A stretch of DNA of 44,161 bases from Paludibacteraceae bacterium (GTDB lineage Bacteria > Bacteroidota > Bacteroidia > Bacteroidales > Paludibacteraceae), in the NCBI GenBank assembly GCA_024401435.1, contig JAKSLB010000027.1, positions 1-44,161 of the forward strand, written 5' to 3'. The position numbers and the translations under genes were made by a program. Numbering within the stretch: position 1 is the first letter of the stretch; each line of letters starts with the position of its first letter. Below the pieces are notes generated by a model. The model was not told where the DNA came from. It saw only the letters and a program-made list of their open reading frames with translations, and searched no databases. Below are positions 1 through 44,161 of this stretch, one piece after another.

Positions 1-12
1 TAGACATAATTA

Positions 13-47
13 AACCCCGAAAGTTTTTTTGTCCAACTTTCGGGGTT
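13..47 (-). terminator. Intrinsic terminator after the korDABC operon
   Basis: A perfect 13-bp inverted repeat (13-25 with 35-47, GC-rich CCCCG core) encloses a 9-nt loop. It lies 44 nt past the stop codon of the last operon gene. On the minus strand the stem is followed by a short, imperfect T-rich run, so termination is likely but the U-tract is weak. It could also serve a plus-strand gene arriving from outside the window. Confidence 0.65.
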
Positions 48-90
48 CAGTTCAATTGAGATATATCCTCTTTTAAAAATGAGTTGGCTA

Positions 91-627
91 TTATTTAATA
101 ATTTCCATACCTTTTCTTAAAGCAGCCTCATTCATAGGAATAAGGTGGTGGTGACGTTCAGGAAGAGTCTTTTTAAGACCTTTCAAAACATTTTCCAATT
201 CAACGATAGGTCTGATTTTCAAGAATCCACCCAAAAGGATCATGTTGAAAGACTTGGCAGCGTTCATTTCGATACAAGCATCCATTGCGTTGATTTTGTG
301 AATGTTGATATCTTTTCTGGTTGGTTCTGTTGTGATTCCGTAAGGATCATAGATTAAAGTACCACCAGGTTTAACAGTCTTTTCAAATTTATCCAATGAT
401 TGTTGGTTCAAAATGATAGCAGTATCGTAAGAGTTCAAGATAGGAGAACTGATTTTCTCGTCACTTAAAATAACAGTTACGTTAGCTGTACCACCACGTT
501 GTTCAGGACCGTATGCGGGCATCCAAGTTACCTCTTTGCCTTGCATCAAACCAGAGTAAGCAAGAATCTTACCCATAGAGAGAACACCTTGTCCTCCGAA
601 TCCAGCTATGATAATTTCTTCTTTCAT
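91..627 (-). CDS. korC: 2-oxoacid:ferredoxin oxidoreductase, gamma subunit (KorC type)
   Basis: The 178-aa protein is the gamma subunit of a four-subunit 2-oxoacid:ferredoxin oxidoreductase, a cytoplasmic complex that oxidatively decarboxylates a 2-oxoacid to the acyl-CoA and reduces ferredoxin. It starts with the family's glycine-rich signature GFGGQG (residues 9-14), followed by the AYGPEQRGG segment typical of gamma subunits. Its length is normal for a stand-alone gamma subunit. It is the last gene of a minus-strand operon, 11 nt after the beta subunit, and is followed by a strong hairpin. The substrate, 2-oxoglutarate or branched-chain 2-oxoacids (Vor-like), cannot be decided from sequence alone. 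The fold is shared with IorB encoded at 8032, but the two are clearly different paralogues. Confidence 0.92.
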   Translation of the reverse strand: MKEEIIIAGFGGQGVLSMGKILAYSGLMQGKEVTWMPAYGPEQRGGTANVTVILSDEKISSPILNSYDTAIILNQQSLDKFEKTVKPGGTLIYDPYGITTEPTRKDINIHKINAMDACIEMNAAKSFNMILLGGFLKIRPIVELENVLKGLKKTLPERHHHLIPMNEAALRKGMEIIK

Positions 628-638
628 TTCGTCTGATT

Positions 639-1415
639 TTATTTGTTAGCGTCTTTGTCAATTAAATCTCCAAGAGGATATTGAGGGAACATATTCTCTT
701 CCATCCACTTGTTTGCCTTTTCTGGAGTAAGTTTCCATCCAGATGAACATGTAGAGACAACCTCTACGACGCTTGCACCACCTTTACCGTCCATGCAGTT
801 TTCGAAAGCTTTTCTGATAGCTTTCTTTGTTTTGCGGACAGCAGCTGCGTTTTGTACGCTTTGGCGAGTCACGTAGCGGATACCTTCCAAATCTTTTAAT
901 TGGTTGGTAATCTTCAAAGGATATCCATTTAATTTATAATCACGTCCGTAAGGGCAAGTGGCAGTTTTCATACCTTCGATAGTAGTAGGAGCCATTTGAC
1001 CACCGGTCATACCGTAGATACCATTGTTGATGAAGATGATAGCGATGCTTTCACCACGGTTGCAAGCATGAATTGTTTCAGCTGTACCGATAGCTGCCAA
1101 GTCACCATCACCTTGGTATGTGAACACCAATTTGTTTGGACGAAGACGTTTGATAGCTGTTGCTAATGCAGGTGCGCGACCATGTGCAGCCTCTTCCCAA
1201 TCGATGTCGATGTAGTTGTATGCAAATACTGCACAACCAACAGGGGTTACACCGATTGTATCTTCTACTAAGCCCATTTCTTCGATCACTTCAGCGACCA
1301 ATTTGTGAACGACACCATGGCTACAACCAGGGCAATAGTGCATGGGATTATCGTTCATGATATCTGGTTTCTTATATACCAGATTCTCAGGTTTTATTAT
1401 ATCTTCTAAAGCCAT
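639..1415 (-). CDS. korB: 2-oxoacid:ferredoxin oxidoreductase, beta subunit (TPP-binding)
   Basis: This 258-aa subunit binds thiamine pyrophosphate and carries out the decarboxylation step of the 2-oxoacid:ferredoxin oxidoreductase. Visible marks are the N-terminal CPGCSHG motif (Cys28, Cys31), the GDGD TPP/Mg-binding motif near residue 103 (QGDGDLAAIG), and the downstream NNGIYGMTGGQ segment that completes the cofactor site. The length fits stand-alone KorB proteins. It is translated from the same minus-strand operon, 22 nt after korA and 11 nt before korC. The enzyme lets an anaerobe make or consume acyl-CoA with reduced ferredoxin instead of NADH. Confidence 0.93.
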   Translation of the reverse strand: MALEDIIKPENLVYKKPDIMNDNPMHYCPGCSHGVVHKLVAEVIEEMGLVEDTIGVTPVGCAVFAYNYIDIDWEEAAHGRAPALATAIKRLRPNKLVFTYQGDGDLAAIGTAETIHACNRGESIAIIFINNGIYGMTGGQMAPTTIEGMKTATCPYGRDYKLNGYPLKITNQLKDLEGIRYVTRQSVQNAAAVRKTKKAIRKAFENCMDGKGGASVVEVVSTCSSGWKLTPEKANKWMEENMFPQYPLGDLIDKDANK

Positions 1416-1437
1416 TTTCTTTTTTTGATTAGGTGAA

Positions 1438-2517
1438 TTACATTAATTTAGTCTTCACTGCATTTACAATCTCGTCTGGTGTAAATACGATACCACCCAA
1501 ACGTCCGTAGTGCTCTACTGGAACTTTTCCATTGACAGCCAAACGAACATCCTCTACCATTTGACCTGCATTCAATTCTACAGACAACATAGCTTTAACT
1601 TTGTTTGCGTAGCTTGCAATTGCCTTAGTAGGGAAAGGCCACAATGTGATAGGACGTAATAGACCTAACTTGATACCTTCTTCACGTGCCATTTCGCATG
1701 CCTTTTGACAAATACGAGCAGAGCATCCGAATGCTACCAATAGATATTCTGCATCGTCACAAAGAATCTCTTCGTAGCGAACTTCATTCTCCTCGATTTG
1801 TTTGTATTTTGCTTGAAAACGAAGATTGTTCTGCTCCATAACTTCTGGCTTCAATTCCAAAGAAGTGATGATGTTGTTCTTTCTTGACATCTTTCTTCCT
1901 GTTGCAGCCCATGGACATTGCTTTTCAATTTCTTCGTCAGTTCTTCTTGGCTTGAAATCAGGAAGAACAACTTTTTCCATCATTTGTCCGATTACTCCAT
2001 CGGCTAAGATGATAGCTGGGTTTCTGTATTTGAATGCTAAATCAAAAGCTAAACCAACGAAATCTGCCATCTCTTGTACTGATGCTGGTGCTAACGCAAT
2101 CAAACGATAGTCTCCATGTCCACCACCTTTACAAGTCTGAAAATAATCTGACTGACTTGGCTGAATTGTACCTAATCCAGGTCCTCCACGCATAACATTG
2201 ACAATCAATGCTGGCAATTCTGCTCCTGCTAAGTATGAAATTCCTTCTTGCATCAAAGAAACTCCAGGACTTGAAGAGGAGGTCATAACTTTTTTACCTG
2301 TGGCAGCTCCACCATATACCATATTGATGGATGATACTTCACTTTCTGCTTGTAATACTACCATTCCTGTTGTCTTCCAAGGCTCTACCTCCATAAGAGT
2401 TTCCATAACCTCAGATTGTGGAGTGATAGGGTAACCAAAATAACCATCGCATCCGCAACGAATTGCTGCGTGAGCTATGGCCTCGTTACCTTTCATTAAC
2501 ATAACTTCTTCACTCAT
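1438..2517 (-). CDS. korA: 2-oxoacid:ferredoxin oxidoreductase, alpha subunit (KorA/VorB type)
   Basis: The 359-aa alpha subunit contains the pyrimidine-binding domain and the C-terminal transketolase-like domain of the complex. The diagnostic YPITPQSE motif is at about residues 29-36, and SSSSPGVSLM and GGPGLGTIQPSQSD are the conserved blocks that follow. The length matches stand-alone KorA or VorB; annotation pipelines often call close relatives 3-methyl-2-oxobutanoate dehydrogenase VorB, so substrate naming is uncertain. It begins 5 nt after the ferredoxin-like korD gene, which indicates one transcript in the order D-A-B-C. Confidence 0.92.
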   Translation of the reverse strand: MSEEVMLMKGNEAIAHAAIRCGCDGYFGYPITPQSEVMETLMEVEPWKTTGMVVLQAESEVSSINMVYGGAATGKKVMTSSSSPGVSLMQEGISYLAGAELPALIVNVMRGGPGLGTIQPSQSDYFQTCKGGGHGDYRLIALAPASVQEMADFVGLAFDLAFKYRNPAIILADGVIGQMMEKVVLPDFKPRRTDEEIEKQCPWAATGRKMSRKNNIITSLELKPEVMEQNNLRFQAKYKQIEENEVRYEEILCDDAEYLLVAFGCSARICQKACEMAREEGIKLGLLRPITLWPFPTKAIASYANKVKAMLSVELNAGQMVEDVRLAVNGKVPVEHYGRLGGIVFTPDEIVNAVKTKLM

Positions 2518-2522
2518 CTTAT

Positions 2523-2750
2523 TTAATCAATTTTCGTTTTATACACTGTAATACATCCGTCTGGACATACAATACCACAACTTGCGCAACCTACACACGC
2601 ATCTTCATTTGCCATAATGGCATAATTGTAACCTTTAGCATTAACTTGCTTGGACATTGCCAATACATTGGCTGGACATGCGACAACGCATAACTGACAT
2701 CCTTTGCATCTGTCTTTGTTAACTACAACAGCTCCTTTAATCTTAGCCAT
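2523..2750 (-). CDS. korD: 2[4Fe-4S] ferredoxin-like delta subunit of the 2-oxoacid oxidoreductase
   Basis: This 75-aa protein has two complete 4Fe-4S motifs: Cys15-x2-Cys18-x2-Cys21-x3-Cys25-Pro and Cys52-x2-Cys55-x2-Cys58-x3-Cys62-Pro. That arrangement is a bacterial-type dicluster ferredoxin, used here as the electron-transfer subunit of the oxidoreductase. It is the first gene of the operon, 5 nt from korA. A likely promoter -7 box lies 37 nt upstream of its ATG. A stand-alone ferredoxin would look alike; the position in the operon is the reason for assigning it as the delta subunit. Confidence 0.9.
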   Translation of the reverse strand: MAKIKGAVVVNKDRCKGCQLCVVACPANVLAMSKQVNAKGYNYAIMANEDACVGCASCGIVCPDGCITVYKTKID

Positions 2751-2786
2751 TTTTACTCGTTTTTAATGTCAAAATATTAATATTTG

Positions 2787-2794
2787 CAAAGTTA
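2787..2794 (-). promoter_or_regulatory. Probable -7 box for korDABC
   Basis: On the minus strand this reads TAACTTTG, a match to the Bacteroidota -7 consensus TAnnTTTG, 37 nt upstream of korD. I see no clear TTTG -33 element at the usual 19-20 nt spacing. The rest of 2751-2926 holds no gene. Confidence 0.4.
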
Positions 2795-2926
2795 TAATTT
2801 TTTTTCCTAAATAGTGTTATTCGCTCTTGTTTATTTGTTCATTTTCATACTTGCTTGACATCGATAACCTATTGATATTTTAAATATTGAATAATTGAAT
2901 GTGAGTGATTTCAATATTCATTCAAA

Positions 2927-5164
2927 CTATGAATGACTGACGAAGGTGATTTTGATAGACTTCGTTCCCTGATCTGCGGTTATAACTACCTTGTCTGTGT
3001 CTTCAGTTTGCTCAATTAATTCTTTGTCTGCATATTGCTTCACGATTTTCCATACTCCGTTCTTCCCATTTGTAGAAATGGTTAACGTTCTTCCTTGATA
3101 GTATTTCCCCTTGAAGGATTGCGTGATGAGTGGAATGTCATTGATGCTGAATTGTACGTTAGCCTTTGTTTCGTTATTTAATGTGACAGATATCGTGTCG
3201 CCTAACTGAAAAAACTGTTGCATATCGTAGGGCAGATAATCGATTCGACCCGTTATCCACTCTTTCATCTTTTGTATCTCTTCTGCCCAATTGTGATTGA
3301 CTTGTGGATGATTGGGATAAAGCGCTTTCATATACGGATATTCATATTCAATTAATTGGACGAAACTGTCAATCTCTGCACATACTTTTTCTGCAGAATA
3401 AAAATCTCCTATATAGATTGTCGTTTTGTCTATAAATTCATTTTTGAACTTTTCATTTGCCATCATTACTTGATATAGCTTTACTTGGTTTTCTTTGTTA
3501 GACCAACGTTCTATATAAGGCTCCACACGTAATGCATGGTGTAAATATTCGGATCGATTATAGTTCCAATCTCTGTATGCATATCCTAAACCATAATCGA
3601 GGTCTTTGGCAATCCATTTCCATTGCGTGGCTTCATTACTTTTCTCTTTCCATAAGATACTATTGTTTCCAGGAAAGTCTATATTCATGTGAATGTAATT
3701 CAGTATTTGTAGATTTTGATATTCTTCCATGTCCATCAACTTATAAAGTGTGTCGTAATTGACCACTTCTGAGTTGTATAATTTCACAAGATCGTTAAAT
3801 GCTTCTTTGTCACCTGAGTGTACTTCTTTCCAGTTGCTGATGTGATCGAATTTGTGTTGTGGATGATGATTGGCTTTCACAAAATTACCGTTACTTCTTT
3901 CTCGTATGTTTAGAATTCCTTTGTAAACACCGTTAATGTAGATGATGCATGGCTGTGTGGCACTATAATCCAAATGAACGTAAGGACAGAATGAGTGTTG
4001 GCATATGGCATCTCTCAAGTGTGAGTAGAGAAAGTCTTGTCCGCTATTTCGAAGTTGAATGGATTTGTTTATTCTAACATTCGGTTTTTCGGTCCAAAAA
4101 GGATAATCGAAATTCTTTTTTGAAATTCTTTTGCTGGCATATAAATTGAGTGATTTCAAAGGTACGAATCTAGAACCTGTACCGCCTACTCGAAATTCTA
4201 TGGGTTGATTAATACAGCTTGTTGAGTCTGTGCGTGGGAAGTATTCAACGTTAGCAGGTCGTCTGAAAGCAGCCGACCAATCTTCACTGTAATCGAAGGA
4301 AAGAACACCTTTCCCTTGAATTGTGTCATATAACAAAAGACTATCGGAAACTAATGATAAAACGGGTAGGGTGACGTCTCTTCCATGAAAGATGTAGGAA
4401 TGTGTCTTGGATAGTGGCGAATGCCAATTCTTGGCAAATTGTTTGGCACGAATGATTGTTGTTTGATCGATAAGAAGAGAGTCTGTGAAAATAGGACTTT
4501 TTTCGGTTGGTTCATCACCGTTGGTTGTATACCGTATGATGGTTCCTTTGGGTGCATCCTCTTTAAGTGTTATTTTAAGATAAAAAGGTTTTGAGAAAAG
4601 ACCTCCTTTGACGGAAAATTTAGGGTTTCCTAATAGTTGATGACTGAATTTGGTATCGTTAATTTCGAATGGAGTGGGGTGCATCAAAAATCCCCACAAG
4701 GTATCTTTGGATGGATTCTTGATTTTCCCTTTTTTGCCATAAGAAATGTTAGGAGCTAACATTGCAGGAAGTGCTTTGTGATCAAGTATTTCCCCCTTAG
4801 AATTATATAAAAATAAATGACTGCAACTGTCTGTCTTAATGCGAAAATCAGTGTGATTGCGATCGGATTTCTTGTCGCAATAAATAAGGTAAAAACTATG
4901 AGGATTGATTTTGACAGAATCGGTTAGAGTGTAAGCATGAGAGGCATCAGAGGAGGTTCCAATCTTTAAACCGATGGTGCTTAGTGTGTCATCGGAAAAA
5001 TTGTATAATTCCACCCAAGAATCGGGAAACTCATTTAGATCATCCATAATTCCTGTAGTATTGGAATGCATAATTTCATTGATAATAAGTGTCTGCGCTT
5101 TCGCGATTATGCAAAAGCAAAGAAATGTTATAATGAGATAAACTCTCTGTCGTATGCCTTTCAT
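2927..5164 (-). CDS. Secreted lamin-tail / CotH kinase-like protein
   Basis: The 745-aa protein begins with a cleavable signal peptide (about residues 1-23, ending AKA before QTLIINEIM). Order of domains by eye: a lamin-tail domain (about 23-135, starting LIINEIMHSN), a chitobiase C-terminal/Fn3-like beta domain (about 195-255, YTTNGDEPTEKSP), then a CotH-like kinase domain (about 265-600) with the WKWIAKDLDYGLGY segment that carries the family's Asp-rich catalytic motif. A C-terminal beta-rich tail follows. CotH-fold proteins include spore-coat protein kinases; in Bacteroidota such proteins are exported and their targets are mostly unknown. The gene starts 16 nt after the stop of the alcohol dehydrogenase gene and is probably co-transcribed with it, an unexpected pairing. 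No C-terminal sorting domain is obvious. Confidence 0.82.
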   Translation of the reverse strand: MKGIRQRVYLIITFLCFCIIAKAQTLIINEIMHSNTTGIMDDLNEFPDSWVELYNFSDDTLSTIGLKIGTSSDASHAYTLTDSVKINPHSFYLIYCDKKSDRNHTDFRIKTDSCSHLFLYNSKGEILDHKALPAMLAPNISYGKKGKIKNPSKDTLWGFLMHPTPFEINDTKFSHQLLGNPKFSVKGGLFSKPFYLKITLKEDAPKGTIIRYTTNGDEPTEKSPIFTDSLLIDQTTIIRAKQFAKNWHSPLSKTHSYIFHGRDVTLPVLSLVSDSLLLYDTIQGKGVLSFDYSEDWSAAFRRPANVEYFPRTDSTSCINQPIEFRVGGTGSRFVPLKSLNLYASKRISKKNFDYPFWTEKPNVRINKSIQLRNSGQDFLYSHLRDAICQHSFCPYVHLDYSATQPCIIYINGVYKGILNIRERSNGNFVKANHHPQHKFDHISNWKEVHSGDKEAFNDLVKLYNSEVVNYDTLYKLMDMEEYQNLQILNYIHMNIDFPGNNSILWKEKSNEATQWKWIAKDLDYGLGYAYRDWNYNRSEYLHHALRVEPYIERWSNKENQVKLYQVMMANEKFKNEFIDKTTIYIGDFYSAEKVCAEIDSFVQLIEYEYPYMKALYPNHPQVNHNWAEEIQKMKEWITGRIDYLPYDMQQFFQLGDTISVTLNNETKANVQFSINDIPLITQSFKGKYYQGRTLTISTNGKNGVWKIVKQYADKELIEQTEDTDKVVITADQGTKSIKITFVSHS

Positions 5165-5180
5165 GCTTGTTGTGTTTTTG

Positions 5181-6347
5181 CTATAGTGCGATGGTATATA
5201 TTTTTTCGATATCTTTACTGCTTAAATGAACAAATCCACCAGTTAAGCCGTCTCCGAGACCTAGATTTTCAACAAGTTTTGGAATGTCAGAACCTTTTGC
5301 ACCTAATTCTTTGAAGTTGGTTGGCATACCAATGCTTGAAAGAAATTTTCTAAATGCATTGATACCTTCTTTGGCTGTAATTTCCGGATGTTGATAGTCC
5401 ATTTGACATCCCCAAACGCGTGTGGCAACTTGTGCAAAACGCATAATGTCATGATTCATAACGAACTCCATCCATGCTGGCATAATCACAGCAAGACCTG
5501 CACCATGAGCGCAATCATATAAAGCTGATAATTCATGCTCGATTCTGTGACTGTTCCAATCTTGCTCACGACCTACACCCACAATGTTGTTGTGGCATAC
5601 CATACCCGCCCACATAATATTAGCACGAGCTTCGTAGTTGCTTGGATCTGCGATAACACGTGGAGCCTCTTTTATCATGGTTAATAAAATAGCTTCACAT
5701 AGACGATCTGTTATTTCCACTTCTTTTGTGTTGGTGAAATATCTTTCGAATGTATGTGCCATAATATCTGTTACTCCACATGCTGTTTGATAAGCTGGTA
5801 GTGTACAGGTGAGTTGCGGATTTAAAATGGAAAATTTGGGGCGAATACAATCACCGCTGGCTCCACGTTTCAACATACCGTTTTCTTTGGTGATGACAGA
5901 GTCACCAGACCCTTCGCTTCCTGCTGCTGCAATGGTTAAAATAGTACCAATAGGTAAAGCCTTTTTAGGCGATTTCCCGCTATAAAAATCCCAAAAGTCA
6001 CCCTCGTAAGGTACACCCATTGCAATTGCTTTTGATGAGTCAATGACAGAACCACCACCAACAGCAAGAATGAAATCTATATTTTCTTTTTTGCATATTT
6101 CAATTCCTTTATAAACGAGTGAGTCATGAGGATTAGGTTGAACACCACCTAATTCAATATATGCAATGTTTTCTTTTTCTAATGATAATTTTACACGATC
6201 TAATAATCCAGACTTTTTAGCTGAATTAGACCCATAATGCAAAAGAATTTTTGAGCCACCGAATTTGCGTACATACTGACCACATTCGTTTTCTCTTTCT
6301 TTCCCGAATATGAATTCGGTTGGACTGTAAAAGTTGAAGTTTTCCAT
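5181..6347 (-). CDS. Iron-containing (YqhD/BDH-like) NAD(P)H-dependent alcohol dehydrogenase
   Basis: This 388-aa group III metal-dependent alcohol dehydrogenase reduces aldehydes to alcohols in the cytoplasm. The nucleotide-binding GGGSVIDSSK motif is at 97-106. The metal ligands expected from the E. coli YqhD family are present: Asp194 and His198 in GVTDIMAHTF, His271 in RIEHELSALYD, and His281 in CAHGAGLA. The length is almost the same as YqhD (387 aa). It is the first gene of a two-gene unit with the CotH protein. A TATCTTTG -7 box is found about 70 nt upstream. The physiological substrate (butyraldehyde, other short aldehydes or lactaldehyde) cannot be read from the sequence. Confidence 0.9.
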   Translation of the reverse strand: MENFNFYSPTEFIFGKERENECGQYVRKFGGSKILLHYGSNSAKKSGLLDRVKLSLEKENIAYIELGGVQPNPHDSLVYKGIEICKKENIDFILAVGGGSVIDSSKAIAMGVPYEGDFWDFYSGKSPKKALPIGTILTIAAAGSEGSGDSVITKENGMLKRGASGDCIRPKFSILNPQLTCTLPAYQTACGVTDIMAHTFERYFTNTKEVEITDRLCEAILLTMIKEAPRVIADPSNYEARANIMWAGMVCHNNIVGVGREQDWNSHRIEHELSALYDCAHGAGLAVIMPAWMEFVMNHDIMRFAQVATRVWGCQMDYQHPEITAKEGINAFRKFLSSIGMPTNFKELGAKGSDIPKLVENLGLGDGLTGGFVHLSSKDIEKIYTIAL

Positions 6348-6415
6348 TTTTTTTCTCTTTGAATTTCGTTCGTGATTTATACTATACTTGATGTTTTTTA
6401 TTGATTAGATTTTTG

Positions 6416-6423
6416 CAAAGATA
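6416..6423 (-). promoter_or_regulatory. Probable -7 box for the alcohol dehydrogenase gene
   Basis: The minus strand reads TATCTTTG, matching TAnnTTTG, 69 nt upstream of the start codon. No well-spaced TTTG -33 box is visible, so this is a weak call. Confidence 0.35.
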
Positions 6424-6502
6424 GTTAAATTTTGTTTGTTCTCTTTGGAGAGCAATAACAAAATAGTAGTAGAAATGAATTGTTTTAGAAATGATATGCA
6501 AT

Positions 6503-6539
6503 AAAAAAACGAGGATGCATTTTTTACAATGTATCCTCG
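6503..6539 (-). terminator. Intrinsic terminator of the aspartate aminotransferase gene
   Basis: An 11-bp inverted repeat (6510-6520 with 6529-6539, one mismatch on the minus strand) is followed on the minus strand by seven T residues (6509-6503). It starts 26 nt past the stop codon of the gene at 6566-7762. Confidence 0.85.
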
Positions 6540-6565
6540 CTGTTATTTTATGTTTTGATTTGAAA

Positions 6566-7762
6566 TTATTTCAATACTGCAAGAGCATCTTTGATACGCT
6601 TGAATGCTTCGATTAGGTTTTCTTCAGAAGTAGCGTATGACATACGAATGCACTCAGGAGCACCAAATGCAGCACCACCTACACAAGCGACGTGACCGTC
6701 AACCAATAAATACATTGCTAAATCAGCTGCATTTTTGATAGTGTCACCCTTAGGAGTTTTCTTTCCGTAGTATGATTTACATTCAGGGAATACGTAGAAA
6801 GCACCATCTGGCTTGTTAACTTTGAAGCCAGGGATTTCGCTTGCCATTTTAACAACTAAATCACGTCTGCGCTCAAAAGCTTGACGCATTTTCTCAACGC
6901 AAGATTGATCGCCAAGGTATGCAGCTTCTGCAGCTTTTTGAGCAATAGAACAACAACCAGAAGTGTATTGACCTTGTAATTTGTTGCAAGCTTTAGCAAT
7001 CCATTCTGGAGCAGCAATCCAACCAAGACGCCATCCCGTCATTGCATAACCTTTAGATACACCATTAACAATGATGACACGGTCTTTGATTTCAGGGAAT
7101 TGAGCAATGCTTTCGTGTTTGCCGATATAGTTGATGTGTTCGTATATTTCGTCAGCTAATACGTATACGTTAGGATGCTTTGCTAAAACATCAGCTAATC
7201 CTTTTAATTCGCTTTTTGAGTAAACGCTACCTGTTGGGTTAGAAGGAGAACAAAGAATTAACAATTTAGTTTTAGGTGTAATTGCTTTTTCTAATTGGTC
7301 TGGAGTGATTTTGAAGTTTTGAGAAAGACCAGCTTCGATAATTACGTTGGTACCTTCTGCTAATTTTACCATTTCAACGTAACTAACCCAATAAGGAGCA
7401 GGAATGATAACTTCATCACCTTTATTGATTAAGCACATGACCGTGTTGCAAACTGCTTGCTTCGCACCATTTGAGCATACAATTTGGGTTGGTTCGAAAT
7501 CCAAACCATTCTCTTTCTTCAACTTCTCCACAATAGCCTTACGAAGTGGCATATAACCTGGAACTGGTGAATAGAAAGAGAAATTGTCATCAATAGCCTT
7601 TTGAGCTGCAGCTTTAATGTGATCAGGTGTGTTGAAGTCTGGTTCACCCAAACTTAAATTGATTACATCAATGCCTTGTGCCTTCAATTCTTGGCTTTTT
7701 TGTGACATTGCAAGCGTTTCTGATGGCGAAAGAGCCGCTAAACGATCTGATACTTGATTCAT
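6566..7762 (-). CDS. Pyridoxal-phosphate aspartate aminotransferase (class I)
   Basis: The 398-aa enzyme transfers the amino group between aspartate (or a related amino acid) and 2-oxoglutarate in the cytosol. Class-I aminotransferase signatures are in place: SNGAKQAV (about 98-104), PAPYWVSY (121-128), the Asn of SPSNPTG (Asn175), Asp204 in ADEIYE and the Schiff-base lysine Lys237 in SKGYAMTGWRLGW. These match the Ib-type aspartate aminotransferases common in Bacteroidota. It is a single-gene unit with a well-spaced promoter upstream and a strong terminator downstream, divergent from the iorB operon. Exact specificity (Asp, or a broader Asp/prephenate type) is inferred from resemblance only. 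Confidence 0.9.
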   Translation of the reverse strand: MNQVSDRLAALSPSETLAMSQKSQELKAQGIDVINLSLGEPDFNTPDHIKAAAQKAIDDNFSFYSPVPGYMPLRKAIVEKLKKENGLDFEPTQIVCSNGAKQAVCNTVMCLINKGDEVIIPAPYWVSYVEMVKLAEGTNVIIEAGLSQNFKITPDQLEKAITPKTKLLILCSPSNPTGSVYSKSELKGLADVLAKHPNVYVLADEIYEHINYIGKHESIAQFPEIKDRVIIVNGVSKGYAMTGWRLGWIAAPEWIAKACNKLQGQYTSGCCSIAQKAAEAAYLGDQSCVEKMRQAFERRRDLVVKMASEIPGFKVNKPDGAFYVFPECKSYYGKKTPKGDTIKNAADLAMYLLVDGHVACVGGAAFGAPECIRMSYATSEENLIEAFKRIKDALAVLK

Positions 7763-7848
7763 TTTTATTTTTAATTTTATTTACTTTTATTTTAAAGTAT
7801 TGAAAGTCAACCTGTTATTTGGATTTTTCTTTCTCATTTTTCAATTTG

Positions 7849-7879
7849 CAAATTTATATAAAAATATTATTTGAACAAA
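7849..7879 (-). promoter_or_regulatory. Bacteroidota-type promoter of the aspartate aminotransferase gene
   Basis: On the minus strand TTTG (7879-7876) and TAAATTTG (7856-7849) are separated by 19 nt, the classical spacing of the -33 and -7 elements recognised by the primary sigma factor of this phylum. The ATG is 86 nt downstream of the -7 box. This is the clearest promoter in the window. Confidence 0.65.
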
Positions 7880-7927
7880 AAGATTGTAAAGAAAGTGTTT
7901 TGCTTACTTTTGTCTAATTTTTTTTCC

Positions 7928-7935
7928 TACCTTTG
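7928..7935 (+). promoter_or_regulatory. Probable -7 box for the iorB operon
   Basis: TACCTTTG matches TAnnTTTG about 96 nt before the iorB ATG. Two TTTG motifs lie upstream (7899-7902 and 7909-7912), but with 25- and 15-nt spacers instead of 19-20. The interval 7763-8031 otherwise holds only the divergent promoter at 7849-7879, and no iorA-like reading frame. Confidence 0.4.
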
Positions 7936-8031
7936 CAAAAAACGGAATACATTCTAAGCAAACATCATTTTTTTTGATAAAGTGTATTTCTAATAATGTG
8001 ATTAATAATAAAATTTAAAATAAAGTAAGAA

Positions 8032-8607
8032 ATGAAGACGGATATAATTTTGTCAGGAGTAGGTGGACAAGGTATTTTGTCTATCGCGGCTGTTATAGGT
8101 GAAGCTGCTGTAAAAAATAATTTATATATGAAACAAGCAGAGGTTCACGGTATGAGTCAGCGTGGTGGTGATGTTCAATCAAATTTACGTATTTCGGATC
8201 AACCTATTGCGTCAGATTTGATCGCAAAAGGCTCGGCTGATTTGATAATTTCTTTGGAACCAATGGAAGCACTTCGCTATTTGCCATATTTGAAGGCTGA
8301 TGGTTGTGTTGTTACGAATTGTACTCCTCTTATAAATATACCTGATTATCCATCTATTGATGAAGTTCTTGCTGAAGTGAAGAAAATTAAGAACAATGTG
8401 ATTATTGATGTTGATTCGATTGCAAAGGAAGTCGGTTCTCCTCGCGTTTCTAACATTGTTATGTTGGGTGCGTCTCTTCCATTCTTGGGTATTCCTTCTG
8501 AAATGGTTGAAGATGGTATTCGTTCTATCTTTGGTAGAAAGGGAGAGGAAATTGTCAATTTGAATTTAAAAGCATTGGCTGCAGGTAAATCTGCTTCTGG
8601 TAAATAA
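8032..8607 (+). CDS. iorB: Indolepyruvate:ferredoxin oxidoreductase, beta subunit
   Basis: This 191-aa protein is the small (gamma-domain-like) subunit of indolepyruvate:ferredoxin oxidoreductase, which converts aryl pyruvates from aromatic amino acids to aryl-acetyl-CoA with ferredoxin as acceptor. The nucleotide-binding-like GVGGQGIL motif (residues 9-16) and the VHGMSQRGGDV segment are typical of IorB and distinguish it from KorC. The large catalytic IorA subunit, normally encoded next to it, is absent: the region upstream belongs to a divergent aminotransferase and the next gene is DUF4293. It begins a plus-strand operon with the DUF4293 gene (16-nt gap). Activity would require an IorA encoded elsewhere. 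Confidence 0.87.
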   Translation: MKTDIILSGVGGQGILSIAAVIGEAAVKNNLYMKQAEVHGMSQRGGDVQSNLRISDQPIASDLIAKGSADLIISLEPMEALRYLPYLKADGCVVTNCTPLINIPDYPSIDEVLAEVKKIKNNVIIDVDSIAKEVGSPRVSNIVMLGASLPFLGIPSEMVEDGIRSIFGRKGEEIVNLNLKALAAGKSASGK

Positions 8608-8623
8608 TCTTAATTCTTTTTAT

Positions 8624-9151
8624 ATGTTGCAGCGTATTCAAACATTATATATAGCAATTGCTTTTGCCTTGACGCTTTTATTACTATATGTTCCGATGGC
8701 TGATTTTACTATTCCGGCACTTCCTTCCCCTGAAGGAGAAATTCCTGCAAAAGAGTATTCTTATACAGCTGTTGGAATGAAACAGTTTACTTTGAATGCT
8801 GATTTTGAAGCTACGGCTAATGGCTATTCTGCTTATTCTGTTGCATTGTTAATTCTTGTCGTTTTAGTACTTCTCGTTAACGTGGGAATTGTTCTTTTGT
8901 ATAAAAAAAGAATTTTGCAAATGAGAGTATGTGTGGCTGACATTATTATGAATTTAGGTGTTTATGCATTGTTTTTCTTGTTTGTTTTAAAGACTTCAGG
9001 AGAAATGTCTTCTGCATTAAATGTTCCTGTTTCATTGAATTATCATTTCCCTTTGGTGTTCCCTGTCGTTAATTCAATCTTTATTTTACTTGCTATTCGT
9101 GCAATTGGTAAAGATGAGGCATTAGTTCGTTCTCTTGATAGAATACGATAA
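8624..9151 (+). CDS. DUF4293 family integral membrane protein
   Basis: The 175-aa protein starts MLQRIQTLYI, the characteristic start of DUF4293 proteins, a family found in Bacteroidota and without known function. Four hydrophobic segments are visible (about residues 7-24, 72-94, 108-124 and 138-155), with a polar, probably extracytoplasmic stretch (about 27-65) between the first two. It is encoded 16 nt after iorB, and its stop codon overlaps the next start by one base (TAATG), so the acetyltransferase gene is translationally coupled to it. Confidence 0.82.
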   Translation: MLQRIQTLYIAIAFALTLLLLYVPMADFTIPALPSPEGEIPAKEYSYTAVGMKQFTLNADFEATANGYSAYSVALLILVVLVLLVNVGIVLLYKKRILQMRVCVADIIMNLGVYALFFLFVLKTSGEMSSALNVPVSLNYHFPLVFPVVNSIFILLAIRAIGKDEALVRSLDRIR

Positions 9152-9666
9152 TGAATTTTGAGGGAGAGAAAATATCACTTCGGGCTGTAGAACCAACAGA
9201 CGTTGATCTCCTCTACAAGTGGGAAAACGATGCTTCTTTGTGGGGTGAGGGTAGTGCTATAGCTCCTTATTCAAAATATCACTTGCAGTCTTTTGTTGAG
9301 ACTGCAGGTGATATTTTTTCTTTACGACAAATGCGTTTGATGATTGTTTCAAATCATGATCATCAAACGGTTGGGTGCATTGATTTAATCGATTTTGAAC
9401 CTAGATTTGCTCGGGCAGAAGTGGCAGTTTTGGTAGATTCTTCTTATCAAAACAAGGGTTATGCAACGGAAGCTCTGCAATTAATGAAAAATTATGCTTT
9501 TCGTTTCCTTTGTCTCCATCAATTATATGCTTATGTGAGCGAGTATAATAATGTATCTTTACGATTGTTTATGTCTGCTGGCTTTTTAAAAATTGCCCTT
9601 TTGAAAGAATGGTATCGCGATGAAGATTGGAAAAATTGTTGGTTACTACAATATATTAATGAATAA
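9151..9666 (+). CDS. GNAT-family N-acetyltransferase (RimJ/RimL-like)
   Basis: The 171-aa protein has the GNAT layout: SLRAVEPTDVDLLYKWEND at the start, a central beta strand reading AEVAVLVD, the acetyl-CoA pyrophosphate-binding QNKGYATEA loop (motif A, consensus Q/R-x-x-G-x-G/A), and the late NNVSLRLFMSAGF motif typical of RimJ/RimL and spermidine acetyltransferase-like proteins. It is the third gene of the iorB unit, starting inside the stop codon of the DUF4293 gene. The substrate (a protein N-terminus, polyamine or small molecule) is not evident. No terminator is seen directly after it. Confidence 0.87.
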   Translation: MNFEGEKISLRAVEPTDVDLLYKWENDASLWGEGSAIAPYSKYHLQSFVETAGDIFSLRQMRLMIVSNHDHQTVGCIDLIDFEPRFARAEVAVLVDSSYQNKGYATEALQLMKNYAFRFLCLHQLYAYVSEYNNVSLRLFMSAGFLKIALLKEWYRDEDWKNCWLLQYINE

Positions 9667-9831
9667 CACTGAAAAAATCTTTAATTTTATTCAATTCATT
9701 AGAAACTAGTCATAAAAATTTTTTTAGAGAAAAAAAATCACGAAATTTGTATTTCGAGATAAACTTATGTTTGTCTAAGTAATATGTTTGAAATTAAGGT
9801 TCTATAAAGATAAATTCATAATTATAAAGGT

Positions 9832-11127
9832 ATGTTAGATAAGAATGTGGTAAAATCGGTAATTGATGGTTTTCATTTGCCAGATTTTAATAAAGCTACA
9901 ATTCGTGAAATTGTAACAATTGCAAATAAAGTAGAAGCCTTGACGGGTGAAAAATATGTCCGTATGGAAATGGGTGTTCCTGGATTCGCACCTGATAAAA
10001 TTGGAACAAAAGCTGAGATAGAGGCTTTACAAGCAGGTGTTGCTTCTAAATATCCTATGTTGGATGGTCATCCAGAATTAAAAAAACAAGCTTCTCGTTT
10101 TGTGAAAGCTTTTATTGATGTGGATGTAAATCCAGAAGGTTGTGTTCCTGTTTCTGGTTCGATGCAGGGTACTTATGCCTCCTTCTTGGTTTCTGGTCAA
10201 TGTGATAAAAAGAAAGATACTGTATTATTTATCGATCCTGGATTCCCTGTACAAAAGACTCAACTTTTAGTTTTAGGATTGAAATATGAGTCGTTCGATA
10301 TGTATCAATACAGAGGTAAGGATTTGATTGATAAACTAGAAAGCTATTTGAAGAAAGGTAATATTTGTAATATTATCTATTCTAATCCTAATAATCCTTC
10401 TTGGTTCTGCTTGACAGAGGAAGAGTTGAAGGGAATTGGTGAATTGGCTACTAAATATGATGTTATTGTAATGGAAGATTTGGCTTATTTCGCTATGGAT
10501 TTTCGTAAAGATTTAAGTAAACCTTTCCAGGCACCATTCCAACCTTCCGTTGCTAAATATACAGATAATTATATCTTGCTAATTTCTGGATCTAAAGCAT
10601 TTAGTTACGCTGGACAACGTATCGGTGTGACTGTTATTTCAGATAAAATTTTCCATCGTTTTTATCAAGGATTGGCTGATCGTTATACTATTGGTGAATT
10701 CGGTGTTATTTTTGTCAATAGAATTTTGTATGTGCTTTCCTCTGGTACTTCTCATTCTGCACAATATGCATTGTCTGCAATGTTTAAAGCTGCTTGCGAT
10801 GGTGAATATAATTTTTTGGAAACTGTTCGTGAGTATGGAAATAGAGCGGCAAAAATGAAGAAAATCTTTATGGATAATGGTTTCCATATAGTATATGATA
10901 AAGATATTGATAAAAATATCGGTGATGGATTCTATTTTACAGTCGGTTATAAAGATATGAAAGGTGGCGAACTGATGTATAAGTTGCTTTTCTATGGAAT
11001 CAGTGCCATCAGTTTGGATACAACAGGAAGTAAACAACAAGGTTTGCGTGTTTGTACATCATTCATTCAAGATAATCAATATGATGTTTTACAAACTCGT
11101 TTGGCTGAGTTCGCAAAAGAAAATTAA
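9832..11127 (+). CDS. Fold-type I pyridoxal-phosphate aminotransferase, unknown substrate
   Basis: The 431-aa protein is a class I/II aminotransferase. The conserved positions are visible: SGSMQGTY (cofactor phosphate region, about 108-115), SNPNNPSW with its Asn, Asp216 in MEDLAYFAMD, and the Schiff-base Lys255 in SGSKAFSYAGQRIG. It is longer than the aspartate aminotransferase at 6566-7762 and belongs to a different subfamily that is widespread in Bacteroidota. The DGHPELKKQASRF block resembles amino acid aminotransferases acting on large substrates, but I cannot assign one. It is monocistronic, with a 165-nt AT-rich leader region containing TATGTTTG boxes (9766 and 9783) and a strong terminator downstream. 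Confidence 0.85.
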   Translation: MLDKNVVKSVIDGFHLPDFNKATIREIVTIANKVEALTGEKYVRMEMGVPGFAPDKIGTKAEIEALQAGVASKYPMLDGHPELKKQASRFVKAFIDVDVNPEGCVPVSGSMQGTYASFLVSGQCDKKKDTVLFIDPGFPVQKTQLLVLGLKYESFDMYQYRGKDLIDKLESYLKKGNICNIIYSNPNNPSWFCLTEEELKGIGELATKYDVIVMEDLAYFAMDFRKDLSKPFQAPFQPSVAKYTDNYILLISGSKAFSYAGQRIGVTVISDKIFHRFYQGLADRYTIGEFGVIFVNRILYVLSSGTSHSAQYALSAMFKAACDGEYNFLETVREYGNRAAKMKKIFMDNGFHIVYDKDIDKNIGDGFYFTVGYKDMKGGELMYKLLFYGISAISLDTTGSKQQGLRVCTSFIQDNQYDVLQTRLAEFAKEN

Positions 11128-11150
11128 TCTGATTCGATTCGTATATATAG

Positions 11151-11179
11151 AGGCTGCCCTGTGTCGGACAGCCTTTTTT
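11151..11179 (+). terminator. Intrinsic terminator after the aminotransferase gene
   Basis: AGGCTG (11151-11156) pairs with CAGCCT (11169-11174), extended by two more G-C pairs after a mismatch, and is followed by a run of T residues. It lies 23 nt past the stop at 11127. Confidence 0.8.
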
Positions 11180-11187
11180 CTTGCTTG

Positions 11188-11219
11188 TTTGCTGAATTCA
11201 AATAAAATTATTACTTTTG
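11188..11219 (+). promoter_or_regulatory. Bacteroidota-type promoter of the AAA ATPase gene
   Basis: TTTG (11188-11191) and TACTTTTG (11212-11219) are separated by 20 nt. The ATG follows 29 nt after the -7 box. The position directly after a terminator supports an independent transcript. Confidence 0.55.
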
Positions 11220-11248
11220 CATTATTATAAAATAATAATTATATCAAA

Positions 11249-12373
11249 ATGCAGTCGAATCCGTTTGTAATCAGTGGGTATGTTTCTTCTGAATATTTTT
11301 GTGATAGGGAAGAAGAGACAAGTAGGTTGTTACAAGAAGTGGAAAATGGTAACAACGTGGCGATTATTGCGACACGAAGGATGGGTAAAAGTGGTTTGAT
11401 TAAACATACATTTCAGTGTCAAGAAGTTTCGTCTCAATATTATACTTTCTTTGTAGATATATATTCTACTAAATCATTGCGGGAATTTGTTTATATGTTA
11501 AGTCGCGAGATTGTTGAGAAGTTGAAACCTTATGGTATGAAAGCGTTGCAAAGTTTTTGGATGAGTGTGAAGTCTTTGCAAACAGGAATTTCTTTCAGTC
11601 CGATGGGTGAACCTTCTTTTAATTTTCAGTTGGGTGATTTGAGACAGTCGGAGAATACGTTGGATGAAATATTTACATATTTAAATCACGCAGACAAACC
11701 TTGTTTGGTGGCAATAGATGAGTTTCAGCAAATTGCCAATTATCCTGAAAAAAACGTAGAAGCAATATTGAGAACGTATGTTCAGCAATGTTCTAATGCA
11801 CGCTTTATTTTTTCTGGAAGCCAACGACATACGATGGGGGTGATGTTTACGAGTCCGTCGCGTCCCTTTTTCCAAAGCGTTTCTATGATGCATTTGGAAT
11901 CCATTGATATAGAAAAATATAAAACTTTTGCTGTTGGTCATTTTGCTAAGAACGGAAAATCGTTAGAGGAAGATGTTGTAAATGAGGTATTCAAGGTTTC
12001 TCGTGGAATTACGTGGTATATTCAGAAGTTGTTTAACACATTGTATTCCAGAACAGCGAAAGGGGAGAAGTGCACAAAAGAGATGGTGTATGAGGCTTTG
12101 GATTATATTTTGTCGACTTTAGATTATACTTATGGAGAGACCCTGTTTCGAATGCCAGAAAAACAAAAGGAAGTTTTCATTGCAATAGCGAAGGAAGATC
12201 AAGCAAAAGCGATTACCTCAGGAACATTCATTCATAAATATAAACTGTCTTCTTCGAGTATGGTTCAATCTGCAGTCAAAGGATTGTTAGAAAGAGATTA
12301 TATAACATACGAGAAGGGTGTGTATTCTGTTTATGATTTGTTTTTGGAATATTGGATTAGAAAGAATTATTGA
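11249..12373 (+). CDS. Stand-alone AAA/STAND-like ATPase with C-terminal winged-helix region
   Basis: The 374-aa protein begins with a P-loop ATPase domain of the archaeal-ATPase/ATPase_2 type. Walker A reads ATRRMGKS (41-48) and Walker B reads CLVAIDEFQQ with Asp157 and Glu158; a sensor-like ARFIFSGSQRH segment follows. The C-terminal third (about 290-374, KQKEVFIAIAKED to YWIRKNY) looks like a helix-turn-helix. Proteins of this type are abundant, often mobile or lineage-specific, and mostly uncharacterised; regulatory or defence roles have been suggested for relatives. Here the gene is isolated between its own promoter and a terminator, with no partner gene. I infer a nucleotide-dependent switch but no specific function. 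Confidence 0.78.
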   Translation: MQSNPFVISGYVSSEYFCDREEETSRLLQEVENGNNVAIIATRRMGKSGLIKHTFQCQEVSSQYYTFFVDIYSTKSLREFVYMLSREIVEKLKPYGMKALQSFWMSVKSLQTGISFSPMGEPSFNFQLGDLRQSENTLDEIFTYLNHADKPCLVAIDEFQQIANYPEKNVEAILRTYVQQCSNARFIFSGSQRHTMGVMFTSPSRPFFQSVSMMHLESIDIEKYKTFAVGHFAKNGKSLEEDVVNEVFKVSRGITWYIQKLFNTLYSRTAKGEKCTKEMVYEALDYILSTLDYTYGETLFRMPEKQKEVFIAIAKEDQAKAITSGTFIHKYKLSSSSMVQSAVKGLLERDYITYEKGVYSVYDLFLEYWIRKNY

Positions 12374-12406
12374 AAAAAAGGCTGAAGTTATCTTCAGCCT
12401 TTTTTG
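12373..12406. terminator. Bidirectional terminator between the AAA ATPase gene and clpC
   Basis: AGGCTGAAG (12379-12387) and CTTCAGCCT (12392-12400) form a perfect stem with a 4-nt loop. It is flanked by seven A residues on the left and six T residues on the right, so it can end transcription from both converging genes. Confidence 0.88.
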
Positions 12407-12427
12407 AATATTAAAACAATGTTTTTT

Positions 12428-14914
12428 TTAGATTTTACATTGAATAGATTTGGATTCTTCATCGAAATCTATAGTGATGGTGTCGCCTTCTTTTGCCTTG
12501 TTTGCCAATAATACTTCAGCCACTTCATCTTCCACATATTTTTGGATGGCACGTTTCAAAGGTCTTGCACCAAATTGGATGTCATATCCTTTTTCAGATA
12601 TGAAGTCTTTTGCTTTGTCTGTTAAAGTCAGTTTATAGCCCATTTTCTCAATTCGGTCATAAACACCTTTCAATTCCAAATCGATAATTTTAAAGATAGA
12701 ATCTTTTTGTAATTGATCGAACATTATGATGTCATCGATACGATTTAAGAATTCAGGAGAGAACGTTTTGTTCAATGCTTTTTGAATAACGCCGTGAGCA
12801 AATTGTTTATCTTCTATATTGACGGTCATCGAGAAACCTACACCATTACCGAAATCCTTTAATTGTCTAGTTCCAACATTGGATGTCATAATGATGATAG
12901 TGTTTTTGAAATCCACCTGACGACCGAGACTATCAGTTAATCGACCTTCGTCGAGCACTTGAAGCAAAAGATTGAATACGTCAGAGTGAGCTTTCTCTAT
13001 TTCATCCAATAGAATGATGGAATACGGTTTGCGTCTTACACGTTCGGTAAGTTGACCACCTTCTTCGTATCCAACATATCCTGGAGGTGCTCCAATCAAT
13101 CTTGAGACGGAGAATTTCTCCATATATTCACTCATATCGATACGAATAAGAGCGTCGATGGAGTTGAACATCTCTTTTGCAAGCATCTTAGCCAAGTATG
13201 TTTTACCTACACCCGTAGGACCTACGAATATAAAAGAACCGATAGGACGGTTTGGATCTTTCAATCCAATTCGGCTTCGTTGAATTGATTTGACAATTTT
13301 AGTTACTGCGTCATCCTGACCGATTACTTTACCGATGAGAGTTTCGCTCATATGACGAAGTTTTTCACTTTCTTCTTGAGCGATGTTTTGAATAGGAACG
13401 CCAGACATCATAGAAACGACCATTTTCACCTGTTCTTCGTCTACATTTTGACGTTCGTTTTTCAATTCGTCTTGCCATTTCCTTTTTGCTTCATCGATGG
13501 CTTGAGCACATTGTTTTTCTTGATCACGGAAATCGGCGGCTAACTCGAAATCTTGGTCGGATACCGCTTTTTCTTTCAATTCTTTTAAATGCTCTTTCTT
13601 TGTCTCTAAATCTGTAATGTCGTTAGGAATAGCGACGTTAGAAATGTGGGTACGAGCACCAGCTTCATCGAGAGCATCGATAGCTTTGTCAGGGAAAGCA
13701 CGGTCGGTGATATATCGTTCCGTGTATTTAACGCAAGCTTTCAGTGCCTCTTCTGTATAGGTTACATAGTGATGGTCTTCGTAGCGATCTTTGATGTTTC
13801 TAAGAATTTGTAATGTTTCTTCAGCCGTTGTTGGTTCTACCAAAACTTTTTGAAAACGACGTTCGAGAGCCCCATCTTTTTCGATGTGTTCACGGTACTC
13901 GTTAAGTGTTGTGGCACCGATACATTGAATATCACCTCTAGCCAATGCAGGTTTTAAAATGTTTGCAGCATCCAAGGAACCAGGAGAAGATCCAGCACCT
14001 ACGATGGTGTGAATTTCGTCAATGAATAAGATGACGTCTGGATTCTTTTTTAGTTCGTTGATAATGGATTTGATTCTCTCTTCAAATTGTCCGCGGTATT
14101 TAGTGCCCGCAACAACAGAAGCCATATCAAGAGAGATGATTTTTTTGTTAAAAAGAACGTGCGATGTTTTACGATCGACTATTCGTTGAGCAAGACCTTC
14201 GACGATAGCTGATTTACCCACACCAGGTTCGCCAATCAAGACTGGATTGTTTTTCTTTCTTCTGCTTAAGATTTGAGAAACACGTTCGATTTCTTTTTCT
14301 CTACCCACAACAGGGTCTAACAGACCGTTCTCTGCTGATTTCGTGAGATTTGTACCGAAACTGTCTAACACAGGTGTGGTAGAACCCATTTTTGTTTCTT
14401 CCGTTGTGTTATTAGTCGGATTGTTCGAAGCATTGTTTTCTTCTGATTTAGAGTCACTTTCATCAATAAACATGTTTTTTACGGAACCTTTGGTAAGGTA
14501 GTTTTGAATGCTTTTATAAGTGACATTTTCACTGAGAAGTACTTGAGCAGCCACGTTAGCATTGTCTTTCATAATTGCTAACAAAAGGTGTTCCGTTTCT
14601 TGAACCTGACTTTTATACAAGCGAGCTTCTAAAGCCATTAACTTTAGAATTTTTTCGGCTGATTTGACAAGAGGAATTTCATTAGAGTTAACGACGTTCA
14701 TTTCAGAACGAAGTTTATCGTCTAATGTTTCTTTGACATATTTTAAATCGACTTGTAGGTATTTCAAAATATCGACGGCGAGGCCTTCATCACTTCGTAA
14801 AATCCCTAAAAGGAGATGTTCGGGTCCGATAAAGTTATTACCCAAACGAACAGCTTCGTCTCGGCTATACATCAGCACCTCTTTTACACCTTGTGAATAA
14901 CTTGTCGTATCCAT
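12428..14914 (-). CDS. clpC: ATP-dependent Clp protease ATP-binding subunit ClpC
   Basis: The 828-aa Hsp100 unfoldase feeds substrates to the ClpP peptidase. Domains in order: Clp N-terminal double repeat (about 1-145, GPEHLLLGILR and TEHLLLAIMKD), a low-complexity Asn/Thr-rich linker (150-178), AAA module 1 with Walker A GEPGVGKS (228-235) and LFIDEIHTIVG, a UVR-like coiled segment (DQDFELAADFRDQEKQ) in the middle that marks ClpC rather than ClpB, and AAA module 2 with GPTGVGKT and ILLDEIEKAH. The C-terminal D2 domain is complete. Length is normal. It is divergent from gyrA and converges on the AAA ATPase gene. A TATATTTG -7 box is seen upstream; I see no CIRCE or CtsR operator. Confidence 0.96.
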   Translation of the reverse strand: MDTTSYSQGVKEVLMYSRDEAVRLGNNFIGPEHLLLGILRSDEGLAVDILKYLQVDLKYVKETLDDKLRSEMNVVNSNEIPLVKSAEKILKLMALEARLYKSQVQETEHLLLAIMKDNANVAAQVLLSENVTYKSIQNYLTKGSVKNMFIDESDSKSEENNASNNPTNNTTEETKMGSTTPVLDSFGTNLTKSAENGLLDPVVGREKEIERVSQILSRRKKNNPVLIGEPGVGKSAIVEGLAQRIVDRKTSHVLFNKKIISLDMASVVAGTKYRGQFEERIKSIINELKKNPDVILFIDEIHTIVGAGSSPGSLDAANILKPALARGDIQCIGATTLNEYREHIEKDGALERRFQKVLVEPTTAEETLQILRNIKDRYEDHHYVTYTEEALKACVKYTERYITDRAFPDKAIDALDEAGARTHISNVAIPNDITDLETKKEHLKELKEKAVSDQDFELAADFRDQEKQCAQAIDEAKRKWQDELKNERQNVDEEQVKMVVSMMSGVPIQNIAQEESEKLRHMSETLIGKVIGQDDAVTKIVKSIQRSRIGLKDPNRPIGSFIFVGPTGVGKTYLAKMLAKEMFNSIDALIRIDMSEYMEKFSVSRLIGAPPGYVGYEEGGQLTERVRRKPYSIILLDEIEKAHSDVFNLLLQVLDEGRLTDSLGRQVDFKNTIIIMTSNVGTRQLKDFGNGVGFSMTVNIEDKQFAHGVIQKALNKTFSPEFLNRIDDIIMFDQLQKDSIFKIIDLELKGVYDRIEKMGYKLTLTDKAKDFISEKGYDIQFGARPLKRAIQKYVEDEVAEVLLANKAKEGDTITIDFDEESKSIQCKI

Positions 14915-14953
14915 AACTATAATTGAATATTTTGTTGTTATCTACATTTTTTG

Positions 14954-14961
14954 CAAATATA
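14954..14961 (-). promoter_or_regulatory. Probable -7 box for clpC
   Basis: The minus strand reads TATATTTG, matching TAnnTTTG, 40 nt before the clpC ATG. No well-placed -33 box was found. I see no clear promoter for gyrA in the remainder of the 280-nt divergent interval. Confidence 0.38.
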
Positions 14962-15194
14962 CAATAAACTTATTCCTTTCTGAGTGATTTTGGATGGTTA
15001 ATCTTCAAATTGTTGAAAACTAATTTTAAAGTGATAGAATTAAGATTACATAACTTGTTCGAAGCAAGTAAATAAGTAGAAAAATACAAAAAAAACTTTA
15101 TGAGTTGGATGAGAAAATTTTTGGTCGGTATCGAAATTTTTTATAATTTTATGCGTTTTTATGAACGAGTAAAATTTATTCTTAAATATATATA

Positions 15195-17708
15195 ATGGAA
15201 GATCAAGACAGAATTATCAAAATTGATATTGATGAAGAGATGAGATCATCCTACATTGATTATTCAATGTCAGTGATTGTCTCACGTGCCTTGCCTGATG
15301 TGCGAGATGGTTTTAAGCCTGTGCATCGTCGTGTGTTGTTTGGTATGAATGAGTTGGGTTTGACTTATAGTAAACCAACTAAAAAGTCTGCGAGAATAGT
15401 AGGAGAGGTGTTAGGAAAGTATCACCCGCATGGTGACTCGTCTGTTTATGGGACATTGGTTCGTATGGCACAAGATTGGACGTTGAGATATCCACTTGTG
15501 TTTGGACAAGGAAACTTTGGATCCATAGATGGCGATTCTGCAGCTGCTATGCGTTATACAGAGGCAAAGCTTAATCGTATATCAGAGGATATAATGATTG
15601 ATCTTGATAAAGACACTGTTGACTTCCAAGACAATTTCGATGGTGAACATCAAGAGCCGACAGTTATGCCAACACGTATTCCTCAATTGCTTGTCAATGG
15701 TGCGTCGGGTATTGCAGTTGGTATGGCTACTAATATGGCTCCTCATAATTTGTCTGATACAATTGATGCCATTGTAGCTTATGTTGAGGATAAAGATGTT
15801 GATATTGAACAATTAATCAAATTGATAAAAGCACCTGATTTTCCAACAGGTGGTATTATATATGGTTATTCGGGTGTTCGTGATTCATATTTGACGGGAC
15901 GTGGCCGAATCGTAATTCGTGCGAAATGTGAAATAGAGACGGACGAATCACATGAGAAAATCGTTGTTCGTGAAATACCTTATCAAATTAATAGAAGTGA
16001 GTTAATCTCTGCTATTGCTGATATGGTGAATGAAAAACGTATCGAAGGCATATCTAATATTAATGATGAATCGGATCACGAAGGTATGCGTATCGTGATT
16101 GATGTGAAGAGAGATGCCAATAGTCAGGTTGTATTAAACAAATTATATAAATATTCCGCTTTACAATCTTCTTTCAGTGTCAATAATATTGCGTTGGTAC
16201 ATGGTCGACCAAAATTATTGAATTTGAAAGATTTGATTTCTGAATTTGTCGCTCATCGTATGGAGGTGGTAACGCGTCGTACGATGTTTGAGTTGCGTGA
16301 AGCAGAAAAACGTGCTCATATTTTAGAGGCGTTGATTATTGCGGTGGATAATTTGGATGAAGTAATTCAAATCATTCGTTCATCAAAGACAGTAGAAGAA
16401 TCAAGAGAGCGTTTGATGAAACGTTTTGATTTCGACTTAGAACAGGCTAAGGCTATTGTTGAAATGAGACTTCGTCAGTTGGTAGCATTGGCTATTGAGG
16501 AACTTCGTGCAGAATATGCAGAATTGATGAAGTTGATTGATCACTTGAAAGCTGTCTTGGCAAGTGAGGAAATGAGAATGCAAATTATCAAAGAAGAGTT
16601 GCTTGAAGTAAAAGAGAAATATGGTGATGAACGTCGTACTCAGATTATGTTTACTGCAGAGGAATTTAATCCAGAAGACTTCTATGCAGATGAAGAGATG
16701 GTATTGACAGTTTCTCATTTAGGTTATATCAAGAGAACTCCTTTAGCAGAATTTAAGTCACAAAACAGAGGTGGAGTAGGTTCAAAAGGAAGCGCAGCAC
16801 GTGATGCTGACTTTATTGAGTATATTTATTCTGCTTCTATGCATAATACCTTATTATTCTTTACACAAAAAGGTCGTTGTTACTGGCAAAAAGTGTACGA
16901 ATTACCAGAAGGTGCAAAGAATACAAAGGGACGTGCTATTCAGAATTTGTTGAATATTGATTCTGATGATAAGATTAATGCATTGATTTGTGTGAAGTCT
17001 TTGGATGATGAAGAGTTTAATAAGAGTCATAACATTGTATTCTGTACTAAGAATGGTGTTGTGAAGAAAACTTCTTTGGAAGCTTATTCAAGACCACGTG
17101 CAAATGGTGTGAATGCAATTTTAATCCGTGAAGATGATAAGGTAATAGATGTATGTTTGACAGATGGTAATTCGGAGATTATCTTAGCTAATAAGCATGG
17201 AAAGGCTATTCGTTTCAACGAGTCTAAAGTTCGTCAAATGGGTCGTGTCTCAACCGGTGTAAAAGGTATGACCTTGGATGGACCTGATGATGAGGTTGTT
17301 GGAATGATCGTTATTGAAGATCCACAAAAGGAGACTATCTTGGTAGTATCTGATCAAGGATATGGAAAGCGTTCTGACATAGAAGATTACAGAATCACAA
17401 ATCGTGGTGGTAAGGGTGTTAAAACGTTAAATATTACTGATAAGACAGGTGAATTGATCGCCATTAAGAATGTAACAGATGAAAATGATTTGATGATTAT
17501 TAATAAATCAGGAATCACAATTCGTTTATGTATGTCTGATGTTCGTGTTCAAGGTAGAGCTACTCAAGGTGTGCGTTTGATTAACTTGACGAAAAAGAAC
17601 GATCAGATAGCATCTGTATGCAAAGTCATCCATACGGATGAAGAAGAAAATGCTCAAGATGGTGAAATAGTAGAAGAAGGAACAGAAAATCCTGAAGAAG
17701 AAAAATAA
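15195..17708 (+). CDS. gyrA: DNA gyrase subunit A
   Basis: The 837-aa protein is the breakage-reunion subunit of DNA gyrase, which introduces negative supercoils. The winged-helix segment [18 protein letters not shown], the active-site Tyr121 ([10 protein letters not shown]) and the long C-terminal beta-pinwheel (about 500-815) are clear. The pinwheel contains the [10 protein letters not shown] segment, a GyrA-box-like motif, which argues for GyrA rather than ParC. The last 25 residues are highly acidic (EEEN...EEEK), as in other gyrases with a regulatory tail. In the quinolone-resistance region Ser82 and Ser83 are present, and the position equivalent to E. coli Asp87 is Gly86. A TPR gene follows after 27 nt, probably in the same transcript. 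Confidence 0.96.
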
Positions 17709-17735
17709 TATAAAAAATAATAAATACGATTAAAA

Positions 17736-18965
17736 ATGAAGAAAATAGCAATGACAATGTGCATTTTAGCAATGGCAACATGCGGATTTGCACAAAAGAA
17801 AAATGTAAGTGCTGCAGAAGGTAAACTTTATGAACCAACAGATTATAATGGGGCTAAGAATTTGATCGAAGCTGCAATGCAAGATCCTACGACCTCAAAT
17901 CAGGCAAAAACATATTGGATTGCTTCTCAGGTTTATACGAAATTATACGAGGAACAAGACGTTAAAATGAATGGTCAGTTAGATTATGATGTTAATTTAA
18001 TGACTGAGTCCTTGATTAAAGCTGTTGATGCATGCAATAAGGTTGCTGAACTAGATGTGTTACCTAATGAAAAGGGACAAGTAAAACCTAAGTATACAAA
18101 ACAACTTCCTTCTAAAGTAGATAAGTTATCGAAGTCTTTATTTAATGCAGGTGCTGTAAACTATCAAAAAGAGAATTACAAACAAGCTGTTGAGTTGTGG
18201 AACAAATATATCGATATGGCTGATTATCCAATGGCTCAAAGTTTAAACATGAAGAAAGATACTTTGTTTAATTTGACTAAATATTATACAATTGATGCTT
18301 TGGCAAAGTTGAATAATGATAATATTGATGCAACATCAATAAAGTATATGAATGACTTGAAGGAAGATCCTAAGTATTCAAAGACTATGTATGAATGGTT
18401 ATATTCTACATATTCAAAGAAAGGTGATTCAGATAAGGCTGTTAATACATTGAAAGAGGCTATCAAAAAGTTCCCTGAAGATAATAGCTATTTCATTGGA
18501 TCTTTGATTAATTATTATGTTGAACAAAAGAGAGATAATGAGGCTCTTGCTTATGCGGATGAAGCAATTGCAAGTAATCCAAAAGATGCTCAATATTATT
18601 TGATTAAAGCTCAAGTTTATCTTCAAAAAGAAAATTTTGATAAAGCTATTGGTGTAGCGAAAGAGGCTATTGCTGTTCAACCTGAAAATTTCAATGCTAA
18701 CTATTATTGTGGATATTCTTATATTAGAAAAGCTGAGGCAGCAATGGACGCAGCTAATAAAATTAAAGACAATAATAAATATAAAGCTGCTAAGAATATG
18801 GCTAATGAACAATTCAAAAATTCAATTCAATTCTTAGAGAAAGCTAGAGCGATTGATCCAACAGATGAAAGTAATTTGCAACTTTTAAAGACTGCTTATT
18901 ATCGTATTGGTAACGGTGATAAATACAGTGAAATTGATGCAGAAATAAAGAATCTTCATAAATAA
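17736..18965 (+). CDS. Exported tetratricopeptide-repeat protein
   Basis: The 409-aa protein has a signal peptide (MKKIAMTMCILAMATCGFAQ, cut after about Ala19) and then a series of TPR-like helical pairs. The best ones are at about residues 128-160 (NYQKENYKQAVELWNKY), 230-300 (GDSDKAVNTLKEAIKKFP, NEALAYADEAIASNP) and 285-320 (ENFDKAIGVAKEAIAVQP). It is expected in the periplasm. TPR arrays bind other proteins; no catalytic motif is present. It follows gyrA by 27 nt and ends at a strong terminator, so the gyrA-TPR pair appears to form one unit. Confidence 0.83.
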   Translation: MKKIAMTMCILAMATCGFAQKKNVSAAEGKLYEPTDYNGAKNLIEAAMQDPTTSNQAKTYWIASQVYTKLYEEQDVKMNGQLDYDVNLMTESLIKAVDACNKVAELDVLPNEKGQVKPKYTKQLPSKVDKLSKSLFNAGAVNYQKENYKQAVELWNKYIDMADYPMAQSLNMKKDTLFNLTKYYTIDALAKLNNDNIDATSIKYMNDLKEDPKYSKTMYEWLYSTYSKKGDSDKAVNTLKEAIKKFPEDNSYFIGSLINYYVEQKRDNEALAYADEAIASNPKDAQYYLIKAQVYLQKENFDKAIGVAKEAIAVQPENFNANYYCGYSYIRKAEAAMDAANKIKDNNKYKAAKNMANEQFKNSIQFLEKARAIDPTDESNLQLLKTAYYRIGNGDKYSEIDAEIKNLHK

Positions 18966-18973
18966 TAAACGAG

Positions 18974-19010
18974 GGTCTGTCAGGGTAACCCTTGACAGAC
19001 CTTCTTGTTT
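18974..19010 (+). terminator. Intrinsic terminator of the gyrA-TPR unit
   Basis: GGTCTGTCA (18974-18982) pairs with TGACAGACC (18993-19001), continued by GGG with CCC around a TAA loop (one bulged T). A T-rich tail (TTCTTGTTTTT) follows. The hairpin shows that the apparent TTG start of the next reading frame at 18992 is not real. Confidence 0.85.
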
Positions 19011-19021
19011 TTATTAAGGAT

Positions 19022-19825
19022 ATGAAAACGAATTTAACAATTATCGTAATTGGTCACAATTCATGGCATTATTTACAGAAAAATTTTGCCTCTTTGGAAT
19101 TTTTGAAAGAAGACCCAGAGGTTGAAGTGTTATATGTTGATAATGCTTCGACTGATGAAACTCGTGCTGCCATTACATATTCCTATCCTTATATAAAAAT
19201 GATTAATTGTGGTATGAATCGTGGTATAGCTGCTGCACGTAATATCGGAATGGTTAATTCTGCCAGTGATTACTTGCTTTTCCTTGATAGCGATACGGAA
19301 ATGAATAAAGAGGCTCTTGAAGGAATGAGAAGTTATATGGAAAACCATGAAGATGTGGGCGTTTGTAGCTGTAAATTAATCGGTCAGGATGGATTGCCAC
19401 AAGCTAGCTGTAAGCATTTCCCAACACGATTAGGTGTCGTTAAAAGTGGTTTGCATAATATTGGTGTGAAATTCGGATTGAACTTGTTCGCTGCTTCTTA
19501 TGCTAAAACACTTTATGATACGTCTGGTTCAGAACCAATGGAGGTAGATTTCGTTATTGGTGCATGTCAACTGATTCGTAAAAAAGCACAAATTAAAGTC
19601 GGTTTCTTGGATGAAAGAATCTTTTATGGTCCTGAAGATGCTGACTTCTGTCGAAGAATGAAAAAGAAAGGTTATAAGACTATATACCTCCCTTACATAT
19701 CTATTTCCCATGATTATCAACGTCCGATCACTAAAAAGTTTATGTCTCTTCAAACGTTGAAGCAAATCAAAGGATATAGCTATTATTTTAGAAAAATTGT
19801 AGAAGAAAAAATGAGAGGTATATAA
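19022..19825 (+). CDS. Family-2 glycosyltransferase
   Basis: The 267-aa protein is a GT-A fold, family-2 glycosyltransferase using a nucleotide-sugar donor at the inner face of the membrane. Visible motifs are the N-terminal strand TIIVIGHNSWHYL, VDNASTDET, the metal-binding LLFLDSDTEM (DxD), and the acceptor-side GPEDADFCRRMKKKGYK. I choose the ATG at 19022, preceded by AAGGA; a longer frame would begin with TTG at 18992 inside the terminator. The downstream glycosyltransferase starts 3 nt after its stop, so the two are co-translated and likely act on the same glycan. No polymerase or flippase is present here. Confidence 0.9.
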   Translation: MKTNLTIIVIGHNSWHYLQKNFASLEFLKEDPEVEVLYVDNASTDETRAAITYSYPYIKMINCGMNRGIAAARNIGMVNSASDYLLFLDSDTEMNKEALEGMRSYMENHEDVGVCSCKLIGQDGLPQASCKHFPTRLGVVKSGLHNIGVKFGLNLFAASYAKTLYDTSGSEPMEVDFVIGACQLIRKKAQIKVGFLDERIFYGPEDADFCRRMKKKGYKTIYLPYISISHDYQRPITKKFMSLQTLKQIKGYSYYFRKIVEEKMRGI

Positions 19826-19828
19826 CCA

Positions 19829-20779
19829 ATGTCTCAACTTCATCAACCTTCTTACAGTGTTATTATTCCGACGTATAATGCGGAAAAATCTTTGGATGAT
19901 TTGTTGTCTCTTTTACATAATCAGACAATAAAACCGTTTGAAATAATTATTATAGATTCTCAATCTAACGATCAAACAAAATCTATTGCAACCAAATGGG
20001 GAGAACGATTTATTCCTATTCAAAAATCTGATTTTGATCATGGTGGAACTCGAAATATTGCGGTTTCTTACTCGTCAACTGATTATTTCTTGTTAATGAC
20101 ACAAGATGCTTTACCCGTTAATTCTAAACTGTTTGAAAATTTATATTCGTCTTTTGTCGAAGATTCATCTGTTGCAGTCTCTTTTGCAAGACAAATACCT
20201 TATGATAATTCATCTTCGGTTGAGAAGTTAACACGTCAGTTTAATTATCCTTTGGAAAGTAATATTAGGTCTATGGATGATATAAACAAGTATGGCATAA
20301 AGACTTTTTTCTTGTCGGATGTGTGTGCTCTCTATTCGAGAGAAAAGTTTGAAATTGTTGGTGGTTTTACATCTCCTGTTCTTACAAATGAAGATATGCT
20401 AATTGCATCGTCTTTCTTGCATCATGGTTATAAAATTGCTTACCAATCTTCTGCTGTTGTCTATCATTCTCATAATTATTCTTTGATTCAACAATATAAA
20501 AGGAACTTTGATATTGGCGCTTTTTTGTCGATGTATGCAGATCGTTTTCCTGTTAAAAGTGAAGTTGGTGAGGGCGTGAAAATGATTAAGTTTGCAACAT
20601 GTACCTTATTGCAACAATTTAAATTTATATCTGTTTTCTGCCTATTTATATCTTCATTTGCTAAATTTTTAGGAAATAGAGCGGGAAGAAACTATAAGAA
20701 ATATTCACTTGATAAAATCCTCCGCAAAACGAATTATCCTCTTTTTTGGAAAAAATATTTTGATCAGGGACTTCTCTGA
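19829..20779 (+). CDS. Family-2 glycosyltransferase (rhamnosyltransferase-like)
   Basis: This 316-aa GT2 protein begins SVIIPTYNAEKSLDDLL and has DSQSNDQT and the DFDHGGTRNIAV segment seen in rhamnosyltransferase-like enzymes, followed by MTQDALP in place of a canonical DxD. The TNEDMLIASSFLHHGYKI block is the usual ED motif near the active site. One amphipathic or membrane-associated helix is near the C-terminus (about 258-280, LLQQFKFISVFCLFISSFAKF). It starts 3 nt downstream of the previous glycosyltransferase. The sugar is not determinable from the sequence; rhamnose is only a resemblance. Confidence 0.86.
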   Translation: MSQLHQPSYSVIIPTYNAEKSLDDLLSLLHNQTIKPFEIIIIDSQSNDQTKSIATKWGERFIPIQKSDFDHGGTRNIAVSYSSTDYFLLMTQDALPVNSKLFENLYSSFVEDSSVAVSFARQIPYDNSSSVEKLTRQFNYPLESNIRSMDDINKYGIKTFFLSDVCALYSREKFEIVGGFTSPVLTNEDMLIASSFLHHGYKIAYQSSAVVYHSHNYSLIQQYKRNFDIGAFLSMYADRFPVKSEVGEGVKMIKFATCTLLQQFKFISVFCLFISSFAKFLGNRAGRNYKKYSLDKILRKTNYPLFWKKYFDQGLL

Positions 20780-20806
20780 TTTGTGTTCTTGAGCTTAATC
20801 TTAAAA

Positions 20807-22735
20807 ATGATACAGAAGAAAAAAATAATTATACTTGTATTGTTAATTTGCGCTTTTTCTATTGAAAGTGCCTTTTCAATTAATAAACAATTTAGTAATG
20901 GAAATATGAATAACCCTATTATACTTAAGCCTTATATCGAAGACGGCTGCAAGTATGTCCCTTCTTCTGATTCGACATACAGGTTTGATGGTCTTTTGGA
21001 ATTTGATCTTTTGTGTTCTAAATCTGATAACGAAAATCAGGAATCTGATAAAAGTACGCCAAAAGAAGATTTGGTCATCCGTCCTTATATTCAAGGTCCA
21101 AAAGGATATGAACAGTACAAATTTCCTGTGACAAGTATTGGATCTGATGTTTTTTATCTGCTGAAATATTCTGACGAAGATATTGATATTGAATGGGCAG
21201 ATGAACCGCCAACGGGTGCAAGTTTCCTAAAATCGGTTGTTATACCCAATACAGTTACTAAAATAGGTTCTAATGCATTCCGAGATTGTGATAGTCTAAC
21301 TTCTGTTGTTATCCCTAAAAGCGTAACTTCAATCGGTCCGTTTGCTTTCAAAAATACGCCATTTATGGAAAATCTTCAAAAGGAAAATCCTTTGGTGGTT
21401 ATCAATGGAATTTTGGTTGATGCTAGTACGTGCAAAGAGACAAAGGTGACCATTCCCCAAGGCGTGACTAGTATTGGAGAAAATGCTTTTATGGAATGTA
21501 AAACTATAAATTCTATTTCTATTCCTAAGAGTGTGACACATATAGAATCTAAGGCATTCTTAAATTGTAAAAATCTTGATTCGGTTGAGATTCCTTCTTC
21601 AGTAACTTCTATAGATCTTTCTGCTTTTAAGAATACTCGTTTCTTGAAGAATTTACAAGAACAGAATCCTTTGGTTGTTGTAAACGGAATTTTAATTGAT
21701 GCAACTACCTACAAAGAAGAAAAACTTGTTATACCAGAGGGGGTGGCAAGAATTTCTCATTCTGCAATTAAAAGTGCTATCAGTGATTGTAGAATTACTT
21801 CTATTGTCATTCCATCCTCTATGAAGATTATAGAGTCCAATACGTTTAATGACCTATATTATCTGCAAAGTGTGACTGTTCAAGAAGGTGTTCGGAAAAT
21901 TGAACCCAATGCCTTTGCCAATTGCAGAAATCTTGTTCATGTCGAAATAAAAGGTACTGAAACAGTGATTGATAAAAATGCATTTTGGGGTAGCAGTTCT
22001 ATTTGGAATGTTGTGATTCCCAAAAAGAACGTATCTTTTGCTGAAATGTTAAAACAATCATGTGAGAAAGAAGTCGCTTCTGTAAGTGGTAACATAGACA
22101 AACATGATTATGTTGATTTAGGATTGCCCAGTGGTCGTCTTTGGGCAACTTGTAATTTGGGTGCGAACACGTATTTGGAACCAGGCTTTCGCTACGCATG
22201 GGGTGAGACTCAGGTGAAAAACAAATATGAATGGAGTAATTATAAATGGTGTAATGAGAAGAAGAAAGCGACCAAGTATTGTGTGCAAAGTGATTTTGGC
22301 GTTGTTGTAGATAATAAAACGCAATTGGAGGTGGCTGATGATGCTGCCTATGTAAATTGGGGTAAATCATGGAGAATGCCAACAATGGAGGAGTGGAAGG
22401 AATTGATGGAGAACTGTGATTGGCATGTGTTTTATTTCTATTCGCCAAAGTATGAGTCAAAAGAAGCAGGTATGGTTGGAATTTCAAGACAGAATGGTAA
22501 TAAAATTATATTACCTTTTGGGGGAACTTATTTTGATGGTCAGGTAAAAAATTTTAATGAAGGATATTATAGATCGTTAATAGGGGAAGATAAGGAACGA
22601 AGAGGGGATGATTATAGTGGACTTCATTGTAGTGGGGTGAAATTGGATGATTATAAATTTCATGTAACTACATTGTATCGTTTTATGGGGCATTTAGTTC
22701 GTGCAGTTGTTGACGATGATAGGATAGAAAAATAG
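20807..22735 (+). CDS. Secreted BspA-like leucine-rich-repeat protein with C-terminal FSU-type domain
   Basis: The 642-aa protein has a signal peptide (from the ATG at 20807, MIQKKKIIILVLLICAFSIE); an alternative GTG start at 20783 is less likely. The middle contains LRR_5 repeats of the BspA type (for example SVVIPKSVTSIGPFAF, KVTIPQGVTSIGENAF), with two near-duplicate inserts (NPLVVINGILVDA and NPLVVVNGILIDA). From about residue 420 follows a different domain (HDYVDLGLPSGRLWATCNLG, then the AWGE and WGKSWRMPT motifs) known in Bacteroidota as the Fibrobacter major paralogous or FSU-like domain. This combination is typical of extracellular or surface proteins. It follows the two glycosyltransferases by 27 nt and may be co-transcribed with them. 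Confidence 0.83.
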   Translation: MIQKKKIIILVLLICAFSIESAFSINKQFSNGNMNNPIILKPYIEDGCKYVPSSDSTYRFDGLLEFDLLCSKSDNENQESDKSTPKEDLVIRPYIQGPKGYEQYKFPVTSIGSDVFYLLKYSDEDIDIEWADEPPTGASFLKSVVIPNTVTKIGSNAFRDCDSLTSVVIPKSVTSIGPFAFKNTPFMENLQKENPLVVINGILVDASTCKETKVTIPQGVTSIGENAFMECKTINSISIPKSVTHIESKAFLNCKNLDSVEIPSSVTSIDLSAFKNTRFLKNLQEQNPLVVVNGILIDATTYKEEKLVIPEGVARISHSAIKSAISDCRITSIVIPSSMKIIESNTFNDLYYLQSVTVQEGVRKIEPNAFANCRNLVHVEIKGTETVIDKNAFWGSSSIWNVVIPKKNVSFAEMLKQSCEKEVASVSGNIDKHDYVDLGLPSGRLWATCNLGANTYLEPGFRYAWGETQVKNKYEWSNYKWCNEKKKATKYCVQSDFGVVVDNKTQLEVADDAAYVNWGKSWRMPTMEEWKELMENCDWHVFYFYSPKYESKEAGMVGISRQNGNKIILPFGGTYFDGQVKNFNEGYYRSLIGEDKERRGDDYSGLHCSGVKLDDYKFHVTTLYRFMGHLVRAVVDDDRIEK

Positions 22736-22816
22736 AATTTACTGATAGACGAAAAAGAAGGGGAAAATAAATAAAAGAGAAATAACAAGAAAAATATAAA
22801 AATGATAAAAATTTAT

Positions 22817-22824
22817 TATTTTTG
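22817..22824 (+). promoter_or_regulatory. Possible -7 box for the giant LRR-Sel1 gene
   Basis: TATTTTTG matches TAnnTTTG in the AT-rich 233-nt interval before the giant gene, 145 nt upstream of its ATG. No good -33 element is visible. Nothing else stands out in the interval. Confidence 0.3.
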
Positions 22825-22968
22825 CATAGAAGGACTTGTATAATTATATGGTTTTACAAAAAAGCAAGTATATTAGGATTTGTTTATTGATATTACTATT
22901 TAAAACGATATTGTTTAGGGCCTTCTAAGGTAATTTATTATTAACTTTAATTATAATAACACAAATAA

Positions 22969-25900
22969 ATGGATAATTCACAGATTCAAATTGTTGTATT
23001 GTCTGATGTGACATGCTCAGTAAAAAAGTATTCAGGTTCAGACGAGGTGATTGATATGCCCGCAGAGGTTGAAAAGGATGGCAAAAAGTATCAAATAGTC
23101 GAAATAGGAGTTTCTGCATTTAAGCAGAATAAAAAAATAAAAAAAGTTGTTTTCCCTCAGGGGTTGACTGTTATACGTGATGAAGCTTTTAATGGTTGTG
23201 ATGGAATAGAAGAGATTGTATTCTCTAATACAATTCAGACAATTGGAGAAAATGCATTTAAAGGATGTTTTAAATTGTCGAAAATAGAATTGCCTCAAAG
23301 TCTTGAAAAAATAGGAGAACATTGTTTTGAATATTGTAAATCGGCAACTTCTGTAACAATACCACAAGGATTAAAGGTTATATCAGCAAAGGCATTTACT
23401 AATTGTGAAAAATTAGAGAGTGTAGTTATTTCAGATGGTGTAGAGGAAATTCATGAGAATGCGTTCAACGAATGTGCATTTCAAGAAGTAGTTATCCCGA
23501 CATCTGTTAAGAAAATAGGGAAACGAGCATTTGCAAGGAATCAAAAGCTTGAAAAAGTTATAATTGCAGACGAATTAAAAAATGGTTTGGATAGTAGTGT
23601 CTTTGAAGGTTGTTCAAATGCTTCATTTACATCAGGACAAGCATCATCAGCTTCAATCGTTCAAGAAACGCCTATACAAGAAACGGTTTCTAAAGAAGAA
23701 CCAAAGCAAAAAGATGAATCTCAAAAATCAGAAAAAAAGGATTCTCAGCCATCTGCAGAGCCCGTTCAATCTATATCTGAAAAATCACTTTATACAATAA
23801 AACCATTATCGGATACTACTTGTTCAATCATAAACTATTCTGGTAAGGAAAGTAAAGTTCGCATTCCTTCTGAAATTGAATATTGTGGCAAGAAATACCA
23901 AGTAGTTGAAATTGGAGATTTAGCATTTGCAAAGAAGAAAACAGAAGGCAAAATTGTTTGGACAACAAATCGAGCTAATGATTTGACGGAAGTTTCTATC
24001 GAAATAATTCCTTCTGCAGTTGATCCAAGTTATGAAGGTTATCAAACGATTAAAGAGGTAGTTATTCCAGAGGGTGTGAAAACGATAGGAAAAGCCTCAT
24101 TCTACAGTTGTGTTGCATTGGAAAAAATCCAATTGCCTAAATCATTGGAAAACATTGGAGAAGGAGTGTTTGCATTCTGTAGTAAATTAAGATTAGTCGA
24201 TTTGCCAAGTGGAATAACCATTATTCCAGATCATGCATTTGAATATTGTGAAGGATTGGAAAGCTTTTGCAGTAAGACTGTGAAAGAGATAAAAAGAGAT
24301 GCCTTTTTGTGTTGTCGGACTCTAAAGAATTTTTCTATTCCGCAGAATGTTATTATTGGAAACAATGCTTTCCAAGGATGTTCTTATATGGAAAAGAATA
24401 GAGTGTCAGGTGAAGGAGAAGCCAATATGGCAATGTTCAAAATGAAACCTATTGAAGGTGATACCTGTGCTATCTCTGGATTTGAAGGAGAGGGGGATGT
24501 TGTCGTTCCTTCGGAAATGCAAAATAATGGAAAATCATATAAAGTTGTGAAAATAGCTAATTATGCTTTTTCTAAACAAAAAAAGATAAAGAAGGTTTCT
24601 TTGCCTGATACGATAGAATCTATTGGCGGATATGCCTTTACAGAGTCATCGTTAACAGAAATTGAAATTCCGTCATCTGTTAAGGAGATTGGAGAATATG
24701 CGTTTGATGATTGTAAAGATCTTACGAAAGTTGAAATACCAGATGGAATTTCCAAATTATCGAGACATGTATTTTCAAAATGCGTGTCGTTGGAAAGTAT
24801 AAAAATACCAGATGGTATAAAAGTTATTCCGAGTTCAGCATTCGCTGGATGCAGATCGTTGAAACATATTGATTTGCCACATGATTTGGAGTCTATCGAG
24901 GATGGTGCTTTCGGCTGTTGTTCAAGCCTATCTAATGTTGATGTTACAAGAGTTGGAAGATTGGCAGACAACGCATTTTACGAGTCGAAATGTGTGGTTG
25001 AAAATAAAAATTATATGTCATTGGGTGGTGGAACGTGTGAGTTGACATATTATCATGCGAATGGAACAAATGTTGAACTTCCTGATGAGGTTTATTTTGA
25101 TGGTAAATTGTGTAAGGTCATTTCGATAGGTAACGCTGTTTTTTCAGAATCAAAGATTGAAAAGATAAAATTACCTGCTTATCTTGAAAGAATAGAAATG
25201 TCGGCATTCAGTAATTGTAAATCGCTCACGACGGTTCAAATTCCATCTACATTAAAGGAAGTTGGTGTGATGGCATTTGTTTCGTGTAGTTCTTTGAAAG
25301 AGATTGATTTACCAGAAAATACTACGATCATAAAGTCAAAGGCATTCAGTGGTTGTGAAAATCTGGAAAGAATAGCTGTTCCGGGTGTAAAAGAATTCGG
25401 TTCAAGATGTTTCGCTAATTGTAAAAATTTGAAGAAGATAGAGAATCTTCAAAATAATGTAAAGATGGGAGAGGATGCGTTATTCAATTGTAAAATGTTG
25501 GATATGTCAGGTACTCAGCCTATCAGTTCTTCTTCTGTTCAAATTAAAGTGTTAGATGGAAGTACTTGTGCAGTGTCTGGTTTTAGTGGAATTGGAGATG
25601 CCATTGTCCCTGCAGAGGCTGAAAAAGATGGAAAGACATATAAAGTGGTAAGGATTGGAAGTTATGCATTTGCAAAAAATAAAAATATCAATAAAGTAAC
25701 ATTGCCAGATACAATAGAACTAATTGCTGACTATGCTTTTGCCAACTCGTCATTGAGTGAAATTGATATTCCTTCATCCGTTAAAGAAATCAAATCTTAC
25801 GCATTTGATGAGTGTAAGCAATTGGCAAAGGTGACGTTGCATGAAGGATTGGAAACAATAGATAATACTGCTTTTGAAGATTGTTCAAGTTTGGAAAAAA

Positions 25901-26530
25901 TTGTTATTCCAGAAGGTGTTAAAGAGATAAATTCAGGTGTGTTCCGTGGTTGTACAAACTTGTCGGAGGTGGTATTGCCATCATCTGTCAATTTGATTGA
26001 TAGCATCGCATTTAGAGGATGTGAGCACTTGAAAACAATTAATATTATGGATACTATTGTGGAAATTGATTCCAATGCATTTAGTGATACACCTTTTGAA
26101 AACCTTTGTCGTCGATTTGAAATATTGGATGATGATACATGTTCGGTTGGAAAATATTGTATGCCTGGAACCGTTGAAGTTCCATCAGAAGTAACAATAA
26201 AAGATAAAAAATATAAAGTCGTAAAAGTTAATAATCTTGCATTCCAATGTGAAAACATAAACAAGGTTATTTTACCAGATACGATTGAGGTACTTGATGA
26301 GTATGCATTTCAACATTGTGATGGCTTAACAGAAATAGTTCTTCCTAAAAATTTAAAGAGAATTGAAGAGTATTGTTTCTATGAATGCTCAAAATTGGAC
26401 AATGTGATTCTTCCGAAATCGCTTGAGTTTATTGGTGAATATGCATTTAGAAATTGTGTAAGTTTAAGGAATATACAAATAGAGGGAGATGTGGAAATTT
26501 CAGAGACCGCATTTGAAAATACACCATATT
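22969..26530 (+). repeat. Six tandem header-plus-LRR_5 modules within the giant gene
   Basis: At protein level the header motif TC(S/A/E)(V/I/L) followed by a glycine-containing turn, (V/I)P(S/A/D)E and (G/D)K(K/S/T/L) recurs six times, at about nt 22970, 23785, 24433, 25015, 25537 and 26110. Each header is followed by 3-9 LRR_5 units. Modules 3 and 5 are the most alike (CAISGFEGEGD and CAVSGFSGIGD). The DNA copies have diverged, so this is an old duplication series. Confidence 0.75.
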
Positions 26531-29277
26531 TAGACCAAAAGGAGGAAGATTTACAGACAGAAATAGAAGAACAAAAAGAACGGATTAGACAGACCGAAGA
26601 CCAATCAGCTTTTGTTTCACAATCTGCAGATGAATGTTTTTCAGAAGATGATGAGAATGAGATGCCTATAGGTGCGACAGCTCAAGAGTATTTTAATCTT
26701 TCTGCTCCATTCATAGAAAAGAATCATATTCCATCAAGTTTGAATCCGAAAGGAACAATAAAATCTACGGAGGTTGGTGTAGGTGATGATGAAGGAAATG
26801 ACATGGATGGAGATCCAATTTCAGAATGGGATTATAAAACGTATGATGAAAGACAAGATTTATATAGATATTACAAGTATTCTAATATAGAGTTTGCTCA
26901 TAAGTGCCTGGAGAAAGCTGCAGAAATGGGGCATGCAGAGTCCCAATATATCTTGGGCTGGTCTTATCTTAAGGGTGTAGGAGTTGATGCTAATTTCAAA
27001 AAAGCATTTGAATATGCTTCTAAGTCTGTAGAAACTGGGTATGTCCCTGCATTAACCCTTATGGGAATGTATTATGATAATGCTATTAATCCAAATTACG
27101 ACTCAGGTAAGGCTGTTGAATTTTATAAAAAAGCAGTTGATCTGGATGATCCGTATGCTTTTTTCCGTTTGGCAATGTCTTATATGGAGGGAAAATGTGT
27201 AGATGCAGATCCTTCTATGGCAAACAAATTAGTTACTACTTCTGCAGAGAAAGGTTGTTCAGAGGCTCAAATGTTCCTTGGTATAAAGTATATGGGGGCA
27301 GGTATTTATGATGCTGCGCTTAAATGGCTTGAAAAAGCTGCTGAACAAGGAGAAAGAGAGGCACAATGGAGATTAGGCTCATGCTATTTTTACGGTAATG
27401 GTGTAGAAAAAGATTATAATACTGCAATTGAATGGTATAAAGAGGCTACACGAAATGGTTCCGCTATTGCTCCTTTTGAATTAGGTAAGTGTTATGAAAC
27501 AGGAACTGGTGTTACAAAAAATCCTTCTTTGGCATTTAAGTATTATAAAATAGCTGCTGATAATGGTCATAGTAAAGCGAAATTTAGACTTGGTTTGTGT
27601 TATCTGTATGAACAAGGTGTTGATGAAGATTATGACAAGGCTGTCGCTTGTTTTGAGGAAGTGACAAAAGAATGCAATGACGTTGATGCTCAATATTATC
27701 TTGGATATTGTTATTCAAGTCAAGGACTTTCTGGTTATGAGGATGACGATAAAAAAGCAGTTTTATGGTTAACAAAAGCAGTTGAACAAAATCATATAAT
27801 GGCTCATTATTTTCTTGCGTTACATTATTTTTCTGGATACGGTGTTAGAAAAAATATGGAAAAAGCAGTTGAACTCTTTACAATAGCGGCAAAAGCAAAT
27901 GAAGCAAGCTCTCAATATTATCTTGCAATTTGTTATTCACAAGGAAAGGGTGTTGAAGAAAACTTGAGAACGGCTGTGTCTTGGTGTGAAAAATCGGCTG
28001 CTAATAAGTGTGAAGAGGCAATTGGTTATTTGGAATCTTTGAAATCAATGCTTCCATATTCTGAATATACTGAACTAAGTGAAGAGGAGAGAAAAAAGAT
28101 TTTGGAAACAACAGATATTCAAGAGTGTTATTCTAATGGTATGGGTTATATCTCTGGAGCTGTGAGAAATTATAAGAAAGCCTTTCCTTGGTTTAAGAAA
28201 GCTGCAGCATGTGGAGATGCAACATCTCAGTATTTTATAGGATCCTTCTATGAGACAGGAAAGGGAATTCATCCTGATCTGAGAAAAGCCAAGGAATGGT
28301 ATCAGAAAGCTATTGATAATGGCAGTTCAGAAGCAGAAATAGCCATGTCAAATTTGTGTGCGGAAGAAGATGAAGATGATTCAGATACACTTGATGATTC
28401 AACATTTGGAAATTTGGTTCATAATGGTTTGAATTGTTGGATAGGATATGAACGAAATTCATTTTTCGGAGAAGAAGAGGATTTGGAAATTGAAGTGGAA
28501 GGAAATGCGGATGAAGCAATCACACCAAATCAACAAAAAGCTTATGTGAAATACCTGAAAGAAAAAGACAATCTATTTAGTGAATTTTCAAAATTATTAT
28601 TAGGTGTTTATTTAGGTAGTGATGAAAAAGCTGATGAAATGATGAATCAGGGAACAAAAATCGTTGTACAAACGGTTGTCCCTAAAAAACTGTTTGTCGA
28701 TAGAGATGGAAATTTCGGATGGATATGCTCTACGGAATGGGATGAATCCAATATTGGAGTTCTTCTTTCTGAAGAAAAAATCTATCTGATGTCGGAAGAA
28801 AAATTAAGAAATTATAGGAATGAGACTAAGGTGAAAGATGATCAGATGGGTATCTTGTTCCCATCGTATGTAGGTTTTGAAAATATTATTATTGCGAGAG
28901 TAGCTGGCGATATTCGAACTTTCCGATTGGTTCTTTCTTCTTATAAAAAGAAGGTGGGGGATAGACACAAAAAGGCTTATCAGAAATTTTTGGAGATGAG
29001 ACCAACTTTTTGGGAAGAAATCAAGGATGTCACCTTGGAATATTATTTGGATAATTATGAAGAATTTGAGGAATACCTCGAGATTCCAAACGCATTGAAG
29101 AAAGAGAAAGTAACGAGGGATTCTGTGCTAAATATCTTGGAATTTACGAAGTTGTATATTGATGAAGGTGGTCGTATCGCATGGTTCTGTGAAAGTCCGA
29201 CTGCAGAAGAAGACGGTTTGGCATTCGAATTTACAAATGGTGAAATTGCCTTGATTTATCAAAATGAAATAATATGA
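22969..29277 (+). CDS. Giant 2102-aa LRR_5 / Sel1-repeat fusion protein, no signal peptide
   Basis: The N-terminal 1190 residues are built from six modules, each starting with a beta header (TCSVKKYSG, then DGKKYQIVEIG or a variant) followed by BspA-type LRR_5 repeats (IPxxVKxIGxxAFxxC). Module starts are at about residues 1, 273, 489, 683, 857 and 1048. A charged, probably coiled-coil stretch follows (about 1189-1213) and then an acidic linker. Residues about 1309-1798 hold roughly a dozen Sel1 repeats (AAExGxxxAQxxLGxxYxxGxGV). The last 290 residues hold two copies of a domain resembling DUF6985/DUF2262-type proteins. There is no signal peptide, transmembrane segment or sorting tail, so the protein appears cytoplasmic unless exported by a nonclassical route. 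Function unknown; repeats of both kinds usually mediate protein contacts. The frame is open throughout with no frameshift. Confidence 0.85.
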   Translation: MDNSQIQIVVLSDVTCSVKKYSGSDEVIDMPAEVEKDGKKYQIVEIGVSAFKQNKKIKKVVFPQGLTVIRDEAFNGCDGIEEIVFSNTIQTIGENAFKGCFKLSKIELPQSLEKIGEHCFEYCKSATSVTIPQGLKVISAKAFTNCEKLESVVISDGVEEIHENAFNECAFQEVVIPTSVKKIGKRAFARNQKLEKVIIADELKNGLDSSVFEGCSNASFTSGQASSASIVQETPIQETVSKEEPKQKDESQKSEKKDSQPSAEPVQSISEKSLYTIKPLSDTTCSIINYSGKESKVRIPSEIEYCGKKYQVVEIGDLAFAKKKTEGKIVWTTNRANDLTEVSIEIIPSAVDPSYEGYQTIKEVVIPEGVKTIGKASFYSCVALEKIQLPKSLENIGEGVFAFCSKLRLVDLPSGITIIPDHAFEYCEGLESFCSKTVKEIKRDAFLCCRTLKNFSIPQNVIIGNNAFQGCSYMEKNRVSGEGEANMAMFKMKPIEGDTCAISGFEGEGDVVVPSEMQNNGKSYKVVKIANYAFSKQKKIKKVSLPDTIESIGGYAFTESSLTEIEIPSSVKEIGEYAFDDCKDLTKVEIPDGISKLSRHVFSKCVSLESIKIPDGIKVIPSSAFAGCRSLKHIDLPHDLESIEDGAFGCCSSLSNVDVTRVGRLADNAFYESKCVVENKNYMSLGGGTCELTYYHANGTNVELPDEVYFDGKLCKVISIGNAVFSESKIEKIKLPAYLERIEMSAFSNCKSLTTVQIPSTLKEVGVMAFVSCSSLKEIDLPENTTIIKSKAFSGCENLERIAVPGVKEFGSRCFANCKNLKKIENLQNNVKMGEDALFNCKMLDMSGTQPISSSSVQIKVLDGSTCAVSGFSGIGDAIVPAEAEKDGKTYKVVRIGSYAFAKNKNINKVTLPDTIELIADYAFANSSLSEIDIPSSVKEIKSYAFDECKQLAKVTLHEGLETIDNTAFEDCSSLEKIVIPEGVKEINSGVFRGCTNLSEVVLPSSVNLIDSIAFRGCEHLKTINIMDTIVEIDSNAFSDTPFENLCRRFEILDDDTCSVGKYCMPGTVEVPSEVTIKDKKYKVVKVNNLAFQCENINKVILPDTIEVLDEYAFQHCDGLTEIVLPKNLKRIEEYCFYECSKLDNVILPKSLEFIGEYAFRNCVSLRNIQIEGDVEISETAFENTPYLDQKEEDLQTEIEEQKERIRQTEDQSAFVSQSADECFSEDDENEMPIGATAQEYFNLSAPFIEKNHIPSSLNPKGTIKSTEVGVGDDEGNDMDGDPISEWDYKTYDERQDLYRYYKYSNIEFAHKCLEKAAEMGHAESQYILGWSYLKGVGVDANFKKAFEYASKSVETGYVPALTLMGMYYDNAINPNYDSGKAVEFYKKAVDLDDPYAFFRLAMSYMEGKCVDADPSMANKLVTTSAEKGCSEAQMFLGIKYMGAGIYDAALKWLEKAAEQGEREAQWRLGSCYFYGNGVEKDYNTAIEWYKEATRNGSAIAPFELGKCYETGTGVTKNPSLAFKYYKIAADNGHSKAKFRLGLCYLYEQGVDEDYDKAVACFEEVTKECNDVDAQYYLGYCYSSQGLSGYEDDDKKAVLWLTKAVEQNHIMAHYFLALHYFSGYGVRKNMEKAVELFTIAAKANEASSQYYLAICYSQGKGVEENLRTAVSWCEKSAANKCEEAIGYLESLKSMLPYSEYTELSEEERKKILETTDIQECYSNGMGYISGAVRNYKKAFPWFKKAAACGDATSQYFIGSFYETGKGIHPDLRKAKEWYQKAIDNGSSEAEIAMSNLCAEEDEDDSDTLDDSTFGNLVHNGLNCWIGYERNSFFGEEEDLEIEVEGNADEAITPNQQKAYVKYLKEKDNLFSEFSKLLLGVYLGSDEKADEMMNQGTKIVVQTVVPKKLFVDRDGNFGWICSTEWDESNIGVLLSEEKIYLMSEEKLRNYRNETKVKDDQMGILFPSYVGFENIIIARVAGDIRTFRLVLSSYKKKVGDRHKKAYQKFLEMRPTFWEEIKDVTLEYYLDNYEEFEEYLEIPNALKKEKVTRDSVLNILEFTKLYIDEGGRIAWFCESPTAEEDGLAFEFTNGEIALIYQNEII
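26896..28365 (+). repeat. Sel1-like repeat array within the giant gene
   Basis: About a dozen 36-residue units of the Sel1 (TPR-like) type are readable, such as WLEKAAEQGEREAQWRLGSC and YKIAADNGHSKAKFRLGLCY. One unit near 28020-28130 is irregular and has an inserted charged loop. Confidence 0.78.
28408..29277 (+). repeat. Duplicated C-terminal domain of the giant protein
   Basis: Two copies, at about residues 1814-1945 and 1957-2102, share the pattern QQKAYVKYLKEK / HKKAYQKFLEMR, then LLLGVYL / VTLEYYL, then KLFVDRDGNFGWICS / KLYIDEGGRIAWFCE, ending in a glycine-leucine strand. The layout resembles DUF6985/DUF2262-type domains, but this is by eye. Confidence 0.6.
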
Positions 29278-29336
29278 CATTGAATCGGATTCTATAAATA
29301 GATTACAGAGGATTTGATTCAAAGATTTCTTGGTAT

Positions 29337-29372
29337 AAAAGAGCATTTAGACTGCAATCTAAATGCTCTTTT
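29337..29372 (+). terminator. Intrinsic terminator after the giant gene
   Basis: GAGCATTTAGA (29341-29351) and TCTAAATGCTC (29358-29368) form a perfect 11-bp stem with a 6-nt loop, flanked by AAAA and TTTT. It lies 60 nt past the stop at 29277. Confidence 0.82.
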
Positions 29373-29402
29373 GCTTTGTTTGTAAGGTTTGTTGAGTGGA
29401 AT

Positions 29403-29441
29403 AAAAAAAACAAAGGACTGATTTTTTTAATCAGCCCTTTG
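29403..29441 (-). terminator. Intrinsic terminator of the lipase operon
   Basis: A 13-bp stem (29411-29423 with 29429-29441, one G-U pair on the minus strand) is followed on the minus strand by a T run (29410-29403). It lies 26 nt past the stop of the lipase gene at 29467. Confidence 0.85.
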
Positions 29442-29466
29442 TTTTTGGTCAGTATGTCAATGTATT

Positions 29467-30789
29467 TTAGAATTTTCCAGAAAGTACTTCTTCTACCATT
29501 ACAACTAATCCATACATATGTTGAAGAAGAGGCTCATTTAGTATTTTTGTGTTAATGTCAACCACTTTTGTTTCTACATTTTGGTTGTTAAGTCCTTCAA
29601 CAGCCTCTTCGAAATTGGAGAAAGGAACCACACCGTCAGGATTACAATGGAGAAGTTTTAATGAATACTTAGGTTCCCATCCTTGACAAAGATTTTGACG
29701 ATCCATAAGGTTAAGTAATCTTTCCATATGATCAGGATGTGCTGTCACATACTCTATGTTTAGAATGTCGTCAAGTTTTTTTTCATTAAACTTTAACATC
29801 ATATCGATTATGTTTTCTTTGTTGTTTTTGATGGCTTGAGGAACGCCTGTTGAAAGAGCCCATTCTGTGAAGAAATCTTCATATTTGAGGTCTGCAACTT
29901 CAGAAGGATAACTGTTGAACATGCCATTGATTACAAGTGGAATAACAGAACCAAGTCCCATCTTTTTGCCTTTTTTATTATCTTCAACGTAAGTTTCGAA
30001 TGTACGACGAAGATCATAAGGACCATCACCGCAATATACTTTGTCAAGGTTGATTCTTTTTTGTGTGGCTTGGTCAAGTTGTTGAACTCTGCGTAGCGAG
30101 GCAAGTGATACAGAACCACCTTGAGAGTAACCTACGATATAAGATTTGTATGTCTTATCAAGATTTAGTTTTTTAGCTTTTGCATAATCCAAAAGAGCAA
30201 GTAGAGCATCTACACTAGTTCGACCATGCACCTCATGATTTAGATATAAATCAGGATGTTTTGAAGTGGAACCAAGACCTATGTAGTCTGGAAGAATGCA
30301 AAGTGCACCTGTTGCAGCCATCACTGCTTCGACAGATGTGTATTTTGTAGGAATCATAGCGATTCCGATCTGTGTGCCATGATTGATTAGCATAACTTTG
30401 TCCATTTTACGAAAACGAGGATAGACAATAAGGGCAGAAGCATTTACAGGAACCATGTCTTGATCGTATGTCTGGTACTGAATTCGTGCGATGTTGTAGA
30501 TAAGTGGAGCCAGAGCTTTTGTGTTAGCCTTAAGACTTGTGTCTTGACGATTGGTTGCTTCTTTATATGCTCTGTCAACATTTCCGAATATTTCAGCATC
30601 AATGCCCTTCTTCATGTCACCAAGAGTTAGGTCATAAAGTTCTTGCTCCGTAATTTCGGACTCTTCAAGTACTGTGAAGGTTTGCTCATTATCTTGAGTC
30701 GTTCCTTGAACTTCCAAGACTTCATTGTCCGTACATGAAGTTAATCCCATAAGGGTTATCGCCATGGCGATGAATAAATTCTTTTTCAT
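29467..30789 (-). CDS. Secretory-lipase-like alpha/beta hydrolase lipoprotein
   Basis: The 440-aa protein carries a lipoprotein signal peptide with a LTSC lipobox (Cys19). It has an alpha/beta-hydrolase core: LPDYIGLGSTSKHP (about 167-179), the nucleophile elbow GYSQG (220-224, Ser222), a late Asp in HCNPDGVVPF, and a His in LLQHMYGL near the C-terminus. This order resembles the secretory lipase (LIP) family. The substrate may be an ester or peptide and is not evident. It is the last gene of a minus-strand unit (topB, duplicated-domain lipoprotein, lipase), 11 nt after the gene upstream, and ends at a strong terminator. Confidence 0.84.
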   Translation of the reverse strand: MKKNLFIAMAITLMGLTSCTDNEVLEVQGTTQDNEQTFTVLEESEITEQELYDLTLGDMKKGIDAEIFGNVDRAYKEATNRQDTSLKANTKALAPLIYNIARIQYQTYDQDMVPVNASALIVYPRFRKMDKVMLINHGTQIGIAMIPTKYTSVEAVMAATGALCILPDYIGLGSTSKHPDLYLNHEVHGRTSVDALLALLDYAKAKKLNLDKTYKSYIVGYSQGGSVSLASLRRVQQLDQATQKRINLDKVYCGDGPYDLRRTFETYVEDNKKGKKMGLGSVIPLVINGMFNSYPSEVADLKYEDFFTEWALSTGVPQAIKNNKENIIDMMLKFNEKKLDDILNIEYVTAHPDHMERLLNLMDRQNLCQGWEPKYSLKLLHCNPDGVVPFSNFEEAVEGLNNQNVETKVVDINTKILNEPLLQHMYGLVVMVEEVLSGKF

Positions 30790-30800
30790 ATAGTTGATTG

Positions 30801-31595
30801 TTATTTTATTTCTTCAGGAGTAATAATAAACTCTGATATAAGGTTATCGTTGGAATCGTTATAAATATATTTTATTGATACGTTTGCTTTCGTAAATATT
30901 TGCATGGCTGGATTACTTTTAGCTGATGCTAGAACATTTGGTTTTATTAATGTTTCAATTTGATCAGCTGATACTTCTATATCATGTATGGAATAATAAT
31001 AGTTTACGATAGCATTGCTTTCATCAAATTCACATTTTTCTAAAATGGTGTTTTGATCAATATTAATAGGACATTGTGTGTTTGTTGCATCTATACTATT
31101 TTTTATTTGAGGATAATAACTTTGTGGAGTTATTACTATTTCATGAGCGTATTCCTCTTTTGTCATTGATAGTGATTTGACGATTTCTCCATTGTCAGCG
31201 ATAATCATTATGTTATATTTATAATTTAATGATTCCATCAAATCATACATCGCCTTCATCGTTGTATCTTTTTGAATTTCAACGGTCATGTTGCTTTTTA
31301 AAATCTGATCGTCTTGTTGCTTGATGTTTTCTATAAAATCAATTCCGTTATATTGCGCAGGAACTGTGTAATATATTGTTACGTCTTGTTGATCGTCATG
31401 ACAAACAATACTGTCACATGTCATAATATCACCAATTTTTATTGGACATTGTTGGTTTTGGGTTTTGACAATTGTTTTTAATGCTAATTTAGAAGCGTCT
31501 TCCGTACTACATGCTCCCATGATAAAAATCAACCCTAAAATGGTTGAAAGTAAATGTAATTGTTTTTTCATTTCATTTTTAATTTTATTGAACAT
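30801..31595 (-). CDS. Lipoprotein with two copies of an unknown domain
   Basis: The 264-aa protein has a lipoprotein signal peptide with MGAC lipobox (Cys29, or Cys21 if translation starts at the internal ATG at 31571). Two similar halves follow. Each opens with QCPI (QCPIKIGD and QCPINIDQ), then a beta strand with YYT or YYYS, a helical stretch, and a late strand near YKYNIMIIADNG / IKYIYNDSND with EY or EEI at the end. No known enzyme motif is visible and I do not recognise the family. It begins 2 nt after topB and is followed at 11 nt by the lipase, so all three are probably co-transcribed. Expected location: periplasm or outer membrane. Confidence 0.72.
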   Translation of the reverse strand: MFNKIKNEMKKQLHLLSTILGLIFIMGACSTEDASKLALKTIVKTQNQQCPIKIGDIMTCDSIVCHDDQQDVTIYYTVPAQYNGIDFIENIKQQDDQILKSNMTVEIQKDTTMKAMYDLMESLNYKYNIMIIADNGEIVKSLSMTKEEYAHEIVITPQSYYPQIKNSIDATNTQCPINIDQNTILEKCEFDESNAIVNYYYSIHDIEVSADQIETLIKPNVLASAKSNPAMQIFTKANVSIKYIYNDSNDNLISEFIITPEEIK

Positions 31596-31597
31596 AT

Positions 31598-33415
31598 TTA
31601 TTTTTTATTTGAGCTTTGAGTGCTTTCAATTTTTACGGTTCTTCCGTAAGTATAACTGTAGCGTTCACTTTCAACAAGTGTGCAAACCATTTGCTTTAAT
31701 TCTGTCAAAAAAGCTCCTGTTTCAAATGAATTTTTTTCTATTAAACGTAATTTTTTTTCCCATTGACCTGTGAGTTCGGCTGATTTCAGTAATTCATTTT
31801 GGATAGTTCCAATTAGACTGATACCGGTTTCTGTAGCTTCGATACTTTTCCCTTTCTTACGCATGTAATTACGTTTGTAGAGTGTTTCAATGATATTGGC
31901 ACGCGTAGAAGGACGACCGATTCCATTTTCCTTTAATACATCTCTCAATTCTTCGTCGTCGATTTGTTTGCCTGCAGTTTCCATTGCACGCAGTAAAGTG
32001 GCTTCTGTATAGGGTTTAGGAGGTGTAGTTTCCTTTTCTGATAAATCAGGAACGTGCGGACCATGTTCGCCTACCGTGAAGAGTGGCAATGTCTTTTCTT
32101 CATCATCTTTGTTTTCCTCATCGTTAGCACTTTTTTCAAACACGGCTCTCCATCCTGGAACTAATATTTGTTTTCCGTTTACTTTGAATTCAATGTCTTT
32201 AACGCTTCCTACAACTGTTGTTGTGGAGGTTTCGCAAATTGGGTAGAAGTTGGCGATAAATCGTCTGGCTATCAAATCAAACACTTTTTGTTCTTCGTTA
32301 GTCAGATTGGTCGGATTGATTCCTGTTGGTATTATAGCATGGTGATCGGTTACTTTTGAGTTGTCGAACACCTTTTTTGATTTCGGAATTTTTGTTTTTA
32401 AAACGGGTTCTGTTAGTGAAGCATAGTTCTTAAGGCCTTGCATAATAGGACCAATTTTAGGATATATGTCATCACTTAAGAATGTGGTGTCTACACGAGG
32501 GTAGGTAGTGACTTTCTTTTCGTATAAAGATTGAATGAACTTAAGAGTTTCTTCAGCGGAAAAACCATATTTTTTGTTGCATTCAACTTGTAAAGAGGTT
32601 AAGTCGAACAATCGTGGAGCAAACTCTTTTCCCTCTTTAGCAGAGATGTCAGTTACTGTAAATTCATCACTTTTAACCGTTTCCAAAAAGTTAAGTCCTT
32701 CTTCTTTTGAAGTGAATTTACCCTTTGTTGCAGAGAAAGTGGTGTCTCTGTAAACTGTTTTTAATTCCCAATATTTCTCAGGTTTGAAATTGATGATTTC
32801 GAAATGTCTTTTAACTATTAGTGCTAATGTTGGCGTTTGAACTCTTCCAATTGAGAGAACTTGTTTGTTTTGACCATATCGTAATGTATATAAACGCGTA
32901 GCATTCATACCCAACAGCCAATCACCGATAGCACGCATGGCACCTGCTTCGTAAAGTTTGTTAAAGTCTTCTTGCGGACGTAGGTTGTTGAACCCTTCAC
33001 GAATGGACTCTTCTGTTAGTGAGGAGATCCACAGACGTTTGACTGGACATTTACATTCAGCTTTTTGCATAACCCATCGTTGGATTAGTTCACCTTCTTG
33101 CCCAGCATCCCCGCAATTGATGACTTCATCAGCGTTTTTGATGAGACCTTCAATGATGTGAAATTGTTTGATGGAACCCTCATTCTCGATTAGTTTGATG
33201 CCGAATCGTTGTGGAATGATGGGTAGGTCTGCTATCGACCAGCGTTTCCATTGATCATAATATTCGTGAGGTTCTTTTAAGGTACAGAGATGACCAAACA
33301 CCCATGTGACTTGATAACCGTTACCTTCTATGTAACCATCTCTTTTGTTGTGGGCACCTAGAATGACAGCGATTTCTCTTGCTACGCTTGGTTTCTCTGC
33401 TATGCAAACGATCAT
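31598..33415 (-). CDS. topB: DNA topoisomerase III
   Basis: The 605-aa type IA topoisomerase relaxes negative supercoils and decatenates DNA. It starts MIVCIAEKPSVAREIA (TOPRIM strand with Glu7), has the SIGRVQTPTLALIV block (188-201), and the catalytic Tyr305 in TTYPRVDT. In the TOPRIM acidic motif CGDAGQEGE the positions of the canonical DxDxE read Asp103, Gly105, Glu107. The C-terminus stops soon after the topoisomerase core, without zinc fingers. A well-spaced promoter lies 126 nt upstream. Mobile-element TopB copies exist in Bacteroidota, but no mobility genes flank this one, so it appears chromosomal. Confidence 0.93.
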   Translation of the reverse strand: MIVCIAEKPSVAREIAVILGAHNKRDGYIEGNGYQVTWVFGHLCTLKEPHEYYDQWKRWSIADLPIIPQRFGIKLIENEGSIKQFHIIEGLIKNADEVINCGDAGQEGELIQRWVMQKAECKCPVKRLWISSLTEESIREGFNNLRPQEDFNKLYEAGAMRAIGDWLLGMNATRLYTLRYGQNKQVLSIGRVQTPTLALIVKRHFEIINFKPEKYWELKTVYRDTTFSATKGKFTSKEEGLNFLETVKSDEFTVTDISAKEGKEFAPRLFDLTSLQVECNKKYGFSAEETLKFIQSLYEKKVTTYPRVDTTFLSDDIYPKIGPIMQGLKNYASLTEPVLKTKIPKSKKVFDNSKVTDHHAIIPTGINPTNLTNEEQKVFDLIARRFIANFYPICETSTTTVVGSVKDIEFKVNGKQILVPGWRAVFEKSANDEENKDDEEKTLPLFTVGEHGPHVPDLSEKETTPPKPYTEATLLRAMETAGKQIDDEELRDVLKENGIGRPSTRANIIETLYKRNYMRKKGKSIEATETGISLIGTIQNELLKSAELTGQWEKKLRLIEKNSFETGAFLTELKQMVCTLVESERYSYTYGRTVKIESTQSSNKK

Positions 33416-33540
33416 ATTGGTTCGTAATTAGAAGTTAAATGTCTGATTTGTATGGTATTTACAATCAGAGTTTTCCATAGTTTGAATTCCCTGAGAATGA
33501 TACAATCAAATCGTAATGAATTTCAATCATTCATTTATTG

Positions 33541-33571
33541 CAAATTTATAAAATCTTTTGTGCTTACCAAA
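33541..33571 (-). promoter_or_regulatory. Bacteroidota-type promoter of the topB operon
   Basis: On the minus strand TTTG (33571-33568) and TAAATTTG (33548-33541) are spaced by 19 nt. The leader to the topB ATG is about 125 nt. The -33 box lies close to the 3' end of the neighbouring lipoprotein gene. Confidence 0.6.
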
Positions 33572-33580
33572 GAGTGTTGA

Positions 33581-34102
33581 TTATTCTTCTGCTTGTTTTT
33601 CTAATTGAACACGTATGGAACTTTCAATGTTCTTCAGTGCAACTATTCCTCTTTTTAGTGTTATTGTATCCATCTCTCCTGTGGGTTTTATGACGTATGC
33701 ATAAACCCATGTGCCAGTCATCATGATTGGTCTTTTTGCAGTTCCTTCCATTTCTTCTTTGAGAGGTAACTGACATTTCATTAAGCTGTCCATGAGAGAA
33801 ATAGCAGTCGAATCAAAATCCTGTTTGCTGCAATTTAATACTAGATTAGATTCCTTGAAGTTGATTTTTTTGAATTGAAAGTTTAGACTATCTGTGTTTT
33901 CTCTGATTTCATATGCAATGTTTCCACCACCTTCTCTGACATAATAAATAGCTTCATATTTTAATGTATCGCTTGGATTGGCAGCACTATCTATTATAGC
34001 AGAAGCACTGATATTAGATTTTATCTCGGTTGTCTTTTGTTTCGAACTTTGACAACTGAATGACAATAAAAGGATGATAAGAAGGAGGAAATGTTTGTTC
34101 AT
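33581..34102 (-). CDS. Small lipoprotein of unknown function
   Basis: The 173-aa protein has a lipoprotein signal peptide (MNKHFLLLIILLLSFSC, Cys17 in the SFSC lipobox). The mature part is mainly polar with alternating strands; GGGNIAYEIREN and TGTWVYAYVIKPTGEM are the most distinctive stretches. I see no catalytic motif and do not recognise the family. It lies between htpG (terminator at 34128-34155 between them) and the topB promoter. No promoter of its own is evident. Confidence 0.7.
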   Translation of the reverse strand: MNKHFLLLIILLLSFSCQSSKQKTTEIKSNISASAIIDSAANPSDTLKYEAIYYVREGGGNIAYEIRENTDSLNFQFKKINFKESNLVLNCSKQDFDSTAISLMDSLMKCQLPLKEEMEGTAKRPIMMTGTWVYAYVIKPTGEMDTITLKRGIVALKNIESSIRVQLEKQAEE

Positions 34103-34127
34103 GTTCTAAAATGCTATTTATAATAAT

Positions 34128-34155
34128 AAGCCCGATAGAAAAAACTATCGGGCTT
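34128..34155 (-). terminator. Likely terminator of htpG
   Basis: A perfect 11-bp stem (34128-34138 with 34145-34155) has a 6-nt A-rich loop. It lies 15 nt past the htpG stop. The minus-strand tail is TTATTATTATAAAT, a weak U-tract, so some read-through into the downstream lipoprotein gene is possible. Confidence 0.7.
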
Positions 34156-34170
34156 GTATTTGTAGATCAA

Positions 34171-36216
34171 TTAAATCATATCGTAACTCCTTTTGATGAA
34201 TGCACTAAGAGCTTCACCCTTTAACAAATTGTTAGAAAGAAGTGTTAGATCAATTAATTGTTTTACTTCAGTACTATTCTTTGAATATTCTTCAAATATT
34301 GCTTTTTTGGAGTTGTTGTTGCTTGTAAGTTCATCATCAATCTTTTTGATTTCATCTTTGATAGCTTCTGCCAAATCCGATTCGCTTTTGTCACCTTTCA
34401 ACTCTCCGCGTTTTTTATTCAATTCGGCAATCTTCTCTATGATTGGAGAAACTTTCGCTTGACATGCTTCATTTTCATTCTTTAGTATTCTTTGAATGAG
34501 AGGATGGGCAGTGTTGACAACCATATTATAAGAGTCTGGCATTTCACCATAAAAATTCATACCACCTTGTGTGGCTGCCATCTCTTTCATACGACGCATA
34601 AATTCGTTTTGTGTGATAAAGGCAGGCTGACTATTGGCAGAGAGATTTTCAAATGTGACAATGAAACTGTTTTTGTCGTTGCTTGGCAATTGAGCATTAA
34701 AGATGGAAGACAAGGCATCTTGATCATTAGCTGATAAATCTACTTTTTGAGTATCTTCTTTTTGAATTATTTTATCAACGACATCAGAATCTACGCGGAC
34801 GAAACGACTCTTTCCTTCACTTTTTTGTTCTAATTTGCTGATGAAATGAACATCTAATTGACCATCCAATAATAATACGTCATATCCTTTTTCTTTCGCA
34901 GCATTGATGTAGGAATATTGTTCCTCTTTGTTTGTTGCATAAAGATAGATGAGATTCTTTTCTTTATCTGTTTGATTAGCTTCAATTAAAGTCTTGTATT
35001 CCTCTAAAGTGAAGTATTTGTCATCTACATTTTTAAGTAAGACAAATTTTTCAGCTTTCTCGGCAAATTTCTCATCTGTTAAAATGCCATATTCGATAAA
35101 GATTTTTAGATTGTCCCATTTCTCTTCGAAATCCGTACGTTGTTGGTTGAAGATTTCTTGAAGTCTATCAGCCACTTTTTTCGTGATGTGGTTTGAAATT
35201 TTCTTAACGTTACTATCGCTTTGAAGGTAACTTCTGGAAACATTTAATGGAATGTCTGGAGAATCGATGACACCATGAAGTAATGTTAGGAACTCAGGTA
35301 CAATACCCTCTACAGAATCAGTCACGAATACTTGATTGCAGTAAAGTTGTATTTTATTCTTTTGAATTTCAATGTTGTTTTTAATCTTTGGGAAATAAAG
35401 AATACCAGTTAAGTTGAATGGGTAGTCAACATTTAAATGAATGTTGAATAATGGATCATCAGCATAAGGGTATAATTCATGATAGAATTTCTTATAATCT
35501 TCCTCTTTCAAATCAGCTGGCTTTTGAGTCCATGCTGGATTGGTATTGTTAATGATATTGTCTTCGGCAGTCTCAACTTGTTTACCATCTTTCCATTCAG
35601 TTTTCTTACCAAAAGCAACTGGGATGGCTAAGAATTTACAATACTTGTTGAGCAATTCAGAAATTTTATTACTCTCTAAGAATTCTTTATTCTCATCTTC
35701 AATGTATAAAACAATATCTGTACCTCTCTCTGCTTTGTCTATTTCCTCGATGGTGTATTCAGGACTACCATCACAACTCCATTTAACAGCTTTAGAACCT
35801 TCTTTGTAAGATTTAGTGATGATTTCTACTTTTTTGGAAACCATGAAAGAAGAGTAGAAACCTAATCCGAAGTGACCAATAATGGCATTTGCATCATTCT
35901 TGTATTTTTCAAGAAATTCTTCGGCACCAGAGAAAGCTATTTGGTTGATATATTTGTCGATTTCCTCTTCTGTCATTCCGATACCATGATCAGAGATGGT
36001 AAGAGTTCCTGCATCTTTGTCTGCTTTTACTTGTACGGTTAGGTCACCCATGTCACCTTTGTATTCATTAACAGAAGCTAATGTTTTGAGCTTTTGAGTG
36101 GCATCTACAGCATTGGATACTAGTTCACGAAGGAAAATTTCGTGATCACTATAAAGAAATTTTTTGATGACGGGGAAGATGTTATCGGTCGTTACCCCAA
36201 TGTTACCTTTTTGCAT
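34171..36216 (-). CDS. htpG: Hsp90 chaperone HtpG
   Basis: The 681-aa Hsp90 homologue binds ATP through an N-terminal GHKL domain and remodels client proteins in the cytosol. Conserved elements: FLRELVSNAVDA (Glu31 and Asn35), DHGIGMTEEE, and GHFGLGFYSSFMV (ATP lid). Middle-domain motifs include NVSRSYLQSD. The length is a little above that of E. coli HtpG, as is common in Bacteroidota. It appears monocistronic, with a hairpin downstream. No heat-shock operator was recognised. Confidence 0.96.
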   Translation of the reverse strand: MQKGNIGVTTDNIFPVIKKFLYSDHEIFLRELVSNAVDATQKLKTLASVNEYKGDMGDLTVQVKADKDAGTLTISDHGIGMTEEEIDKYINQIAFSGAEEFLEKYKNDANAIIGHFGLGFYSSFMVSKKVEIITKSYKEGSKAVKWSCDGSPEYTIEEIDKAERGTDIVLYIEDENKEFLESNKISELLNKYCKFLAIPVAFGKKTEWKDGKQVETAEDNIINNTNPAWTQKPADLKEEDYKKFYHELYPYADDPLFNIHLNVDYPFNLTGILYFPKIKNNIEIQKNKIQLYCNQVFVTDSVEGIVPEFLTLLHGVIDSPDIPLNVSRSYLQSDSNVKKISNHITKKVADRLQEIFNQQRTDFEEKWDNLKIFIEYGILTDEKFAEKAEKFVLLKNVDDKYFTLEEYKTLIEANQTDKEKNLIYLYATNKEEQYSYINAAKEKGYDVLLLDGQLDVHFISKLEQKSEGKSRFVRVDSDVVDKIIQKEDTQKVDLSANDQDALSSIFNAQLPSNDKNSFIVTFENLSANSQPAFITQNEFMRRMKEMAATQGGMNFYGEMPDSYNMVVNTAHPLIQRILKNENEACQAKVSPIIEKIAELNKKRGELKGDKSESDLAEAIKDEIKKIDDELTSNNNSKKAIFEEYSKNSTEVKQLIDLTLLSNNLLKGEALSAFIKRSYDMI

Positions 36217-36273
36217 ATCTTTATATTTTATGTTTTATTTTGACGATTTAAAATTTCTCGATTTTATAACCAC

Positions 36274-36281
36274 CAAAATTA
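36274..36281 (-). promoter_or_regulatory. Possible -7 box for htpG
   Basis: The minus strand reads TAATTTTG, matching TAnnTTTG, 58 nt upstream of the htpG ATG. There is no clear -33 element, so this may be a chance match in AT-rich DNA. Confidence 0.3.
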
Positions 36282-36320
36282 TATCAAAGAATATGCCATG
36301 AAAGAAAAGGTGTCAATTTG

Positions 36321-36974
36321 TCAGTTTGTGTTGCTTTTTATATGACAATTTGCGGTTTTGCAGAATGGTAGGAGTCCACATTCATCACATTTAGGGTTTC
36401 TGGCAGTACATGTATAACGTCCGTGAAGAAGAAGCCAGTGATGAGCTTTCGAGAGTAGGTGGTTAGGAATGTGTTTTCGTAGTTTTAATTCTGTTTCAAG
36501 GGGTGTTTTAGAATTGTTTGTGAGACCTAATCGGTTGGCAACACGGAATACGTGTGTGTCGACAGGCATTGCGGCTTGGTGAAATGCAACTGCACAGACT
36601 ACGTTAGCTGTTTTTCTTCCGACTCCGGGTAACGTCTGTAAAAGATCAATGTCATTAGGAACGATTCCATTGAATTTAGTGACAAGCATTTGAGCCATAT
36701 CTAACAGATGTTGTGCTTTAGCATTGGGGTAGGAGATACTCTTTATATAATATAAGATTTCTTCAAAGTTGCTGTTGGCCATGTCTTCTGGTGTTGGAAA
36801 CCTTTTGAATAAGGCTGGAGTGACCATGTTGACGCGTTTGTCTGTGCATTGAGCTGAGAGCATAACAGCGACTAGGGTTTCAAAGGGGTTAGAAAAAATT
36901 AACTCACTTTCTGCATCTGGTTTGTTTGTGATAAACCAATTTAATATTGAATTATATCTTTCTTTTATGGTCAT
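36321..36974 (-). CDS. nth: Endonuclease III (DNA glycosylase/AP lyase)
   Basis: The 217-aa base-excision repair enzyme removes oxidised pyrimidines and cleaves abasic sites. The helix-hairpin-helix LPGVGRKTA has the catalytic Lys121, and Asp139 sits in PVDTHVFRV. The 4Fe-4S cluster ligands are complete: Cys189-x6-Cys196-x2-Cys199-x5-Cys205. Its length is like E. coli Nth (211 aa). It begins 14 nt past the terminator-like hairpin of the upstream DUF3127 gene and is followed by about 100 nt before htpG, so it may depend on read-through from the DUF3127 promoter. Confidence 0.95.
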   Translation of the reverse strand: MTIKERYNSILNWFITNKPDAESELIFSNPFETLVAVMLSAQCTDKRVNMVTPALFKRFPTPEDMANSNFEEILYYIKSISYPNAKAQHLLDMAQMLVTKFNGIVPNDIDLLQTLPGVGRKTANVVCAVAFHQAAMPVDTHVFRVANRLGLTNNSKTPLETELKLRKHIPNHLLSKAHHWLLLHGRYTCTARNPKCDECGLLPFCKTANCHIKSNTN

Positions 36975-36985
36975 AAGGAAGAAGA

Positions 36986-37008
36986 AAGGGCGAGCAAATA
37001 GCCCGCCC
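36986..37008 (-). terminator. Possible attenuating terminator between the DUF3127 gene and nth
   Basis: An 8-bp GC-rich stem (36988-36995 with 37001-37008; one G-U pair on the minus strand) with a 5-nt loop is followed on the minus strand by TTTCTTC. It lies between the two genes, 22 nt past the DUF3127 stop and directly before the nth start. Confidence 0.55.
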
Positions 37009-37029
37009 CCATATCTGTTATTTTATTCT

Positions 37030-37434
37030 TTAGAAAGGAAGATCACTTGATGAGTCGCTTGGTTGAGCAGCTGCATTAAATGGTTCCGGTGTTTTTATGC
37101 CAGAGGGCATTGCGGGAGAATCGATAGGTGCAACTTGTTGTTGCCCTTGTTGATTGTTGTTTTGTGGAGACATAACGCGCCATGCACGGATGCTGCTGAA
37201 CCATCTTCCGTTCCATTCACGAGCATCAATATCTACACTTACATTATATTCTTGACCTTCTTGAATAGCAAATTTGTCGATATTATCACCGAAAACGTTG
37301 AAAACCATTTTGCGACTATATTGAGATCCTTGTTCATAATATTCAATCACATAGTCTTGTGATTTCCATGGACCTTTTGCACTTTCTCCTGATTGAAGAG
37401 GACATACAACGATAATTTTACCTGTTACTTCCAT
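37030..37434 (-). CDS. DUF3127 protein, OB-fold-like with SSB-type tail
   Basis: The 134-aa protein starts MEVTGKIIVVCPLQSGESAK and continues with the WKSQDYVIEYY and WNGRWFSSIRAWRV segments typical of DUF3127, a Bacteroidota family with an OB-like fold reminiscent of single-stranded DNA-binding proteins. The C-terminal third is Gln/Pro/Ser-rich and ends SSSDLPF, like the acidic DDIPF tip by which SSB recruits repair and replication enzymes. It lies upstream of nth on the same strand with its own promoter. A nucleic-acid role is inferred from shape and context and has no direct support here. Confidence 0.8.
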   Translation of the reverse strand: MEVTGKIIVVCPLQSGESAKGPWKSQDYVIEYYEQGSQYSRKMVFNVFGDNIDKFAIQEGQEYNVSVDIDAREWNGRWFSSIRAWRVMSPQNNNQQGQQQVAPIDSPAMPSGIKTPEPFNAAAQPSDSSSDLPF

Positions 37435-37458
37435 TTTGTTTACATATAATTAGATAGA

Positions 37459-37490
37459 CAAAAGTATAATGTTGCGATGGATGTTGCAAA
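37459..37490 (-). promoter_or_regulatory. Bacteroidota-type promoter of the DUF3127 gene
   Basis: On the minus strand TTTG (37490-37487) and TACTTTTG (37466-37459) are spaced by 20 nt. The ATG follows about 24 nt downstream. It is back to back with the porin promoter. Confidence 0.55.
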
Positions 37491-37540
37491 TAAACTTATT
37501 AACAAAATGGTATAGCGGTCAGAAGTTTTTTGTCGTTGTG

Positions 37541-37572
37541 GTTGCTTAATTTTTTGTAAAGATATATCTTTG
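37541..37572 (+). promoter_or_regulatory. Bacteroidota-type promoter of the porin gene
   Basis: GTTG (37541-37544) and TATCTTTG (37565-37572) are spaced by 20 nt. The ATG is 19 nt downstream of the -7 box, giving a short leader. Confidence 0.5.
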
Positions 37573-37591
37573 CGCAAAAAAAATTAAAATC

Positions 37592-38911
37592 ATGATAAAA
37601 AAATTAATTTTGTCTATTGCGTGTGGTTGTGTAATTGGTTGCGCAGTAGCACAAGAATCCACGAATACAGTTAAAGGTGAACAGGCCACTTCTGCCTTGT
37701 CAACATCTCCGATTGAGTTAAACACAAAAGCAGTCAAGTTTGTCCCTTATGGTTTTATTCGTAATGATTTTTATTATGATTCGAGAGAAAATTTCGAGAC
37801 TGCGTCTGGTTTGTTTTATATCATTCCGAAAGATGAAAATCTAAATGCATTCGGTGAAGATTTGAATGATATTTCTTCTTCTCGTTTTTTGAGTATTGCT
37901 GCTCGTTTGGGATTGAAAGTCTATGCACAGCAACCTATTTTAGGTGCCCAAATGATGGCACAATTAGAAACAGACTTTGCTGGATTTAATGGAAGTACGA
38001 CAATGTTTCGTATTCGTCAAGCTTTCGCCCGTATGTCATGGAATAAGTTTGATTTGACAGCAGGTCAAACATGGCATCCTATGTTTGGTGATGTCGTTCC
38101 TGAAATACAAAGTTTGGCTACGGGAAGTCCTTTCCAACCTTTTAATCGTAGTCCTCAACTTCGTGTTGATTGGAAACCTTCGAATCTTCGTCTATATGTT
38201 GCTGGTTTGTATCAATTACAATACACTTCATGGGGACCTAATGGCGGTTCTACCGAATATCAAACGAATAGTAAAGTGCCTGAAGTCTATTTCGGATTGG
38301 ATTGGAAATATAAAGGCTGGATTGTTGGTGCAGGCGCAGATTTCTTACGTATTCGTCCAAGAGTGAAAGTGGAACAATATGCTAAGACTGATTCCGCCTA
38401 TACACATTCTGTTGATGAAGCTTTAAATTCATTCTCTTTATGTGCGTTTATGCAGTTTACCACTCCTGATAAGAAATTCTCTGTTAAGGCAAAAACTATA
38501 TATGGAGAAAACTTATCCCACCTTCTATTGTTGAGCGGATATGGTGTGTCAAACGTCTTGCCTGATGGCTCTTATGAATATACCAATATTAAAAATTCCA
38601 CTTCCTGGTTGAACCTTGTTTATGGCGATAAATGGCAAGTAGGATTCTTCGCTGGTTATATGAAGAATTTAGGTTCAGACGAAAAATTGTATTCCCCTAA
38701 TACTACTTACATCTTTGGTTACAATAATTTAGACTATGTTTATCGTTTGTCACCGATGGTTTGTTACAACATAAAACGTTGGTCATTAGGTGTGGAATAT
38801 GAAATGACTGCTGCGGGTTATGGTACATTGAATTTGGAAACAGGTAGAGTAGAAAACACACATCAAGTTAACAATCATAGAGTTGTTGGTGTTATGATGT
38901 TCCATTTTTAA
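37592..38911 (+). CDS. Outer-membrane beta-barrel porin (DcaP-like)
   Basis: The 439-aa protein has a signal peptide (to about Ala20, VIGCAVAQE) and alternating aromatic strands such as FVPYGFIRNDFYYDSREN, FRIRQAFARMSW and WQVGFFAGYMKNLG. The final residue is Phe (MMFHF), the typical end of an outer-membrane barrel handled by the BAM machinery. The DLTAGQTWHPMFGDVVPE block resembles the DcaP-like porins of Bacteroidota. The solute is unknown. It has a promoter upstream and the terminator at 39053; a possible tiny ORF lies between. Confidence 0.8.
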   Translation: MIKKLILSIACGCVIGCAVAQESTNTVKGEQATSALSTSPIELNTKAVKFVPYGFIRNDFYYDSRENFETASGLFYIIPKDENLNAFGEDLNDISSSRFLSIAARLGLKVYAQQPILGAQMMAQLETDFAGFNGSTTMFRIRQAFARMSWNKFDLTAGQTWHPMFGDVVPEIQSLATGSPFQPFNRSPQLRVDWKPSNLRLYVAGLYQLQYTSWGPNGGSTEYQTNSKVPEVYFGLDWKYKGWIVGAGADFLRIRPRVKVEQYAKTDSAYTHSVDEALNSFSLCAFMQFTTPDKKFSVKAKTIYGENLSHLLLLSGYGVSNVLPDGSYEYTNIKNSTSWLNLVYGDKWQVGFFAGYMKNLGSDEKLYSPNTTYIFGYNNLDYVYRLSPMVCYNIKRWSLGVEYEMTAAGYGTLNLETGRVENTHQVNNHRVVGVMMFHF

Positions 38912-39025
38912 TTGATTATTAACACGTATACTTATTCCACAAAAGATATTACTGCTGCTATTCAAACTTTTAATAGTGAAATTGCAACAGGAACAACGGT
39001 TCGTTATTTTTGCTTGAAAAAATAA
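38912..39025 (+). CDS. Possible 37-aa ORF directly after the porin stop
   Basis: Beginning at TTG immediately after the porin stop codon, a 37-codon frame runs to TAA and reads like a real protein (ending TTVRYFCLKK), with balanced codon use. The porin stop is in the same frame, so translation could restart at TTG or by read-through. There is no ATG. It may be a small functional protein or a gene remnant; I do not recognise it. Confidence 0.35.
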   Translation: MIINTYTYSTKDITAAIQTFNSEIATGTTVRYFCLKK

Positions 39026-39052
39026 GTAAAAGATATACTATTTTGTGTATAT

Positions 39053-39091
39053 AAAAGTTCTCTTGCGCAATAGGTGTAAGAGAACTTTTTT
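39053..39091 (+). terminator. Intrinsic terminator of the porin unit
   Basis: AAAAGTTCTCTT (39053-39064) and AAGAGAACTTTT (39078-39089) form a 12-bp stem, extendable by G-U and C-G pairs, with a T run at the end. Confidence 0.85.
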
Positions 39092-39098
39092 ATATTTG
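39091..39098 (+). promoter_or_regulatory. Probable -7 box for pgeF
   Basis: TATATTTG matches TAnnTTTG just 16 nt upstream of the pgeF start and immediately after the terminator stem. No -33 element has the normal spacing. The leader would be very short. Confidence 0.35.
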
Positions 39099-39114
39099 TA
39101 TAAAAAATAATCGG

Positions 39115-39882
39115 ATGTTTTCGTACAGGGAAAAAATAGGAGATGCAGAGTTGTTCATGACGGACCGTTATGGAGGTGTCAGTAATGACTCGTTTTCATC
39201 ATTGAATTTAGGATACTATTCGAATGATGATCCAACCCTTGTGATTAAAAATAGGCAACTTGTATGTGATGCATTATCCATTCCTATGTCTCACTTTTTT
39301 ATTCCCAAAGAAGTACATGGATCAGATATTCAATGGATTGATGCCTCGGTTGTCAAGGCGAATGAGTGTGACTCTAATGATTTAGTGTGTGATGCATTGA
39401 TTACTACACTACCAAGAGTCTGTGTAGGTGTCACAACGGCTGATTGTGTTCCTGTTTTGATGTATGATCATAATAGTAGAGTGGTGGCTGCTGTTCACGC
39501 TGGTTGGAAAGGTGTGGTGAATGAGATTGTACCTAAAACGATTTCTGAAATTAAAAACAAATTGAATATAGGTCCAGAACAGCTAAATGTGAAGATAATG
39601 TCCTGTATCTCCTTAGAAAAATTTGAAGTAGGAGATGAAGTGGCAACTCTTTTTGAAAGTAAATTCGAAAATTCATCATATCCTATTGTAGATAGAACAC
39701 ATTATGAAAAACCTCATGTGAATTTACGTCAGGCAGTGAAATGGCAAGCTTTGAGTTGCGGAGTTTTAGAAACGAATATTGAGGTCTCGAAAGAGTGTAC
39801 GCATTCAGAAGAAAAATATTTCTCTGCGCGGCGAGATGGCTTTTTGTCAGGTCGAATGGTAAGTGGTATTATGAAACTCTAA
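39115..39882 (+). CDS. pgeF: Peptidoglycan editing factor PgeF (laccase-fold, YfiH family)
   Basis: The 255-aa protein belongs to the YfiH/PgeF multicopper-oxidase-like family, which includes hydrolases that remove wrongly incorporated serine from UDP-MurNAc-L-Ser. The metal ligands are visible: His68 in EVHGSD, Cys111 in TTADCVPVL, and His128 in VHAGWKG. The late motifs EVGDEVATLFE and YFSARRDG are complete. The gene starts 24 nt after the porin terminator and is followed at 10 nt by the J-domain gene. Family members have also been described as phenol oxidases, so editing is the likely but not certain role. Confidence 0.9.
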   Translation: MFSYREKIGDAELFMTDRYGGVSNDSFSSLNLGYYSNDDPTLVIKNRQLVCDALSIPMSHFFIPKEVHGSDIQWIDASVVKANECDSNDLVCDALITTLPRVCVGVTTADCVPVLMYDHNSRVVAAVHAGWKGVVNEIVPKTISEIKNKLNIGPEQLNVKIMSCISLEKFEVGDEVATLFESKFENSSYPIVDRTHYEKPHVNLRQAVKWQALSCGVLETNIEVSKECTHSEEKYFSARRDGFLSGRMVSGIMKL

Positions 39883-39892
39883 ATTACGAACG

Positions 39893-41044
39893 ATGGATTT
39901 TGAGAAGATAATAGAGTATTTTACCCGATGGAAAGAGCAAGGATTGTTGAATGAAAAACAATTGTTGCATGTTCATGCAAATTATACATCACTTGTCATT
40001 TTTATTCTGTTAATGTTGTTTGTGCCATTCCTCTTGTCCTTTTTGTTGAAGGAATGGATGTGTATGCTGTTTTCGTTCATTATTGTTTGCTTTATACTTG
40101 GTTACATCTTTTGTACCAAGCCATTGAATTGTTTTCTGATGAAGGACGGATTGGAATATCAGACACTTTTATTTAAAAAGAAAAAAAGAATCAGTTTTCT
40201 GGATTTGCAATCCGTTTTGATCTATAAAAATGTGATGCAGTTTCAATTTGACAATGATAGTATATCTATCGGTTCTTCATGGATTCATTATAAAGAAATA
40301 ATACCTTTTGTTAAAGATGCATTTCCGTCCATTTGTACAGAATATGATAATGAAGAAAGTAAAACGAAATACAATGATGAGATAGAGTTTATTCATTCCA
40401 TTCGAACAGAAACATCCGAATTATTTCAGTTGTATAAGTTGTATTATTTAGTTGTAAAAGATGGAAAATATGAAGAAGAAGGATTAAAATTTCTAAAGGA
40501 AATTTTTAGGAATAAATATTTACGTTCTATAGACGAGGCTATTATTTTATTTGAGAATAAGGTTTCCAATTATGATGAAAATAAAACGCCCAATTATCGT
40601 GTGATATGCAATTTGATTATAGAATCCAAGAAGATGCGATATGATCAACGATTAGATTTGTTGAATGGATTATTTGAAGTTGCATATAAAGCGAATCGAT
40701 TATCGAAAGACCGATTGTTGATTTTGCGGGAAATTGCACGGTTCCTTTTAATTAATGAATACGATCGTATTTCATTAGAATATATGTATGGATATGATAA
40801 GCTGTTCGATCCCCAATTCAATATGATGGCTGACAAATTAGAAGATGCATATAAGGTATTGGCACTTTCTGAAACGGCATCTAATCAACAGATTAAATCT
40901 AATTATCGTTGCTTGGCAAAAAAGTATCATCCAGATAAATTGACAATGTCAAACTCAGAAGAAGAGAAGAGTTATGCAGAGGCAAAATTTAGAGCTATTA
41001 CAGAAGCTTATGAATTATTGTGCAAAGTTCGTGACATTAAGTAA
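39893..41044 (+). CDS. Membrane-anchored J-domain protein (DjlA/TerB-like)
   Basis: The 383-aa protein has two hydrophobic segments (about 32-52 and 56-74) near the N-terminus, a helical middle region resembling a TerB/DjlA domain (about 165-300), and a C-terminal J domain (about 313-383) with the HPD motif at 346-348 (KKYHPDK). The J domain should stimulate DnaK-type Hsp70 ATPase at the membrane. It lies 10 nt after pgeF and is probably co-transcribed with it. No terminator is clear after the stop. DjlA homologues are often in envelope-stress contexts; that link is inference. Confidence 0.83.
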   Translation: MDFEKIIEYFTRWKEQGLLNEKQLLHVHANYTSLVIFILLMLFVPFLLSFLLKEWMCMLFSFIIVCFILGYIFCTKPLNCFLMKDGLEYQTLLFKKKKRISFLDLQSVLIYKNVMQFQFDNDSISIGSSWIHYKEIIPFVKDAFPSICTEYDNEESKTKYNDEIEFIHSIRTETSELFQLYKLYYLVVKDGKYEEEGLKFLKEIFRNKYLRSIDEAIILFENKVSNYDENKTPNYRVICNLIIESKKMRYDQRLDLLNGLFEVAYKANRLSKDRLLILREIARFLLINEYDRISLEYMYGYDKLFDPQFNMMADKLEDAYKVLALSETASNQQIKSNYRCLAKKYHPDKLTMSNSEEEKSYAEAKFRAITEAYELLCKVRDIK

Positions 41045-41403
41045 TAGCTATAGAACAAATCTCAAAGTCCGAAGGACAATGGGACGTGAGGGTGATTCAA
41101 AATTTTGAAGTATTATTATAACAATTCGATTATGATCTATAGGTCAACGCTTGTTATATCTGTATGTGAAAAACAGAAAATAATGACTTGTTTGACCATA
41201 ATTTTGGTAAAAATTCTGATGGATGATAAGATTTTAATAGTTGTGTTGAAATGTTACCATCTTCATAAAAAGTTCTCAAAGGAAGACCTACCTCGCCTCT
41301 AATGATGTTTTTCAATATGTGTTGAATACCAAATTCCCCATAATTTTAGACCTATACGCCTAATTTTATAATTTCGCATAAAACACTTGCGAAACTTGAG
41401 TAT
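41045..41403. other. 359-nt interval without an intact gene
   Basis: Between the J-domain gene and the RHS array lies AT-rich DNA. The only notable content is a minus-strand frame with no start codon (41154-41345, listed separately). I see no terminator, promoter, tRNA or repeat. A 65-codon plus-strand frame overlaps it but looks random. Confidence 0.55.
41154..41345 (-). pseudogene. Possible remnant of an older RHS tip or immunity gene
   Basis: A 63-codon frame bounded by two stops has protein-like content (IIRGEVGLPLRTFYEDGNIS, then KSYHPSEFLPKLW). It lacks an ATG, and lies directly downstream of the putative immunity gene. It may be the end of a displaced toxin or immunity gene. I do not recognise it and it could be chance. 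Confidence 0.4.
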
Positions 41404-41946
41404 TCATCTAAAAAAAACTATCATTCTTTTTGATACATTAATTTTTGCCAAAAAAAAATCAGAGGATTCATGATATAGTATAGGGAAAATGCTATTTTTC
41501 AATCCTTTATATCTTATATATCCACTAACCATTAATATGTAATTATCATTTATATCCTTATAAGGATATAGACTTTTTGAAAATAATTTATAATCATATA
41601 GTTTTCTTTCATTAATAAACTCAACAGAAAGAAGACTATCTACTAAAGCAATTTCATCTATAGAAAATGTCCTTTTTTGAAGAATATCACTAATATTTTT
41701 TTCTTTAAAAAAATATGTAAACAATCTATCATATGCTCGATATATACTAGTAGTATCATAATTATAACATAATATTGTATACACAGTATCATTAACAATA
41801 CGAGTGTAACCTTCTGGTCCTATTTGTCTATCCTTTATATCTGATATTTTTTTTTCTAAAACAACATCTATTTTAAGTGGTTCATTAGAATAAACAGATA
41901 AAAAAGCTATCCAATAAATAAATGTTAAACAAATCCATTTTTTCAT
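41404..41946 (-). CDS. Putative exported immunity protein for RHS tip 1
   Basis: The 180-aa protein has a signal peptide (about residues 1-20, WIAFLSVYS before NEPLK) without a lipobox, so it should be periplasmic. Its start codon overlaps the stop of the RHS tip gene (TAATG, one shared base), which indicates translational coupling. In polymorphic toxin loci the gene directly after the toxin tip encodes the immunity protein, so this role is inferred from position. The mature part has no recognised domain. Confidence 0.68.
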   Translation of the reverse strand: MKKWICLTFIYWIAFLSVYSNEPLKIDVVLEKKISDIKDRQIGPEGYTRIVNDTVYTILCYNYDTTSIYRAYDRLFTYFFKEKNISDILQKRTFSIDEIALVDSLLSVEFINERKLYDYKLFSKSLYPYKDINDNYILMVSGYIRYKGLKNSIFPILYHESSDFFLAKINVSKRMIVFFR

Positions 41947-42833
41947 TAGAAATCATTTGATATTGGTGAATTAACTTGTATATGTCTTACATTATTATAC
42001 TTAGTTCTTGTATATTTAATGTCTTTTGATGGAACAAACTCCCCATTCGAAATAGCAGCTTCCGTTTCATATTCTCTAACTGGTAATATTTCGTATGATG
42101 GACCAAATGCAGGTTCATGTCCTGGAAATTCTCTTTCCATTGCACTCTCCATTGCATTAGAATCTCCTGATTCTTCTGCGTTAATTAAATCCAAATGCAA
42201 ATCTAAATGACCCATCTCATGAAACAATCCATTTGCTGGAGAAAGTTTAACTCCATTGTCTGTTTCTATGGCTCCAAGATCATTCCATTCTAGAACTTGC
42301 TCTGTTTCAGTGTATGGAAGGACTACACGACTTTCATTAGACTTTTGAATTGTAATATTATAACGTTCTGTGTTACACAATTTTTCTATAACGCCCTTGA
42401 CTTTTTCACTTTTACCATTGTACAAATAATTAAGTGCAAGTATGGCATTTTTTTCAAATGGTGTTTTCCCCATTTCTATTCTTGTTTTTCCTGGAATATA
42501 TACAATATTACCAATTTTTATCTTTTCTCCATCCACATCCACCAACCTCACCGGATTCCCCGCACAATACCCATAAGGCGACATTCCCACATACTTCTCA
42601 AACAGCGGATCGACGCTCAGCCACATGGCCTCTGATGGGTCGAGATAGCGGGCACCATAGTAGTAGAGACCGGTTTCGGAATCGAGTTCCTTTGCGTTGA
42701 AAAGATAAGGTGACTGCCAACCGCCAGACTGCTGCTCCACGAAGATTTCGCCGTAGGGAATGTAGGAGATAACCCGCGAGGAATGCTCGCGTTTTCTTAC
42801 GGCTTCGCCGTTGTCAGTAACGGGTATTGACAT
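41946..42833 (-). CDS. RHS C-terminal tip 1: truncated core plus HExxH metallopeptidase-like toxin domain
   Basis: The 295-aa protein contains only the end of the RHS core (about residues 20-100): ISYIPYGEIFVEQQSG, FNAKELDSETGLYYYGARY, PSEAMW and MSPYGYCAGNPV. These are classical RHS repeat-associated core motifs, ending at VDVDG. After this comes a unique AT-rich tip with HEMGH (205-209, His-Glu-x-x-His; nt 42207-42221), a zinc-protease signature, and Glu residues around 254-258 (REYETEAA) that could be the third ligand. The ATG at 42833 follows an in-frame stop, so the gene is complete but lacks the rest of the RHS protein. That is the form of an orphan tip displaced by recombination. No PF search was done. 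Confidence 0.75.
   Translation of the reverse strand: MSIPVTDNGEAVRKREHSSRVISYIPYGEIFVEQQSGGWQSPYLFNAKELDSETGLYYYGARYLDPSEAMWLSVDPLFEKYVGMSPYGYCAGNPVRLVDVDGEKIKIGNIVYIPGKTRIEMGKTPFEKNAILALNYLYNGKSEKVKGVIEKLCNTERYNITIQKSNESRVVLPYTETEQVLEWNDLGAIETDNGVKLSPANGLFHEMGHLDLHLDLINAEESGDSNAMESAMEREFPGHEPAFGPSYEILPVREYETEAAISNGEFVPSKDIKYTRTKYNNVRHIQVNSPISNDF
42528..42778 (-). repeat. RHS core repeat, copy 1
   Basis: This 251-bp segment aligns without gaps to 43911-44161 (offset 1383) with about 24 differences counted by eye, so about 90 percent identity. It is visibly GC-rich, unlike the AT-rich toxin tips on both sides. Confidence 0.85.
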
Positions 42834-42911
42834 TAGAATTTGTTAATTATATTTCACAAAGTAGTGTATTGTTTGAAAACTTTTACAATGGTTTATATAG
42901 AATATTTTCTT

Positions 42912-43256
42912 TTACTCATTTTTTTTATTTGTCAATCCACTACATACAGGATCAAAACTATTCCATACTCGATTGTTTAGGAAACGTTCTGAATTGTAAA
43001 AAAGAAAATTTCTACTAAAAATGACACTGTCATTAGAAATGTTTGAATTTTCCAATATACAAAAAGTCATTCCATTAAACCTTCTTACAATTTTATACTT
43101 CCTTTTGCTTTCTTTTAATGAATCTTTTTCAAATATCAATTGTTTTGTTAAACGTTGCACCTTAATTATCTTACTTCCACTTTGTGAATATGTAGTAACA
43201 CATGAAACATTAAGTATCAATAAGAAAATCATAAAATAACTTGATATCAACTTCAT
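42912..43256 (-). CDS. Putative immunity lipoprotein for RHS tip 2
   Basis: The 114-aa protein has a lipoprotein signal peptide (MKLISSYFMIFLLILNVSC, Cys19). It starts 12 nt after the stop of the second RHS tip gene. By position it is the immunity protein for that tip and would be membrane-anchored in the periplasm. Its mature part is short, basic and without a recognised domain. Immunity is inferred from context only. Confidence 0.66.
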   Translation of the reverse strand: MKLISSYFMIFLLILNVSCVTTYSQSGSKIIKVQRLTKQLIFEKDSLKESKRKYKIVRRFNGMTFCILENSNISNDSVIFSRNFLFYNSERFLNNRVWNSFDPVCSGLTNKKNE

Positions 43257-43268
43257 ATTACCTAGTAA

Positions 43269-44161
43269 TTAAAAATCCGGGTATAATTTTTTACCATTAC
43301 CATCACCAATGCGTCTTACGAAATCAGAATTGACCTCAAATATATTTTTCGTTATCACACTTGGTATGACTTCCACATTAGGAACAAAATTGTTTTGACT
43401 ATTGTTAGAATGATTTTTAGCCACATTTACTGCATCCCACAATTTATTTAAAACATCTTCTGTCTTAGCATTTCCTAAAATTCCCGGAAGATATAATTTA
43501 CCGTTAAAAGAAAGTTGTGCTCTATATGCATCTACCTCATGATTTACATTATAGTTGGATTTATCCTTATTCAATTGTCCTCTTGCATATTGTCCACAAT
43601 GACGTAATTCATGAACAATTAGTGCTTTATCCTTCAGAAGTCTATGCCTTAAATATATCACATATCTACCATTTTCATATTCCGTATAATTCTCATTGTT
43701 GGAAGATTCGCAAATAGAAAAATTTTCATTGCTTTCTCGCATTGTCGAAATATCTTTCCTTGTAAGTTCAAGATTTCTTATTTTTTCCTTATTTTCTTGA
43801 ACGTTTTTATTTTTTGCTATTTTTTTGTTTAATTTTTCAATCGTTCTTTGTGCTTTTATGTCAATCTTACTCAACTGTTTATCTTCAAAGCTTCCCTCTT
43901 CTACATTTTTTCCATCAGGATCCACCATCTTCACCGGATTCCCCGCACAATACCCATACGGACTCATTCCCACATACTTCTCCCACAGCGGATCCACGCT
44001 CAGCCACATGGCCTCTGATGGGTCGAAATAGCGTGCTCCGTAGTAGTAGAGACCTGTTTCGGAATCGAGTTCCTTTGCGTTGAACAAATAAGGTGACTGC
44101 CATGCTCCGGACTGCTGCTCCACGAAGATTTCGCCGTATGGAATGTAGGAGATAACCCGCG
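43269..44161 (-). CDS. RHS C-terminal tip 2: partial gene, core end plus HExxH metallopeptidase-like toxin domain
   Basis: The frame is open to the edge of the window, so this is the end of a longer RHS protein; the GTG at 44123 is only an internal codon. The core end is like that of tip 1 (YLFNAKELDSETGLYYYG, PYGYCAGNPV, then VDPDG). The tip begins with a Lys/Glu/Asn-rich, probably coiled-coil stretch and contains HELRH (nt 43599-43613), a HExxH zinc-protease signature, followed 20 residues later by the NHEVDAYRAQ segment whose Glu may complete the site. No metal-binding evidence exists beyond motif. Translation ends YPDF, and a small lipoprotein gene follows after 12 nt. Confidence 0.78.
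   Translation of the reverse strand, partial: RVISYIPYGEIFVEQQSGAWQSPYLFNAKELDSETGLYYYGARYFDPSEAMWLSVDPLWEKYVGMSPYGYCAGNPVKMVDPDGKNVEEGSFEDKQLSKIDIKAQRTIEKLNKKIAKNKNVQENKEKIRNLELTRKDISTMRESNENFSICESSNNENYTEYENGRYVIYLRHRLLKDKALIVHELRHCGQYARGQLNKDKSNYNVNHEVDAYRAQLSFNGKLYLPGILGNAKTEDVLNKLWDAVNVAKNHSNNSQNNFVPNVEVIPSVITKNIFEVNSDFVRRIGDGNGKKLYPDF
43911..44161 (-). repeat. RHS core repeat, copy 2
   Basis: This is the partner of 42528-42778. Identity continues to the last base of the window, so the true repeat is probably longer. Similarity ends sharply at the conserved PDG/VDG codons, where the two tips begin. Confidence 0.85.

Follow-up and report, generated by a model that had tools for sequence, protein, structure and literature searches.

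The end of the analyzed stretch of DNA (the window, 44,161 nt, corresponding to the entire contig C125) probably holds two displaced RHS tip-immunity cassettes, whose zincin-like tips would act in the cell envelope, would be blocked there by exported partner proteins, and could be swapped onto a full-length carrier. Each cassette would thus consist of an RHS core stub joined to a metallopeptidase tip of the zincin type and accompanied by an immunity gene whose product is exported, and both would belong to a large, recombining polymorphic-toxin repertoire.

Anatomy of the cassettes and their small genes

Both cassette ORFs (Table 1) match the Rhs_assc_core model TIGR03696, with a variable C-terminal domain, the tip, following the end of the core. 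The core ends of the two cassettes share 90.2% DNA identity over 256 bp, at which point the blastn match stops, as expected from the initial annotation of two cassettes with a common core end and diverging tips; the interval it gave for tip 1 (41946-42225) was corrected, being only the last half of a domain that begins at 42527, with tip 2 beginning at 43910. GC content was 0.53 in the cores, 0.33 and 0.30 in tips 1 and 2, and 0.225 and 0.255 in small genes 1 and 2, respectively. Because the ATG of cassette 1 lies only 19 codons 5' of the shared core and the N-terminal carrier and repeats are missing, we refer to it as a displaced cassette rather than a complete RHS toxin, while the 5' part of cassette 2 cannot be judged because the gene runs off the contig.

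Table 1. Features of the two RHS cassettes at the end of the window
Feature	Position	Strand	Remarks
Cassette 1, 5'-truncated RHS gene, 295 aa	41946..42833	-	ORF with ATG start; TIGR03696 E 3e-19
Tip 1	41949..42527	-	HEMGH at 42207-42221; EYETEAA at 42054-42074 with candidate third ligand Glu
Small gene 1, 180 aa, putative exported immunity protein	41404..41946	-	Signal-peptide-like first 22 codons, 41946-41881
Cassette 2, RHS core end and tip 2	43269..44159	-	Open at contig end; TIGR03696 E 3.6e-21
Tip 2	43272..43910	-	HELRH at 43599-43613; HEVDAY at 43524-43541 with candidate third ligand Glu
Small gene 2, 114 aa, putative exported (lipo)protein/immunity protein	42912..43256	-	Atypical lipobox NVSC at 43200-43211

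A small gene of the immunity type lies directly 3' of each tip; its protective role is putative. The initial annotation had placed these genes correctly, in that the stop codon of cassette 1 and the ATG of small gene 1 overlap by 1 base in a TAATG junction, and 12 nt separate the stop of tip 2 from small gene 2. It had also described both products as starting with a signal peptide or lipobox, and this agrees with the plain signal-peptide-like N-terminus of small gene 1 (VYS/NE, read by eye; hydrophobicity 2.21) and with the lipobox of small gene 2, albeit an atypical one (likewise read by eye; hydrophobicity 2.71; NCBIfam lipoprotein model E 8e-4 with a score of 18.4 bits, the cut-off being 100).

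Neither small gene showed convincing similarity to the partners of the nearest tip homologues. We examined 22 weak matches of the two genes to sequences other than themselves (E 7e-9 to 0.008), the best of which (small gene 2, E 7e-9) was a 35-residue stretch of a reading frame interrupted by two stops, and none of the 22 had the GAR/YxYC core motif within ~1.5 kb. Homologues occurring without an RHS gene, which the initial annotation had named as evidence against an immunity role, are therefore weakly indicated, with the qualification that two relatives of small gene 1 (on G000:C137 and G011:C22, 23% identity) lie beside RHS gene pieces and look like orphan immunity genes, and that the other matches may be chance.

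These findings bear on an alternative, compatible with the main explanation, in which the cassettes constitute a silent reservoir of tips that are not expressed as toxins, and the exported small genes provide immunity against neighbors with full-length RHS proteins. The absence of the whole N-terminal carrier from cassette 1, the proximity of the weak small-gene-1 relatives to RHS pieces that have no full core, and the series of several exported small genes behind the RHS fragment on G011:C22 are all consistent with such a reservoir, which we regard as possible but rather less than probable, since the tips in the window and their relatives retain open frames and the HExxH motif, whereas unused tips would decay.

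Relationship of the tips to metallopeptidase families

The HExxH motifs reported for both tips were present at the positions given in Table 1. Among the 97 genus tips of the survey described below, 25 contained an HExxH motif (two of which, HEPEH of C165 and HESSH of G014, may be chance matches), compared with an average of 0.68 and a maximum of 4 in 200 shuffles of the same tips.

Tip 1, a putative metallopeptidase, is distantly related to Peptidase_M91. In profile-profile comparison it aligned with the Peptidase_M91 profile over the length of the domain, including HExxH and a downstream Glu, at a probability of 98.7%, which remained at 96.6% when the HExxH stretch was masked, as against 0.3% for the reversed profile and no more than 0.4% for six column shuffles. 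Tip 1 thereby resembles the Peptidase_M91/Tox-HopH1 proteins (NleD, HopH1), from which it differs in scoring only 13.9 bits against the Pfam cut-off of 25, so that we file it as M91-related rather than as a member of M91, and in that evidence of a host-cell target is absent here. HExxH and YETxAA were invariant in five of five tip-1 family sequences, although two of the relatives (L055 and L056) had been found by motif patterns; L043/L054 and L044/L057 were found independently of such patterns. An exported-looking gene, as read by eye, came next after all four distinct tip-1 relatives, and L055, L056, and L057 share one partner family (37-46% identity). The M91 profile drew on 17 of 28 matches, with HExxH aligned in 16; a gene followed the tip at 15 of these 17 loci and had a hydrophobic start in 14 cases and none in 1 (loci L259 and L266 also belong to the family sample below).

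Tip 2 would be a DUF6782-like metallopeptidase, as judged from its profile match. It aligned with Pfam DUF6782 (PF20573), a family of unknown function, over ~100 residues including HExxH (E 3.5e-6), with a score of 26.9 bits that lies just below the cut-off of 27. HExxH, E127, and Y131 were invariant in all nine aligned sequences, comprising that of the window and eight others at 20-33% identity (L052, which also matched, was not included), and an exported-looking gene was read by eye after eight of nine tip-2 relatives. Against the M91 profile tip 2 reached 87%, which fell to 3.2% once the motif was masked. The initial description of the tips as unrelated is less than certain, because both align with the M91 profile, tip 2 in the motif region only. 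A grouping of the two tips as one family was rejected, as hhalign aligned only the RHS linker. The description of both as metallopeptidase-like stands at the level of sequence profiles, although each misses its Pfam cut-off.

Structure models were too poor to use (AlphaFold pLDDT 48.6 for tip 1 with five sequences and 42.6 for tip 2 alone), and a Foldseek search of the PDB with the low-confidence tip-1 model found no zincin (best E 0.79). Sequence searches of solved structures gave no protease, the best matches being taken as chance (for the tip-1 profile, 26 residues of designed armadillo repeats, E 0.0015; for the tip-2 profile, E 0.39). Neither tip matched the plasmid collection, and relatives of tip 2 were not found in viral contigs.

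Exported partners of RHS tips in the Bacteroidia

The genus to which the window belongs comprises uncultured Bacteroidales, with Paludibacteraceae bacterium RGIG9480 as a named relative. RHS core ends matching TIGR03696 numbered 40 in the source genome and 142 in 16 genus genomes. Seven of the 142 were not fetched, 106 of the remaining 135 ended in a stop after a tip no shorter than 150 aa, and 3 had no following gene; 98 pairs passed limits on gap (<=60) and length (>=80), leaving 97 after removal of one duplicate, with near-identical tips retained in the count. The gap and length limits removed five rows, with a hydrophobic start in two and none in three. A family sample (43 tips, 40 pairs) and a class sample (45 tips, 42 pairs) were drawn from 40 regions that were hand-picked for dense or high-scoring arrays rather than at random. 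Export was called by a hydrophobicity rule rather than by SignalP, and a further hydrophobic stretch occurred in 4/83, 3/32, and 4/27 of the partners called exported in the genus, family, and class samples, respectively.

An exported partner was found in 83 of 97 genus pairs, whereas the export rule was satisfied by 15 of 71 control ORFs and by 6 of 23 operonic control genes. The partner of an HExxH tip was exported in 24/25 genus, 10/10 family, and 7/7 class pairs, and that of other tips in 59/72, 22/30, and 20/35, respectively. Over the pooled 179 Bacteroidia pairs this amounts to 41 of 42 HExxH tips versus 101 of 137 others, for which the Fisher p of 3.4e-4 is optimistic because the pairs share ancestry and the two outer samples were hand-chosen; taken singly, the genus (p 0.11) and family (p 0.17) samples were not significant and the class sample was weak (p 0.038). 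The idea that, within the genus, only HExxH tips have exported partners was rejected, because 59 of 72 other tips have them as well.

The step from an exported partner to a toxin acting in the periplasm, as initially proposed, agrees with the near-uniform export of HExxH partners but is weakened by the fact that such partners are not specific to proteases, and it consequently depends on the contrast with tips whose partners are not exported rather than on the window pair. Pfam was run, within the genus, on the 59 non-HExxH tips with exported partners, on 9 of the 13 non-HExxH tips with non-exported partners, and on the tip of C121. The nine comprised Ntox21, Tox-GHH (sub-threshold), Tox-REase-9, and Ntox28 tips and five without a match, so all four recognized nuclease-type tips had a partner without an export signal. 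Among the 59, Pfam found Toxin-JAB1 in five and M23, YkuD, and Prok-JAB in one each, and no nuclease toxin family. A by-eye reading of the C121 tip as GIY-YIG-like was dropped, as Pfam gave nothing for it. Where the partner resides thus seems to indicate the compartment in which a toxin acts. This reading rests on few tips, since Pfam left most of them unassigned (at most 12 of the 59 matched, and 6 of 10 in the non-exported set plus C121 did not), and two tips go against it, L242 and L222, which by eye look JAB-like and lipase-like, respectively, and whose partners were scored as non-exported.

The same contrast is relevant to the idea that the tips are inactive or have another role, such as self-processing of the RHS shell, with the small proteins acting as folding helpers or lipoprotein anchors. 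RHS autocleavage is known, tip activity is predicted from sequence, and the structure models are uninformative; however, the corresponding slot in other cassettes holds JAB, M23, YkuD, zincin, or nuclease-type domains, a hallmark of toxin tips, and where the tip is one of the four nuclease-type domains its partner is not exported, which makes a non-toxic role improbable.

The pairing of HExxH tips with exported partners suggests that these are weapons directed against the envelope of competing bacteria. Tips directed at a eukaryotic host or gut protozoa, in the manner of M91 effectors of the NleD/HopH1 type, would accord with the M91 relationship of tip 1, with the SpvB and TcdB-mid domains of the carrier, and with the assignment of NleD and HopH1 to a single toxin family by Zhang et al. 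(2012, PMC3482391). We nevertheless consider such a target unlikely, since a linked partner, exported in nearly every HExxH pair, is expected of antibacterial toxins that need immunity, whereas, as that survey notes, immunity proteins are missing for many pathogen toxins (Zhang et al. 2012, PMC3482391).

Carrier, delivery, and known systems

The candidate carrier is a 3115-aa protein on contig C143 with a signal-peptide-like start followed by SpvB, FG-GAP, TcdB-mid, and RHS regions, and the core of cassette 1 shares 90% identity over 258 bp with that of this full-length gene. Under the preferred reading of envelope-acting tips, recombination in the shared core would place a tip on such a carrier, which would exit the cell by Sec and then by some outer-membrane step; the tip would be delivered to neighboring cells and, as a presumed zinc protease, cleave proteins or peptides in the periplasm or envelope of those cells, where the exported partner would block it in kin and in the producer.

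Among the closest known arrangements is the TcdB/TcaC (SpvB) route of RHS/YD-repeat polymorphic toxins with displaced tip cassettes, for which Tox-HopH1, Tox-MPTase1, and Tox-MPTase2 are listed with Bacteroidetes among the lineages (PMC3482391). The present loci resemble it in the core end, variable tip, and small downstream gene and in the domains of the carrier. According to the parts of the 2012 survey compared here, all but a few immunity proteins are cytoplasmic, and no immunity family is given for Tox-HopH1 or Tox-MPTase1-5 (PMC3482391); here, by contrast, the partner of an HExxH tip is almost always exported. Lipoprotein or secreted immunity is described there for Imm65 with Tox-JAB-1 and for some L,D-peptidase toxins (PMC3482391), and the genus Toxin-JAB1 (5/59) and YkuD (1/59) tips likewise have exported partners, although these toxin folds differ from the HExxH tips.

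An experimental precedent for a periplasmic or envelope target exists in the C-terminus of Pseudomonas VgrG2b and PA0261 (Tpe-Tpi), in which a periplasmically toxic HExxH toxin is paired with an immunity protein exported to the envelope (PMC6899460). At the sequence level the HExxH tips here likewise adjoin an envelope-exported partner, a likeness of architecture, but Tpe is delivered by a T6SS, whereas a VipB model found no match in the 93%-complete genome (one model, with a control panel that had no Bacteroidota positive). This raises the question of how a secreted RHS carrier would reach a neighbor's periplasm from a genome with no detected T6SS sheath gene.

RHS, M91, and Tpe-Tpi-like pairs are known kinds, and what is new is how strong the pairing is. 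Should this rule hold, the partner's export signal would predict from sequence where an unknown tip acts, uncharacterized Bacteroidota tips could be sorted into envelope, membrane, and cytoplasmic classes, and candidate immunity genes would be at hand for metallopeptidase tip families with none in the portion of the main survey compared here (PMC3482391). A wider reading, which we put forward as slightly more doubtful than probable, is that the Bacteroidia RHS arsenal is largely envelope-directed and Sec-exported, that the immunity compartment marks the target, that zincin tips (M91-like, DUF6782-like, and matrixin-like) have been recruited repeatedly with exported antidotes, and that the carrier reaches the rival's periplasm without a T6SS; it would contradict the view taken in 2012, in which immunity is almost entirely cytoplasmic.

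A T9SS is present in the genome (SprA, 2373 bits; 74 Por_Secre_tail matches at E <= 0.001), and a T9SS C-terminal signal was not recognized on the C143 carrier. TANFOR proteins are polymorphic toxins of the Bacteroidetes that carry Sec signals and lie near T9SS substrates; their tips, in the excerpted account, are mostly nucleases (PMC7073777). They differ from the present system in those tips and in its RHS carrier, but they share with it the nearby T9SS substrate, as an 808-aa gene two upstream of the C143 carrier has a T9SS C-terminal signal (24.3 bits).

The two cassettes and their tips

Two RHS cassettes occupy the right end of the window (table), and the initial annotation had read them correctly in outline. 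Both cores matched TIGR03696 in a profile search and shared 90% DNA identity over 256 bp, both tips (the variable C-terminal domains after the core) contained HExxH, and the spacing described for the small gene after each toxin gene was borne out. GC content was 0.53 in the cores versus 0.23-0.33 in tips and small genes; shared core, divergent tips and GC contrast are classical RHS features.

Features at the right end of the window
Feature	Positions	Strand	Description
Cassette 1	42833-41946	minus	RHS core end, then tip 1 with HEMGH
Small gene 1	41946-41404	minus	1-base overlap with cassette 1
Cassette 2	44159-43269	minus	same core end, then tip 2 with HELRH; open at contig end
Small gene 2	43256-42912	minus	12 nt downstream of cassette 2
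Adjoining gene	39893-41044	plus	383-aa protein, N-terminal membrane segments, C-terminal DnaJ-like stretch (HPDKL), by eye

The proposed relation of tip 1 to Peptidase_M91 drew only a hint from a direct Pfam search (E = 0.072) and emerged from profile-profile comparison, in which hhalign against 16 M91 domains from relatives gave 98.7% probability, with both HExxH and the YETxAA glutamate aligned, and 96.6% with the motif masked, these being single-pair values without database correction. Controls gave 0.3% (reversed), 0.0-0.4% (six column shuffles) and 0.1% (two immunity alignments). Tip 1 was concluded to be a divergent M91 relative. HE(M/L)GH and YETxAA were kept in an alignment of five tip-1 sequences, four of them from other genomes, of which two were found with patterns of these same motifs and two without.

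Tip 2 matched the Pfam family DUF6782 (putative metallopeptidase) at E = 3.5e-6 and 26.9 bits, the cut-off being 27. Its alignment with eight of the nine relatives found (locus L052 left out; 20-33% identity) contained eight invariant columns, including H102, E103, H106, E127 and Y131. Its apparent link to M91 is weak, as the hhalign probability of 87% fell to 3.2% with the motif masked. AlphaFold was of no help on the fold of either tip. Judged by sequence, both belong to known kinds of putative metallopeptidase tip.

Export of partners and type of tip

Partners (the genes directly downstream of tips) were scored as exported if any 11 consecutive residues among the first 32 were hydrophobic, with a mean Kyte-Doolittle value >= 2.0. 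By this rule 83 of 97 tip-partner pairs in the genus had an exported partner, compared with 15/71 ORFs and 6/23 operonic genes as controls in the window's source genome. Exported partners followed 24 of 25 HExxH tips in the genus (the 25th partner scored 1.97 and has a lipobox-like YSCG) versus 59/72 other tips, which was not significant (p = 0.11); the family sample gave 10/10 versus 22/30 (p = 0.17) and the class sample 7/7 versus 20/35 (p = 0.038). Pooled, the figures were 41/42 versus 101/137 (p = 3.4e-4), becoming 42/42 versus 107/137 at a threshold of 1.6 and 37/42 versus 84/137 (p = 0.0012) at 2.4; these p-values are optimistic, because related cassettes were counted as independent and the family and class regions were hand-picked.

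Pfam scans covered ten tips with non-exported partners: nine of the 13 such non-HExxH tips in the genus, plus one on contig C121. Four matched Ntox21, Tox-GHH (E = 0.008, under cut-off), Tox-REase-9 and Ntox28, and six had no Pfam match; Ntox21 and Ntox28 are nucleases. For several others, the partner carried internal hydrophobic stretches and the tip looked membrane-directed by eye. Among the 59 non-HExxH genus tips with exported partners, Pfam returned Toxin-JAB1 (five), Peptidase_M23, YkuD, DUF6973 and Prok-JAB (one each), three further families (one each) that look like chance, and no nuclease toxin family; at least 47 matched nothing. The 25 HExxH tips matched M91 (two), M10 (two), DUF6782 (one), and reprolysin-like and other zincin models. 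The compartment of the partner thus appears to follow the likely target of those tips that can be named. Nuclease-like tips again had non-exported partners in the family and class samples, in which tips were classed by eye; a JAB-like tip (L242) and a lipase-like tip (L222) there, both with non-exported partners, fit poorly. What this adds is that, in a sample of Bacteroidia, HExxH tips go together with exported partners, in contrast to the few tips that could be named as nucleases.

Several individual tips deserve mention. Those at L089 290-922, L068 2573-3196 and L104 1776-2420 have the metzincin motif HExGHxxGxxH and exported partners and would be matrixin-type toxin tips, a type to which the two Pfam M10 matches (members not named) also point. 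The tip at L024 799-1629 (G000:C203) is L,D-transpeptidase-like by eye (HGG...GCIR), with an exported partner. The C121 tip (G000, L037 8212-9797) is GIY-YIG-like by eye with no Pfam match. The next gene, 89 nt downstream, encodes a Sel1-repeat-like protein that lacks an export signal; this pair may be a cytoplasmic case within the source genome. Two closely similar tips on C128 (G000, L105 1029-1784 and 6200-6955) are hydrophobic towards the C-terminus, and their partners contain internal hydrophobic stretches; these two are candidate pore-forming tips, the one scanned having no Pfam match.

Partners as putative immunity proteins

An exported-looking gene followed 4/4 distinct tip-1 relatives and 8/9 tip-2 relatives by eye, and one partner family was common to L055, L056 and L057 (37-46% identity to the first). 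This position and conservation favour the partners as putative immunity proteins. The window's partners had no recognisable relationship to those of near tip relatives, and for this reason an immunity role for the two small genes is one that we infer; unrelated-looking partners are common for T6SS immunity proteins, according to a remark in the part of PMC6899460 consulted. In that part, Wood et al. 2019 describe a zinc metallopeptidase that exerts toxicity in the periplasm and whose immunity protein needs its signal peptide (PMC6899460). The sections consulted of Zhang et al. 2012 (PMC3482391) describe immunity proteins as cytoplasmic in all but few cases, certain partners of L,D-peptidase toxins as secreted or membrane proteins, and Imm65 as the sole lipoprotein in the collection, and assign none of the immunity families to Tox-HopH1 or Tox-MPTase1-5. 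Exported immunity as a rule for Bacteroidota RHS tips was not found in the titles and abstract openings listed, a search with most subscription journals outside its scope.

For each small gene we examined 11 weak non-self matches, 22 in all (E = 7e-9 to 0.008), and none had the GAR/YxYC core motif within ~1.5 kb. On this account we rate as slightly lower, but still fair, the probability that the window holds displaced RHS cassettes whose zincin-like tips would act in the rival's envelope, with exported partners as immunity. Two matches, G000:C137 (E = 8e-4) and G011:C22 (E = 0.006), were exported and beside RHS gene pieces, like orphan immunity genes; the remainder, several in frames with stops, may be chance. 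On G011 C22 (L142 1-2504) an RHS fragment precedes a run of three small genes that look exported; by eye, one of them is similar to small gene 1 and another to the partner of a G010 HELKH tip. The arrangement has the appearance of an orphan or poly-immunity array.

RHS repertoire and possible export routes

The source genome (3.83 Mb, 204 contigs, the window being the whole of C125) contained 37 places resembling the tip-2 gene and 40 TIGR03696 matches, with 142 across the genus and at least one in 15/16 genomes; a named congener is Paludibacteraceae bacterium RGIG9480. Tandem tips occurred on C157, C165, C178, C2 and other contigs. The low ends of C178 and C143 lay within another core copy (end matches ~100, 55 and 62 bp); the assembly therefore breaks in these repeats, and we infer that C143, C178 and C125 form one array.

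The T6SS sheath gene VipB had no match in the source genome, in a search whose control panel was positive only for E. coli and for no Bacteroidota. T9SS was present (SprA and 74 Por_Secre_tail matches); a Por_Secre_tail signal lay on the second gene upstream from the 3115-aa carrier on C143, and domain searches found none on the carrier itself. The paper on T9SS export of TANFOR toxins is presumably that of Jana et al. 2020. Such export is proposed in the part of it consulted (PMC7073777). The carrier combines SpvB, FG-GAP, TcdB-mid and RHS domains with a signal-peptide-like start by eye, an architecture matching the Sec/SpvB route as outlined in the sections consulted of Zhang et al. 2012 (PMC3482391).

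The carrier, its tip and a partner gene end an operon-like run (G000 C143, L038 606-19889, minus) that opens with an exported protein of 763 aa, by eye vWA-like and with a weak match to MAM. Next in it come a protein of 808 aa whose T9SS tail is weak and a 1704-aa SpvB-RHS protein apparently tipless at its end; the run is possibly a two-part secreted RHS system.
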